NCBI GenBank assembly: GCA_025456015.1
Contig: JALOLK010000018.1
Location: forward strand, 1-41,268
Length of the DNA: 41,268 bases
Reading direction: 5' to 3'
DNA from: Candidatus Nanopelagicales bacterium
Lineage (GTDB): Bacteria > Actinomycetota > Actinomycetes > S36-B12 > CAIYMF01
Position numbers and translations under genes: made by a program. A model generated the notes under the pieces. The model ran no database searches, was not told the origin of the DNA, and worked only from the letters and a program-made list of their open reading frames with translations. The first letter of the stretch is position 1. Each line of letters opens with the position of its first letter. Shown one piece after another: positions 1 through 41,268 of this stretch.

Positions 1-1
1 G

Positions 2-1734
2 GAGAACAACGTCGACTGGGCGCTGTCGCGCAACCGGTACTGGGGCACGCCGCTGCCGATCTGGCGCTGCGCCGAGGACCACCTCACCTGCGTCGGCTCG
101 CTGGCCGAGCTCGGCGAGCTGGCCGGACAGGACCTGTCCGCGCTCGATCCTCATCGGCCCTACGTCGACGACGTGACCTTCGCCTGCCCGCAGTGCTCGG
201 CACCGGCCACCCGCGTGCCCGAGGTCATCGACGGCTGGTACGACAGCGGCGCGATGCCCTTCGCCCAGTGGGGCTACCCGCACGCCGGCGCCGAGGCGTT
301 CGCGCGCAGGTACCCGGCCGACTTCATCTGCGAGGCGATCGACCAGACCCGCGGCTGGTTCTACACGCTCATGGCCGTCGGGACCCTGGTGTTCGACTGG
401 GCAACGTCCTGGAGCCGATCCCGCTCATGGACGACCACGGGGCCGACGCGGTGCGGTGGTTCATGCTCGCGGCGGGCTCGCCGTGGCAGGCCCGCCGGGT
501 GGGCCACGCAGCCATCGCCGACGTGGTGCGCAAGACGCTGCTCACCTACTGGAACACCGTGTCCTTCCAGTCGCTGTACGCCCGCACGGCCGGCTTCGTG
601 CCCGACGCCGCCGCGGCGCCGGCCCTCGCGGAGCGCCCGGTGCTCGACCGCTGGGCCCTGGCCGAGGCCAGCCGCCTGGCCCGCGACGTCACCGTGGCCC
701 TCGACGGGTTCGACACGCAGCGGGCCGGCCGCCTGCTGGCCGCGTTCATCGACGACCTGTCGAACTGGTACGTGCGCCGCTCCCGGCGGCGGTTCTGGGA
801 GGGCGATCCGGCCGCCCTGCACACGCTGCACGCCTGCCTGCGCACCGTGACCCTGCTCATGGCCCCGTTCACCCCGTTCATCACCGAGCGCGTGTGGCAG
901 GACCTGTTCGCGACCGCGCCCGGCGAGTCGGTGCACCTGCAGGACTGGCCCGACGACGCCGCGACGCTGGCCGACGCCGAGCTCGGCGAGCAGGTGGCGC
1001 TCATCCGCCGCCTCGTCGAGCTGGGCCGCGCGGCCAGGGCGGAGGGCCGGGTCCGCACCCGCCAGCCGCTGGGCCGCGCGCTGGTGTCCGCGCCCGGATG
1101 GGACCGGATGCCCGGCGAGCTGCGCGACCAGCTCGCCGAGGAGCTCAACGTGGCCTCGGTGGTGGGCCTCGGCGGCACCGACGACGCCACCTCCGACGAG
1201 CTGGTCCACGTCACCGTGAAGGCCAACTTCCGCTCGCTGGGCCGGCGCTTCGGCAAGGGCACCCAGCCGGTGGCGGCCGCCATCGCCGCGGCGGACCCGG
1301 TGGCGCTGACCGCCGACCTGCGGGCCCACGGCACCGCCCACGTGCGGGTCGACGGCGCGATGGTCGAGGTCGGCCCGGACGACGTGGTGATCACCGAGAC
1401 GCCGCGCGAGGGCTGGGCCGTGGCCACCGACGCCGGCGAGACCCTCGCCCTGGACCTGCACCTCACCCCGGAGCTGGTCCGCCGCGGCCTGGCCCGCGAG
1501 GTGGTCCGCACCGTGCAGGAGACCCGCAAGGCCGCCGGCCTCGAGGTGAGCGACCGGATCGAGCTCTGGCTGGCGACGACCTCCGAGGAGCTCGGCGCCG
1601 CGCTGGACGAGCACGCCGGCGACATCGCCGCCGAGGTGCTCGCCGTGGCGATGCACCGCACGGCCCCGCCGACCGACGCCGCGGGGGGCGAGGACGCCGA
1701 CCTCGGCCTCGTGCTCGGGGTGCGACGCGCCTGA
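2..1734 (+). CDS. ileS: Isoleucyl-tRNA synthetase, 3' part, frame broken by internal deletion
   Basis: Class I synthetase that charges tRNA-Ile in the cytoplasm. The gene enters from the left edge already inside the catalytic half: the frame from base 2 reads a conserved [11 protein letters not shown] stretch, then [16 protein letters not shown] and [13 protein letters not shown]. At about 398-400 the frame jumps from codons starting at base 2 mod 3 to 1 mod 3. The residues before the jump are TLVFD and those after it are [20 protein letters not shown]. In the family these are separated by about 25 residues holding the KMSKS loop, so roughly 76 bases are missing. The rest (400-1734) is a normal anticodon-binding C-terminal region. 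Without the loop the enzyme could not activate isoleucine, so this is either a pseudogene or, more likely for an essential gene, a sequence error. Family assignment is secure. Confidence 0.93.
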
Positions 1735-1789
1735 TCCGGCTGTGGACGACGAGCCCGGCCTGTCAGGGCCAGGTGGCAGGGTTGGCGCC

Positions 1790-3118
1790 ATGCACGAGGA
1801 CCCGCGCATCGACCGGCACCGGGGGGCGGTCTACCGCGCCGAGGACCTGCTCGCCTCGGTGATGGCCTCGCGGCACCGACGGGTCCGGGTCGGCAGGGAT
1901 GTCCTCACCCTGCCGCCGGAGGTCCACTTCGGCGAGCTCGGCGCCATGCAGGCCTTCGTCGACGCAGCCCTGGCGCAGCCCGCCACGACCGCCCGGTACC
2001 CGGCTGCGGGGCCGGTCCGGGTCGAGCATCGCCGGGGGTACCGGCGGGCCACCTATCGCGACGGCGTCATCGGCATCCCGAGCCCGCAGCGCCAGGGCCG
2101 GTGGGCCATGGCCCGCGCGGTCGCGCTGCACGAGCTCGCCCACCACCTCGCCGGGGAGCCCGGGCACGGGCCCGGGTTCCGCGACGCGCTGCTGCACCTG
2201 ACCGAGCAGCACGTGGGCGTCCCGGCCGCCACCCTGCTGCGCCACCTGTTCGAGCCCCTCGACAGCCTGCCCGACCACCCGGGCGCCGGCGGCGATGCGG
2301 CAGGGGAGGCCGGCGGGACCGACCAGGTGCGCCGGGTCGCCGCCCTGCTGGCCAAGGCCACGTGCACGACGTCGGCCGAGGAGGCCGAGGCCTACCTGGC
2401 CAAGGCCGCGCTGGTCGCCCAGCGGCACAGCATCGACCTGGCCGTGGCCGCGATGGGCCAGCCCCGCCGCGTCGAGGCCCCCACCCACCGGATGCTCACG
2501 ATCGGCGAGCCCCGCAAGCCGCTCAACGCGCTGCTCGTGTCGCTCTACCTGGCGATCGCGCGGGCCTGGTCGGTGCGCGTCGACATCGGCGCGGGCTCCA
2601 CCTACGTGCTGGGCTACGGCATGCCGGGCGACCTCGACCAGGTGGAGTCGGTCTTCGCCACCGCGAGCACGGTGATGGTGGGCGGGGCGCAGGCGCACGT
2701 CCGGGCCGGCACCTGGCGCGGGAGCACCTACCGGGCCCCCAGCACGGGCGCCCTGCGGCCGGTCACCGCGACCGTGGCCCGCAACGCCTTCTGCCTGGGC
2801 TTCGTCGAGCGGATCGGCGAGCGCATGGCGCAGGCGTCGGCGCGTGCCCGGGCGGAGGCCCAGGAGGCGACCAGCGCGGGTCCGGGGCCTTCGACCGGTG
2901 CGGGTGGGGCGCGAGCGACGAACGTCGCCCTGGCGCTGCGGGCACGGGACCTCGCCGTCACCGACTACCACCGCGGGGTCAGCCAGGCCCGCGGCTCCTG
3001 GCGGGGCTCGGCCACGGCGGCCGGCTCGGCCAGCGCCAGCCGCCGCGCGGGGCAGCGGGCCGCGGAGGCCTACGGTCGGCGGGGCGTGACCAGTGGTCGA
3101 CCGGCGCTGGGGGCCTGA
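1790..3118 (+). CDS. TIGR04338-type metallohydrolase fused to DUF2786 domain
   Basis: Putative zinc hydrolase of unknown substrate, 442 residues from ATG 1790 (a GTG at 1742 is in frame but leaves an unlikely extension; family members start close to the ATG). Residues 114-119 are HELAHH, the zincin metal-binding and catalytic motif, followed by H126 in a GHGPGF context that could give the third ligand, as in SprT/WLM-like proteases. From about residue 180 the sequence RRVAALLAKATCTTSAEEAEAY matches the start of DUF2786, a domain also seen in phage and plasmid proteins. The tail (from about 360) is Ala/Arg/Ser-rich and probably disordered. It is convergent with divIVA (32-bp gap) and follows ileS by 55 bp. 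Function is unknown; proteolysis is inferred only from the motif. Confidence 0.8.
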   Translation: MHEDPRIDRHRGAVYRAEDLLASVMASRHRRVRVGRDVLTLPPEVHFGELGAMQAFVDAALAQPATTARYPAAGPVRVEHRRGYRRATYRDGVIGIPSPQRQGRWAMARAVALHELAHHLAGEPGHGPGFRDALLHLTEQHVGVPAATLLRHLFEPLDSLPDHPGAGGDAAGEAGGTDQVRRVAALLAKATCTTSAEEAEAYLAKAALVAQRHSIDLAVAAMGQPRRVEAPTHRMLTIGEPRKPLNALLVSLYLAIARAWSVRVDIGAGSTYVLGYGMPGDLDQVESVFATASTVMVGGAQAHVRAGTWRGSTYRAPSTGALRPVTATVARNAFCLGFVERIGERMAQASARARAEAQEATSAGPGPSTGAGGARATNVALALRARDLAVTDYHRGVSQARGSWRGSATAAGSASASRRAGQRAAEAYGRRGVTSGRPALGA

Positions 3119-3150
3119 GGGCAGGCCCGCGCGGGATGGGTGGCAGTCGT

Positions 3151-3642
3151 TCAGCCCTGGGGCTCGGCGGGCCGCTCGGCGATCGCCCGCAGGTCGCGCA
3201 GCTGTCCCTCGAAGTAGGAGGTGAGCCGACCACGCACCTCGCCCTCGAACGTCCGCAGGGCGGTCACCCGCGCCTCGAGCTCGGCGCGCTGGCCCTCGAG
3301 GCCGGCCACCGCGGCACGGGCGCGCTCCTCGGCCTCGCCGACCAGGGAGTCCGCGGTCCGGCGTGCCTCGGCGACGTACTCGTCGGCGGTCCGCTGGGCC
3401 AGCTCGAGGATCCTGGCCGCCGCCCCTCCGGCGCCAGCCGCCTCGGCCTCGGCCGGGGCCTCACCGCCGCCCGCGGGCTGTGCCGCGAGCTGGGCGCGCG
3501 CGGCGTCGAGCTCCTCGTGCAGCCGGGCGAGCTCGGCCTCCACCTCGTCGAGGAAGGCGTCCACCTCGTCGATGTCGTAGCCGGTGGCCTGCCGCACGAG
3601 CGTGAACTGCTTGTCGTGCACGTCCTGGGCGCTCAGCGCCAT
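3151..3642 (-). CDS. divIVA: DivIVA/Wag31-family polar growth protein
   Basis: Coiled-coil scaffold that marks poles and septa and recruits the cell-wall elongation machinery in actinobacteria. The 163-residue product has the DivIVA N-terminal domain: MALSAQDVHDKQF then YDIDEVDAFLDEVEAEL (residues 21-37), which binds membrane curvature. After it comes an Ala/Glu-rich coiled coil interrupted by a short Pro/Gly/Ala linker near residues 53-75. It is shorter than mycobacterial Wag31 (about 260). The start has a strong GGAGGTGGGG ribosome site. It is the last gene of the division cluster, 64 bp after yggT, and is convergent with the metallohydrolase gene. A second divIVA paralog elsewhere in the genome cannot be excluded. 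Confidence 0.88.
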   Translation of the reverse strand: MALSAQDVHDKQFTLVRQATGYDIDEVDAFLDEVEAELARLHEELDAARAQLAAQPAGGGEAPAEAEAAGAGGAAARILELAQRTADEYVAEARRTADSLVGEAEERARAAVAGLEGQRAELEARVTALRTFEGEVRGRLTSYFEGQLRDLRAIAERPAEPQG

Positions 3643-3706
3643 GCCCCACCTCCGCGGCGACCCGCCCCACGCCGGCCCTGGCCTGGCCAGCCCGTGCGCC
3701 GAGGCA

Positions 3707-3994
3707 TCAGGCCAACCCGCGCAGGAAGCCGAGCAGCAGCTGCAGGGCGATGAACAGCACGAGGAACGCCAGGTCCAACGAGACCTGGCCGATCCGCAGC
3801 GGCGGGATGACCCGGCGCAGGGCCTTCAGCGGCGGATCGGTCACCATCATGACGGACTCGAAGATGACCACGATCGGACCGGTCGGCTGGTAGTCCCGCG
3901 CGAACACCATGATCAGGCCGATGATCATCCGGGCGATGAGCAGCAGCAGGAACAGCCAGATGGCGCTGGACAGCACGCCGACGATGAGGCTCAT
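3707..3994 (-). CDS. yggT: YggT-family membrane protein
   Basis: Small integral membrane protein, 95 residues, found after sepF in most actinobacterial and cyanobacterial division clusters; linked to nucleoid or septum organisation but without a defined activity. Two hydrophobic segments are visible (about 1-32 and 66-92), separated by a conserved TDPPLKALRRVIPP segment (about 52-65) typical of the family. The ATG lies 3 bp after the sepF stop, so the two are probably co-translated. Length matches the family. Function is inferred from context only. Confidence 0.88.
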   Translation of the reverse strand: MSLIVGVLSSAIWLFLLLLIARMIIGLIMVFARDYQPTGPIVVIFESVMMVTDPPLKALRRVIPPLRIGQVSLDLAFLVLFIALQLLLGFLRGLA

Positions 3995-3997
3995 GCA

Positions 3998-4525
3998 TCA
4001 ACTCTGGTTGAAGAAGCCATCCTGCGCGATCTGTGCCCGCGCCTCCGCGCCCACGTCGACGTTCGCCGGCGAGAGCAGGAAGACCTTGTTCGTGATGCGC
4101 TCGATCGAGCCGCGCAGGCCGAACACCAGGCCAGCGGCGAAGTCGACGATGCGCTTGGCGTCGTTGTCGTCCATGCCGGTGAGGTTGATGATGACCGGCA
4201 CGCCCTCGCGGTACTCCTCGCCGATGCGCCGGGCGTCGTTGTACGAGCGCGGGTGCAACGTCTCGATCCGGTAGACGTCAGCGCCGCCCGCCGATCCGGT
4301 CGGCCGCAGCGTCGCGGTGCTCGTGACCCGCTCGGAGAGCCCGATGGTCGCCGGGGCGGGCCGTGCCGCGACCTCGGTCACCGGCCGGGGCCGCAGGTCG
4401 GCCTGCGGCGCGGCGTAGGGCTCGCGGGCACGGCGCCCGTCGGACAGGTCGAGGTCGTCGTCGGCATCGAGGTCGTTCTCGACGAGGCCGAGGTAGACCG
4501 CCATCTTGCGCATCGCGCCGGGCAT
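3998..4525 (-). CDS. sepF: Cell division protein SepF
   Basis: Membrane anchor for FtsZ in bacteria that lack FtsA. The 175-residue protein begins [14 protein letters not shown]. Its N-terminal amphipathic helix is expected to bind the membrane. An acidic, Pro-rich linker (about 15-80) leads to the SepF core from about residue 83 ([20 protein letters not shown] then [24 protein letters not shown]), which dimerises and holds the FtsZ tail. ATG 4525 is chosen because GGAGGAGGGC lies just upstream; the downstream in-frame ATGs lack such a site. It sits 48 bp after yggS and 3 bp before yggT. The partner FtsZ, with its C-terminal DVPDFLK tail, is encoded just upstream. Confidence 0.94.
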
Positions 4526-4573
4526 GTGCCCTCCTCCATGCTCTCCGGCCGGTGGTGCCGGCCGGGGTCTCGG

Positions 4574-5308
4574 TCAGGTTACTTCAGTGCTGCCACGGCG
4601 CCCGAGCAGCGCGCTGCCGAGGCGGACGTGTGTCGCTCCGGCCGCGATCGCGGCCTCGAGGTCCCCGGACATCCCAGCCGAGCGCATGGTCGCGCCCGGG
4701 TGCTCGGCCAGGAGTCCGACGTGCAGGTCGGCCAGGCGGTCGAAGGCCCCGCGCGGGTCCACCCCCAGCGGGGCGACGGCCATCACCCCGAGCAGGTCCA
4801 GGTGCTCGCTGGCCGCCACCTGTCCGGCGAGCGCGAGCAGCTCGGCGGGCGCGCAACCGCCACGCTCGGCCGTCGAGGGGCCGACGTCGGGTGGGCGCTC
4901 GTCGAGGTCCACCTGCAGGCAGGCCCCGAGCCGCCGGCCGGCCTGGCCGGCCGCCCGATCCAGGGCCGTGACCAGGCGGGCCCGATCCACCGACTCGACG
5001 ATCGCCGCGTAGGAGGCCACCGAGGCCGCCTTGTTGCGCTGCAGCTGGCCCACGAAGTGCCAGGTCAGCCCCAGGTCGGCGCACGCCTGGGCCTTGGGCC
5101 GGGCATCCTGGTCGCGGTTCTCCCCCACGTCGGTGATGCCGAGCTCGGCGAGCAGGCGCACGTCACTGGCCGGGAACGTCTTCGTGATGGCCACGATGGT
5201 CACCTCCTCGCCGTGTCGGCCCGCCACCCGGCAGGCTGTCTCGATCCGCTGGCGCACCGCGGCCAGGTTGGCCGCGAGCTGCGTGCGTCGCTGGTCCTCG
5301 GCGGTCAC
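4574..5308 (-). CDS. yggS: YggS/PLPBP-family PLP homeostasis protein
   Basis: Pyridoxal-phosphate-binding protein of the alanine racemase N-terminal fold; it buffers cellular PLP and has no known catalysis. The 244 residues include the PLP lysine K43 in VAITKTFP, GENRDQDA (in place of the commoner GENRVQE), HFVGQLQRNK, and the phosphate-binding GMSGDLEAAIAAGATHVRLG near the C-terminus. GTG 5308 is chosen because it overlaps the pgeF stop as GTGA and places VTAEDQRRTQLAANL at the expected N-terminus; longer in-frame readings run inside pgeF in another frame. Standard position between pgeF and sepF. Confidence 0.92.
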   Translation of the reverse strand: MTAEDQRRTQLAANLAAVRQRIETACRVAGRHGEEVTIVAITKTFPASDVRLLAELGITDVGENRDQDARPKAQACADLGLTWHFVGQLQRNKAASVASYAAIVESVDRARLVTALDRAAGQAGRRLGACLQVDLDERPPDVGPSTAERGGCAPAELLALAGQVAASEHLDLLGVMAVAPLGVDPRGAFDRLADLHVGLLAEHPGATMRSAGMSGDLEAAIAAGATHVRLGSALLGRRGSTEVT

Positions 5309-6090
5309 GCCGCCACCAGGGCGATCGCCCCACCCTGGCGACCGGTCCGACCGTCCCGGCGGTGGGAGAAGCAGCCGTCGGGGTCCTCGGCCGTGCAGCC
5401 CCCGACGGCCTGCGCGGTGGCGCCGAGCTGCGCGAGCCGGGCCGCCAGGCCAGCCCGCAGGTCGATCGCCGGCTGGCCGTCCGGGGCGGTGGTGATCGCC
5501 TCCGGGCACACCGGGGCCAGCGCCGCGGCCCGCTCCGGGGGCACCGGGTAGCACGCCCCGCAGATCGCCGGCCCGAGCAGGGCCCGCACGGCGCTGGGCG
5601 TGGCCCCCAGGGCCACCATGACGTCGACGGCCGCCCCGACCACGTCGAGGGCCAGGCCCCGCCAGCCGCAGTGCACGGCCGCGACGACGCGGGCGGGCGG
5701 GTCGACCAGCAGGATCGGCACGCAGTCGGCTGCGAGGGCGACCAGCCCGACGCCGACCCGGTCGGTGACCAGGGCGTCCACGTCGCGCAGCTCGGCACCC
5801 GGGGCCACCCCGGTGGGCTCCTCGACGACCGCCACCCCCCGACCGTGGTCGGGATGCATGAAGGTCATCGCCGCCGCCGGGACCCCGAGGGCCCCGGCCA
5901 GGGCGGTGCGGTTGGCGACCACGGCGTCCGGGTCGTCCCCCACGTGCGAGCCCAGGTTGGCCGCGGCGAACGGCCAGCGGCTCGACCCGCCGCTGGCCGT
6001 CGCGCCGCCTCCGGTCCCACCCCGGCCCGTGAGGACCATCCGCGCCTCGACCCCGCCGGGCAGGGCGAGGTCGAGGCGGTGGACGATCAT
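5305..6090 (-). CDS. pgeF: Laccase-domain peptidoglycan-editing protein PgeF/YfiH
   Basis: Copper/zinc-binding purine nucleosidase-like or polyphenol-oxidase-like protein. In E. coli the homolog PgeF (YfiH) prevents non-canonical amino acids entering peptidoglycan precursors. The 261 residues carry the metal ligands: H79/H82 in a MHPDHG motif (the family commonly has QVHG), C123 in LAADCVPILL and H140 in HCGWRGL. The C-terminus has HRRDGRTGRQG, typical of the family. It starts 25 bp after ftsZ and overlaps yggS by 4 bases (GTGA), matching the usual actinobacterial order ftsZ-pgeF-yggS-sepF. An editing role is inferred from homology and neighbourhood. Confidence 0.92.
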   Translation of the reverse strand: MIVHRLDLALPGGVEARMVLTGRGGTGGGATASGGSSRWPFAAANLGSHVGDDPDAVVANRTALAGALGVPAAAMTFMHPDHGRGVAVVEEPTGVAPGAELRDVDALVTDRVGVGLVALAADCVPILLVDPPARVVAAVHCGWRGLALDVVGAAVDVMVALGATPSAVRALLGPAICGACYPVPPERAAALAPVCPEAITTAPDGQPAIDLRAGLAARLAQLGATAQAVGGCTAEDPDGCFSHRRDGRTGRQGGAIALVAA

Positions 6091-6115
6091 CGTGTCGGGC
6101 GTGGTGGGTCGGGAT

Positions 6116-7300
6116 CTACTTCAGGAAGTCCGGGACGTCGAGGTCGTCGGGCTCGTCGAAGGAGATCGTCCGGGGCTCGCGGATGTCCACGCTGGGCCGC
6201 TCCGAGCCGGCAAGGCCGGGGGGCAGCACGACACCGGACTGGGCGCCCGCCGGGACCAGCACCGGCGCCTCGGCGCGCGGCGCGGCACCGGCGGCCGGCT
6301 CCGACTCGTCGAGCACCCGACGCCCGGCGGCCGCCTCGCGGCGCACCGGCGGGTGCCCGCCGTCGAACCCGGCGGCGATGACCGTGACCCGCACCTCGTC
6401 GCCCAGGGTGTCGTCGATCACGGCACCGAAGATGATGTTGGCGTCGGGGTGGGCGGCCTCGGCCACCAGGCGGGCGGCCTCGTTGATCTCGAACAGGCCC
6501 AGGTCGGACCCGCCCGCGATCGACATGAGCACGCCGTGCGCGCCGTCGATGCTGGCCTCGAGCAGCGGGCTGGCGATCGCGGCCTGGGCGGCCCCGACCG
6601 CGCGCTCGTCGCCGCGCGCCGAGCCGATCCCCATGAGCGCCGAGCCGGCCCCCTTCATGACCGACTTCACGTCGGCGAAGTCGAGGTTGATCAGGCCCGG
6701 GGTGGTGATGAGGTCCGTGATGCCCGAGACGCCCTGCAGGAGCACCTGGTCGGCCTGGCGGAAGGCGTCGATCATCGAGATCGAGCGATCGGCCAGGGAC
6801 AGCAGCCGGTCGTTCGGGATGACGATCAGGGTGTCGACCTCGGCCCGCAGCTCCTCGATGCCGTGCTCGGCCTGGCCGCTGCGACGGCGGCCCTCGAACC
6901 CGAACGGCCGGGTGACGACGCCGATGGTCAGCGCGCCGAGCGAGCGTGCGATCTTGGCCACGACGGGAGCGCCGCCGGTGCCGGTGCCGCCACCCTCGCC
7001 CGCGGTGACGAAGACCATGTCGGCGCCCTTGAGCACCTCCTCGATCTCGTCGGCGTGGTCCTCGGCGGCGCGCTGGCCGACCTCGGGGTCCGCGCCGGCG
7101 CCCAGGCCGCGAGTGAGTTCGCGGCCGATGTCGAGCTTGACGTCGGCGTCGCTCATGAGCAGCGCCTGCGCGTCGGTGTTGATGGCGATGAACTCCACGC
7201 CCTTGAGGCCGACCTCGATCATCCGGTTCACGGCGTTCACGCCGCCACCACCGATGCCGACGACCTTGATGACTGCCAGGTAGTTCTGCGGGGCTGCCAC
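6116..7300 (-). CDS. ftsZ: Cell division GTPase FtsZ
   Basis: Tubulin-like GTPase that forms the Z ring. 394 residues from GTG 7300, which has AGGAG 7 bases upstream and gives the typical start [20 protein letters not shown]; reading further upstream in frame has no support. The tubulin signature GGGTGTG is at 103-109 and the T7 catalytic loop is recognisable in [14 protein letters not shown]. After the globular domain comes a Pro/Ala-rich linker and the tail DLDVPDFLK, the peptide bound by SepF and FtsW in actinobacteria. Regulation looks separate from the upstream genes: 455 bp of non-coding DNA with a hairpin, a repeat array and a TTGACA element precede it. Confidence 0.97.
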
Positions 7301-7405
7301 TGCGGTGCTCCTGTTCTGTCCTGCTGCTGGGAAACGGGCTGGGGCGTTGCGTGCGGCGCGGGGGTTGAGCCCGGCTGCGGCGTGCACCTCCGGTTGAGTC
7401 TCACC

Positions 7406-7433
7406 CTCAACTTGAGCCTGAGAGTTATGTCAA
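7406..7433 (-). promoter_or_regulatory. Probable ftsZ promoter element with CTCAAgTTGAG palindrome
   Basis: On the minus strand a perfect TTGACA (7428-7433) is followed 17 bases later by TTGAGG. The latter is a poor -10 but lies inside the palindrome CTCAAgTTGAG (7406-7416). Similar CTCAA/TTGAG elements are, from memory, common before actinobacterial ftsZ genes. It would give a leader of about 100 bases. The -35 is convincing; the -10 is not. Confidence 0.45.
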
Positions 7434-7566
7434 CCTGTGGTTGGCGAGGAACGTAGGCCAGCACCTGGGGCGGATCAAGGACCCCCGCCCTGGTGGGCGT
7501 GTCGCCGGCACCGTGCGGACCGGGAACGCCGATGCCATCGGCGCACCAGGGGCGCCGGCCGGCACC

Positions 7567-7675
7567 TGGGGACCAGCTGGGGACACGCTGGGGAGGGCGG
7601 GCGCCGGGATGGGGACCACCTGTGGACATCCCCTGTGGACAACGCTGGCGCCGGTCGTGCACAGGCTGTGGACGC
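7567..7675 (+). repeat. Helically phased TGGGGA/TGTGGAC repeat array (DnaA-box-like)
   Basis: Seven copies of TG(G/T)GGA on the plus strand start at 7567, 7578, 7589, 7610, 7621, 7634 and 7667, at steps of 11, 11, 21, 11, 13 and 33 bases, so most fall on one face of the helix. Three are TGTGGAC; the copy at 7634-7642 reads TGTGGACAA, the exact complement of the actinobacterial DnaA box TTGTCCACA. The TGGGG copies also resemble MraZ half-sites. Either DnaA or MraZ binding would link ftsZ expression to the cell cycle; this is inference from sequence. Confidence 0.5.
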
Positions 7676-7730
7676 GCTCGCCCGAGGGTCCCATCAGCAC
7701 CGCGGAACGCGCGCCCGACCTCGCCCAGCG

Positions 7731-7749
7731 TGTTCGCTCAGGGCGAACA
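7731..7749 (-). terminator. Hairpin after ftsQ, candidate terminator
   Basis: TGTTCGC and GCGAACA pair perfectly (7 bp) around a 5-base loop, ending 7 bases past the ftsQ stop. No T-run follows on the minus strand, which is common for GC-rich actinobacterial terminators. Together with the separate ftsZ promoter element it suggests that ftsZ is partly uncoupled from the upstream operon. Confidence 0.45.
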
Positions 7750-7755
7750 GGGTCG

Positions 7756-8532
7756 TCAGGGCGTGGGCTGCTCCTCGGCAGTGCGACCGCCCGTCGTGGT
7801 GGGCTGCAGGGGGCTGCTGACGTCGTACACGTCGGCCTTGACCGCGACCAGGCCGGCCAGCACCCGGGACTTGAGCTCGGCGCGGTCCGGATCGCCCCAC
7901 CGCACCGTCGCGCCGCCCTTGAGCGTGAGGGTGACGTCCTGTGCGGTGCTCGCGGCCACCCGGCGCACGTCGGCCCGCAGGTCCGGCGGCAGCGACAGCA
8001 GCACGAGGCGGGCCGTCTCGCGGCCCTCGTCGGTGCGGGCCCGGATGACCGGCAGCTTGCGGGCGCTGCCCACCGTGTCGTAGACCACCCCGTCGGCATC
8101 CATGACGAGGAAGCCCTTGCCCGACTGGACCGCCGCGAGCGGGCTGCGGGCCGTCACCTCGAGGCGGATCGTGTGCGGCAGGGAGCGCTGCACCTGCACG
8201 TCGGCGACCGCGGGGATGGCGCCCATGATCGCCGCGCGCACCGCGTCGGCGTCCACCGCGGGGACGTGGTCGGCCGCCGAGATGCCCGAGGCCAGCCGGA
8301 TCGACTCCGCGGACAGCCCACGCGGGGCCTCGACGACCACGTGCTCGACCAGCGTCGCCGGCGACCCCCAGCCGAGCCAGCCCAGCCCGGCCACCGTGAC
8401 CGCAGCCGCGACCCACCAGCGACGGCGCACCCGTCGGCGGCGCGACCCGCCGGCCGGTGGCGACGCCGGCACCTCGTCCGGCGCCAGGTCCGTGACGAGC
8501 ACCGCCTGCGGGCTCGGGGCCTCAGTGCTCAT
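7756..8532 (-). CDS. ftsQ: Cell division protein FtsQ
   Basis: Bitopic divisome protein that bridges FtsL/FtsB to later components. 258 residues: a basic cytoplasmic N-terminus rich in Pro (1-39), one membrane segment (about 40-57, WWVAAAVTVAGLGWLGWG), a POTRA domain (about 62-130, HVVVEAPRGLSAESIRLASGI) and the FtsQ beta domain with SLPHTIRLEVTARSPLAAV. The start overlaps the murC stop as ATGA, so translation is coupled. It is the last gene of the mraZ-ftsQ run before the ftsZ leader. Confidence 0.93.
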   Translation of the reverse strand: MSTEAPSPQAVLVTDLAPDEVPASPPAGGSRRRRVRRRWWVAAAVTVAGLGWLGWGSPATLVEHVVVEAPRGLSAESIRLASGISAADHVPAVDADAVRAAIMGAIPAVADVQVQRSLPHTIRLEVTARSPLAAVQSGKGFLVMDADGVVYDTVGSARKLPVIRARTDEGRETARLVLLSLPPDLRADVRRVAASTAQDVTLTLKGGATVRWGDPDRAELKSRVLAGLVAVKADVYDVSSPLQPTTTGGRTAEEQPTP

Positions 8533-9941
8533 GGGGTGCTCCCTCCCGTGCGGGCGGCCAGCAGGTCCAGGACCTCCGGGCCGAGCAGGACGATGTCGCC
8601 GGCGCCCAGGGTCATGACGAGGTCACCGGGCCGAGCCCGGTCGGCCAGGTGCCCGGCCACCGCCGACCACGAGGGCTCGAACACCACCCGGTCGGCCGGC
8701 AGCGGCACGTGGGCAGCCATCGACTGCCCGCTGGCTCCCGGGATCGGCTCCTCGCCCGGGGCGTACACCTCGAGGACCACGACGTGGTCGGCCAGGCCCA
8801 GCGCCTCGCCGAACTCCTCGACGAACATCGCGGTGCGGTAGTAGTGGTGGGCCTGGAAGGCCACCACGAGGTTGCCCTCCCCCACCACCTCGCGGGCGGC
8901 GCGCAGCGTGGCGGCGATCTCCGTGGGGTGGTGGGCGTAGTCGTCGAACACCCGCACCCCGCCGACCTCGCCCTTGAAGTCGAACCGGCGCCGGGTACCG
9001 GTGAACAGCGCCAAGCCCTCGGCGAGGTCCTCGGCCCGGAAGCCCAGGCCGAGGCCGGTGACCAGGGCCGCGGCGGCGTTGCGCGCGTTGTGCTCGCCGT
9101 GCACGGCCAGGCGCAGCATCACCTCGCTGCCGTCGGGCCCGGTGAGTCGGGCGCGCACGCCGGACGCGGAGGTCACCACGTCGTGCAGGACGTGGTCGGC
9201 CGCCTGGTCGGTCCCATAGGTGCGCACGTCCACCCCCCGCTCCCGCGCGGCTCGGGCCAGCCGCACGGCACCCGGGTCGTCGGCGCACGTCACCAGGAAC
9301 CCGCCGGACCCGGCCAGTCCCACGGCGAACGCGAGGAAGGCCTGCTCGAGCGCCTCGAACGTGCCCCAGTGGTCCAGATGGTCGGGCTCCACGTTCGTCA
9401 CGATGCCGGCCGCCGCCGGCAGGGCGAGGAACGAGCCGTCGGACTCGTCGGCCTCCACGACGAAGAGCGCACCGCTGCCCTGGTGGGCGTTGGCCCCGGA
9501 GTCGTTGAGCTCGCTGCCGATCGCGTACGACGGGTCCGCCCCGCAGTGCTGCAGGGCGATCGTGAGCATCGAGGTCGTGGTGGTCTTGCCGTGCGTGCCA
9601 GCCACCGCCACGCCGGTGGAGCCCGCCATGAGCGCCGCGAGCGCCTCTGCCCGCGGCACCACCGGGATCCCCGCCGCGTCGGCGGCCAGCACCTCCGGGT
9701 TGTCGGCCCGGATCGCGGTGGAGACCAGGACGACGTCAACGCCGGCCACGTGCTCGGCCGCGTGCCCGACCTGGGCGTCGATGCCCAGCGCCCGCAGGGC
9801 CACGAGCCGCTTGGACTCCCGGGCGTCGCTGCCCGAGACCGTGACCCCACGCGCGGCCAGGATGCGCGCGATGCCGGACATGCCGGCCCCACCGATCCCG
9901 ACGATGTGCACGTGCCCGGTCAGGGCGACCTCGCCGGCCAT
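8529..9941 (-). CDS. murC: UDP-N-acetylmuramate--L-alanine ligase MurC
   Basis: ATP-dependent ligase adding L-Ala to UDP-MurNAc, the first peptide step of peptidoglycan synthesis (cytoplasm). 470 residues. GIGGAGMSG (15-23) is the UDP-binding loop; GTHGKTTTT (115-123) is the P-loop; EADESDGSF, NVEPDHLDHWG and the DDYAHHPTE substrate motif follow. ATG 9941 is preferred because GGAGG lies 7 bases upstream; a GTG at 9947 overlaps the murG stop (GTGA) but would have the ribosome site too close. It overlaps ftsQ by 4 bases. No truncation is seen. Confidence 0.96.
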   Translation of the reverse strand: MAGEVALTGHVHIVGIGGAGMSGIARILAARGVTVSGSDARESKRLVALRALGIDAQVGHAAEHVAGVDVVLVSTAIRADNPEVLAADAAGIPVVPRAEALAALMAGSTGVAVAGTHGKTTTTSMLTIALQHCGADPSYAIGSELNDSGANAHQGSGALFVVEADESDGSFLALPAAAGIVTNVEPDHLDHWGTFEALEQAFLAFAVGLAGSGGFLVTCADDPGAVRLARAARERGVDVRTYGTDQAADHVLHDVVTSASGVRARLTGPDGSEVMLRLAVHGEHNARNAAAALVTGLGLGFRAEDLAEGLALFTGTRRRFDFKGEVGGVRVFDDYAHHPTEIAATLRAAREVVGEGNLVVAFQAHHYYRTAMFVEEFGEALGLADHVVVLEVYAPGEEPIPGASGQSMAAHVPLPADRVVFEPSWSAVAGHLADRARPGDLVMTLGAGDIVLLGPEVLDLLAARTGGSTP

Positions 9942-9943
9942 CC

Positions 9944-11035
9944 TCACTCCTCCCCTGCCACGTCCGCTGGTCGTGCGACGGCCAGCACCAGGTCGGCCAG
10001 GCGCTCGTCGGCGTCGCGCACGCCGTGCGCCAGGGCGGCCCGGCCCATCCGCTCGAGCCGCTCGGGGTCGGCCACCAGGGCCCCGACGTCGGCGGCCAGG
10101 GCCGCGGCGTCCAGCGCCTCGTCGGCCACCAGCAGCCCTCCCCCGGCATTGACCACGGGCAGCGCGTTGAGCCGCTGCTCGCCGTTGCCGATCGGGAAGG
10201 GCACGTAGATCGCGGGCAGGCCGACGGCGGCCAGCTCGGCGCAGGTCATGGCCCCGCTGCGGCTGACGACGAGGTCGGCGGCCGCGTAGGCCAGGTCCAT
10301 GCGGTCCAGGTAGGCCACCGGGTGGTACCCGGCTGGGCGCTCGGTGACCGCGGCCAGGTTGGCGTGGCCCACGGCGTGCAGCACCTGCAGGCCCAGGCCC
10401 AGCAGCGTGGGCAGCGCGCCGGCGACGGCGGCGTTGATCCGTTGCGCCCCCTGGGAGCCGCCGAACACGAGCAGCACCGGGCCGTCGGCCGCGAGCCCGA
10501 GCTCGGCCCGGGCCTGCTCGCGCATGGCGGCGCGGTCCAGGGTGGCGATCGCCCGGCGCAGCGGGATGCCGATGCGGGTGGCACCCGGCAGGCTCCCGGC
10601 CGCCGCCTCCACCACGTGCGGGGTGAACCGCGCGCCCAGCCGGTTGGCCAGGCCCGGCCGGGCGTTGGCCTCGTGGATGACCAGGGGCGTGCCGGTCCTG
10701 CGCGCTGCCAGGTAGGCCGGCAGGGCCACGTAGCCGCCGAACCCGACGACGACGTCGGCGTGCACCTCGCGCAGGATCGCCTCGGTCATCGCCAGCGCGC
10801 CACGGACCCGCCCGGGCAGGGTGAGCAACTCGCCCGACGGCCGCCGGGGCAGCGGCACCGCCGGGATCAGCCGCAGCTCGTACCCACGGGCCGGCACCAG
10901 CCGGCCCTCGAGGCCCTTCTCCGTGCCCAGCGCGGTGATGCCGATGCCCGGGTCGCGCCGGCGCAGCGCGTCGGCGGTGTTGAGGGCGGGTTCGATGTGG
11001 CCGGCGGTGCCCCCGCCGGCCAGGACGACGTGCAT
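9944..11035 (-). CDS. murG: MurG, lipid II-forming GlcNAc transferase
   Basis: GT28 glycosyltransferase that adds GlcNAc to lipid I on the inner membrane face, giving lipid II. 363 residues beginning [18 protein letters not shown], where GGGTAGH (7-13) is the diphosphate-binding loop. [28 protein letters not shown] and the UDP-GlcNAc-binding [18 protein letters not shown] complete the family pattern. ATG 11035 lies 2 bp after the ftsW stop. The open frame continues far upstream, but that part overlaps ftsW in another frame and is not real. Confidence 0.96.
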
Positions 11036-11037
11036 GC

Positions 11038-12276
11038 TCAGCGCTCCCCCACCGGGGCGGCGCGGCGGCGCGCGCCCGCCCCGCCGGCCTCGTGCTTGGC
11101 GAAGGCCAGCAGGATGCCGATGGCCATGAGCGAGGGCAGCAGCGACGAGCCGCCGTAGGAGACGAATGGCAGCGTCACGCCGGTGATCGGCAGCAGCTGC
11201 AGCACCGCGCCGAGGTTCACCATCGCCTGGCCCATGAGCCAGGCGATGATCCCGACGCAGACCACCCGGACGAAGACGTCGTTGGTCCGGATGGCCATGC
11301 GCATCGTGAAGACCGTGATGGCCGCGAAGAGGCCCACGACCGTGAGCGCCCCGAGCAGGCCCAGCTCCTCGCCGATGACGGGGAAGATGAAGTCGGTGTG
11401 CGCCGCGGGCAGGGCGCCCCACTTCTCGCGGCTGCCGCCCAGGCCCACGCCCCACCAGCCCCCGGTGCCGAGCGCGTACTTGCCCTGCAGCAGCTGCCAG
11501 CCGGCGCCGTCGAGGTCGCCCTCGGGGTGCAACCAGGCGGTGAACCGCCGGATGCGGTAGCCCGCGGTCAGCGACAGGGCCGCGATGCCGGCCACCCCGA
11601 GCACGCCCAGGCCCACGAAGATGCGCATGGGGGCGCCGGCGACGAAGAGCAGCCCGGCCACGATGATGGCCAGGATGATCGCGGTGCCCAGGTCGCCCTG
11701 CAGCACGACCACGCCGACCACCAGGCCGGCCACGCCGAGGAACGGCCAGGCCAGCTGGCGCCACTCGTCGAGCACCCGTTCCCGCCGGGTGAACAGGTCC
11801 GCGGCCCACAGGATGAGGGCGAGCTTGGCGAACTCCGAGGGCTGCAGCCGGAAGGGGCCGAACAGGTCGATCCAGTTGCGCTGGCCGGCCACCGAGACAC
11901 CGATCCCCGGCACGAACAGCAGCAGCAGCAGGATGGCCGCCCCGATCATGAACGGGGTGCTGAACCGGCGCAGCACGGGCACCGGCATCCGGGACAGCAC
12001 CACCATGGCCACGAGGCCAGCTGTGGCGAACATGGCCTGGCGGGTGAACAGCGTGAACGCCGAGCCGGTGGTGTCGTAGGACTCCACGCTCGAGGAGCTG
12101 AGCACCATCACCAGGCCCAGGACGAGCAGCAGCATCGCCGAGCCCAGGATCAGGTAGTAGGGCGCCATCGGGTGCTCGTTGACCCGCTCGCGCCAGCTCG
12201 GCTCGGCCGGCGCCGCGGGTGTGGACGGGGCTCGGCCTGGGGCCGTGGGCCCCGCCGGTCCGGTCACCTGGGTCAC
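11038..12276 (-). CDS. ftsW: Septal SEDS glycosyltransferase FtsW
   Basis: Polytopic SEDS polymerase that builds septal glycan with FtsI. 412 residues with about ten hydrophobic segments. [32 protein letters not shown] (with the conserved Asp of SEDS enzymes nearby) and [19 protein letters not shown] are all recognisable; the C-terminus is short and basic. GTG 12276 overlaps the murD stop as GTGA with AGGAGG 4 bases upstream; the next GTG (12267) is a possible alternative. It is followed directly by murG. Confidence 0.95.
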
Positions 12277-13739
12277 GCGCCCTCCTGGAGTGCTGCCACG
12301 GCCTGCGCGAACTGCTCGCCCCGCTGCGCGTAGTCGGTGAACATGTCCCACGACGCGCACCCGGGGGCCAGCAGGACCGTGTCGCCGGGCCTCGCCATGG
12401 CCGCGGCTGCCGCCACGACCTCCGCCATGGCACCAGTGTCGGTGCGCGACACCTCGACGATCGGCAGATCCGGCGCGTGTCGCGCGAGCGCGTCGGCGAT
12501 GACGGCCCGGTCCACGCCCAGCAGCACGACGCCGGCCATGCGCTCGCGGGCGGCGAGGATGAGGTCGTCGAAGGACTGCCCCTTGGCCATGCCCCCGGCG
12601 ATCCACACGACCCGCTCGTAGGCCAGCAGCGAGGTCTGCGCCGCGTGGCAGTTCGTGGCCTTCGAGTCGTCGACGTAGCGCACGCCCGCCACCGTGCCGA
12701 CGTCGGCGATGCGGTGCCCCGCCGGGGTGAAGGCCCGCAGCCCGTCGCGGACCGCGGCGGCCGGCACGCCGTGGGCGCGGGCCAGGGCGGCGGCGGCCAG
12801 GGCGTTGGCCACGTTGTGCGGGGCGGACGGGCGCACGTCGGCCAGGGTGGCCAGCTCCTGGGCCGCCTCGCGCCGGTTGGCCACGAACGCCCGGTCGACC
12901 AGCACGTCCTCGACCACGCCCAGCATCGAGATGTCCGGCACGCCGAGCGTGAAGCCGATCGCCCGGCAGCCCTCGACGACGTCGGCCTGCTCCACCATCC
13001 GCAGGGTGGCCTCGTCGGCCACGTTGTAGACCGCTGCCACCTGCGTGCGCTCGTAGATGCGCGCCTTGGCCGCGACGTAGGCCTCCATCGAGCCGAACAG
13101 GTCCACGTGGTCCTCGGCGATGTTCAGGCACACCGAGGCCTGCGGGCTCATCGTGTGCAGGAACGGCAGCTGCGGGGCGCCGACCTCCACGGCGATGGCG
13201 TCGAGGGCCCCCGGCGGGGTGGCCTCGGCCATGACGACCTCCACCATGGACACCCCGATGTTGCCCGCCGCCACCGTGCGCAGGCCCGCGGCGCGCAGCA
13301 TCGACTCGAGCATGAGGGTCGTCGTGGTCTTGCCGTTCGTGCCGGTGACCACCAGCCACGGCGCGGCACCCGTGGCCGGACGCAGCCGCCAGGCCAGCTC
13401 CAGCTCGCCCCAGACCGGCACGCCCGCGGCCTGGGCCGCGACGATGACCGGTGCCCGTGGCGGCAGCCCCGGGGAGACCACGAGCAGGTCCGCGGCGCCG
13501 GGCAGCGTGTCGCCGTCGCCCAGGCGCACCGTCGCGCCGAGCATGCCGAGCACCCGGCCGCGCTCCTGCTGGCGCGCGCCGTCCGCGGCGTCGACCACGG
13601 TCACCGAAGCCCCGAGGGCGAGCAGGGCGTCGGCGGCGGCGAACCCGGCGATGCCCACCCCGGCCACCACGACGTGCAGGCCCGACCAGTCGGCGTCGCG
13701 GTGCAGCCCGGCGATGCGCCCTGCGTCCGGGGCGCTCAC
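12273..13739 (-). CDS. murD: UDP-MurNAc-L-Ala:D-glutamate ligase MurD
   Basis: Cytoplasmic ATP-dependent ligase adding D-Glu to UDP-MurNAc-L-Ala. 488 residues: an N-terminal Rossmann domain ([17 protein letters not shown]), P-loop GTNGKTTTT (133-141) and C-terminal [15 protein letters not shown]. The substrate motif usually written EVSSFQL reads EVGAPQL here, and EDHLDWHGS reads [10 protein letters not shown] recall similar variants in other actinobacteria, so function is probably intact. GTG 13739 overlaps the mraY stop (GTGA); ATG 13751 is an alternative. Its coupled translation depends on ribosomes finishing mraY in frame, which the mraY frameshift would prevent. Confidence 0.94.
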
Positions 13740-14744
13740 CCGCTGATCCATTCGGCGTAGAACAGGGCCAGGGCCGCGGAGACGCACAGGCCCTGGATGA
13801 GCCAGAAGCGCACGACGATCGTGACCTCCTGCCAGCCGCCCATCTCGAAGTGGTGGTGCAGCGGGGCCATCCGCAGGACCCGCCGGCCGGTGAGCTTGAA
13901 CGAGCCGACCTGGGCGATCACCGACAGCGTGATGATGACGAACAGCCCGCCCATGAGCACGAAGAGCATCTCGGTGCGGCTCATGATGGCCAGGGCCGCC
14001 ATCGCCCCGCCGAGCGCGAGGCTGCCGGTGTCGCCCATGAAGATCTGCGCGGGGCTGGTGTTCCACCAGAGGAACCCGAAGCAGGCCCCGGCGCAGGCGA
14101 CCGCGAAGGTGGCCAGGTCCAACGGGTCGCGCACGGCGTAGCAGCCGGCGCCGGCCTCGATCGCACAGCTCTGCCCGAACTGCCAGACGTTGATGAGGGT
14201 GTACCCGCCGAAGACCAGCACGGATGCCCCGGCGGCCAGGCCGTCGAGGCCGTCGGTGAGGTTCACCCCGTTCGTGATCGCGGTGACGATGAACCAGATC
14301 CACAGCAGGAACAGCCCGAGCGGCAGCACCCAGGCGGTGTCACGGACCAGCGAGATCGCCTGGGAGGCCGGGGTCAGCCCCGCATCGTCGGGGAACCGGG
14401 TCGCCAGCCAGGCGAAGCTCAGGGCGACCGCGGCCTGGCCGAGCAGCTTCGTGCGCGCCCGGACGCCACCGCTGCGCGACTTGCGCCAGCAGGCCCGACG
14501 GCGTCGGAGGCGTCCAGCGGATCAGGTGGGACAGCCCGTAGCCGAGCAGCACGGCGATGACGATCGCCAGCCCACCCATCGAGGGCGTGCCCTTCTTGCC
14601 GCTGTGCTCGGGGTAGACGATGCCGTCCGCGGACTCCCGGATGGCCTGGGCGAGGTTGCGCCGGGTGAGCACCTTGATGAGCAGCGGGGTGCCGAGCAGG
14701 GCGACCATCGCCGAGATGATGGCGCTCAGGACGATCTGGATCAC
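13736..14744 (-). CDS. mraY: MraY phospho-MurNAc-pentapeptide translocase, frame broken by deletion
   Basis: Membrane enzyme that makes lipid I from UDP-MurNAc-pentapeptide and undecaprenyl phosphate. The N-terminal part from GTG 14744 (overlapping murF, GTGA) reads [20 protein letters not shown], then [10 protein letters not shown] and a second membrane segment ending SGLLA. The frame then breaks near 14484-14486. The other frame resumes with [17 protein letters not shown] and runs through [27 protein letters not shown] and [10 protein letters not shown] to the stop at 13736. The missing piece, about 20 residues, normally holds the GFLDDYIK segment with two catalytic aspartates. The 1009-base span is not a multiple of three. 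As written it is dead; for an essential single-copy gene a sequence or assembly error is the likeliest cause. Confidence 0.92.
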
Positions 14745-16126
14745 GGGGCCTCCTCCAGCAGCGCACGCGCCACGTGCTCCAGCCCGACCGAGCGGGAGGC
14801 CTTCACGAGGACGACGTCGCCGGGCCGCAGCAGGTCGCGCAGCATCGCCAGTGCGGCGTCGGCATCCGGCACCCACTGGGCCTCGCCGTCCCAGGAGCCC
14901 TCCTGGGCGGCGCCGAGGAAGAGCGGACGGGCCCCCTGGCCCACCGCGATCGTGCGCCACACGTCCAGCCGCACCGCCAGCCGGCCGATCGCGTCGTGCT
15001 CGGCGATCGTGTCGGCGCCGAGCTCCTTCATCTCGCCGAGCACCGCGAACGTGCGCCCACCCGGCTGGCGCATGGCGGCCAGCGCCCGCAGCGCCGCGCG
15101 CATGGACTCGGGGTTGGCGTTGTACGCGTCGTTCACGACGGTGACCCCGTCCGGGGTCGTGGCCACCTCCATGCGCCACTGGCTGCGTGGGGTGGCCGCG
15201 GCCAGCAGCGCGCCGACCCGCTCGAGCGGCAGGCCGAGCTCGAGGGCCACCGCGGCGGCCGCGCAGGCGTTGGCCGCCATGTGCTCACCGACCATCTGCA
15301 GCTGCACCGCCACCGAGCTGCCGCCGGCGTGCAGGGTGAAGCCGGGCCTGGCCAGCGGGTCCAGCTCGAGGTCGGTCATGCGGACCTCGGCGGCCGGGCT
15401 GGCGCCGAAGCGCACGACCCGGGCGGTGGTGCGGGCGGCCATGGCCGCGACGAGGGGGTCGTCGGCGTTGAGCACGGCCAGGCCGTCGGCGTGCAGCGCC
15501 TCGACGATCTCGCCCTTGGCCAGGGCGATGACCTCCCGGGTACCGAACTCGCCGAGGTGCGCCGAGCCGACGTTGAGCACCACGCTGACGTCCGGGCCCG
15601 CGATGCCGCAGAGCGTGGCGATGTGGCCCAGGCCCCGCGCGCCCATCTCGAGCACCAGGAACCGGGTGGCCTCGGTGGCCCGCAGGATGGTCAGGGGCAG
15701 GCCGACCTCGGTGTTGAACGAGCCGGCCGGCGCCACCGTGGGGCCGAGGTCCTCGAGCAGCCCGGCGATGAGGTCCTTGGTCGTGGTCTTGCCCGACGAG
15801 CCGGTGAGCGCCACGACGCGGGCGTCGGGCAGGGCGGCCAGCGTGTGCCTGGCCAGCCGGCCCAGGGCGGCCACCGGGTCGTCGACCACGATGGTGGGCT
15901 GGCCGGTCGGCCGCGAGCCCAGCGTGACCACGGCACCGGCGTCGTGCGCCGCCGCGGCGAAGTCGTGGCCATCCACGCGCTGCCCCACGATGGCGACGTA
16001 GCAGTCCCCCGGCTGCACCCGGCGCGAGTCGGCGGCGGCCCCGGTGACCGGGCGGGTGGGGTCCGGGCAGTCCACCAGCCGGCCCCCGACGGCCGCGGCC
16101 ACCCCGGCGATGTCGATGCTGATCAC
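14741..16126 (-). CDS. murF: UDP-MurNAc-tripeptide--D-Ala-D-Ala ligase MurF
   Basis: Cytoplasmic ligase completing the pentapeptide precursor. 461 residues: N-terminal MurF domain (DSRRVQPGDCYVAIVGQRVDGHDF), P-loop GSSGKTTTK (109-117), the conserved carbamylated-lysine region, EMGARGLGHI, and NDAYNANPESMRAAL, the MurF hallmark. GTG 16126 has GGAGG 7 bases upstream and overlaps the murE stop (GTGA); the stop overlaps mraY the same way. The longer upstream reading is out of frame with murE and rejected. Confidence 0.95.
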   Translation of the reverse strand: MISIDIAGVAAAVGGRLVDCPDPTRPVTGAAADSRRVQPGDCYVAIVGQRVDGHDFAAAAHDAGAVVTLGSRPTGQPTIVVDDPVAALGRLARHTLAALPDARVVALTGSSGKTTTKDLIAGLLEDLGPTVAPAGSFNTEVGLPLTILRATEATRFLVLEMGARGLGHIATLCGIAGPDVSVVLNVGSAHLGEFGTREVIALAKGEIVEALHADGLAVLNADDPLVAAMAARTTARVVRFGASPAAEVRMTDLELDPLARPGFTLHAGGSSVAVQLQMVGEHMAANACAAAAVALELGLPLERVGALLAAATPRSQWRMEVATTPDGVTVVNDAYNANPESMRAALRALAAMRQPGGRTFAVLGEMKELGADTIAEHDAIGRLAVRLDVWRTIAVGQGARPLFLGAAQEGSWDGEAQWVPDADAALAMLRDLLRPGDVVLVKASRSVGLEHVARALLEEAP

Positions 16127-17646
16127 GCCAATCCCTCCATCGCCGCGCGCAGCGCGACCCGATCGTCGAACGGGGTCACCACGCCGGCGGCCTCCTGGCC
16201 CTGCTCGTGGCCCTTGCCCAGCACGAGCACCGCGTCCCCGGGGCGCGCCATCCCCGTGGCGATGCCGATGGCCAGCGCCCGGTCGCCCTCGACGAGGACC
16301 TGGGCCCGGGAACGCCGTTCGACCCGGGCCGTCCCCAGGGCGATCGCCTCGCGGATGGCCAGGGCGGACTCGCTGCGCGGGTTGTCGTCGGTCACGACCA
16401 GGACGTCGGCCCCGCGGGCAGCCACCTCGCCCATGAGCGCGCGCTTGTCGTGGTCGCGGTCGCCCCCGGCGCCGAGCACGACGATCACCCGTCCCCCGGG
16501 CTCGAGCGCCTCGCGCGCAGCGGCGATCGCGCGCGCCACGGCGTCCGGGGTGTGGGCGTAGTCCACGACCGCCAGGAACGGCTGCCCCGCGTCCACCCGC
16601 TCCATGCGCCCGGGCACCCCCGGGCACGCGGCGATCGCTGCGGCCGCGGCCTCGGCGCGCACCCCGTGGTGGACGGCAGCCGCCAGGGCGGCCAGTGCAT
16701 TGGCCAGGTTGAACCGCCCGGGCAGTCCGACGCCGGCCGCCACCGCCTCGCCGTGCGGCCCGAACGCGGTGAAGCGCTGCGCGCCGTGCGTGCCGCGGCG
16801 CTCCTCGCCCACGTGCCAGTCGGCCTGGGCCTCGACCCCGTAGGTCGTGGTCGGCAGCCCGGCGGCACGGGCCAGCTCGGCCATCCGTCGCCCCCACGGG
16901 TCGTCGACGCAGACCAGCGCGGCCCGGGCGCGCTCGGGGGTGAACAGCCTGGCCTTGGCCGCGAAGTAGGCGTCCATGTCGCCGTGGAAGTCCAGGTGGT
17001 CCTGGCTGAGGTTGGTGAACACGGCCAGGCCGAACCGCACCCCGTCCACCCGGCCCAGCGCCAGCGCGTGGCTGGAGACCTCCATCGTGACCGCCTCGAC
17101 GCCACGCTGGCGCATGACGGCCAGCAGGGCGTGCACCTCGGGCGCCTCGGGCGTGGTGCGCACCGACGGCAGCACCTCGTCGCCGATCTGCGTGGCCACC
17201 GTGCCGATCAGCCCGGTGCGGCGCGGGCCCGCCCGCAGGGCCGCGTCCAGCAGCCAGCTCGCCGTGGTCTTGCCGTTGGTGCCGGTGATCCCCGTGGTGA
17301 CCAGCCCGGCCGCGGGGTCCCCGTAGAGCCAGGCCGCGATCCGGCCGAGCTCCGCGCGCGGATCGGCGACCTCGAGCACGGGCAGGTCCACCCCGCCGGC
17401 CTCCGCGATGATCGCGACCCCCTGCGGGTCGGTGAGGATCGCCGCCCCGCCGTTGGCAGCCGCCTGGGCGGCGAACCGCGCCCCGTGCGTGGTGAAGCCG
17501 GGCAGGGCGGCGTAGAGGTCCCCCGGGCGCACGGCGCGCGAGTCCAGGGTGACGCCACTGAGATGGGCTGGGGGCCCGTCCGGCAGGCCGAGCCTCGCCC
17601 GCAGGGCGCTGCCGCTGGCGCGGACGCCGTCCGGGCGAACCGTCAC
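16123..17646 (-). CDS. murE: UDP-MurNAc-tripeptide synthetase MurE (meso-DAP type)
   Basis: Cytoplasmic ligase adding the third peptide residue. 507 residues: DSRAVRPGDLYAALPG, P-loop GTNGKTT (122-128), TMEVSSHALALGRVDG, NLSQDHLDFHGDM, DYAHTPDA, and DNPR at 421-424, the motif that selects meso-diaminopimelate rather than lysine. GKGHEQGQE follows. GTG 17646 lies 7 bases after the ftsI stop behind GAGGG. This indicates meso-DAP peptidoglycan in the host. Confidence 0.96.
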   Translation of the reverse strand: MTVRPDGVRASGSALRARLGLPDGPPAHLSGVTLDSRAVRPGDLYAALPGFTTHGARFAAQAAANGGAAILTDPQGVAIIAEAGGVDLPVLEVADPRAELGRIAAWLYGDPAAGLVTTGITGTNGKTTASWLLDAALRAGPRRTGLIGTVATQIGDEVLPSVRTTPEAPEVHALLAVMRQRGVEAVTMEVSSHALALGRVDGVRFGLAVFTNLSQDHLDFHGDMDAYFAAKARLFTPERARAALVCVDDPWGRRMAELARAAGLPTTTYGVEAQADWHVGEERRGTHGAQRFTAFGPHGEAVAAGVGLPGRFNLANALAALAAAVHHGVRAEAAAAAIAACPGVPGRMERVDAGQPFLAVVDYAHTPDAVARAIAAAREALEPGGRVIVVLGAGGDRDHDKRALMGEVAARGADVLVVTDDNPRSESALAIREAIALGTARVERRSRAQVLVEGDRALAIGIATGMARPGDAVLVLGKGHEQGQEAAGVVTPFDDRVALRAAMEGLA

Positions 17647-17653
17647 GCCGCCC

Positions 17654-19423
17654 TCACCACTCCAGGGGCAGCTTCGGCGACTTCGTTCCCGAGGGCGCGA
17701 TCCGAAGCTCCTGCAGCGCGTACTTCATCACCGTGTTGAACACTGGACCGGCCAGGACCGAGCCGTAGTGGCCGTTCTTCGGGTCCTGCAGCGCCACCTG
17801 CACGACCAGCTCGGGGTCGTCGGCCGGGGCCAGGCCGATGAATGAGGCGGTGAACCCCGAGTAGCGCCCGTTCACCACGCGCTCGGCCGTGCCGGTCTTC
17901 GCACCCACCCGGTAGCCGGGGATGGCGCCGGGCTTGCCGGTGCCCTGGCTCACGACGTTCTCGAGCATCTTGCGCATGGTCTGGGCGGTCTTGGCGCTCA
18001 CCACGCGGGTGCCCGGCTTGGTCGGGGCTGGCTCGAACGAGCCGTCGGGGTTCACGTAGCCGTCGACCAGGCGGGGGGTCAGCCGCACCCCGTCGTTGGC
18101 GATCGTCTGGTAGACCTGCGCGACCTGCAGTGAGGTCACCGAGTAGCTCTGGCCGTAGGCCAGCGCCTGGAAGGTGGTGGGCCACCACCGGTCGGGGTGC
18201 GGCAGCAGGCCGTTCTCCTCGCCGGGGAAGCCCAGGCCGGAGGGCTGGCCCATGCCGAACTTGCGCTGGTACTCGTAGAGCGTGTCCCCGCCGATCCGGT
18301 CGGCGAACAGGATCGTGCCGATGTTGCTGGACTCGGCCATCACGCCGGCCATCGTGCGCTGGATCGTGCCGTGCGGGGTGTGGTCGTTCGTGGTGTGCCC
18401 GCCGCGGGTGAGGGTGGGCGGGATCACGATCTTGGAGCGGGGCCCGGCCTCGCCCTCCTCGACGACCGCGGACAGCGTGAGCAGCTTGCCGGTCGAGCCG
18501 GGCTCGTAGATCTCCGACACGGGGCGGTTGCCCATGTTCTCCTTGTTCGCGTTGCGGTAGTCGTTCGGGTCGAACGTGGGCGCGGTGGCCATCGCCAGGA
18601 TCCGGCCGGTCTTGGCCTCGATGACGATCACGGTGCCGCTCTCGGCGGCGGCCTCCTTGACGCGGGTGGCGATGGCGCGCTGCGCGACGTACTGGATGTC
18701 GCGGTTGATCGTCAGCTGCACGCCCTGGCCCGGGACCGGCTCGCGCAGCACGTCCTCGGCCGACGGGATCGCCTGACCGGCGGCCCCCTGCTCGAAGGTG
18801 CGCGAGCCGTCGATGCCGTGCAGGCGCTTGTCCATGGCCATCTCCAGGCCCCCGGAGCCGACGCCCTCGGCGTTGACGAAGCCGAGCACGTTGGCGGCCA
18901 GCGTGCCGCCCGGGTAGACCCGCCGGGTGGTCTTCTCGCTGAAGATGCCCCGGATGTTGAGGGCCTTGATCTGGCGCCACTGCTCGGGGGTCAGGCCCTT
19001 GGCGACGTAGACGAAGATGTCGTCGCCGGTGAGCCGGCGCTGCAGCTCGGCCTGGTCCATGCCGAGCATGGGGGCCAGCCGCGCGGCGGCCTCGGCTGGG
19101 TCGGTGATGAGGTTCTGGTCGGCGGTCACGTTGCGCGACTCGACGGTGATCGCCAGCGGCGCGCCCTGCGAGTCGTAGATCGGGCCGCGGTCGGCGGGCA
19201 GGGGCAGCGTGCGCATGCGCAGGCTCTGGCCCTTGGCCGCCAGGTCGTCGCCCTTGATGACCATGAGGTCGAAGATCCGCCCGGCGTAGATGCTCAGGAT
19301 CATGAGCAGCACGAAGGTGAGCGCGATGGCCCGGTTGCGCCCGTTCGCCCGGCGGTACCGGCGCGGCTGGATCGTGGGTGCCGGCGTGCTGCTCGGCGGC
19401 CGCGGTGGTGCGTACGAGCTCAC
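17654..19423 (-). CDS. ftsI: Septal transpeptidase FtsI (class B PBP)
   Basis: Penicillin-binding D,D-transpeptidase crosslinking septal peptidoglycan, partner of FtsW. 589 residues: basic Pro-rich cytoplasmic tail (1-32), membrane anchor (about 33-48), PBP dimerisation domain, then the transpeptidase domain with SxxK as STGK (310-313), SSN (365-367) and KTGTAE (509-514). GTG 19423 overlaps the ftsL stop (GTGA). No PASTA domain is present at the C-terminus, which ends shortly after the catalytic fold. Confidence 0.95.
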   Translation of the reverse strand: MSSYAPPRPPSSTPAPTIQPRRYRRANGRNRAIALTFVLLMILSIYAGRIFDLMVIKGDDLAAKGQSLRMRTLPLPADRGPIYDSQGAPLAITVESRNVTADQNLITDPAEAAARLAPMLGMDQAELQRRLTGDDIFVYVAKGLTPEQWRQIKALNIRGIFSEKTTRRVYPGGTLAANVLGFVNAEGVGSGGLEMAMDKRLHGIDGSRTFEQGAAGQAIPSAEDVLREPVPGQGVQLTINRDIQYVAQRAIATRVKEAAAESGTVIVIEAKTGRILAMATAPTFDPNDYRNANKENMGNRPVSEIYEPGSTGKLLTLSAVVEEGEAGPRSKIVIPPTLTRGGHTTNDHTPHGTIQRTMAGVMAESSNIGTILFADRIGGDTLYEYQRKFGMGQPSGLGFPGEENGLLPHPDRWWPTTFQALAYGQSYSVTSLQVAQVYQTIANDGVRLTPRLVDGYVNPDGSFEPAPTKPGTRVVSAKTAQTMRKMLENVVSQGTGKPGAIPGYRVGAKTGTAERVVNGRYSGFTASFIGLAPADDPELVVQVALQDPKNGHYGSVLAGPVFNTVMKYALQELRIAPSGTKSPKLPLEW

Positions 19424-20247
19424 GGCGTGGCTCCCGGTGTCGTCGTGGCGGCCGCGGACCGCTGGCCGGCACTCGGGGCGGGCCCGGGGGTGGCGGCGTC
19501 ACTGGGCTGCGAGGGCGTTGCGGAGGGCGTCGGGGTCGACGCCTCGTCCAGGCCGGTGGCCGGGTCGAGTGCGGGGTCGATGAGGTCCTCCCCCACGGGC
19601 CCGGCGTCCGCGGCGCCCTGCGAGGTCGGGTCGGTCGGGTCGGCGTCAGCAGCCTCGGGGTCACCGGGTGGCAGCAGGCCGGGGGCGTCGGTGAAGTCCA
19701 CGGGGCCGGTCGCCGCCGGCGCGGGCACCGGCTCGCCGAGGATCGCGCCGTCGGACAGCCGTAGGAACACCGGGGCGGCGGCCGGGACCATGCCGAGCTC
19801 ACGGGCGCGTCGCTCGACCTCGATGGGGGCCTCGGCCTGCTGCACCGCACGTGCCAGGGCCTCCTCCTCCTCGGAGATGAGGATGAGCGCGACCTCGAGC
19901 TCGTGCTGGCGGAAGGCCCCCTGGCTGATGATCGTGTTGAGCAGCAGCACGCCGAGCAGCCCGAGGGCCAGCACGCCGGTGCATGCCAGCAGCAGCCGGT
20001 GGCGCGGCGCCCTCGGCCGGCGCAGCCGGGCCCGGTGCGCCCGCCGTGGCTGGGCGTCCTCATGCCCGGCCAACGGCTCCTGCTGGGGCGCGGGCGGCGG
20101 GTCCAGCAGCGCGGTCGTCGTGCCCCCGCCGGTCGACAGCGCCTCCGGCGCCGCCACGGTGGGGGTGCCCGCAGTCCCGCGGGAGCGGCTGCGGCGTGAG
20201 GCGCGGGAGCGCTGGGGGTCGCGACCGGTGGGTCGTGACGCGCTCAT
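19420..20247 (-). CDS. ftsL: FtsL-like septum formation protein with long Pro/Ala tail
   Basis: Small bitopic divisome protein expected to pair with FtsB and FtsQ. 275 residues: a long basic, disordered N-terminus (1-83), one membrane segment (about 84-107, LLLACTGVLALGLLGVLLLN), a heptad-rich helix (about 112-150, HELEVALILISEEEEALARAV) and GMVPAAAPVFLRLSDG, which resembles the FtsL/septum initiator end. The remaining 100 or so residues are an Asp/Pro/Thr/Ala-rich low-complexity tail, unusually long for FtsL and predicted to be outside the membrane. ATG 20247 shares one base with the rsmH stop. Identification rests on topology and position between rsmH and ftsI. Confidence 0.8.
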   Translation of the reverse strand: MSASRPTGRDPQRSRASRRSRSRGTAGTPTVAAPEALSTGGGTTTALLDPPPAPQQEPLAGHEDAQPRRAHRARLRRPRAPRHRLLLACTGVLALGLLGVLLLNTIISQGAFRQHELEVALILISEEEEALARAVQQAEAPIEVERRARELGMVPAAAPVFLRLSDGAILGEPVPAPAATGPVDFTDAPGLLPPGDPEAADADPTDPTSQGAADAGPVGEDLIDPALDPATGLDEASTPTPSATPSQPSDAATPGPAPSAGQRSAAATTTPGATP

Positions 20248-21212
20248 CAGTCCTCCTGGGGTCTGCCGTCCAGCTGCTCGACGGCCCGCAGCCGGACCGA
20301 GGCGGCCCGCGGGTTGCGTCGGACCTCATCTTCCGATGCTTTCTCCGCTCCGCGGGTGAGAACACGCGCAGTCGGCCGCAGTTCTTCGGGAATCACCGGC
20401 AGGCCGTGCGGGACCGGTGGGTCGGCGACCGCCGCGAGGGCCCGCTTCACGATCCGGTCCTCGCCCGAGTGGTAGCTCAGGACCACCATGCGCCCCCCGA
20501 ACCGCAGGCTGGCCAGCGCGGCAGGGATCGCGCGACGCAGCACCTCGAGCTCGTCGTTCACGGCGATGCGCAGGGCCTGGAAGGTGCGCTTGGCCGGGTT
20601 GCCGCCGGTGCGCCGGGCCGGGGCGGGGATCGTGTCGCGGATGAGGGCCACCAGCCGGGCGCTGGTCGTGAACGGCGCGCGCTCGCGCTCGCGGACGATC
20701 GCCCGGGCCAGCTGGCTGGCGAAGCGCTCCTCGCCGTACGTGCGCAGGATGCGGGCCAGCTCGGCGGCCGGGGCGGTGTTGAGCAGGTCCGCGGCCGTGG
20801 CACCGGCCGTGGGGTCCATCCGCATGTCCAGGGGCGCGTCGGTGGCGTAGGCGAAGCCGCGCTCGGCGAGGTCGAGCTGCATCGAGGAGACCCCGAGGTC
20901 GAACAGGATCGCGTCGGCGCGGCGGTGGCCGGCCCCGGCCAGGGCGACCGGGAGCGTGTCGTAGACCGCGCGCACCGCCTGGAAGCGGGACCCGAACGGT
21001 GCCAGCCGCTCAGCCGCCATGGCCAGGGCCTGCGGGTCGCGGTCCAGGCCGAGCACCGTGAGGCCGGGATGGGCCTGCAGCATCGCCTCGGCGTGCCCGC
21101 CCAGGCCCAGGGTGGCGTCGACCGCCACCGCGCCGGGCCGGCGCAGCGCGGGGTCGAGCAGCTCCAGGCAGCGCGCCAGCAGCACCGGCACGTGGGCCGG
21201 GGCATCGCCCAC
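20247..21212 (-). CDS. rsmH: 16S rRNA m4C1402 methyltransferase RsmH (MraW)
   Basis: SAM-dependent methyltransferase acting on 16S rRNA C1402. 321 residues: [16 protein letters not shown] loop [13 protein letters not shown] (31-43), [29 protein letters not shown], and [19 protein letters not shown], all typical. The chosen GTG 21212 shares one base with the stop of the 30-codon upstream frame (TAGTG), suggesting coupled translation. A longer in-frame extension upstream exists but has no family support and overlaps other features. Confidence 0.95.
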
Positions 21213-21304
21213 TACGCCACCAGCTGGTGCAGCAGCAGCAGCGAGAGCACGGTGCAGGCCACGGCACTGGGCAGCGCGAGGAGCGGGCGGCGCAGGTGCG
21301 ACAT
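21212..21304 (-). CDS. Predicted 30-residue single-pass membrane peptide before rsmH
   Basis: A short frame from ATG 21304 to TAG 21212, not matched to any family I know. It has an excellent AGGAGG site 4 bases upstream of the ATG, and its stop shares a base with the rsmH start (TAGTG), so it would also load ribosomes onto rsmH. The peptide starts MSHLRRP (two Arg at the cytoplasmic side) and continues as an almost purely hydrophobic helix (residues 8-30, with [10 protein letters not shown] near the end). That is the shape of a small membrane regulator or a leader peptide. It might instead be only a translational relay. Coding status needs conservation evidence. Confidence 0.55.
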
Positions 21305-21386
21305 GGGACCTCCTGTGAGGAGCGGCCGTACCACCTGGCCCCCCGCCGCGTCGTCCCGCGGCCGGGGAAGTGGCCTCGGGCTGGGA

Positions 21387-21416
21387 GGTTCGGCGCCGGG
21401 GAAGGGGCGTCGAACC
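21387..21416 (-). other. Stem-loop in mraZ-rsmH intergenic region
   Basis: GGTTCGGCGCC (21387-21397) pairs with GGCGTCGAACC (21406-21416) as an 11-position stem with a single non-Watson-Crick pair and an 8-base loop. It lies 83 bases before the small membrane ORF on the minus strand, in 158 bp that hold no other gene. Confidence 0.4.
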
Positions 21417-21449
21417 CGCGGAGGGGAATCGGGTGCTGCGGACGTCAGG

Positions 21450-21469
21450 GCCCTGAGCACGCTCAGGGC
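21450..21469 (-). terminator. Hairpin over the mraZ stop codon
   Basis: GCCCTGAGCACGCTCAGGGC is a 9-bp inverted repeat around two bases (effectively 8 bp with a 4-base loop). The mraZ stop (21463-21465) lies inside the stem. There is no T-run. It may attenuate transcription between mraZ and the rest of the operon, or stabilise the mraZ message end. Confidence 0.45.
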
Positions 21470-21894
21470 AGGGCCACACCCCCTTCCTCGTCGAGCTCGG
21501 CGAACTCGGCCTCGGCGCTGGCGAGGTAGGCATCCCAGGCCTGCGAGGACCAGATCTCGATGCGGGTGTCGGCGCCCACGACGGTCAGCTCCCGGTCCAG
21601 GCCGGCGTACTCGCGCAGCACCGGCGGCACGGTCAGCCGGCCCTGGCTGTCCAGGGACTCGTCGAAGGCCGAGGAGAAGAACACGCGGTTGAGGGCCCGG
21701 GCCCGACTGTTGGCGATCGGGGTGGCGCGCAGGCCCTCGGCGTAGGCGTCGAACTCGGCCCTGGGCCACAGGACCAGGCAGCGGTCCTGCCCCTTCGTGA
21801 GCACGAGGCCCTCGGCCAGGCCGTCGCGGAACCTGGCGGGCAGGATGATCCGGCCCTTCGCGTCCAGCTTCGGGAAGTGCGTCCCGAGGAACAT
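21463..21894 (-). CDS. mraZ: Transcriptional regulator MraZ
   Basis: AbrB-like DNA-binding protein that represses the dcw operon through repeats upstream of its own gene. 143 residues with two MraZ repeats, each with the DxKGR signature: [15 protein letters not shown] (about 10-24) and [16 protein letters not shown] (about 80-95). It forms rings and binds TGGG/TGGAG-type direct repeats; such repeats are present at 21957-22015. ATG 21894 follows GGGGAGGTGACC. First gene of the cluster. Confidence 0.96.
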
Positions 21895-21950
21895 CGCCGG
21901 TCACCTCCCCTGCCCACCACGAGTCCCCTGCCCGGACCCCAGTGCGCGCC

Positions 21951-21979
21951 ACCATACTCCACACTCCTCCACTTGTCTC
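21951..21979 (-). promoter_or_regulatory. mraZ (dcw operon) promoter
   Basis: On the minus strand GAGACA (21974-21979) and TATGGT (21951-21956) are separated by exactly 17 bases. Transcription would start near 21944, giving a leader of about 50 bases. Two TGGAG boxes lie in the spacer, the right place for repression by MraZ. Confidence 0.55.
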
Positions 21980-22015
21980 CCCGATTGACCCCACTTCCTC
22001 CACTGATCACCTCCA
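21957..22015 (-). promoter_or_regulatory. MraZ operator repeats (TGGAG/TGGGG boxes)
   Basis: Minus-strand boxes TGGAG at 21957-21961, 21967-21971, 21998-22002 and 22011-22015 and TGGGG at 21989-21993. The first pair has the 5-base gap and 10-bp period known for MraZ sites; others are spaced by 9, 13 and 22. Autoregulation by MraZ is inferred from family knowledge. Confidence 0.55.
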
Positions 22016-22066
22016 CCGCCCACCGGCCGGCCCCGCCCTCCCCGCTCGGCCGAGCCAGGACGCCGA

Positions 22067-22100
22067 CGACCCCCCGGGACTGGTCGTCTCCGGGGGGTCG
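22067..22100 (-). terminator. Strong hairpin terminator after maoC
   Basis: CGACCCCCCGG and CCGGGGGGTCG form a perfect 11-bp stem around a 12-base loop, 18 bases past the hydratase stop and about 90 bases before the mraZ promoter. It insulates the dcw operon from readthrough. Confidence 0.65.
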
Positions 22101-22118
22101 CGGGGCGTGCGCGGGCGG

Positions 22119-22664
22119 CTACGGCGCGGCGGGTGCCTCCGGCAGCTGGAAGGGGCCGGCCTTCGCCGCCGGGAAGTAGTCCTGCCCGATGCCGCTGGCC
22201 CGCGTGGGCACCATGACCGAGCGGTCGTAGGTCATCACGACGTCGCCGTCCTGGTTCAGTGCCCGGGTCATCATCGAGATGATCCCGAAGTCGGGCCGGG
22301 ACTTCGACGTGCGCTTGTCGGTGCAGATGCTCTCGGCATAGATGGTGTCGCCCACGTAGACCGGGTGGGTGAGCTTGATGTTGTTCCAGCCGAGGTTGGC
22401 CACCGCGTTCTGGCTCATGTCGATGACCGACAGTCCCAGGACCAGGCCGACGGTGAAGCCCGACACGACAATGATCCTGCCCTCGGTGATCGGGTTCTGC
22501 TGGGACAGGTGCGCGTTGAAGTGCATCTGGTTGGTGTTGCAGGTCAGCAGCGTGAACCACGCGTTGTCGGTCTCGGTGATCGTGCGACCGAAGGGGTGCT
22601 GGTAGACGTCACCCACCTCGAAGTCGTCGAAGAATCGGCCGAGCACGGCCTTGTGGACGGTCAT
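22119..22664 (-). CDS. MaoC-family (hot-dog fold) enoyl/mesaconyl-CoA-type hydratase
   Basis: Probable acyl-CoA hydratase of the MaoC family, 181 residues from ATG 22664 behind AGGAGG. The hydratase-2 catalytic region appears as ITETDNAWFTLLTCNTNQMHFNAH (residues 29-52 in part): H48 is the catalytic His, while the Asp of the usual GDxNPxH motif is replaced by N43. I recall NTNxxHF in a subgroup including proteins beside mycobacterial citramalyl-CoA lyase genes. Later, LGWNNIKLTHPVYVGDTIYAES is typical of MaoC proteins. No lyase or CoA-transferase gene is adjacent, so the substrate is unknown. It is divergent from moxR with a 165-bp gap in which I see no clear promoter. Confidence 0.82.
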   Translation of the reverse strand: MTVHKAVLGRFFDDFEVGDVYQHPFGRTITETDNAWFTLLTCNTNQMHFNAHLSQQNPITEGRIIVVSGFTVGLVLGLSVIDMSQNAVANLGWNNIKLTHPVYVGDTIYAESICTDKRTSKSRPDFGIISMMTRALNQDGDVVMTYDRSVMVPTRASGIGQDYFPAAKAGPFQLPEAPAAP

Positions 22665-22829
22665 GGGCTCCTCCTGGGATCGGGCGACGGGCCTGCCGGT
22701 GCCATCCTGCCGCGCTCCCCCGGCGCCGCCTGCGGCGGGGCGGGCACGGGGCGGCACTGGCGGGACCAGCGAGCATGGGCGATCCTTGTCGGGCGGGTGC
22801 CACGAGGATGGCCCGGCAGGGAGGCCCGG

Positions 22830-23786
22830 ATGACCGAGACGCTCGACGCCACGGTGCTCGACACCGCGGCGCGCATCCGGGACGGCGTCGAGTCCGTGCT
22901 CGCCGGCAAGCCCGAGGCCGTGCGCATGTCGCTCACCGCGCTGCTCGCCGGCGGCCACCTGCTCATCGAGGACGTCCCCGGCGTGGGCAAGACGCTGCTG
23001 GCCAAGAGCCTCGCGCGCACGTTGGGCGTGACGGTCCGCCGGCTGCAGTTCACCCCGGACCTGCTGCCCAGCGACGTGACCGGCGTCTCGGTGTTCAACC
23101 AGGAGACCCGGGAGTTCGAGTTCCGGCCCGGCGCGATCTTCGCCAACGTCGTGCTCGCCGACGAGATCAACCGCGCCTCGCCCAAGACGCAGTCCGCGCT
23201 GCTCGAGGCGATGGAGGAGCGGCAGGTCTCCATCGACGGCCACACCCACGAGCTGGCATCCCCGTTCCTGGTCATCGCGACCCAGAACCCGGTCGACATG
23301 GAGGGCACCTACGCCCTGCCCGAGGCCCAGCGCGACCGCTTCATGGCGCGCATCTCGCTGGGCTACCCCGCCCCTGCCGACGAGCTGCGCATGCTGGCCG
23401 AGCACGCCGGTGAGGACCCGTTGGACAGCCTGCCCCCAGCGGCCACGCACGAGGAGCTCCAGCGGCTCATGTCCGCGGTGTCGGCGGTGCACCTGTCCGA
23501 CCCGGTCCGCTCGCTGGCGGTCGCCATCGCGAACGCGACGCGGCGTGCCGACGAGCTGCGGCTGGGCGCATCCCCGCGCGCCACGCTGCACCTGGTCCGG
23601 GCCGCCCGGGCCTGGGCCGCCCTCGAGGGCCGCACGTTCGTGCTCCCCGACGACCTGCTGCTGCTCGCCCCGGCCGTGCTGGGCCACCGCGTGCTGCTGG
23701 CCGCGCAGCCGGCCGCCGCCGGACGCACCGGCCAGGAGATCGTGGCAACCCTGCTGACCCGCATCCCGCGCTCCGCCTGGGGCTGA
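22830..23786 (+). CDS. moxR: MoxR-family AAA+ ATPase
   Basis: AAA+ chaperone-like ATPase thought to assist assembly of complexes with vWA or DUF58 proteins. 318 residues: Walker A in EDVPGVGKTLLAKS (48-61), Walker B VVLADEINRASPKTQSALLEAMEE, sensor region LVIATQNPVDMEGTYALPEAQRDRF. ATG 22830 follows GGAGG with 5-base spacing. It is first in a moxR-DUF58-transglutaminase operon, 2 bp from the next gene. Such operons are widespread in actinobacteria; their role, possibly in envelope processing, is not established. Confidence 0.93.
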   Translation: MTETLDATVLDTAARIRDGVESVLAGKPEAVRMSLTALLAGGHLLIEDVPGVGKTLLAKSLARTLGVTVRRLQFTPDLLPSDVTGVSVFNQETREFEFRPGAIFANVVLADEINRASPKTQSALLEAMEERQVSIDGHTHELASPFLVIATQNPVDMEGTYALPEAQRDRFMARISLGYPAPADELRMLAEHAGEDPLDSLPPAATHEELQRLMSAVSAVHLSDPVRSLAVAIANATRRADELRLGASPRATLHLVRAARAWAALEGRTFVLPDDLLLLAPAVLGHRVLLAAQPAAAGRTGQEIVATLLTRIPRSAWG

Positions 23787-23788
23787 GC

Positions 23789-25057
23789 GTGCGTGCCCTC
23801 GTGCGCCAGCTGCAGTCCCGCTCGGGCCTGACCGGCCGGGCCTGGACCTTCATCGCCTGCGGTGCCGCGCTGGTGCTCGGCGGACTGGTCGCGGCCGTGG
23901 CGCCGCTGGTGCAGCTCGGGGCGCTGCTGGTCCTGCTGCCGGTGGCCGCCGCGGTGCTCACCCGGATGCCCACGTCGGCGCTCGTGCTCGAGCGGCGGCT
24001 CTCGGCACGTGAGCTGTCGTGCGGCGACCAGCTGCAGGTGACCGTGACCGTCAGCGGGCGCTTCCCCCGGGGTCGCAGCGTGCTGCTCGAGGACCTGGCC
24101 GACCCGGCCCTCGGCGGCGCGCACCGGTTCGCCGTCGACGGCATGACCGGCCAGGCGATCAGCCGGCCGCACTACCGGGTGCGCGTCCGCGCCCGCGGGG
24201 TGCACCACCTCGGCCCCATGCGGCTGCACGTGGTCGACCGGTTCGGGATGGTGCACCGCATCCGCACCGTGGCCGGCCGCGAGGAGGTCCTGGTCACCCC
24301 TCGGGTGACACCGCTGGATCCGGTCGTGCTCGGCGGCGCGTCGGTGGGCCGCGGGGCCGGCCACGTCGGCCCGCTGGGCGCCGCCACCGACGACGTCATC
24401 CCCCGCGAGTACCACCCGGGCGACGAGGTGCGCCGCATCGACTGGAAGGCCTCGGCCCGCACCGGCTCGCTCATGGTGCGCAGCGAGGAGAGCCCGTGGC
24501 GCGCCGCCGTGACCCTCGTGCTGGACCTGCGTGGGGCCGACCACCACGGCGAGGCCCCGGACTCGTCGGTGGACGCCATGCTCGAGCTCGCCGCGAGCAT
24601 CGGATGCCTCGCCCTGGCCTCGGGGTGGGACTGCTCGGTGCGCACCACCGACGACGTGGGCCTGTTCACGGGCTCGCCGATGAGCGGGGTGGAGGCCGAG
24701 CGGCGCGAGCTGCTGCGCGCCCTGGCGACCGCTCCCCTGTCGGGGGCGAGCGTGCCCGCCGCGGGCCTGCGCCAGTCCGTCGACACGGCCAGCTCCGGGC
24801 CCCTCGTGCTGCTGCTCGGCGCGCTGCCCCCGCAGTCCGCACGCCTGCTCGCCGGGGTGGGTGCCCACCGTTCGCCGCGCATGTGCGTGTCGTTGGCGGC
24901 CGAGCAGTGGGGCCGCGCCGGCGACGGTGGTCCAGGGCGCCAGGCGCTGGCCGCCGAGGCGCTGGCCCACTTCCGGGCCGGCGGATGGCGGGTGGTGCGC
25001 ATGGAGCGCGACACCGGCCCTGCGGCGGCCTGGGCTGGCCTGGTGGGGGCGCCATGA
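23789..25057 (+). CDS. DUF58 (vWA-like) membrane protein
   Basis: Partner of MoxR-type ATPases. 422 residues: two closely spaced N-terminal membrane segments (about 18-60), an extracytoplasmic or cytoplasmic beta-rich region, then the DUF58 hallmark REYHPGDEVRRIDWKASART (about 206-225) and a vWA-like fold (VTLVLDLRGAD). It begins with GTG two bases after moxR. Its stop overlaps an ATG (ATGA) that opens a 7-codon frame leading into the transglutaminase gene. Function inferred from operon and domain only. Confidence 0.88.
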   Translation: MRALVRQLQSRSGLTGRAWTFIACGAALVLGGLVAAVAPLVQLGALLVLLPVAAAVLTRMPTSALVLERRLSARELSCGDQLQVTVTVSGRFPRGRSVLLEDLADPALGGAHRFAVDGMTGQAISRPHYRVRVRARGVHHLGPMRLHVVDRFGMVHRIRTVAGREEVLVTPRVTPLDPVVLGGASVGRGAGHVGPLGAATDDVIPREYHPGDEVRRIDWKASARTGSLMVRSEESPWRAAVTLVLDLRGADHHGEAPDSSVDAMLELAASIGCLALASGWDCSVRTTDDVGLFTGSPMSGVEAERRELLRALATAPLSGASVPAAGLRQSVDTASSGPLVLLLGALPPQSARLLAGVGAHRSPRMCVSLAAEQWGRAGDGGPGRQALAAEALAHFRAGGWRVVRMERDTGPAAAWAGLVGAP

Positions 25058-25077
25058 CCCGGCAGGTGCACCCGTGA
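25054..25077 (+). CDS. Possible 7-codon relay frame between DUF58 and transglutaminase genes
   Basis: ATG 25054 overlaps the DUF58 stop as ATGA; the frame encodes MTRQVHP and its TGA overlaps the next GTG as GTGA. It could hand ribosomes from one gene to the next by stop-restart. It may be chance, because AGGTG at about 25064-25068 can serve the GTG directly. Confidence 0.25.
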   Translation: MTRQVHP

Positions 25078-27437
25078 GCGCCCCGACGCTGGCGCGCGAG
25101 GCCGCGCGCGGCGCGCGCCGCCGCCCCGAGCGCCCGGATCGGGCCGGCGCCGTGCGCCAGGGCCTGGCCCGCAGCCGGTGGCGCGTGGGCCTGGCCGGCG
25201 CGCTCGCCGTGCTGCTGGCCTCCCTGGCCCTGCAGCCGCTGCTCGACGGCGCGTGGTGGCTCAGTCGCAGCATCGTGGTGGTGGCGGCCGTGACCCTGAC
25301 CGGCGTGCTCGTGCGGGCCGTGCGCGCGCCCGCCCCGTTGCAGCCGGTGGCCCAGGCGGTGGCCCTGCTCGTCACGCTCGTGGCGCTGTTCGTGGGCGAG
25401 TCCGCGCGGTGGGGCTTCCTGCCGGGACCCGCCGCGATCACCGCGCTGCGCGAGCTGGCCGCCTCCGGTCGGGCATTCGCCGAGCAGACGGTGGCGCCGG
25501 CCGGCTTCGACCCGGGCCTGCAGCTGCTCGTGGTGGCCGGCGTCGGCCTGGTGGCCCTCGTGGTGGACACGCTGGCCGTCGGGTTGGACCTGCCGGGACT
25601 CACGCTGGCCCCCCTCGGCGCCCTGTTCGTGGTGGCCTGGGCGATCGGGCGCGGGCAGGCCCCCCCGCTGGCCTTCGTCCTGGTCGCGGTGGCCTGGCTG
25701 CTGGTGCTGGCCTCGACGCAGCGTGACCGGGTGGCGGGCTGGGGTCCGGGGGCCAGGCCCGGCTCGGCTCTGGCCACCTTCGGGATCGGCGCGGTGGCCG
25801 TGGTCCTGGCGCTGGTCGCGGGGGGGCTGACCGCCCTGCGCGGCCCGGCCGGCTCGATCGGCGACTTCGGCGTCGGCACCGGCGGGGGCACCGTGACCCT
25901 CGACGCGATGGTGTCGCTGCGCCGCTCGCTGGTGCAGAACGACGATCGTGTCGTGCTCTCGTTCGCGACGACCGCGCAGTCACCGGACTACCTGCGGCTG
26001 GCCGTGCTCGAGGCGTTCGACGGCGAGCAGTGGCGCTCCGCCGGCCCCGCCGAGCTCGGCGCGCGGCCACCGCTCGCGCCCTCGGGGGTCGGTGCGGGGA
26101 CCGGCCCGCTGACCGAGTACCGCCTCGACGTCGGGCCACTCACCGGCACCACCCTGCCGAGCCCCTCCGGCACGATCGCGAGCCTCAACGACTGGCCGGT
26201 GGCGTTCGACCAGCGGACCTCCCTGCCGGTGCGCACCGACGGGGCCACGATCCAGGGTGAGCGGGTGGGCCTGGTCGCGGCCGTCCCAGCCCTGGACGCC
26301 CAGGTGCTGCGGGCGGCCAGCACCGCGGGCACGGCCGGGGCCGCCCTGGACCCGGCGAACCTGGCCGACCCGAGCCCCGTGGTCGCCGAGGAGCTCGGCG
26401 AGCTCGCCCGCGAGGTGACCGCGGGCGCCGAGACGCCCTACGACGCGGCCGTCGCCCTCCAGCGCTGGTTCACGACCGACGGCGGGTTCACCTACTCCAC
26501 CGCCATCGAGGGCGGCTCGGACGATGACGCGCTGGCCACCTTCCTCGACGAGCGCGTCGGGTACTGCGAGCAGTTCGCCGCCACGATGGCGCTCATGGCC
26601 CGCTCGATCGGGGTCCCCGCCCGGGTCGTCGTGGGCTTCACCCAAGGCCGTCCGGAGGGACCGCAGTGGGTGGTCCGCGGCACGGACGCCCACGCCTGGC
26701 CCGAGCTCTGGATGGGCTCCGCGGGATGGGTGCGGTTCGAGCCGACGCCCGGAGCGCCCACCGCCACGGTGCCCGCCTACTCCCGGCCGCTGGCCGAGGC
26801 CGCCGAGCCCACCGCGGCCCCCACCCAGGAGGGCTCGCAGACCGGGCCCACCGACGAGGCGCTGCCCGGCGGCATCCCGGAGGACGAGGGGATCGCTGCC
26901 GCCGGGGGCGGTGCAGCCAGCGGCGGTGCCCGCTGGTGGCCGCTGGGCCTGGCGCTGGGCCTGCTCGTGCTCGCCCTGCCCCTGGCCTGGCGCACCGCGC
27001 GACGCCGGCGGCGACTGGCCCGCGGCGATGGTGAGGCGGCCTACGCCGAGGTCGTCGACACCGCCGCCGACCTCGGCCTGCCCCTGCTCGGCAGCACGCC
27101 GCGGTCGGCCCTGGCCGAGGTGCGCCGGCTGGTCGGCGCGGCGCCCACCGCCGGCCCCGAGGTCGGCTCGGCGCTGGACCGCATCCAGCGAGCCGTCGAG
27201 TGGCAGCGCTACGGGCCGGCTGGGGCGGCCACGCCACGACGGGGCGCCCTGAGCGCCGACGTGGCGCTGGTCCGACGGGCGCTGGCAGGGCGCTGCGGCC
27301 CGGGGCGCCGGCTCGGCGCGCTGGTCGTGCCGCGCTCGCTGCTGCCGGGCACGCTGGTCGGTCCCGCGCCCCAGGCGCCGGACCGCTCGGGCGACGGCGG
27401 ATCCAGCCTCGCCGACGCCGGGACCCGGCACGCGTGA
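25074..27437 (+). CDS. Membrane-bound transglutaminase-like protein (TgpA type)
   Basis: Large membrane protein with an outside transglutaminase-core domain. 787 residues from GTG 25074: N-terminal basic tail, about six membrane segments (roughly 35-260), a DUF3488-like region, then the transglutaminase core with catalytic C498 in GYCEQFAATMALMARSIGVPARVVVG and H540 in GTDAHAWPELW, followed by GWVRFEPTPG, where the third catalytic residue is normally sought. After a Pro/Thr-rich linker there is one more membrane helix (about 620-645) and a cytoplasmic helical tail. Third gene of the moxR operon. Related proteins are protease-like or of unknown substrate. Confidence 0.9.
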   Translation: MSAPTLAREAARGARRRPERPDRAGAVRQGLARSRWRVGLAGALAVLLASLALQPLLDGAWWLSRSIVVVAAVTLTGVLVRAVRAPAPLQPVAQAVALLVTLVALFVGESARWGFLPGPAAITALRELAASGRAFAEQTVAPAGFDPGLQLLVVAGVGLVALVVDTLAVGLDLPGLTLAPLGALFVVAWAIGRGQAPPLAFVLVAVAWLLVLASTQRDRVAGWGPGARPGSALATFGIGAVAVVLALVAGGLTALRGPAGSIGDFGVGTGGGTVTLDAMVSLRRSLVQNDDRVVLSFATTAQSPDYLRLAVLEAFDGEQWRSAGPAELGARPPLAPSGVGAGTGPLTEYRLDVGPLTGTTLPSPSGTIASLNDWPVAFDQRTSLPVRTDGATIQGERVGLVAAVPALDAQVLRAASTAGTAGAALDPANLADPSPVVAEELGELAREVTAGAETPYDAAVALQRWFTTDGGFTYSTAIEGGSDDDALATFLDERVGYCEQFAATMALMARSIGVPARVVVGFTQGRPEGPQWVVRGTDAHAWPELWMGSAGWVRFEPTPGAPTATVPAYSRPLAEAAEPTAAPTQEGSQTGPTDEALPGGIPEDEGIAAAGGGAASGGARWWPLGLALGLLVLALPLAWRTARRRRRLARGDGEAAYAEVVDTAADLGLPLLGSTPRSALAEVRRLVGAAPTAGPEVGSALDRIQRAVEWQRYGPAGAATPRRGALSADVALVRRALAGRCGPGRRLGALVVPRSLLPGTLVGPAPQAPDRSGDGGSSLADAGTRHA

Positions 27438-27446
27438 GCGCCCCCG

Positions 27447-27461
27447 CCCGGCACTGCCGGG
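27447..27461 (+). terminator. Short hairpin after transglutaminase gene
   Basis: CCCGGC and GCCGGG pair around ACT, 9 bases past the stop of the moxR operon. Short stem, no T-run; weak terminator candidate. Confidence 0.3.
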
Positions 27462-27518
27462 TGGGTGCCTGCCCGACCACCGGACGACCCCGCCCCCACC
27501 CGGCGGCTGGGGCTGGGT

Positions 27519-27524
27519 GAGAAT
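27519..27524 (+). promoter_or_regulatory. Candidate leaderless -10 box for the lipase gene
   Basis: GAGAAT lies exactly 6 bases before GTG 27531, with no ribosome site between. This spacing is that of leaderless actinobacterial transcripts, whose first base is the start codon. No clear -35. Confidence 0.35.
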
Positions 27525-27530
27525 GCGCCG

Positions 27531-28358
27531 GTGACTGCGACCCCCGGCATCCTCGAGTCCCCCGACGGCACCCAGCTGCACGAGGCGTGGAGTGCCCCTG
27601 CCGAGCCGAGGGCCACGATCGTCCTCGTGCACGGCCTTGGCGAGCACTCGGGCCGGCACGCGCACGTCGCGCAGCGACTCGTGGACGCCGGCTACGCGGT
27701 GGAGCAGTTCGACCTGCGCGGGCACGGCCGCTCCCCGGGCATCCGCGGCCACGCCCCCTTCGCGGCGACGATGGACGACATCGAGGCAGCGCTGGATGCC
27801 GCCGAGACCCGGGTCCCGGGAGTGCCGCGCTTCCTGTGGGGGCACTCCCTGGGTGGCCTGCTCGTGATCACGTACGTGCTGCGGCGACGCCCGGCGCTCG
27901 CCGGTGTGGTGGTGAGCAGCGCCGGCCTGCGCAGCCCGGTGCTCGAGCAGCGGCTGAAGATCACCGCCGCCAGGCTGCTGGGATCACTCGCGCCCAGCGT
28001 GCCGATCCCGAGCGGCCTGGACGACAGCGGGCTGTCGCGCGATCCGAAGGTCATCGAGGCCTACCGGGCCGACCCGCTCGTCCATGACAAGGCCTCGCTC
28101 GCCCTGGGCAAGGACGGCGCCGAGGGGGCCTCCTGGGCACTGGCGCACGCTGGGGAGTTCGACCTGCCCCTGCTCATGTTCCACGGTTCGGACGACCCGG
28201 TGACCTACGCCCGCGGCAGCGAGGAGTTCGCCTCGGCGGTGCCCGGTGACGTGACCCTGCGGATCTACACGGGCCTCTACCACGAGCCGCACAACGAGCC
28301 GGAGCAGGACGAGGTGCTCACCGACGTGGTGGCCTGGTTGGACGCGCACTGCGCCTGA
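27531..28358 (+). CDS. Monoacylglycerol lipase-like alpha/beta hydrolase
   Basis: Serine hydrolase probably acting on monoacylglycerols or lysophospholipids. 275 residues: oxyanion HGLGEHSGRH (34-43), FDLRGHGRSPG, nucleophile S106 in WGHSLGGL, acid D221 or D222 in FHGSDDPVT, and catalytic H251 in LYHEPHNEPE; the last motif is typical of monoglyceride lipases. No signal peptide or membrane segment, so cytoplasmic. GTG 27531 is chosen because it gives a normal N-terminus; it may be translated from a leaderless message. Convergent with the DUF3040 gene. Confidence 0.88.
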   Translation: MTATPGILESPDGTQLHEAWSAPAEPRATIVLVHGLGEHSGRHAHVAQRLVDAGYAVEQFDLRGHGRSPGIRGHAPFAATMDDIEAALDAAETRVPGVPRFLWGHSLGGLLVITYVLRRRPALAGVVVSSAGLRSPVLEQRLKITAARLLGSLAPSVPIPSGLDDSGLSRDPKVIEAYRADPLVHDKASLALGKDGAEGASWALAHAGEFDLPLLMFHGSDDPVTYARGSEEFASAVPGDVTLRIYTGLYHEPHNEPEQDEVLTDVVAWLDAHCA

Positions 28359-28406
28359 GGCGATGGGGCTTGCCCCGCCACGGGGGTCGCTCGGGGGTCG
28401 CTCGGT

Positions 28407-28420
28407 GGGCGTCGACGCCC
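28407..28420. terminator. Perfect palindrome between convergent genes
   Basis: GGGCGTCGACGCCC is a 14-base perfect palindrome in the 67-bp gap between the convergent lipase and DUF3040 genes, preceded by an 11-base direct repeat CGGGGGTCGCT (28381-28402). It could terminate transcription in both directions; the hairpin loop would be small. Confidence 0.35.
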
Positions 28421-28425
28421 AGCGG

Positions 28426-28860
28426 TCAGAAGTCGCCGCGCTCCCGGCGGCGGCGCCACCGCTCCTCCATGCGCTCGGTCAGCGAGCCGCTGGGACGGGC
28501 GGGGCGGGCACGGCGCTGGGGCCGGGCTGCGGTGGTGGCACCAGGGGCTCCGGCCGCCGCGGGGCCGCCGGGCTGGGCGCCCGCCTGCTGGGGGGCCGGA
28601 CGCATGGCCATGACCACCAGCCAGATGCCCCCGAGCATCGCGACGAAGCCCAGCACGCCGACGGGCACGAGCTGGGTGGCCACGCCGGTGACGAGCAGCG
28701 CCATGCCGGCCAGCAGGGCCAGCACCCCGAGGATCACGCGCCGGCGATCCCCGGCGATGGTGCGCGCGTTGCGCATGCTCGTGGCGAACTTGGGGTCCTC
28801 GGCGTAGAGCGCACGCTCCATCTGCTCGAGCAGGCGCTGTTCGTGCTCTGAGAGCGGCAC
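28426..28860 (-). CDS. DUF3040 small membrane protein
   Basis: Actinobacterial membrane protein of unknown function, 144 residues, from GTG 28860 behind GGGAGGT. It opens PLSEHEQRLLEQMERALYAEDP, the DUF3040 signature, has two membrane segments (about 41-60 and 64-86) and a basic, Ala/Pro-rich C-terminal tail ending ERMEERWRRRRERGDF. The gene usually lies near dinB and mraZ in actinobacteria, as here. It has its own promoter, so it may not depend on the SOS-controlled genes upstream. Confidence 0.85.
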   Translation of the reverse strand: MPLSEHEQRLLEQMERALYAEDPKFATSMRNARTIAGDRRRVILGVLALLAGMALLVTGVATQLVPVGVLGFVAMLGGIWLVVMAMRPAPQQAGAQPGGPAAAGAPGATTAARPQRRARPARPSGSLTERMEERWRRRRERGDF

Positions 28861-28900
28861 GGTGACCTCCCGAGGATCGCCGGGACCGGTGGACAGGTTC

Positions 28901-28929
28901 AGGATAGGCAGGGTCGGCCGGATTGGAAA
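28901..28929 (-). promoter_or_regulatory. Promoter of the DUF3040 gene
   Basis: Minus strand TTTCCA (28924-28929), 17-base spacer, TATCCT (28901-28906); start near 28894 and a leader of about 34 bases containing the GGGAGGT ribosome site. Confidence 0.5.
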
Positions 28930-28976
28930 CCCGAGGCCCCCATGTCGGGCGTGGCGCTCGTCGGCCGAGGGCCCCG

Positions 28977-30224
28977 TCAGCCGGCAGGGGGGTCCGCGGA
29001 GGGGTGCTCGGGCAGCAGGCGCGCCGGGCGAACCGCGTCCCGGCCGAACCGGTCGGCCAGGCGGTCGACCGCCTCCTCCGCCTCGCGCCACCCCCGTTCG
29101 GGGGCGCCGAGGACCAGCTGGGCCTCGACCTCGTCGGCCTCGACGATGCCCTCCACCCGCACGCCCACCAGACGGATGCGCGCCCGGTCCAGGCGCAGGG
29201 CCAGGTACAGCGCCCGGGCCTCGTGGAAGATCTCCCGGCTCACGTCCGTCGGCACCCGCCGGGTGTGCGAGCGGGTGATCGTCGTGAAGTCGGCGAAACG
29301 GACCTTGATCGACACGGTGCTCCCGGCGAACCCGGCTCGGCGCAGCCGGGCGCCGACCTTCTCGGAGAGCCGGAGCAGCTCGGCGAGGATGACGTCGGGG
29401 TCGTCGACATCGCGGGCGAAGGTCTCCTCGTTGCCGATGCTGCGCTCGCGCTCGAGGGTGCTGACCGTGCGCTCGTCACGGCCCCACGCCAGCTCGGCAA
29501 GATGGTTGCCGGCCGCCCGGCCCAGCGCGCGGACCAGGGTGGCGCGGGGGGTGTGGGCGATGTCCCCGACCGTGCGCAGGCCGAGCCGGTGCAGCTGCTC
29601 CTCGGTGCGCTCCCCCACCCCCCACAGGGCGCCGACGGGCATGGGGTGCAGGAACGAGACCACCCGGTCCGCGGGCACCACGAGCAGGCCGTCGGGCTTG
29701 CACTGCGTCGAGGCGAGCTTGGCCACGAACTTCGTCGGCGCCACCCCCACCGAGCAGGTGATGCCCTGCTCGTCGTGCACCTGGGCCCGGATCAGCTCGG
29801 CCACCTGCCGGGGGGAACCGAGCACCCGCCGCGCCCCGCTGACATCGAGGAAGGCCTCGTCGAGGCTGAGCGGCTCGACCCGGGGCGTGATCGCGGTGAA
29901 CATCGCCATCACCGCCGAGGACACCTCGGCGTAATGGTGGTGGTCCGGCGGCACCACGACGATGTCGGGGGCCAGCCGCAGGGCGCGGCTCATCGGCATC
30001 GCCGAATGGATGCCGTACTGGCGCGCCTCGTAGGTCGCGGCCACCACGACCCCGCGACTGCCGGCGCCGCCGACGATCATCGGCCGGCCGCGCAGCTCGG
30101 GACGACGGGCGACCTCCACCGAGGCGAAGAAGGCGTCCATGTCCACGTGCAGGATGGGGCAGCCCTCGTCGTCGTCGCCGAGGCCGGTGGGCGCGCGTGG
30201 CCGCGTGATCTGGCTGCGACTCAC
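28977..30224 (-). CDS. dinB: Y-family DNA polymerase IV (DinB)
   Basis: Translesion polymerase that copies past damaged bases. 415 residues from GTG 30224 (AGGAGGT with 6-base spacing). Catalytic acids are intact: D28 in HVDMDAFFASVE and D122/E123 in LSLDEAFLD, so this is an active polymerase and not the ImuB adaptor, which lacks them. The little-finger domain follows, and QLVLG (369-373) is the beta-clamp-binding pentapeptide. A short N-terminal tail (1-20) precedes the fold. It lies 93 bases after dnaE2 on the same strand, with no terminator that I can see, so it may share the LexA-controlled promoter at 35314-35342. Confidence 0.94.
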   Translation of the reverse strand: MSRSQITRPRAPTGLGDDDEGCPILHVDMDAFFASVEVARRPELRGRPMIVGGAGSRGVVVAATYEARQYGIHSAMPMSRALRLAPDIVVVPPDHHHYAEVSSAVMAMFTAITPRVEPLSLDEAFLDVSGARRVLGSPRQVAELIRAQVHDEQGITCSVGVAPTKFVAKLASTQCKPDGLLVVPADRVVSFLHPMPVGALWGVGERTEEQLHRLGLRTVGDIAHTPRATLVRALGRAAGNHLAELAWGRDERTVSTLERERSIGNEETFARDVDDPDVILAELLRLSEKVGARLRRAGFAGSTVSIKVRFADFTTITRSHTRRVPTDVSREIFHEARALYLALRLDRARIRLVGVRVEGIVEADEVEAQLVLGAPERGWREAEEAVDRLADRFGRDAVRPARLLPEHPSADPPAG

Positions 30225-30317
30225 CGTCCACCTCCTGCTCGATCCCCGTGCGCTGCCCGCACCCGCCCCGCCGCCGTCGTGGTGGGTGCCCCCACTGTGC
30301 ACCCTGGTGGGCCGGGG

Positions 30318-33300
30318 TCACCATCCGCTGCTGCCCGGGCTGGCGTGCCAGAGCCTGCTCGGCGGCCGACGGCCCTGGCCCGGCTGCCCCTCGGTGGGCT
30401 TGGGCACCGCACCGGGCTCACCACCGGCGGGCTTCACGTCGGCGTACGGCGACTGCTTGAACCCGCTGGCGTGCACGAGGACCCGCCGGCGCTGGCCCAT
30501 GCCCCCGGACACGCCGCGACCCACCCCCACCGGTGCCGGTCCGACCGGCCCGGCAGGGTCGGCGTCGGTCACCGGCACGTCGACCACCTCGACCTCCGGG
30601 CGGCGCCGTGGGTCGACCACCGGGAAGGTGGCCAGGTGGGCCGCCACCGCGTGGCGCCCCCCGGCCTGCCACACCTCGTGCAGGGGCCCGAGCTCCCAGC
30701 AGCCGGTGGCCCGGATCGACAGGCCCCGTGGCCCGGTGCGCCGGACCAGGCCGCGGACCATGAGCAGCCAGCCGCCGAACACCGTGCTGGCGTAGGGGTC
30801 CTGGGCATCCTCGAAGAAGGTGGCGTCGACCGGCCCGGTCGAGTCGTCCAGGGTCAGGAAGACCACGCGCCGACCGCTGCGGATGGGTGGGGTCTGGGTG
30901 GCGACCTTGACCCCGGCGACCCACACCTGGGCACCGCTGCGCTGGTCGAGCAGCGCGTGCGCCGGCACCACCGCGAGGTCGGCCAGCATCGGCCGGTAGA
31001 AGTCCAGCACGTGATGGCTGACGTCCATGCCGAGCACGTCGAGCTCGGCGCGGACCCGTTCGCTGGGGGTCATCTCCGGTAGTCCGCTGCTGCGCCCGGC
31101 GGGCGCCAGCGGCAGGTCCAGGGCCAGCTGCACGGCGCCGGCCCGGACCACGGCCGGTGCCTGCGACTGGGCGGCGGCGGCCAGCACCGGGTCGACCGGG
31201 TGGTGCGCCCGGTCGCCCCGGCCGGGCGCCCCAGCCGGCTCGGCGGCGCCGGGGGGTGCCGCCGAGCCGGTGGTGCGCCCCCGGCCCCAGGCCGGGGCGG
31301 CCCGGTCGGCCCCGGGGTCGGCACGGCCGGGCTGCCGACCGGCGGGAGCCAGCACGCGGCCGGCCCGTCCGGCCGTGGCGCGGCCGCGTCCCGTGGCCCG
31401 CACGCTGCGGGACAGGCGGTCGAGGTCGGCCACCTCGAGCAGCAGGTCACGCCGGGTGGTCCGCCCGCGCGGCCGGGCACCGGCCTCGAGGTCGATGCCG
31501 TAGATCGCGTCGAACCCGCCGGTGAGCACGAGGTGCTCGACCACCGGGAGCGAGACCACCGCCCGGGTCCAGAAGTCCGACAGCGAGGCGTAGGGCTGGC
31601 CGGCGACGATGCGCTCGACCTCGGCCGCCGAGATGCCCTTCACCTCGGTGAACGGCAGGCGGATGCCGTGCTCGCTGCCGTCCGGCAGGTCCGGCAGGGT
31701 CGGCCGGGCCGCGGGGGTGGGGCACCGCTCGACGCGGTACACCCGGTCGGAGCGGTTCACGTCCACCCCGAGGATGGTGATGCCCAGGTTGCGGGCGTCG
31801 TCGAGGATCAGCCGCTTGGGGTACATGCCGGGGTCATGGGTGAGCACCCCGGCCAGGAAGGCCGCCGGGTGGTGGGCCTTCAACCACGCCGACTGGTAGG
31901 TGGGCAGGGCGAAGGCCGCGGCGTGGGCCTTGCAGAAGCCGAACGAGGCGAACGAGCGCAGGATGTCCCACACCTGCTCGACCACCGGGAGCGGATAGCC
32001 CCGGCCGAGCGCCAGCGGGTAGAACCAGGCGCGCACCTGGGCCTGGCCCTCCGGCGAGCCCATGCTCCGGCGCATCTCGTCACCCTCGGCGAGGCTGCAC
32101 CCGGTCATCACCGCGATCACCCCGATGACCTGCTCGTGGAACACCACCACCCCGCAGGTCCCGGCCAGCACCGGCTCGAGGTCGGGGTGCGGGTACACCG
32201 GCTCGGCCCAGCCCTGCCGGGCGCGCAGGAACGGGTTCACCATGTCGGACTTCACCGGCCCGGGCCGGAACAGCGAGATGTCGATGATGAGGTCCTCGAA
32301 CGTCTCGGGCCCGAACTTGCCGATCAGCTCGCGCTGGCCGGGCGACTCGATCTGGAAGCACCCCAGCGTGTGGGTGGTGCGGATCATGGCGAACGTGGCC
32401 GGGTCGTCGAGGGGCAGCGCGTCGAGGGCCACGGGCGGCTGGCCGATCCGGACCACCTCGTCGAGGGCGTGCGCCATCGCCGACTGCATGCGGATGCCGA
32501 GCACGTCGAGCTTGAGCAGGCCCATGTCCTCGACCGCGTCCTTGTCGAACTGGCTCATCGGGAACCCCATCCAGCTGGCCTCGACCGGGGTGCGGTCCAG
32601 CAGCGAGCCGTCGGAGAGCAGCACCCCGCACGGGTGCAGCGCCACGTGGCGGGGCAGGCCGTCGAGGGCCTCGACGAGGTCCAGGAAGCCGTCGAGCCGG
32701 CCGGTCTGGGCCAGCCGGCCCAGGCCCGATGCCCGCAGCTCGGGCAGGTCGGCCAGGGCCGCGCGGGCATCCCGGGCCCGGATGTGCGGGAAGGCCTTCG
32801 CGAACGCGTCGACCTCGCCGGGCGGCAGGCCCAGCGCGGCCCCGACGTCGCGCACCGCATGGCGCACCCGGTAGGTGTCCATCATCGACACGGCGACGCA
32901 GCGCTCGCCGCCGAACCGCTCGAGGATCCTGGTGTAGATCTCGGTCCGCCGGGCGGACTCCACGTCGATGTCGATGTCGGGCAGCGCCCGGCGCAGCGGT
33001 GACAGGAACCGCTCCATGATGAGCCCGTGGGCCATCGGGTCCACCCCGGAGATCCCGAGCAGGTGGTTCACCAGGCTGCCCGCACCCGAGCCCCGGGCGG
33101 CCACCCGCACCCCCATCCCCCGGATGAGGTCGACCACCTCGGCGACGGTGAGGAAGTAGCCGCCGTAGCCGAGGGTGGCGATCGTGGCCAGCTCGGCCTC
33201 GAGCCGCTCGCTGGCGGCCCGGTGGGCACGCAGCGTGACGTACCGGTCGGCCAGCGCGGCCTCGCAGCGGTGCCGCAGCACCCGGTCGGCCAGCGCGGCC

Positions 33301-34322
33301 TGGGCCGAGACGGGTGCCGATCGCAGGTCGGCACGGTCCAGGCCCGGCGCCCCTGCGGGGAACAGCACGTCGAGCTCGGGCACGTGCACCGAGCCCAGGC
33401 CCAGGTCGGCGGTGGGGTCCAGGCGGCAGGCGTCGGCCAGGTCCAGCGTCGCGGCGAGCAGCCGCTGGGCCCCGGCCCGCCCGGCGCCCAGGGCGTCGGC
33501 CACCTCGGCGGCCATCGCCTGCATCGCCGGGGTGTCCTTGAGGTAGCCCTGGGCGTTGGCGCGGTCGAGGTGGCGCGGGTCCAACGGGACCAGGCGGCGG
33601 ATCGCGTCGAGGACGTCGACGACCGGCGCCTGCTCGGGCGTGAGGTGCCGCACGGCGTTGGTGAGCACCGCCGGCACGCCCAGCTGCCCGGCGAAGCCGA
33701 GCATCCGGGCCGCGAACGCGGTGGACAGCGCGGCCCGCTCGCCACGGGCGGCGCTGCGGTGCGAGACCACCTCGATGCGCACCGCGGGCCCGAGGGCCTC
33801 GCGCCACCCGGCCAGCAGGTGGGCGGCCTCATCCGGCCGCCGCCGGGCCAGGGCACGGCCGACGTCGGACTGCGGCCCGAGCAGGGCGACGAGGCCAGCG
33901 GCATGGGCCCCCACCTGGGCCAGGGTCGCCAGCGGCTGGCCGCGCTCCCCCGACAGGTGGGCCGCCGAGATCAGCCGGCACAGCGACGCCCAGCCCCGGG
34001 CCCCCTGCGCGAGCAGCACCACGCGGGCATGCCCCGGGTCCACCGCGACGCCGCCCCGGGCGGGGGTCCCGGGACGACGTCGCGGCGGACCCGGGACGGC
34101 CTCCTGCGCCGCGACCGCGAGGTCGACGCCGAGGATCGGGCTGATCCCGGCCTCCCGGCAGGCCAGCGCGAAGGTCACCGCCCCGTAGGCCCCGTCCCGG
34201 TCGGTGAGGGCCAGGGCGTCCTGGCCCAGCGCGACCGCGCGCTCGACCAGGGCCTGGGGGGCGGCCGTGCCGTAGCGCAGCGACGACCCCGAGGCGACAT
34301 GGAGGTGGACGAACCCCGGCAT
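30318..34322 (-). CDS. dnaE2: Error-prone DNA polymerase III alpha subunit DnaE2
   Basis: C-family polymerase for damage-induced mutagenesis. 1334 residues from ATG 34322. N-terminal PHP domain begins GFVHLHVASGSSLRYG; polymerase motif GSGAGSLVNHLLGISGVDP is followed by the catalytic PDIDID (448-453) and CGVVVFHEQVIG. Near residues 965-1055 there is an Arg/Gly/Pro/Ala-rich low-complexity insert ending before QLALDL (1065-1070), a clamp-motif-like sequence; then the OB domain (VWVAGVKVATQTPP, DSTGPVDATFFED) and the DnaE2-type end LWHASPGSSGW. It is about 200 residues longer than the mycobacterial protein (about 1080), mostly through this insert. The start lies 4 bases after the HEPN gene stop. 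Confidence 0.94.
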   Translation of the reverse strand: MPGFVHLHVASGSSLRYGTAAPQALVERAVALGQDALALTDRDGAYGAVTFALACREAGISPILGVDLAVAAQEAVPGPPRRRPGTPARGGVAVDPGHARVVLLAQGARGWASLCRLISAAHLSGERGQPLATLAQVGAHAAGLVALLGPQSDVGRALARRRPDEAAHLLAGWREALGPAVRIEVVSHRSAARGERAALSTAFAARMLGFAGQLGVPAVLTNAVRHLTPEQAPVVDVLDAIRRLVPLDPRHLDRANAQGYLKDTPAMQAMAAEVADALGAGRAGAQRLLAATLDLADACRLDPTADLGLGSVHVPELDVLFPAGAPGLDRADLRSAPVSAQAALADRVLRHRCEAALADRYVTLRAHRAASERLEAELATIATLGYGGYFLTVAEVVDLIRGMGVRVAARGSGAGSLVNHLLGISGVDPMAHGLIMERFLSPLRRALPDIDIDVESARRTEIYTRILERFGGERCVAVSMMDTYRVRHAVRDVGAALGLPPGEVDAFAKAFPHIRARDARAALADLPELRASGLGRLAQTGRLDGFLDLVEALDGLPRHVALHPCGVLLSDGSLLDRTPVEASWMGFPMSQFDKDAVEDMGLLKLDVLGIRMQSAMAHALDEVVRIGQPPVALDALPLDDPATFAMIRTTHTLGCFQIESPGQRELIGKFGPETFEDLIIDISLFRPGPVKSDMVNPFLRARQGWAEPVYPHPDLEPVLAGTCGVVVFHEQVIGVIAVMTGCSLAEGDEMRRSMGSPEGQAQVRAWFYPLALGRGYPLPVVEQVWDILRSFASFGFCKAHAAAFALPTYQSAWLKAHHPAAFLAGVLTHDPGMYPKRLILDDARNLGITILGVDVNRSDRVYRVERCPTPAARPTLPDLPDGSEHGIRLPFTEVKGISAAEVERIVAGQPYASLSDFWTRAVVSLPVVEHLVLTGGFDAIYGIDLEAGARPRGRTTRRDLLLEVADLDRLSRSVRATGRGRATAGRAGRVLAPAGRQPGRADPGADRAAPAWGRGRTTGSAAPPGAAEPAGAPGRGDRAHHPVDPVLAAAAQSQAPAVVRAGAVQLALDLPLAPAGRSSGLPEMTPSERVRAELDVLGMDVSHHVLDFYRPMLADLAVVPAHALLDQRSGAQVWVAGVKVATQTPPIRSGRRVVFLTLDDSTGPVDATFFEDAQDPYASTVFGGWLLMVRGLVRRTGPRGLSIRATGCWELGPLHEVWQAGGRHAVAAHLATFPVVDPRRRPEVEVVDVPVTDADPAGPVGPAPVGVGRGVSGGMGQRRRVLVHASGFKQSPYADVKPAGGEPGAVPKPTEGQPGQGRRPPSRLWHASPGSSGW

Positions 34323-34326
34323 GTGG

Positions 34327-34743
34327 CTAGCTCCGCTCCCGCAGCATGACCTGCTGGTCGACGCCGAGGACGGCGGCGACCTGGCTGAGGAACGTCTCGG
34401 CGTCACGGAGCAGGTCGTCGGCCTCGCGCTGGCTGACCACCGGCAGGCCCGCCTCGGCGGCGGCGCGCTTGGCCGCCCCGGCGGCGAAGAAGGCCGCCCA
34501 CTCCTCGAGGGCAGGGACCACCTTGGGCAGCAGTGCCCAGACGCTGCGGATGCGCGACTGCTGCACCGGATGGGCCCGGGCCGCCAGCACCGCGGCCGCC
34601 GCGCGCAGCGCCGCCAGGTGGGCCGTCGCGTAGCGCCGGCTCGCCTCGGGGGTCGCGTACGCCTCGAGCAGGCCGCGGGCCGACGCGCCCAGCAGGTCGC
34701 GGGCCTGGGCAGGGATCGGGGGGCTGATCGGGGCAGCGGTCAT
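34327..34743 (-). CDS. SAV_6107-type HEPN domain protein
   Basis: Small helical protein, 138 residues from ATG 34743 behind a GGAG site. The pattern LLEAYATPEASRRYATAHLAALRAAAAVLAARA matches the SAV_6107 HEPN family as I know it. R37-YATA-H42 (or R36 with five residues between) fits the RX4-6H motif that forms the RNase site of catalytic HEPN proteins. It stands between DUF6504 and dnaE2 in one transcription unit, 4 bases ahead of dnaE2, so it is very likely induced with the mutagenic polymerase. RNase activity is a hypothesis; many HEPN proteins only bind nucleic acid or partner proteins. Confidence 0.8.
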   Translation of the reverse strand: MTAAPISPPIPAQARDLLGASARGLLEAYATPEASRRYATAHLAALRAAAAVLAARAHPVQQSRIRSVWALLPKVVPALEEWAAFFAAGAAKRAAAEAGLPVVSQREADDLLRDAETFLSQVAAVLGVDQQVMLRERS

Positions 34744-34766
34744 GGGAGCTCCTCTCCTCGGCGGTG

Positions 34767-34811
34767 CTGGTCGGGCTGGTCGGGCTGGTCGGGCTGGTCG
34801 GGCTGGTCGGG
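34767..34811. repeat. Five perfect 9-bp tandem repeats CTGGTCGGG
   Basis: Five identical CTGGTCGGG units stand end to end between the DUF6504 stop (34813) and the HEPN start (34743). They are non-coding in the chosen annotation. The unit is a multiple of three, so copy changes would not shift frames. Slippage could vary the distance between the two genes. Confidence 0.9.
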
Positions 34812-34812
34812 C

Positions 34813-35136
34813 TCAGTCCAGGGCACGGGCGAGCACCCAGCGGTCGGCGGCGAGGTCGCGGCGCAGGTCGTAGACCCCGGTGCCGGACGAGCGGCCGGCC
34901 TGCGCCTCCACCCGCCAGACCTCGTGCTCGTGGGCCGGGATGCCGCCCTCGAGGGCGCGCCGCGACCCGCCCCACCAGGTGGCGGACTCGATCCAGTGGG
35001 CGACCACGGCCCGCACGACGTAGAGCCGGCCCCGCCAGAGGAACTGGGCAGGTGGCTCCTCGGCAGCCAGCGGACCGGCCTCGGCGGCGCGGGGCGCGCG
35101 TCGGACCTCGATGGGGTCGGTGTAGGTACGGCTCAT
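34813..35136 (-). CDS. DUF6504 family protein
   Basis: Conserved actinobacterial protein of 107 residues and unknown activity, from ATG 35136 behind GGTGGAG. It starts MSRTYTDPIEVR, then has FLWRGRLYVVRAVVAHWIESATWW and a C-terminal GVYDLRRDLAADRWVLARALD. The family is typically encoded beside dnaE2 or Y-polymerase genes, so a part in damage-induced synthesis is suggested. No catalytic motif is evident. First gene after the LexA-controlled promoter, with a leader of about 170 bases. Confidence 0.75.
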   Translation of the reverse strand: MSRTYTDPIEVRRAPRAAEAGPLAAEEPPAQFLWRGRLYVVRAVVAHWIESATWWGGSRRALEGGIPAHEHEVWRVEAQAGRSSGTGVYDLRRDLAADRWVLARALD

Positions 35137-35193
35137 CGGTGCTCCACCCGGACGTGACGGACAACTGGTCGGGCCGGGGAAGGCGGCCGGGTC

Positions 35194-35246
35194 GGGAGGC
35201 GTGCCCGCACCGGGACGCTTCCCTCGTCCGGTGCAGGCACGCTCCC
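35194..35246 (-). other. Large leader stem-loop of the SOS operon
   Basis: The arm at 35194-35213 (GGGAGGCGTGCCCGCACCGG) pairs with 35228-35246 (CCGGTGCAGGCACGCTCCC) over 18 base pairs with one mismatch and one bulge, loop of 14. It lies between the predicted transcription start (about 35307) and DUF6504. A second stem, CCCCAC/GTGGGG (35244-35260), uses three of the same bases, so the two outer ends compete. No T-run. Confidence 0.5.
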
Positions 35247-35287
35247 CACCTGCCGTGGGGCCGAGGTCGGGTTCGGCACCCACGCTG

Positions 35288-35305
35288 TTCGAACGCCTGT
35301 TCGAA
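35288..35305 (-). promoter_or_regulatory. LexA (SOS) box
   Basis: TTCGAACGCCTGTTCGAA contains TCGAAC-N4-GTTCGA, a perfect match to the actinobacterial LexA operator. It lies directly downstream of the minus-strand -10 box and covers the likely start site, the classical position for repression of DUF6504-HEPN-dnaE2(-dinB). The crtA-like gene on the other strand starts 64 bases away and could also be affected. Confidence 0.9.
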
Positions 35306-35313
35306 CGATGCTC

Positions 35314-35342
35314 ACGCTACGCCGGGGGACCGACAACGTCAA
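35314..35342 (-). promoter_or_regulatory. Sigma70-type promoter of the SOS mutagenesis operon
   Basis: Minus strand TTGACG (35337-35342), 17-base spacer, TAGCGT (35314-35319). Predicted start about 35307, inside or next to the LexA box. Confidence 0.75.
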
Positions 35343-35356
35343 CCCCGGGCACTGCG

Positions 35357-35362
35357 GATACT
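35357..35362 (+). promoter_or_regulatory. Candidate leaderless -10 box for crtA-like gene
   Basis: GATACT ends 6 bases before ATG 35369 with no ribosome site. The spacing fits a leaderless transcript. No good -35 is visible. Confidence 0.4.
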
Positions 35363-35368
35363 GGGGAC

Positions 35369-36115
35369 ATGTCCCCCACCGCCGGCCCCGACGACACCCC
35401 CGCCGTCGTCAGCCTGCACGTCTGGGGGGTCGCCCCCCGCCACGTCCCCACCGCCGTGGCCCACATGGCGCGGCACCGCCGGCCCGCCCGGGCCCTGCCC
35501 GGCGTCACCTTCGCCAAGCTGCTCGGCACCGGGGCGGCGCGCACCTTCACCCCCCGCGACGCCGATGCGCGGCACTGGGCCATGCTGCTGTGCTGGTCCG
35601 ACGTCGACGGTCCCCAGCGGTTCGCCGACTCCCCGATCGCCGCGGCCTGGGCCGACATCGCCGAGGAGTCCGCCACCTGGCTGCTGCGCCCCATGACCAG
35701 CACCGGCCGCTGGGCCGGTCGCGCCCCGTTCGGCGACCCGGTGCCGGTCCGCTGGGACGGTCCCGTGGCCGCGATCACCCGGGGGCGCATCCGGCCCAGC
35801 CAGTGGCCCGCGTTCTGGGCCGCGGTCCCCCCGGTCGCCCTCGACGTGCGCGACGGGGGCGGGATGACCTTCGCCCTGGGCATCGGCGAGGCGCCGCTGG
35901 GCCTGCAGGGCACCTTCTCCACCTGGACGGGCAACCGGGCGCTACGTGCCTTCGCCTACCAGCGTGGGCCGCACCGGGCCGTCATGGCGCAGACCCGCCA
36001 GCGCGACTGGTACAGCGAGGAGCTCTTCGCACGATTCGCGGTGCTGTCCGCCGAGGGCAGCCACGCGGGCCAGCCCGTCGCCGCCGTCCCCGACCCCAGC
36101 GAGCGGCCGGGCTGA
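35369..36115 (+). CDS. Spheroidene monooxygenase (CrtA)-like protein
   Basis: Probable carotenoid monooxygenase of the CrtA family, 248 residues from ATG 35369. Family features seen: KLLGTGAARTFTPRDADARHWAML, PVAAITRGRI, FWAAVPPV, and the C-terminal FALGIGEAPLGLQGTFSTW and WYSEELFARFAV. CrtA introduces keto groups at C-2 of acyclic carotenoids in phototrophs; actinobacterial homologs are common and less studied. The start is 64 bp from the SOS box on the divergent side, and it is followed by an ABC transporter pair. The carotenoid role is supported by CrtI-like, cleavage oxygenase and Idi genes in the same region. Confidence 0.8.
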   Translation: MSPTAGPDDTPAVVSLHVWGVAPRHVPTAVAHMARHRRPARALPGVTFAKLLGTGAARTFTPRDADARHWAMLLCWSDVDGPQRFADSPIAAAWADIAEESATWLLRPMTSTGRWAGRAPFGDPVPVRWDGPVAAITRGRIRPSQWPAFWAAVPPVALDVRDGGGMTFALGIGEAPLGLQGTFSTWTGNRALRAFAYQRGPHRAVMAQTRQRDWYSEELFARFAVLSAEGSHAGQPVAAVPDPSERPG

Positions 36116-36176
36116 GCCGAGCTTCGCTGCGCCTGCCGCCGATCGGACCGCGTCGCCGCCCCGTGATCGCCTCTGC

Positions 36177-36182
36177 CAGACT
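36177..36182 (+). promoter_or_regulatory. Weak leaderless -10 candidate for ABC ATPase gene
   Basis: CAGACT stands 7 bases before GTG 36190, which has no ribosome site. A 74-bp gap separates it from the crtA-like gene. Confidence 0.25.
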
Positions 36183-36189
36183 CCCCACC

Positions 36190-37053
36190 GTGAGCGGGCA
36201 GCCGGCGATCCAGGTGCGCGGCCTGGTGAAGGCCTACGGCTCCCTGCGGGCCGTCGACGGGATCGATCTCGAGGTCCAGCGCGGCCAGTGCGTGGCCCTG
36301 CTCGGGCCCAACGGCGCCGGCAAGACGACCACGACCGAGATCCTCGAGGGCTACCGCCAGCGCGACGCCGGCGACGTCACCGTCCTGGGCGTTGACCCGG
36401 GTCGGGCTGACCGTCGCTGGCGCACCCGGATCGGGATCGTGCTGCAGCAGGTGGGCGACCTCGCCGAGCTCACCGTCCGGGAGAGCCTGGCCCACTTCGC
36501 CGGCTACTACCCCGACCCGCGCCCCGTCGACGAGGTCCTCGACCGGGTCGGCCTCACCGCGAAGGCCGACGCGCGCGGCCGCACCCTCTCCGGTGGGCAG
36601 CGTCGGCGCCTCGACGTGGGCCTGGGCATCATCGGCCGCCCCGAGCTGCTGTTCCTCGACGAGCCGACCACCGGGTTCGACCCGGAGGCACGCCGGGAGT
36701 TCTGGTCGCTCATCGCGTCGCTGCGCGCCGAGGGCGCCACGATCCTGCTCACCACGCACTACCTCGAGGAGGCCGAGGCGCTGGCGGACATGGTCGGGGT
36801 GATCAACCGGGGCCGGCTCGTGGCCTTCGACCCGCCCCACGCGCTCGGGGGTCGCCACACCGGCACCACCAGGGTGGCCTGGACCGAGGACGGGGCGCCC
36901 CGGTCGGTCGAGACCGAGACCCCGACCGCCCTGGTCGCCGAGCTGGCCGCCCGCATGGGCGGGGAGGTGCCCAACCTGACGGTCACCCGGCCCACCCTGG
37001 AGGACATGTACCTGGACCTGGTCGACGACGGCCCCGGGCAGGCCCAGCCATGA
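36190..37053 (+). CDS. ABC-2 type exporter ATP-binding protein
   Basis: ATPase subunit of a multidrug/daunorubicin-type exporter. 287 residues: Walker A GPNGAGKT (39-46), Q-loop QQVGDLAELT, signature LSGGQ (133-137), Walker B LLFLDEP (153-159), H-loop LTTHYLEEAEALAD, and a C-terminal domain ending TRPTLEDMYLDLV, typical of DrrA/CcmA-like proteins. GTG 36190 is chosen on alignment; an in-frame GTG at 36163 is possible. The stop overlaps the permease start (ATGA). Substrate unknown; position among carotenoid genes suggests, but does not show, a lipid or pigment cargo. Confidence 0.92.
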   Translation: MSGQPAIQVRGLVKAYGSLRAVDGIDLEVQRGQCVALLGPNGAGKTTTTEILEGYRQRDAGDVTVLGVDPGRADRRWRTRIGIVLQQVGDLAELTVRESLAHFAGYYPDPRPVDEVLDRVGLTAKADARGRTLSGGQRRRLDVGLGIIGRPELLFLDEPTTGFDPEARREFWSLIASLRAEGATILLTTHYLEEAEALADMVGVINRGRLVAFDPPHALGGRHTGTTRVAWTEDGAPRSVETETPTALVAELAARMGGEVPNLTVTRPTLEDMYLDLVDDGPGQAQP

Positions 37054-37859
37054 GCCGCGAGCCGGGCACGCTGTCGATCGGGTGGTCGCGCATCGGCATC
37101 GAGCTCAAGCAGCTGCTGCGCGACCGCGAGGCGTTCGTGTTCACCCTGGCCCTGCCGATGATCCTCATGCTCGTCTTCGGATCGGTCTTCGGCGACCAGG
37201 AGCTGGGCCCGACGGGCATCACGTTCGCCCAGTACTTCGTGGCCGGGATGATCGCCTCGGGCATCGTCTACACGAGCTTCCAGAACCTGGCGATCGGGAT
37301 CCCGCAGGAGCGCGACGAGGGCACCCTCAAGCGCCTCGAGGGCACCCCCATGCCGAAGGCGGCGTACTTCCTGGGCAAGGTCGGCCAGGTCTGCGTCGTC
37401 TACGTCCTGCAGCTGGCCCTGCTCATCGCGATCGGCGTGCTGCTGTTCGAGGTCGAGGTGCCCAGCACCGCCGAGCAGTGGGCCGCCCTGGCGTGGCTGA
37501 GCATCCTGGGCCTGACCACCTGGACCCTGCTGGGCCTGGCCTTCTCGTCGGTGCCGAAGTCGGGCAAGGGCGCCTCGGCGGTGGTCACCCCCATCATCCT
37601 GGTGCTGCAGTTCACCTCGGGGGTCTTCTTCGCCTACGACCAGCTGCCCTCGTGGATGCAGCAGCTCGCCGCGCTGTTCCCCCTCAAGTGGCTCACCCAG
37701 GGGATGCGCTACGTCTTCCTGCCCGACAGCGCCGCGGCGCTGGAGGTGACCGGCTCGTTCGAGATGGCCCGCGTGGCGATGGTGCTGCTCGTGTGGACCC
37801 TGCTCAGCGCACTGCTCGCCTGGGGGTTCTTCCGGTGGCGCCGACGCGGCGACGGCTAG
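37050..37859 (+). CDS. ABC-2 type exporter permease
   Basis: Membrane subunit of the exporter, 269 residues with six hydrophobic segments: about 29-48, 64-84, 111-134, 146-165, 175-195 and 240-260. Features include IPQERDEGTLKRLEGTPM, the amphipathic element common to ABC-2 permeases, and PLKWLTQGMRYVFLPD before the last helix. It is translationally coupled to the ATPase by ATGA. Its stop and that of the convergent carotenoid oxygenase share the palindrome CTAG. Confidence 0.92.
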   Translation: MSREPGTLSIGWSRIGIELKQLLRDREAFVFTLALPMILMLVFGSVFGDQELGPTGITFAQYFVAGMIASGIVYTSFQNLAIGIPQERDEGTLKRLEGTPMPKAAYFLGKVGQVCVVYVLQLALLIAIGVLLFEVEVPSTAEQWAALAWLSILGLTTWTLLGLAFSSVPKSGKGASAVVTPIILVLQFTSGVFFAYDQLPSWMQQLAALFPLKWLTQGMRYVFLPDSAAALEVTGSFEMARVAMVLLVWTLLSALLAWGFFRWRRRGDG

Positions 37860-39292
37860 CCCGGCCCGGGCAGGTCGTCGTAGAACTGCCCGTGGTAGCC
37901 CAGCAGGACCGGATGCGGCAGCTCGGCGCGGGCGATCTCGGCCAGGGTGGCCGCATCCAGCACGAGCAGGAACGAGGTCCCCCGCGCGGCGTCGAGCACC
38001 ACCGAGAGCACGACGCCGTCGTCCTCGGCCACCCGGCCCGGCCGCCCCACGAAGACCCCCTCGCCCGGGTAGCAGCCCGGCGCCCACCAGGTGGTGCTCG
38101 CCCCCGAGCGCAGGTCCACCTTCACGAGCTGGTCGTAGAAGCCGCGCTCGCCGCGCAGGCCCACCCCGTAGACGTGACGGTGCTCGTGGCTGGTGTTCAT
38201 CCGGGCGTAGTCCAGGCTCGGCAGCTCGATCGCCGTGTCGCTGAGCCGCTCCTGCCGGACCGGCCCGGAGGCCAGCGGCACCCGGAAGCGGCGCAGGGTG
38301 CCCGGGGGGATGCGCACGTCGGGCTCCTCCAGCCGGTGCAGGTAGAACGACTCGATGACCGCAGCATCGTCGTACCCCACGAGGTCGACCACGAGCTCAC
38401 CGCCGGCCTCGAACGCGTTCACGTGGTGGAAGGCGAAGCAGGCATCCGTGGCGACCGTGCGCACGTGTGCCCCGCTGGCGCGGTCGAACACGTGGAAGCG
38501 GGTGCCGCGCCCCGGCTCCCAGCGGAAGTTCTCGATGTAGGGCCGCAGCCAGAGCAGCAGCGCCATGGGATCGACCACGAGCGGGAACTCGGCGAGCACC
38601 AGGTGGCGCGCCGACATCCCGAAGGAGTGCAGGTAGGCCGGCCGGCGCACGCGCCGGGTGGCCAGGTCGGCACCGCGCACCGCCCCGGGATCGCGGGTGT
38701 CCAGCCGCCGGAACACGTACTGGCTGGCCGCTCCGTAGCGGGTCACGAGGTTGATGGCCTCGTGCCGGCTGGCGTCGAGGTGCGGGTGCACCGTCGTCAT
38801 CCTGCCGAAGGTCGAGCGGTCCCAGCCCACCACGCCCACGCTGTGCAGCGTCTGGGGGTCGAACTGCACCTGGATCGGTGTCTCGGCGAGCGCCAGGTAG
38901 CGCTCGGCGACGCGGGCGATCGCCACCTTGGCGCTGTCGGTCACCTGGGGGTCGAACACCGCCATGGCCCTGGCGAACAGCGAACGGCACGGGTCGGTGG
39001 CGAACTCCGGGTAGGCGATCCGGCCCTCGTCCCGCGCCGCGGCGTACGCGCGGGTCTCCAGGAAGCGGTTGGCGTAGGAGACCCGGCCGTCGAGGATCGA
39101 GAAGCGGTGCAGCATCGCCAGGCCGTCGAACCAGTGCCGGTACCGGCGATCCCCCACCTGGAACGTGCCCGGGCCGTTGCGCAGCAGCGACCCGGCGAGC
39201 CACTCCGGCAGCCGGCCCGTCACCGGCACGTCGTCGAGGGCCACCTCGGGGGACGTGCCGAAGCCGTGCCTGGCGTAGGCGGGGGTGGTCAT
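37856..39292 (-). CDS. Carotenoid cleavage oxygenase (RPE65/BCO family)
   Basis: Iron(II) dioxygenase that splits carotenoids at a double bond into apocarotenoids. 478 residues, a single seven-bladed propeller fold. The four iron-binding histidines can be placed: HPHLD (169-171), LHSFG (222), FHHVNAF (289/290) and YHGQF (467). [10 protein letters not shown] near residue 38 and [12 protein letters not shown] are also family-typical. ATG 39292 overlaps the desaturase stop (ATGA), so the two are co-translated. The closest animal-type activities give retinal from beta-carotene; the real substrate here cannot be told. No rhodopsin gene is in the window. Confidence 0.9.
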
Positions 39293-40827
39293 GGCCGGAC
39301 CGCGGCCCCCGCCGGAACGGGCGTGGCGGCGACCAGGCCCGCGGCGATCTTCCCGGAGGCCAGCACGGCCGGGATCCCTGCCCCCGGGTGGGTGCCCGCC
39401 CCGACGAGGTAGAGGTTGGGCACGGCACGGGAGCGGTTGTGCGGCCGGAACCAGCCGGACTGCAGCAGGGTCGGCTGCAGGGAGAACGCCGCCCCGTACG
39501 GGGTGTTGAGCGCATCGCGGAAGTGCTCGGGCCCCACGGCATGCTCGGCGACGACGTGCCCGCTGACGCCTGGCAGCCCGCGGGCCTCGAGCTGGGCGAG
39601 CACCCAGCGCCGCACGGTTGCGGCCTCCTCGACGGGATGCTCCGCCCGGGCCCGATGGGCGGGGGCGGCGACCAGCGCGTAGAGGGTGGTGCCGCCCGGC
39701 GGGGCCATCGTCGGGTCCGTGCGGGTGGGCACGTGGACGTAGAGGAACGGGTCCGCGGGCAGCTGCGTGGCACCGCGCGGGGCACGCGGCGCCCCCGGCA
39801 GCGCCGATCCGAAGATCCGGCGCAGCTCCGGGCCCTGGTGGCGCGGGAACCACAGGTTGTGGTGCAGCAGCGGCGATGCCGGCCAGGTCCGGTCCAACCC
39901 GAGGTGCAGCACGTGCAGCGACATGCTGGGGCTGGCCCTGCGCAGCCGGGCGCGGGCCGGGGCGGCCCTCGGCTCGTCAGCCAGCAGCGTGCCGTAGGTG
40001 GAGCCCGGGTCGGCGTTGGAGACCACGAGGTCGGCCTGCTCGGTCGTGCCGTCGAGGAAGCGCACGCCGGTCGCCCGTCCCCCGCGCACCACGACGCGCT
40101 CCACCTCGACGCCCGTGCGGATCGTGCCCCCGAGGCGCTCGAGCAGCCCCGCGAGGGCCCGGACCAGGGCGCCGGTGCCGCCCATCGCGGCGTGCACCCC
40201 CCAGCGACGCTCGAACTCCACGATGAGCCCGTAGAGCGCTGGGGTGCGGGTCGGGCTGCCGCCGATGAGCAGCGGGTGGAACGACAGGGCCTGGCGCAGG
40301 AACGGGTCGCGGATGCAGCCGTCGACGAGTCGCTGGACATCGAGCATGGCCCGGTGCTGCAGCAGGTAGGGCAGCATCGCCAGCATCACCTGGGGCTGCA
40401 TCATCGGCCGCTCGGTGTAGGGGTAGAAGGCGTCGAAGATGCCGCTGATCCGGGCGGCCAGGCGGTCGTAGCCGGGCGCATCCGCGGGATGCACCGCGGC
40501 GACGGCGGCACGCATCTCGGCGTGCCCGGCGCGGTAGTCCAGGACCTGGCCGTCGGCGCCGAAGCAGCGGTAGAACGGGTCGAGGGCGACCAGCTCGACG
40601 TGGTCGGCGAGGCGCTCGCCGGCCAGGGCGAAGAGCTCCTCGAACATGAAGGGGGCGGTGAGCACGGTCGGCCCTGCATCGAAGCGGAATCCGTCCACCA
40701 CGTGCTGGGCCGCCCGGCCGCCCACCTGCGGCCCCTTCTCGAGCACGGTCACCGCGTGCCCGGCGGCAGCCAGCCGGATGGCTGCCGCCAGCCCGCCGAA
40801 GCCACTGCCGATCACCACTGCCCGCAT
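39289..40827 (-). CDS. CrtI-family phytoene desaturase/carotenoid oxidoreductase
   Basis: FAD-dependent carotenoid desaturase, isomerase or oxidase. 512 residues beginning [19 protein letters not shown] (dinucleotide-binding GSGFGG, 7-12), then [20 protein letters not shown], a middle substrate region, and the C-terminal FAD motif [22 protein letters not shown]. These are standard for CrtI/CrtN/CrtD; which one cannot be decided. ATG 40827 has no ribosome site but a good -10 box 6 bases upstream, indicating leaderless translation. It heads a two-gene operon with the cleavage oxygenase and is divergent from idi (96 bp). Confidence 0.92.
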
Positions 40828-40833
40828 GCGCGC

Positions 40834-40839
40834 ACTGTA
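40834..40839 (-). promoter_or_regulatory. Leaderless -10 box for the crtI-like gene
   Basis: Minus strand TACAGT stands 6 bases before ATG 40827, matching TAnnnT and the leaderless spacing. The -35 position reads TGTCGG, a weak match. Two GTGACGG copies 12 bases apart (40864-40870, 40876-40882) lie just upstream. Confidence 0.6.
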
Positions 40840-40923
40840 GGACCCGGCTCCCACTGCCGACACGTGACGGGCCGGGTGACGGTTGGACGGGCGAGGTGGC
40901 CCGCCGCACCCCACCATGGACCC

Positions 40924-41268
40924 GTGCGAACGCTCACTGAGGACCTCGTCGTGCTGCTCGACGCGGACGGCACCCCGTCCGGGACCGCCCCGCGCGCCAC
41001 GGTGCACGGCACCGACACCCCCCTGCACCTGGCCTTCTCCTGCTACGTGTTCGACCAGGAGGGCCGGGTGCTCATGACCCGCCGGGCACTGGCGAAGCGC
41101 ACGTGGCCGGGGGTGTGGACCAACGCGTGCTGCGGCCATCCGCTGCCCGGGGAGGCCATGACGGACGCGATCGAGCGCCGGCTGGCCGAGGAGCTCGGGG
41201 CCACGGCCACCTCGCTGACGTGCGTGCTGCCGGACTTCCGGTACGAGGCCGTCGACGCCTCCGGGGTG
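40924..41268 (+). CDS. idi: Isopentenyl-diphosphate delta-isomerase (type I), 5' part
   Basis: Nudix-fold enzyme interconverting IPP and DMAPP, feeding carotenoid synthesis. 115 residues from GTG 40924, cut by the window end. [33 protein letters not shown] (catalytic Cys C70) and the Nudix-like helix [16 protein letters not shown] are clear; the window stops just before the glutamates of the usual VENE motif. No ribosome site precedes the GTG. Divergent from the desaturase gene, so it probably belongs to the same carotenoid region. Confidence 0.9.

Follow-up and report, generated by a model that had tools for sequence, protein, structure and literature searches.

The window, that is, the whole stretch of 41,268 nucleotides of Candidatus Nanopelagicales DNA analyzed here, carries an actinobacterial dcw cluster, including mraZ, on the minus strand. 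The gene for FtsZ, the main bacterial cell-division protein, was identified by Pfam at positions 6116-7300 (minus strand, with a GTG start at about 7300), and ftsQ, recognized by its Pfam domains POTRA_1 and FtsQ_DivIB_C, lies at 7756-8532 on the same strand. The promoter region of ftsZ contains a conserved TTGACA element (7428-7433, minus strand), which is visible in many relatives, and an inverted repeat, AACTCTCAGGCTCAAGTTGAGGGTGAGA (7399-7426, minus strand), which resembles the operator of the MerR-type regulator FtsR, described at actinobacterial ftsZ promoters as a 25-bp inverted repeat (PMC6683498). Scans of positions 7250-7850 for sigma-70 promoters and terminators yielded no match, so the assignment of the ftsZ promoter rests on conservation.

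Between ftsQ and this promoter region lies a predicted array of seven boxes for DnaA, the replication starter that reads its DNA word at the chromosome origin (7566-7673, minus strand, consensus GTCC[A/C]CAG). The original prediction of seven related repeats between ftsQ and ftsZ was borne out at every position, and the orientation is common to all units. The units were compared with those of G001, the sole other genome of the same genus that was retrieved, whose FtsZ is 96% identical to that of the genome under study (G000), and scored with a DnaA-box matrix trained on 127 boxes from the oriC of 18 relatives, with a threshold of 10.8 bits. From the ftsZ-distal to the ftsZ-proximal end, all on the minus strand, the array comprises unit 1, GCGTCCACAG (7666-7675, core GTCCACAG at 7666-7673, identical in G001); unit 2, TTGTCCACAG (7633-7642, core GTCCACAG at 7633-7640, 17.4 bits); unit 3, ATGTCCACAG (7620-7629, core GTCCACAG at 7620-7627); unit 4, TGGTCCCCAT (7609-7618, core GTCCCCAT at 7609-7616); unit 5, CCCTCCCCAG (7588-7597, core CTCCCCAG at 7588-7595, identical in G001); unit 6, GTGTCCCCAG (7577-7586, core GTCCCCAG at 7577-7584); and unit 7, TGGTCCCCAG (7566-7575, core GTCCCCAG at 7566-7573). 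Five of the seven exceed the matrix threshold, and the other two fall below it, unit 4 at 10.0 bits and unit 5, the weakest, at 8.5. The three ftsZ-distal units are of the A-type (GTCCACAG) and the four ftsZ-proximal units of the C-type (TCCCCA). A possible eighth, inverted unit, TCGTGCACAG (about 7655-7664, plus strand, 9.2 bits), is placed between units 1 and 2 and is kept in the alignment of the two genomes. The steps between the seven units are 33-13-11-21-11-11 in the same order, so that the predicted spacing of mostly 11 bases applies to three of the six and the remaining three depart from it. A distance of 132 bp separates the unit nearest to ftsZ from the TTGACA element downstream of it.

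The units are more clustered than expected by chance, as judged by both word counts and matrix simulation. The word TGKGGAC is not abundant in the window as a whole, given that 15 copies were observed against 15.4 expected from shuffles; six of these 15 copies fall within 107 bases, where simple arithmetic gives an expectation of ~0.04. The matrix found 12 matches in the 41 kb window, five of them in the array, compared with a mean of 0.17 and a maximum of 3 matches in 3000 simulated gaps. When one mismatch was allowed, the pair pattern GTCCMCAGNNNGTCCMCAG had 7 matches in the genome under study and 3 in G001, against 0 for the reversed control in each case. The periodicity of the array is best fitted by 11.1 bp (R 0.92, a value matched by 225 of 20000 random layouts), in line with the phasing claimed originally, but at 10.5 bp per turn R drops to 0.53, so the phasing can be called only moderate.

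The identity of the repeated word was assessed from the replication origins of related bacteria. A box regular expression has 15.2 matches per kb across 20 dnaA-dnaN gaps, compared with 0.21 per kb in the preceding dnaA coding sequence; this rate covers 20 of 22 genomes, the end of dnaA not having been located in G004 and G007. Because this expression was taken from the ftsZ array itself, a blind count of 6-mers, free of that origin, was made in the oriC of 18 relatives outside the genus, sampled as the 450 bp downstream of dnaA. TGGGGA/TCCCCA ranked first among all 6-mers (71 seen, 9.0 expected) and TGTGGA/TCCACA second (69 seen, 9.1 expected). A survey of 28 further oriCs of the class, obtained from new loci of 40 genomes, in all of which dnaA was found, yielded 94 copies of TCCACA, 77 of TCCCCA, 17 of TCCGCA and 7 of TCCTCA, with two of the loci short (L252, 100 bp; L255, 225 bp). 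The array units thus match the box word of the oriC of the clade and, as both unit types are leading oriC words, both are most simply explained as DnaA boxes. We consider it very probable that the units are DnaA boxes of the clade's own type, [G/A]TCC[A/C]CAG.

The support for this assignment is stronger than originally proposed, yet it does not come from the “perfect” DnaA box on which the proposal had drawn. TTGTCCACA, the published actinobacterial high-affinity DnaA box (PMC4285127), is indeed present within unit 2, at 7634-7642 on the minus strand, but it is matched by only this one of the seven units in G000 and by none of the seven in G001, where the TT prefix of unit 2 is replaced by GC and the copy reads GCGTCCACA. 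Among oriC boxes, TTGTCCACA accounts for none of the six in the dnaA-dnaN gap of the genome under study and for five of 137 across 20 genomes. Because this gap lacks TTGTCCACA and the G001 copy is altered, the match should not carry the argument. In the oriC of the class, boxes of the TCCCCA type are almost as frequent as those of the TCCACA type, so that scans limited to TTGTCCACA miss many boxes.

The ftsQ-ftsZ gap of G001 contains the same seven units with identical spacing; conservation of spacing in a close relative had been named in advance as a test of the prediction. Between the two species, 55 of 56 unit positions are identical compared with 30 of 52 spacer positions (Fisher p 1e-7), a difference that points to selection on the units in this one species pair, and the alignment has no indel inside the array and several in the flanks. 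Altogether, 128 ftsQ-ftsZ gaps were scanned, namely, that of the window, those of 47 relatives and those of 80 further loci, two of the gaps being partial (L008, about 59 bp, and G016, 118 bp upstream); the 47 relatives are those whose gap was read out of 57 with ftsZ (the remaining ten are G022, G025, G035, G038, G039, G041, G043, G045, G055 and G058). Seven boxes were found only in G000 and G001; three are present in G019 and two in one gap, and 124 of the 128 gaps have one box or none. Accordingly, none of the remaining 126 gaps, of which two are partial, carries the array or more than three boxes, and all 15 other members of the family examined (one gap partial) lack it. Judging from one species pair, the array seems to have been gained at the level of the genus and to be under selection, and its confinement to one genus (two of two genomes) implies that ftsZ manages without it elsewhere. 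The three boxes in the gap of G019 (L136), a member of another family, are of the DnaA type, differ in orientation and lie 183-254 bp upstream of ftsZ; this is perhaps an independent, weaker case.

Within the two genomes of the genus, the ftsZ array is the densest box cluster seen, with seven boxes per 120 bp compared with at most three in the oriC gaps of both; the two genomes are incomplete (78% and about 85%), so denser clusters may be missing. In total, these oriC gaps contain 6 and 4 boxes, compared with 6-10 in 12 other family members. Other clusters were tabulated where neighbors could be identified, rather than as a full regulon count. In the genome under study, five DnaA-type boxes in the same orientation lie between the divergent lexA and nrdR genes (L228 1501-1596; C46 about 38939-39034), four to five lie directly upstream of dnaB (L130 about 2466-2720; C127:3965-4220), and an inverted TTGTCCACA pair forms a palindrome between an rsmG-like sequence and parB, on the upstream side of the latter (L126 1487-1510; C129:14711-14735). 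The genome under study also has two arrays, of five and four boxes in 120 bp, near paralogous HEAT-repeat genes, and G001 has three boxes upstream of dnaX and three more, in a non-promoter place, between DUF881 and the apparent 3' end of crgA, the latter recognized by eye and not by Pfam. The nrdR, dnaB, dnaX and parB neighborhoods are the company expected for a putative DnaA regulon. The existence of the non-promoter cluster in G001 makes titration of DnaA possible as well.

Several additional features of these clusters were observed. The nrdR-side cluster adjoins a CTAGTAGTTACACC sequence, which resembles an NrdR box, and similar nrdR clusters are present in L182, L201 and L207, where nrdR was identified by its initial codons and by similarity among the loci. 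A family-wide box array with a spacing of about 23-22-11-12 (L185, L191, L194, L204, L205 and L180, about 1390-1690; C86 and C94 of the genome under study, L155 and L157) precedes a conserved stretch that resembles a leader (GGGAGAACGGGCCGGTG...AAGGGGAAGGCG), downstream of which the sequence varies between genomes. A search against Rfam assigned none of eight loci that carry other arrays to a known family at gathering score and detected no credible family in the conserved leader adjoining one array; the leader-like stretch is possibly an RNA of a new kind. In many contigs of G010, TCCCCACTGTGTCCACA-type words recur many times, some as inverted pairs about 28 bp apart, and look like a dispersed palindromic repeat.

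The interpretation that we favor, with moderate confidence, is that the array is a genus-specific DnaA platform upstream of a conserved FtsR-type ftsZ promoter and that it probably regulates ftsZ. Under this scenario, DnaA would bind the array cooperatively, probably nucleating on the three distal A-type boxes, and would then extend along the C-type boxes toward the promoter in 11-bp steps, that is, as 9-mers 2 bp apart; a 2-bp spacing between boxes is also characteristic of the oriC arrays of E. coli. The resulting complex would make the transcription of ftsZ depend on how much DnaA is present or on its nucleotide state, activation and repression being alike possible, and this effect would be added on top of FtsR-type control, such that ftsZ output would follow the replication cycle. 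The effect on ftsZ is the part that we infer, given that DnaA boxes upstream of ftsZ are reported to be inert in E. coli while DnaA activates ftsZ in Caulobacter. Some observations count against this interpretation: the TTGTCCACA unit loses its TT in G001, units 4 and 5 score below threshold, the array is confined to one genus, at least one other cluster (in G001) lies away from promoters, and the 132 bp to the TTGACA element are a long reach for contacting RNA polymerase directly.

The main and serious rival, although on balance we consider it rather unlikely, is that the array acts in titration without regulating ftsZ: it would set the pool of free or ATP-bound DnaA in the manner of datA and DARS, as DnaA titration or reload sites are named, and the ftsZ neighborhood would be incidental. 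The excess of boxes in the array over the oriC gap of the same genome, the low box totals in the oriC gaps of the genus relative to the family, the apparently convergent genes flanking one of the G001 clusters and the distance of the array from the promoter element all fit this explanation, but all seven units face the ftsZ promoter, and most of the other clusters with identified neighbors precede genes for replication or dNTP supply (nrdR, dnaB, dnaX). The same preference for nrdR, dnaB and dnaX, together with the dominance of the same words in dnaA-dnaN oriCs across the class, makes it improbable that another regulator or a nucleoid protein reads this word at the array and that DnaA does not bind there, even though direct repeats at 11 bp would also suit winged-helix response regulators and the two same-word arrays mentioned above lie near poorly characterized HEAT-repeat genes. 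It is still less probable that the gap holds an auxiliary or relocated replication origin. It is denser in boxes than the dnaA-dnaN gap of the same genome, and its lowest 40-mer GC content, 0.45 at the promoter, is below the 0.53 of that oriC gap; yet the dnaA-dnaN gap still carries boxes, and the window has neither a TAGTAG trio (a weak test, as the oriC gap of this genome also has none) nor a clear GC-skew switch (likewise a weak test).

Three further candidates were rejected. MraZ, for which the motif is TGGG-type, had been put forward as the alternative reader, and G-rich direct repeats within a dcw cluster that encodes MraZ are compatible with this suggestion. The mraZ promoter of the genome under study (minus strand, window about 21895-22000; L210 about 4780-4830), however, carries GKGGAG words spaced by 10 bp, a pattern that is kept in G001 and is likely the MraZ operator of the clade, and the array has one such word and lacks the 10-bp step; an MraZ operator at ftsZ is thus highly improbable. 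We give equally little credence to a G-quadruplex-forming stretch in place of protein boxes: a G3+N1-7 motif does span 7568-7597, but it is one of 14 in this GC-rich window, and such a structure needs neither the three TGTGGAC units nor the T, A and C that are conserved at the flanking positions. Least probable of all, and close to negligible, is a direct-repeat operator for MtrA, an OmpR-type response regulator. The mycobacterial MtrA operator shares the geometry, a 9-nt direct repeat with 2-nt spacing (PMC6265350), but the arrays of both species lack the GTNAC-type half-site ([G/A]TNAC) on either strand, and ftsZ is reported not to be an MtrA target in mycobacteria (PMC6265350).

If the array is a DnaA platform, it suggests that the start of replication may be directly linked to the making of the division ring. 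The original interpretation is partly supported: the sequence comparisons favor DnaA as the reader of the array, and a tie between Z-ring supply and replication would be an inference from them. A bolder version, which we regard as doubtful, is that an oriC-grade DnaA array was recruited to ftsZ in one genus, so that ftsZ would report the active form of DnaA directly and would also be a main DnaA sink; if true, initiation and Z-ring supply would be wired through one titrated site that evolved independently of Caulobacter. The timing of FtsZ relative to replication is, to our knowledge, poorly understood in actinobacteria. Scrambling of the array would leave the coding sequence intact, so that a link between DnaA and ftsZ could be tested directly, and the restriction of the array to one genus offers natural comparisons with and without it. 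Searches of the open-access literature, judged mainly by titles and abstract openings, yielded no paper that describes an array of DnaA boxes at ftsZ in any actinobacterium. Action of DnaA on division genes is already known; what appears to be new here is that seven ordered boxes accompany an ftsZ promoter of the FtsR type in an actinobacterium.

Among known systems, the FtsR-controlled ftsZ promoters of Corynebacterium and other actinobacteria are similar in that the element downstream of the array resembles their 25-bp inverted repeat; the DnaA-box array is an addition here, none being mentioned in the passages of PMC6683498 that were consulted. In Bacillus subtilis, DnaA is reported to bind the ftsL promoter region (PMC10532879), a comparable connection between DnaA and a division gene, with a different gene in a different phylum. 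The nrdAB and dnaA promoters of E. coli have boxes of different nucleotide preference that are described as reading the DnaA-ATP/ADP state (PMC8203912), whereas the affinity classes of the boxes in the ftsZ array are only guessed. E. coli also has DnaA boxes upstream of ftsZ within the dcw cluster, for which no role in ftsZ transcription is reported (PMC8203912); these are three boxes inside ftsQA, whereas the seven boxes described here are clustered between genes and their units are conserved. The closest functional parallel may be Caulobacter crescentus, in which binding of DnaA at ftsZ and activation of this gene by it have been reported (PMC8203912) and where, as in the present case, with the predicted array 132 bp from the TTGACA element, the boxes are located in the ftsZ promoter region. 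Unlike in this alphaproteobacterium, the boxes described here form an ordered array of seven, are of the TCC[A/C]CAG type, accompany an FtsR-type actinobacterial promoter and are found in one genus only.
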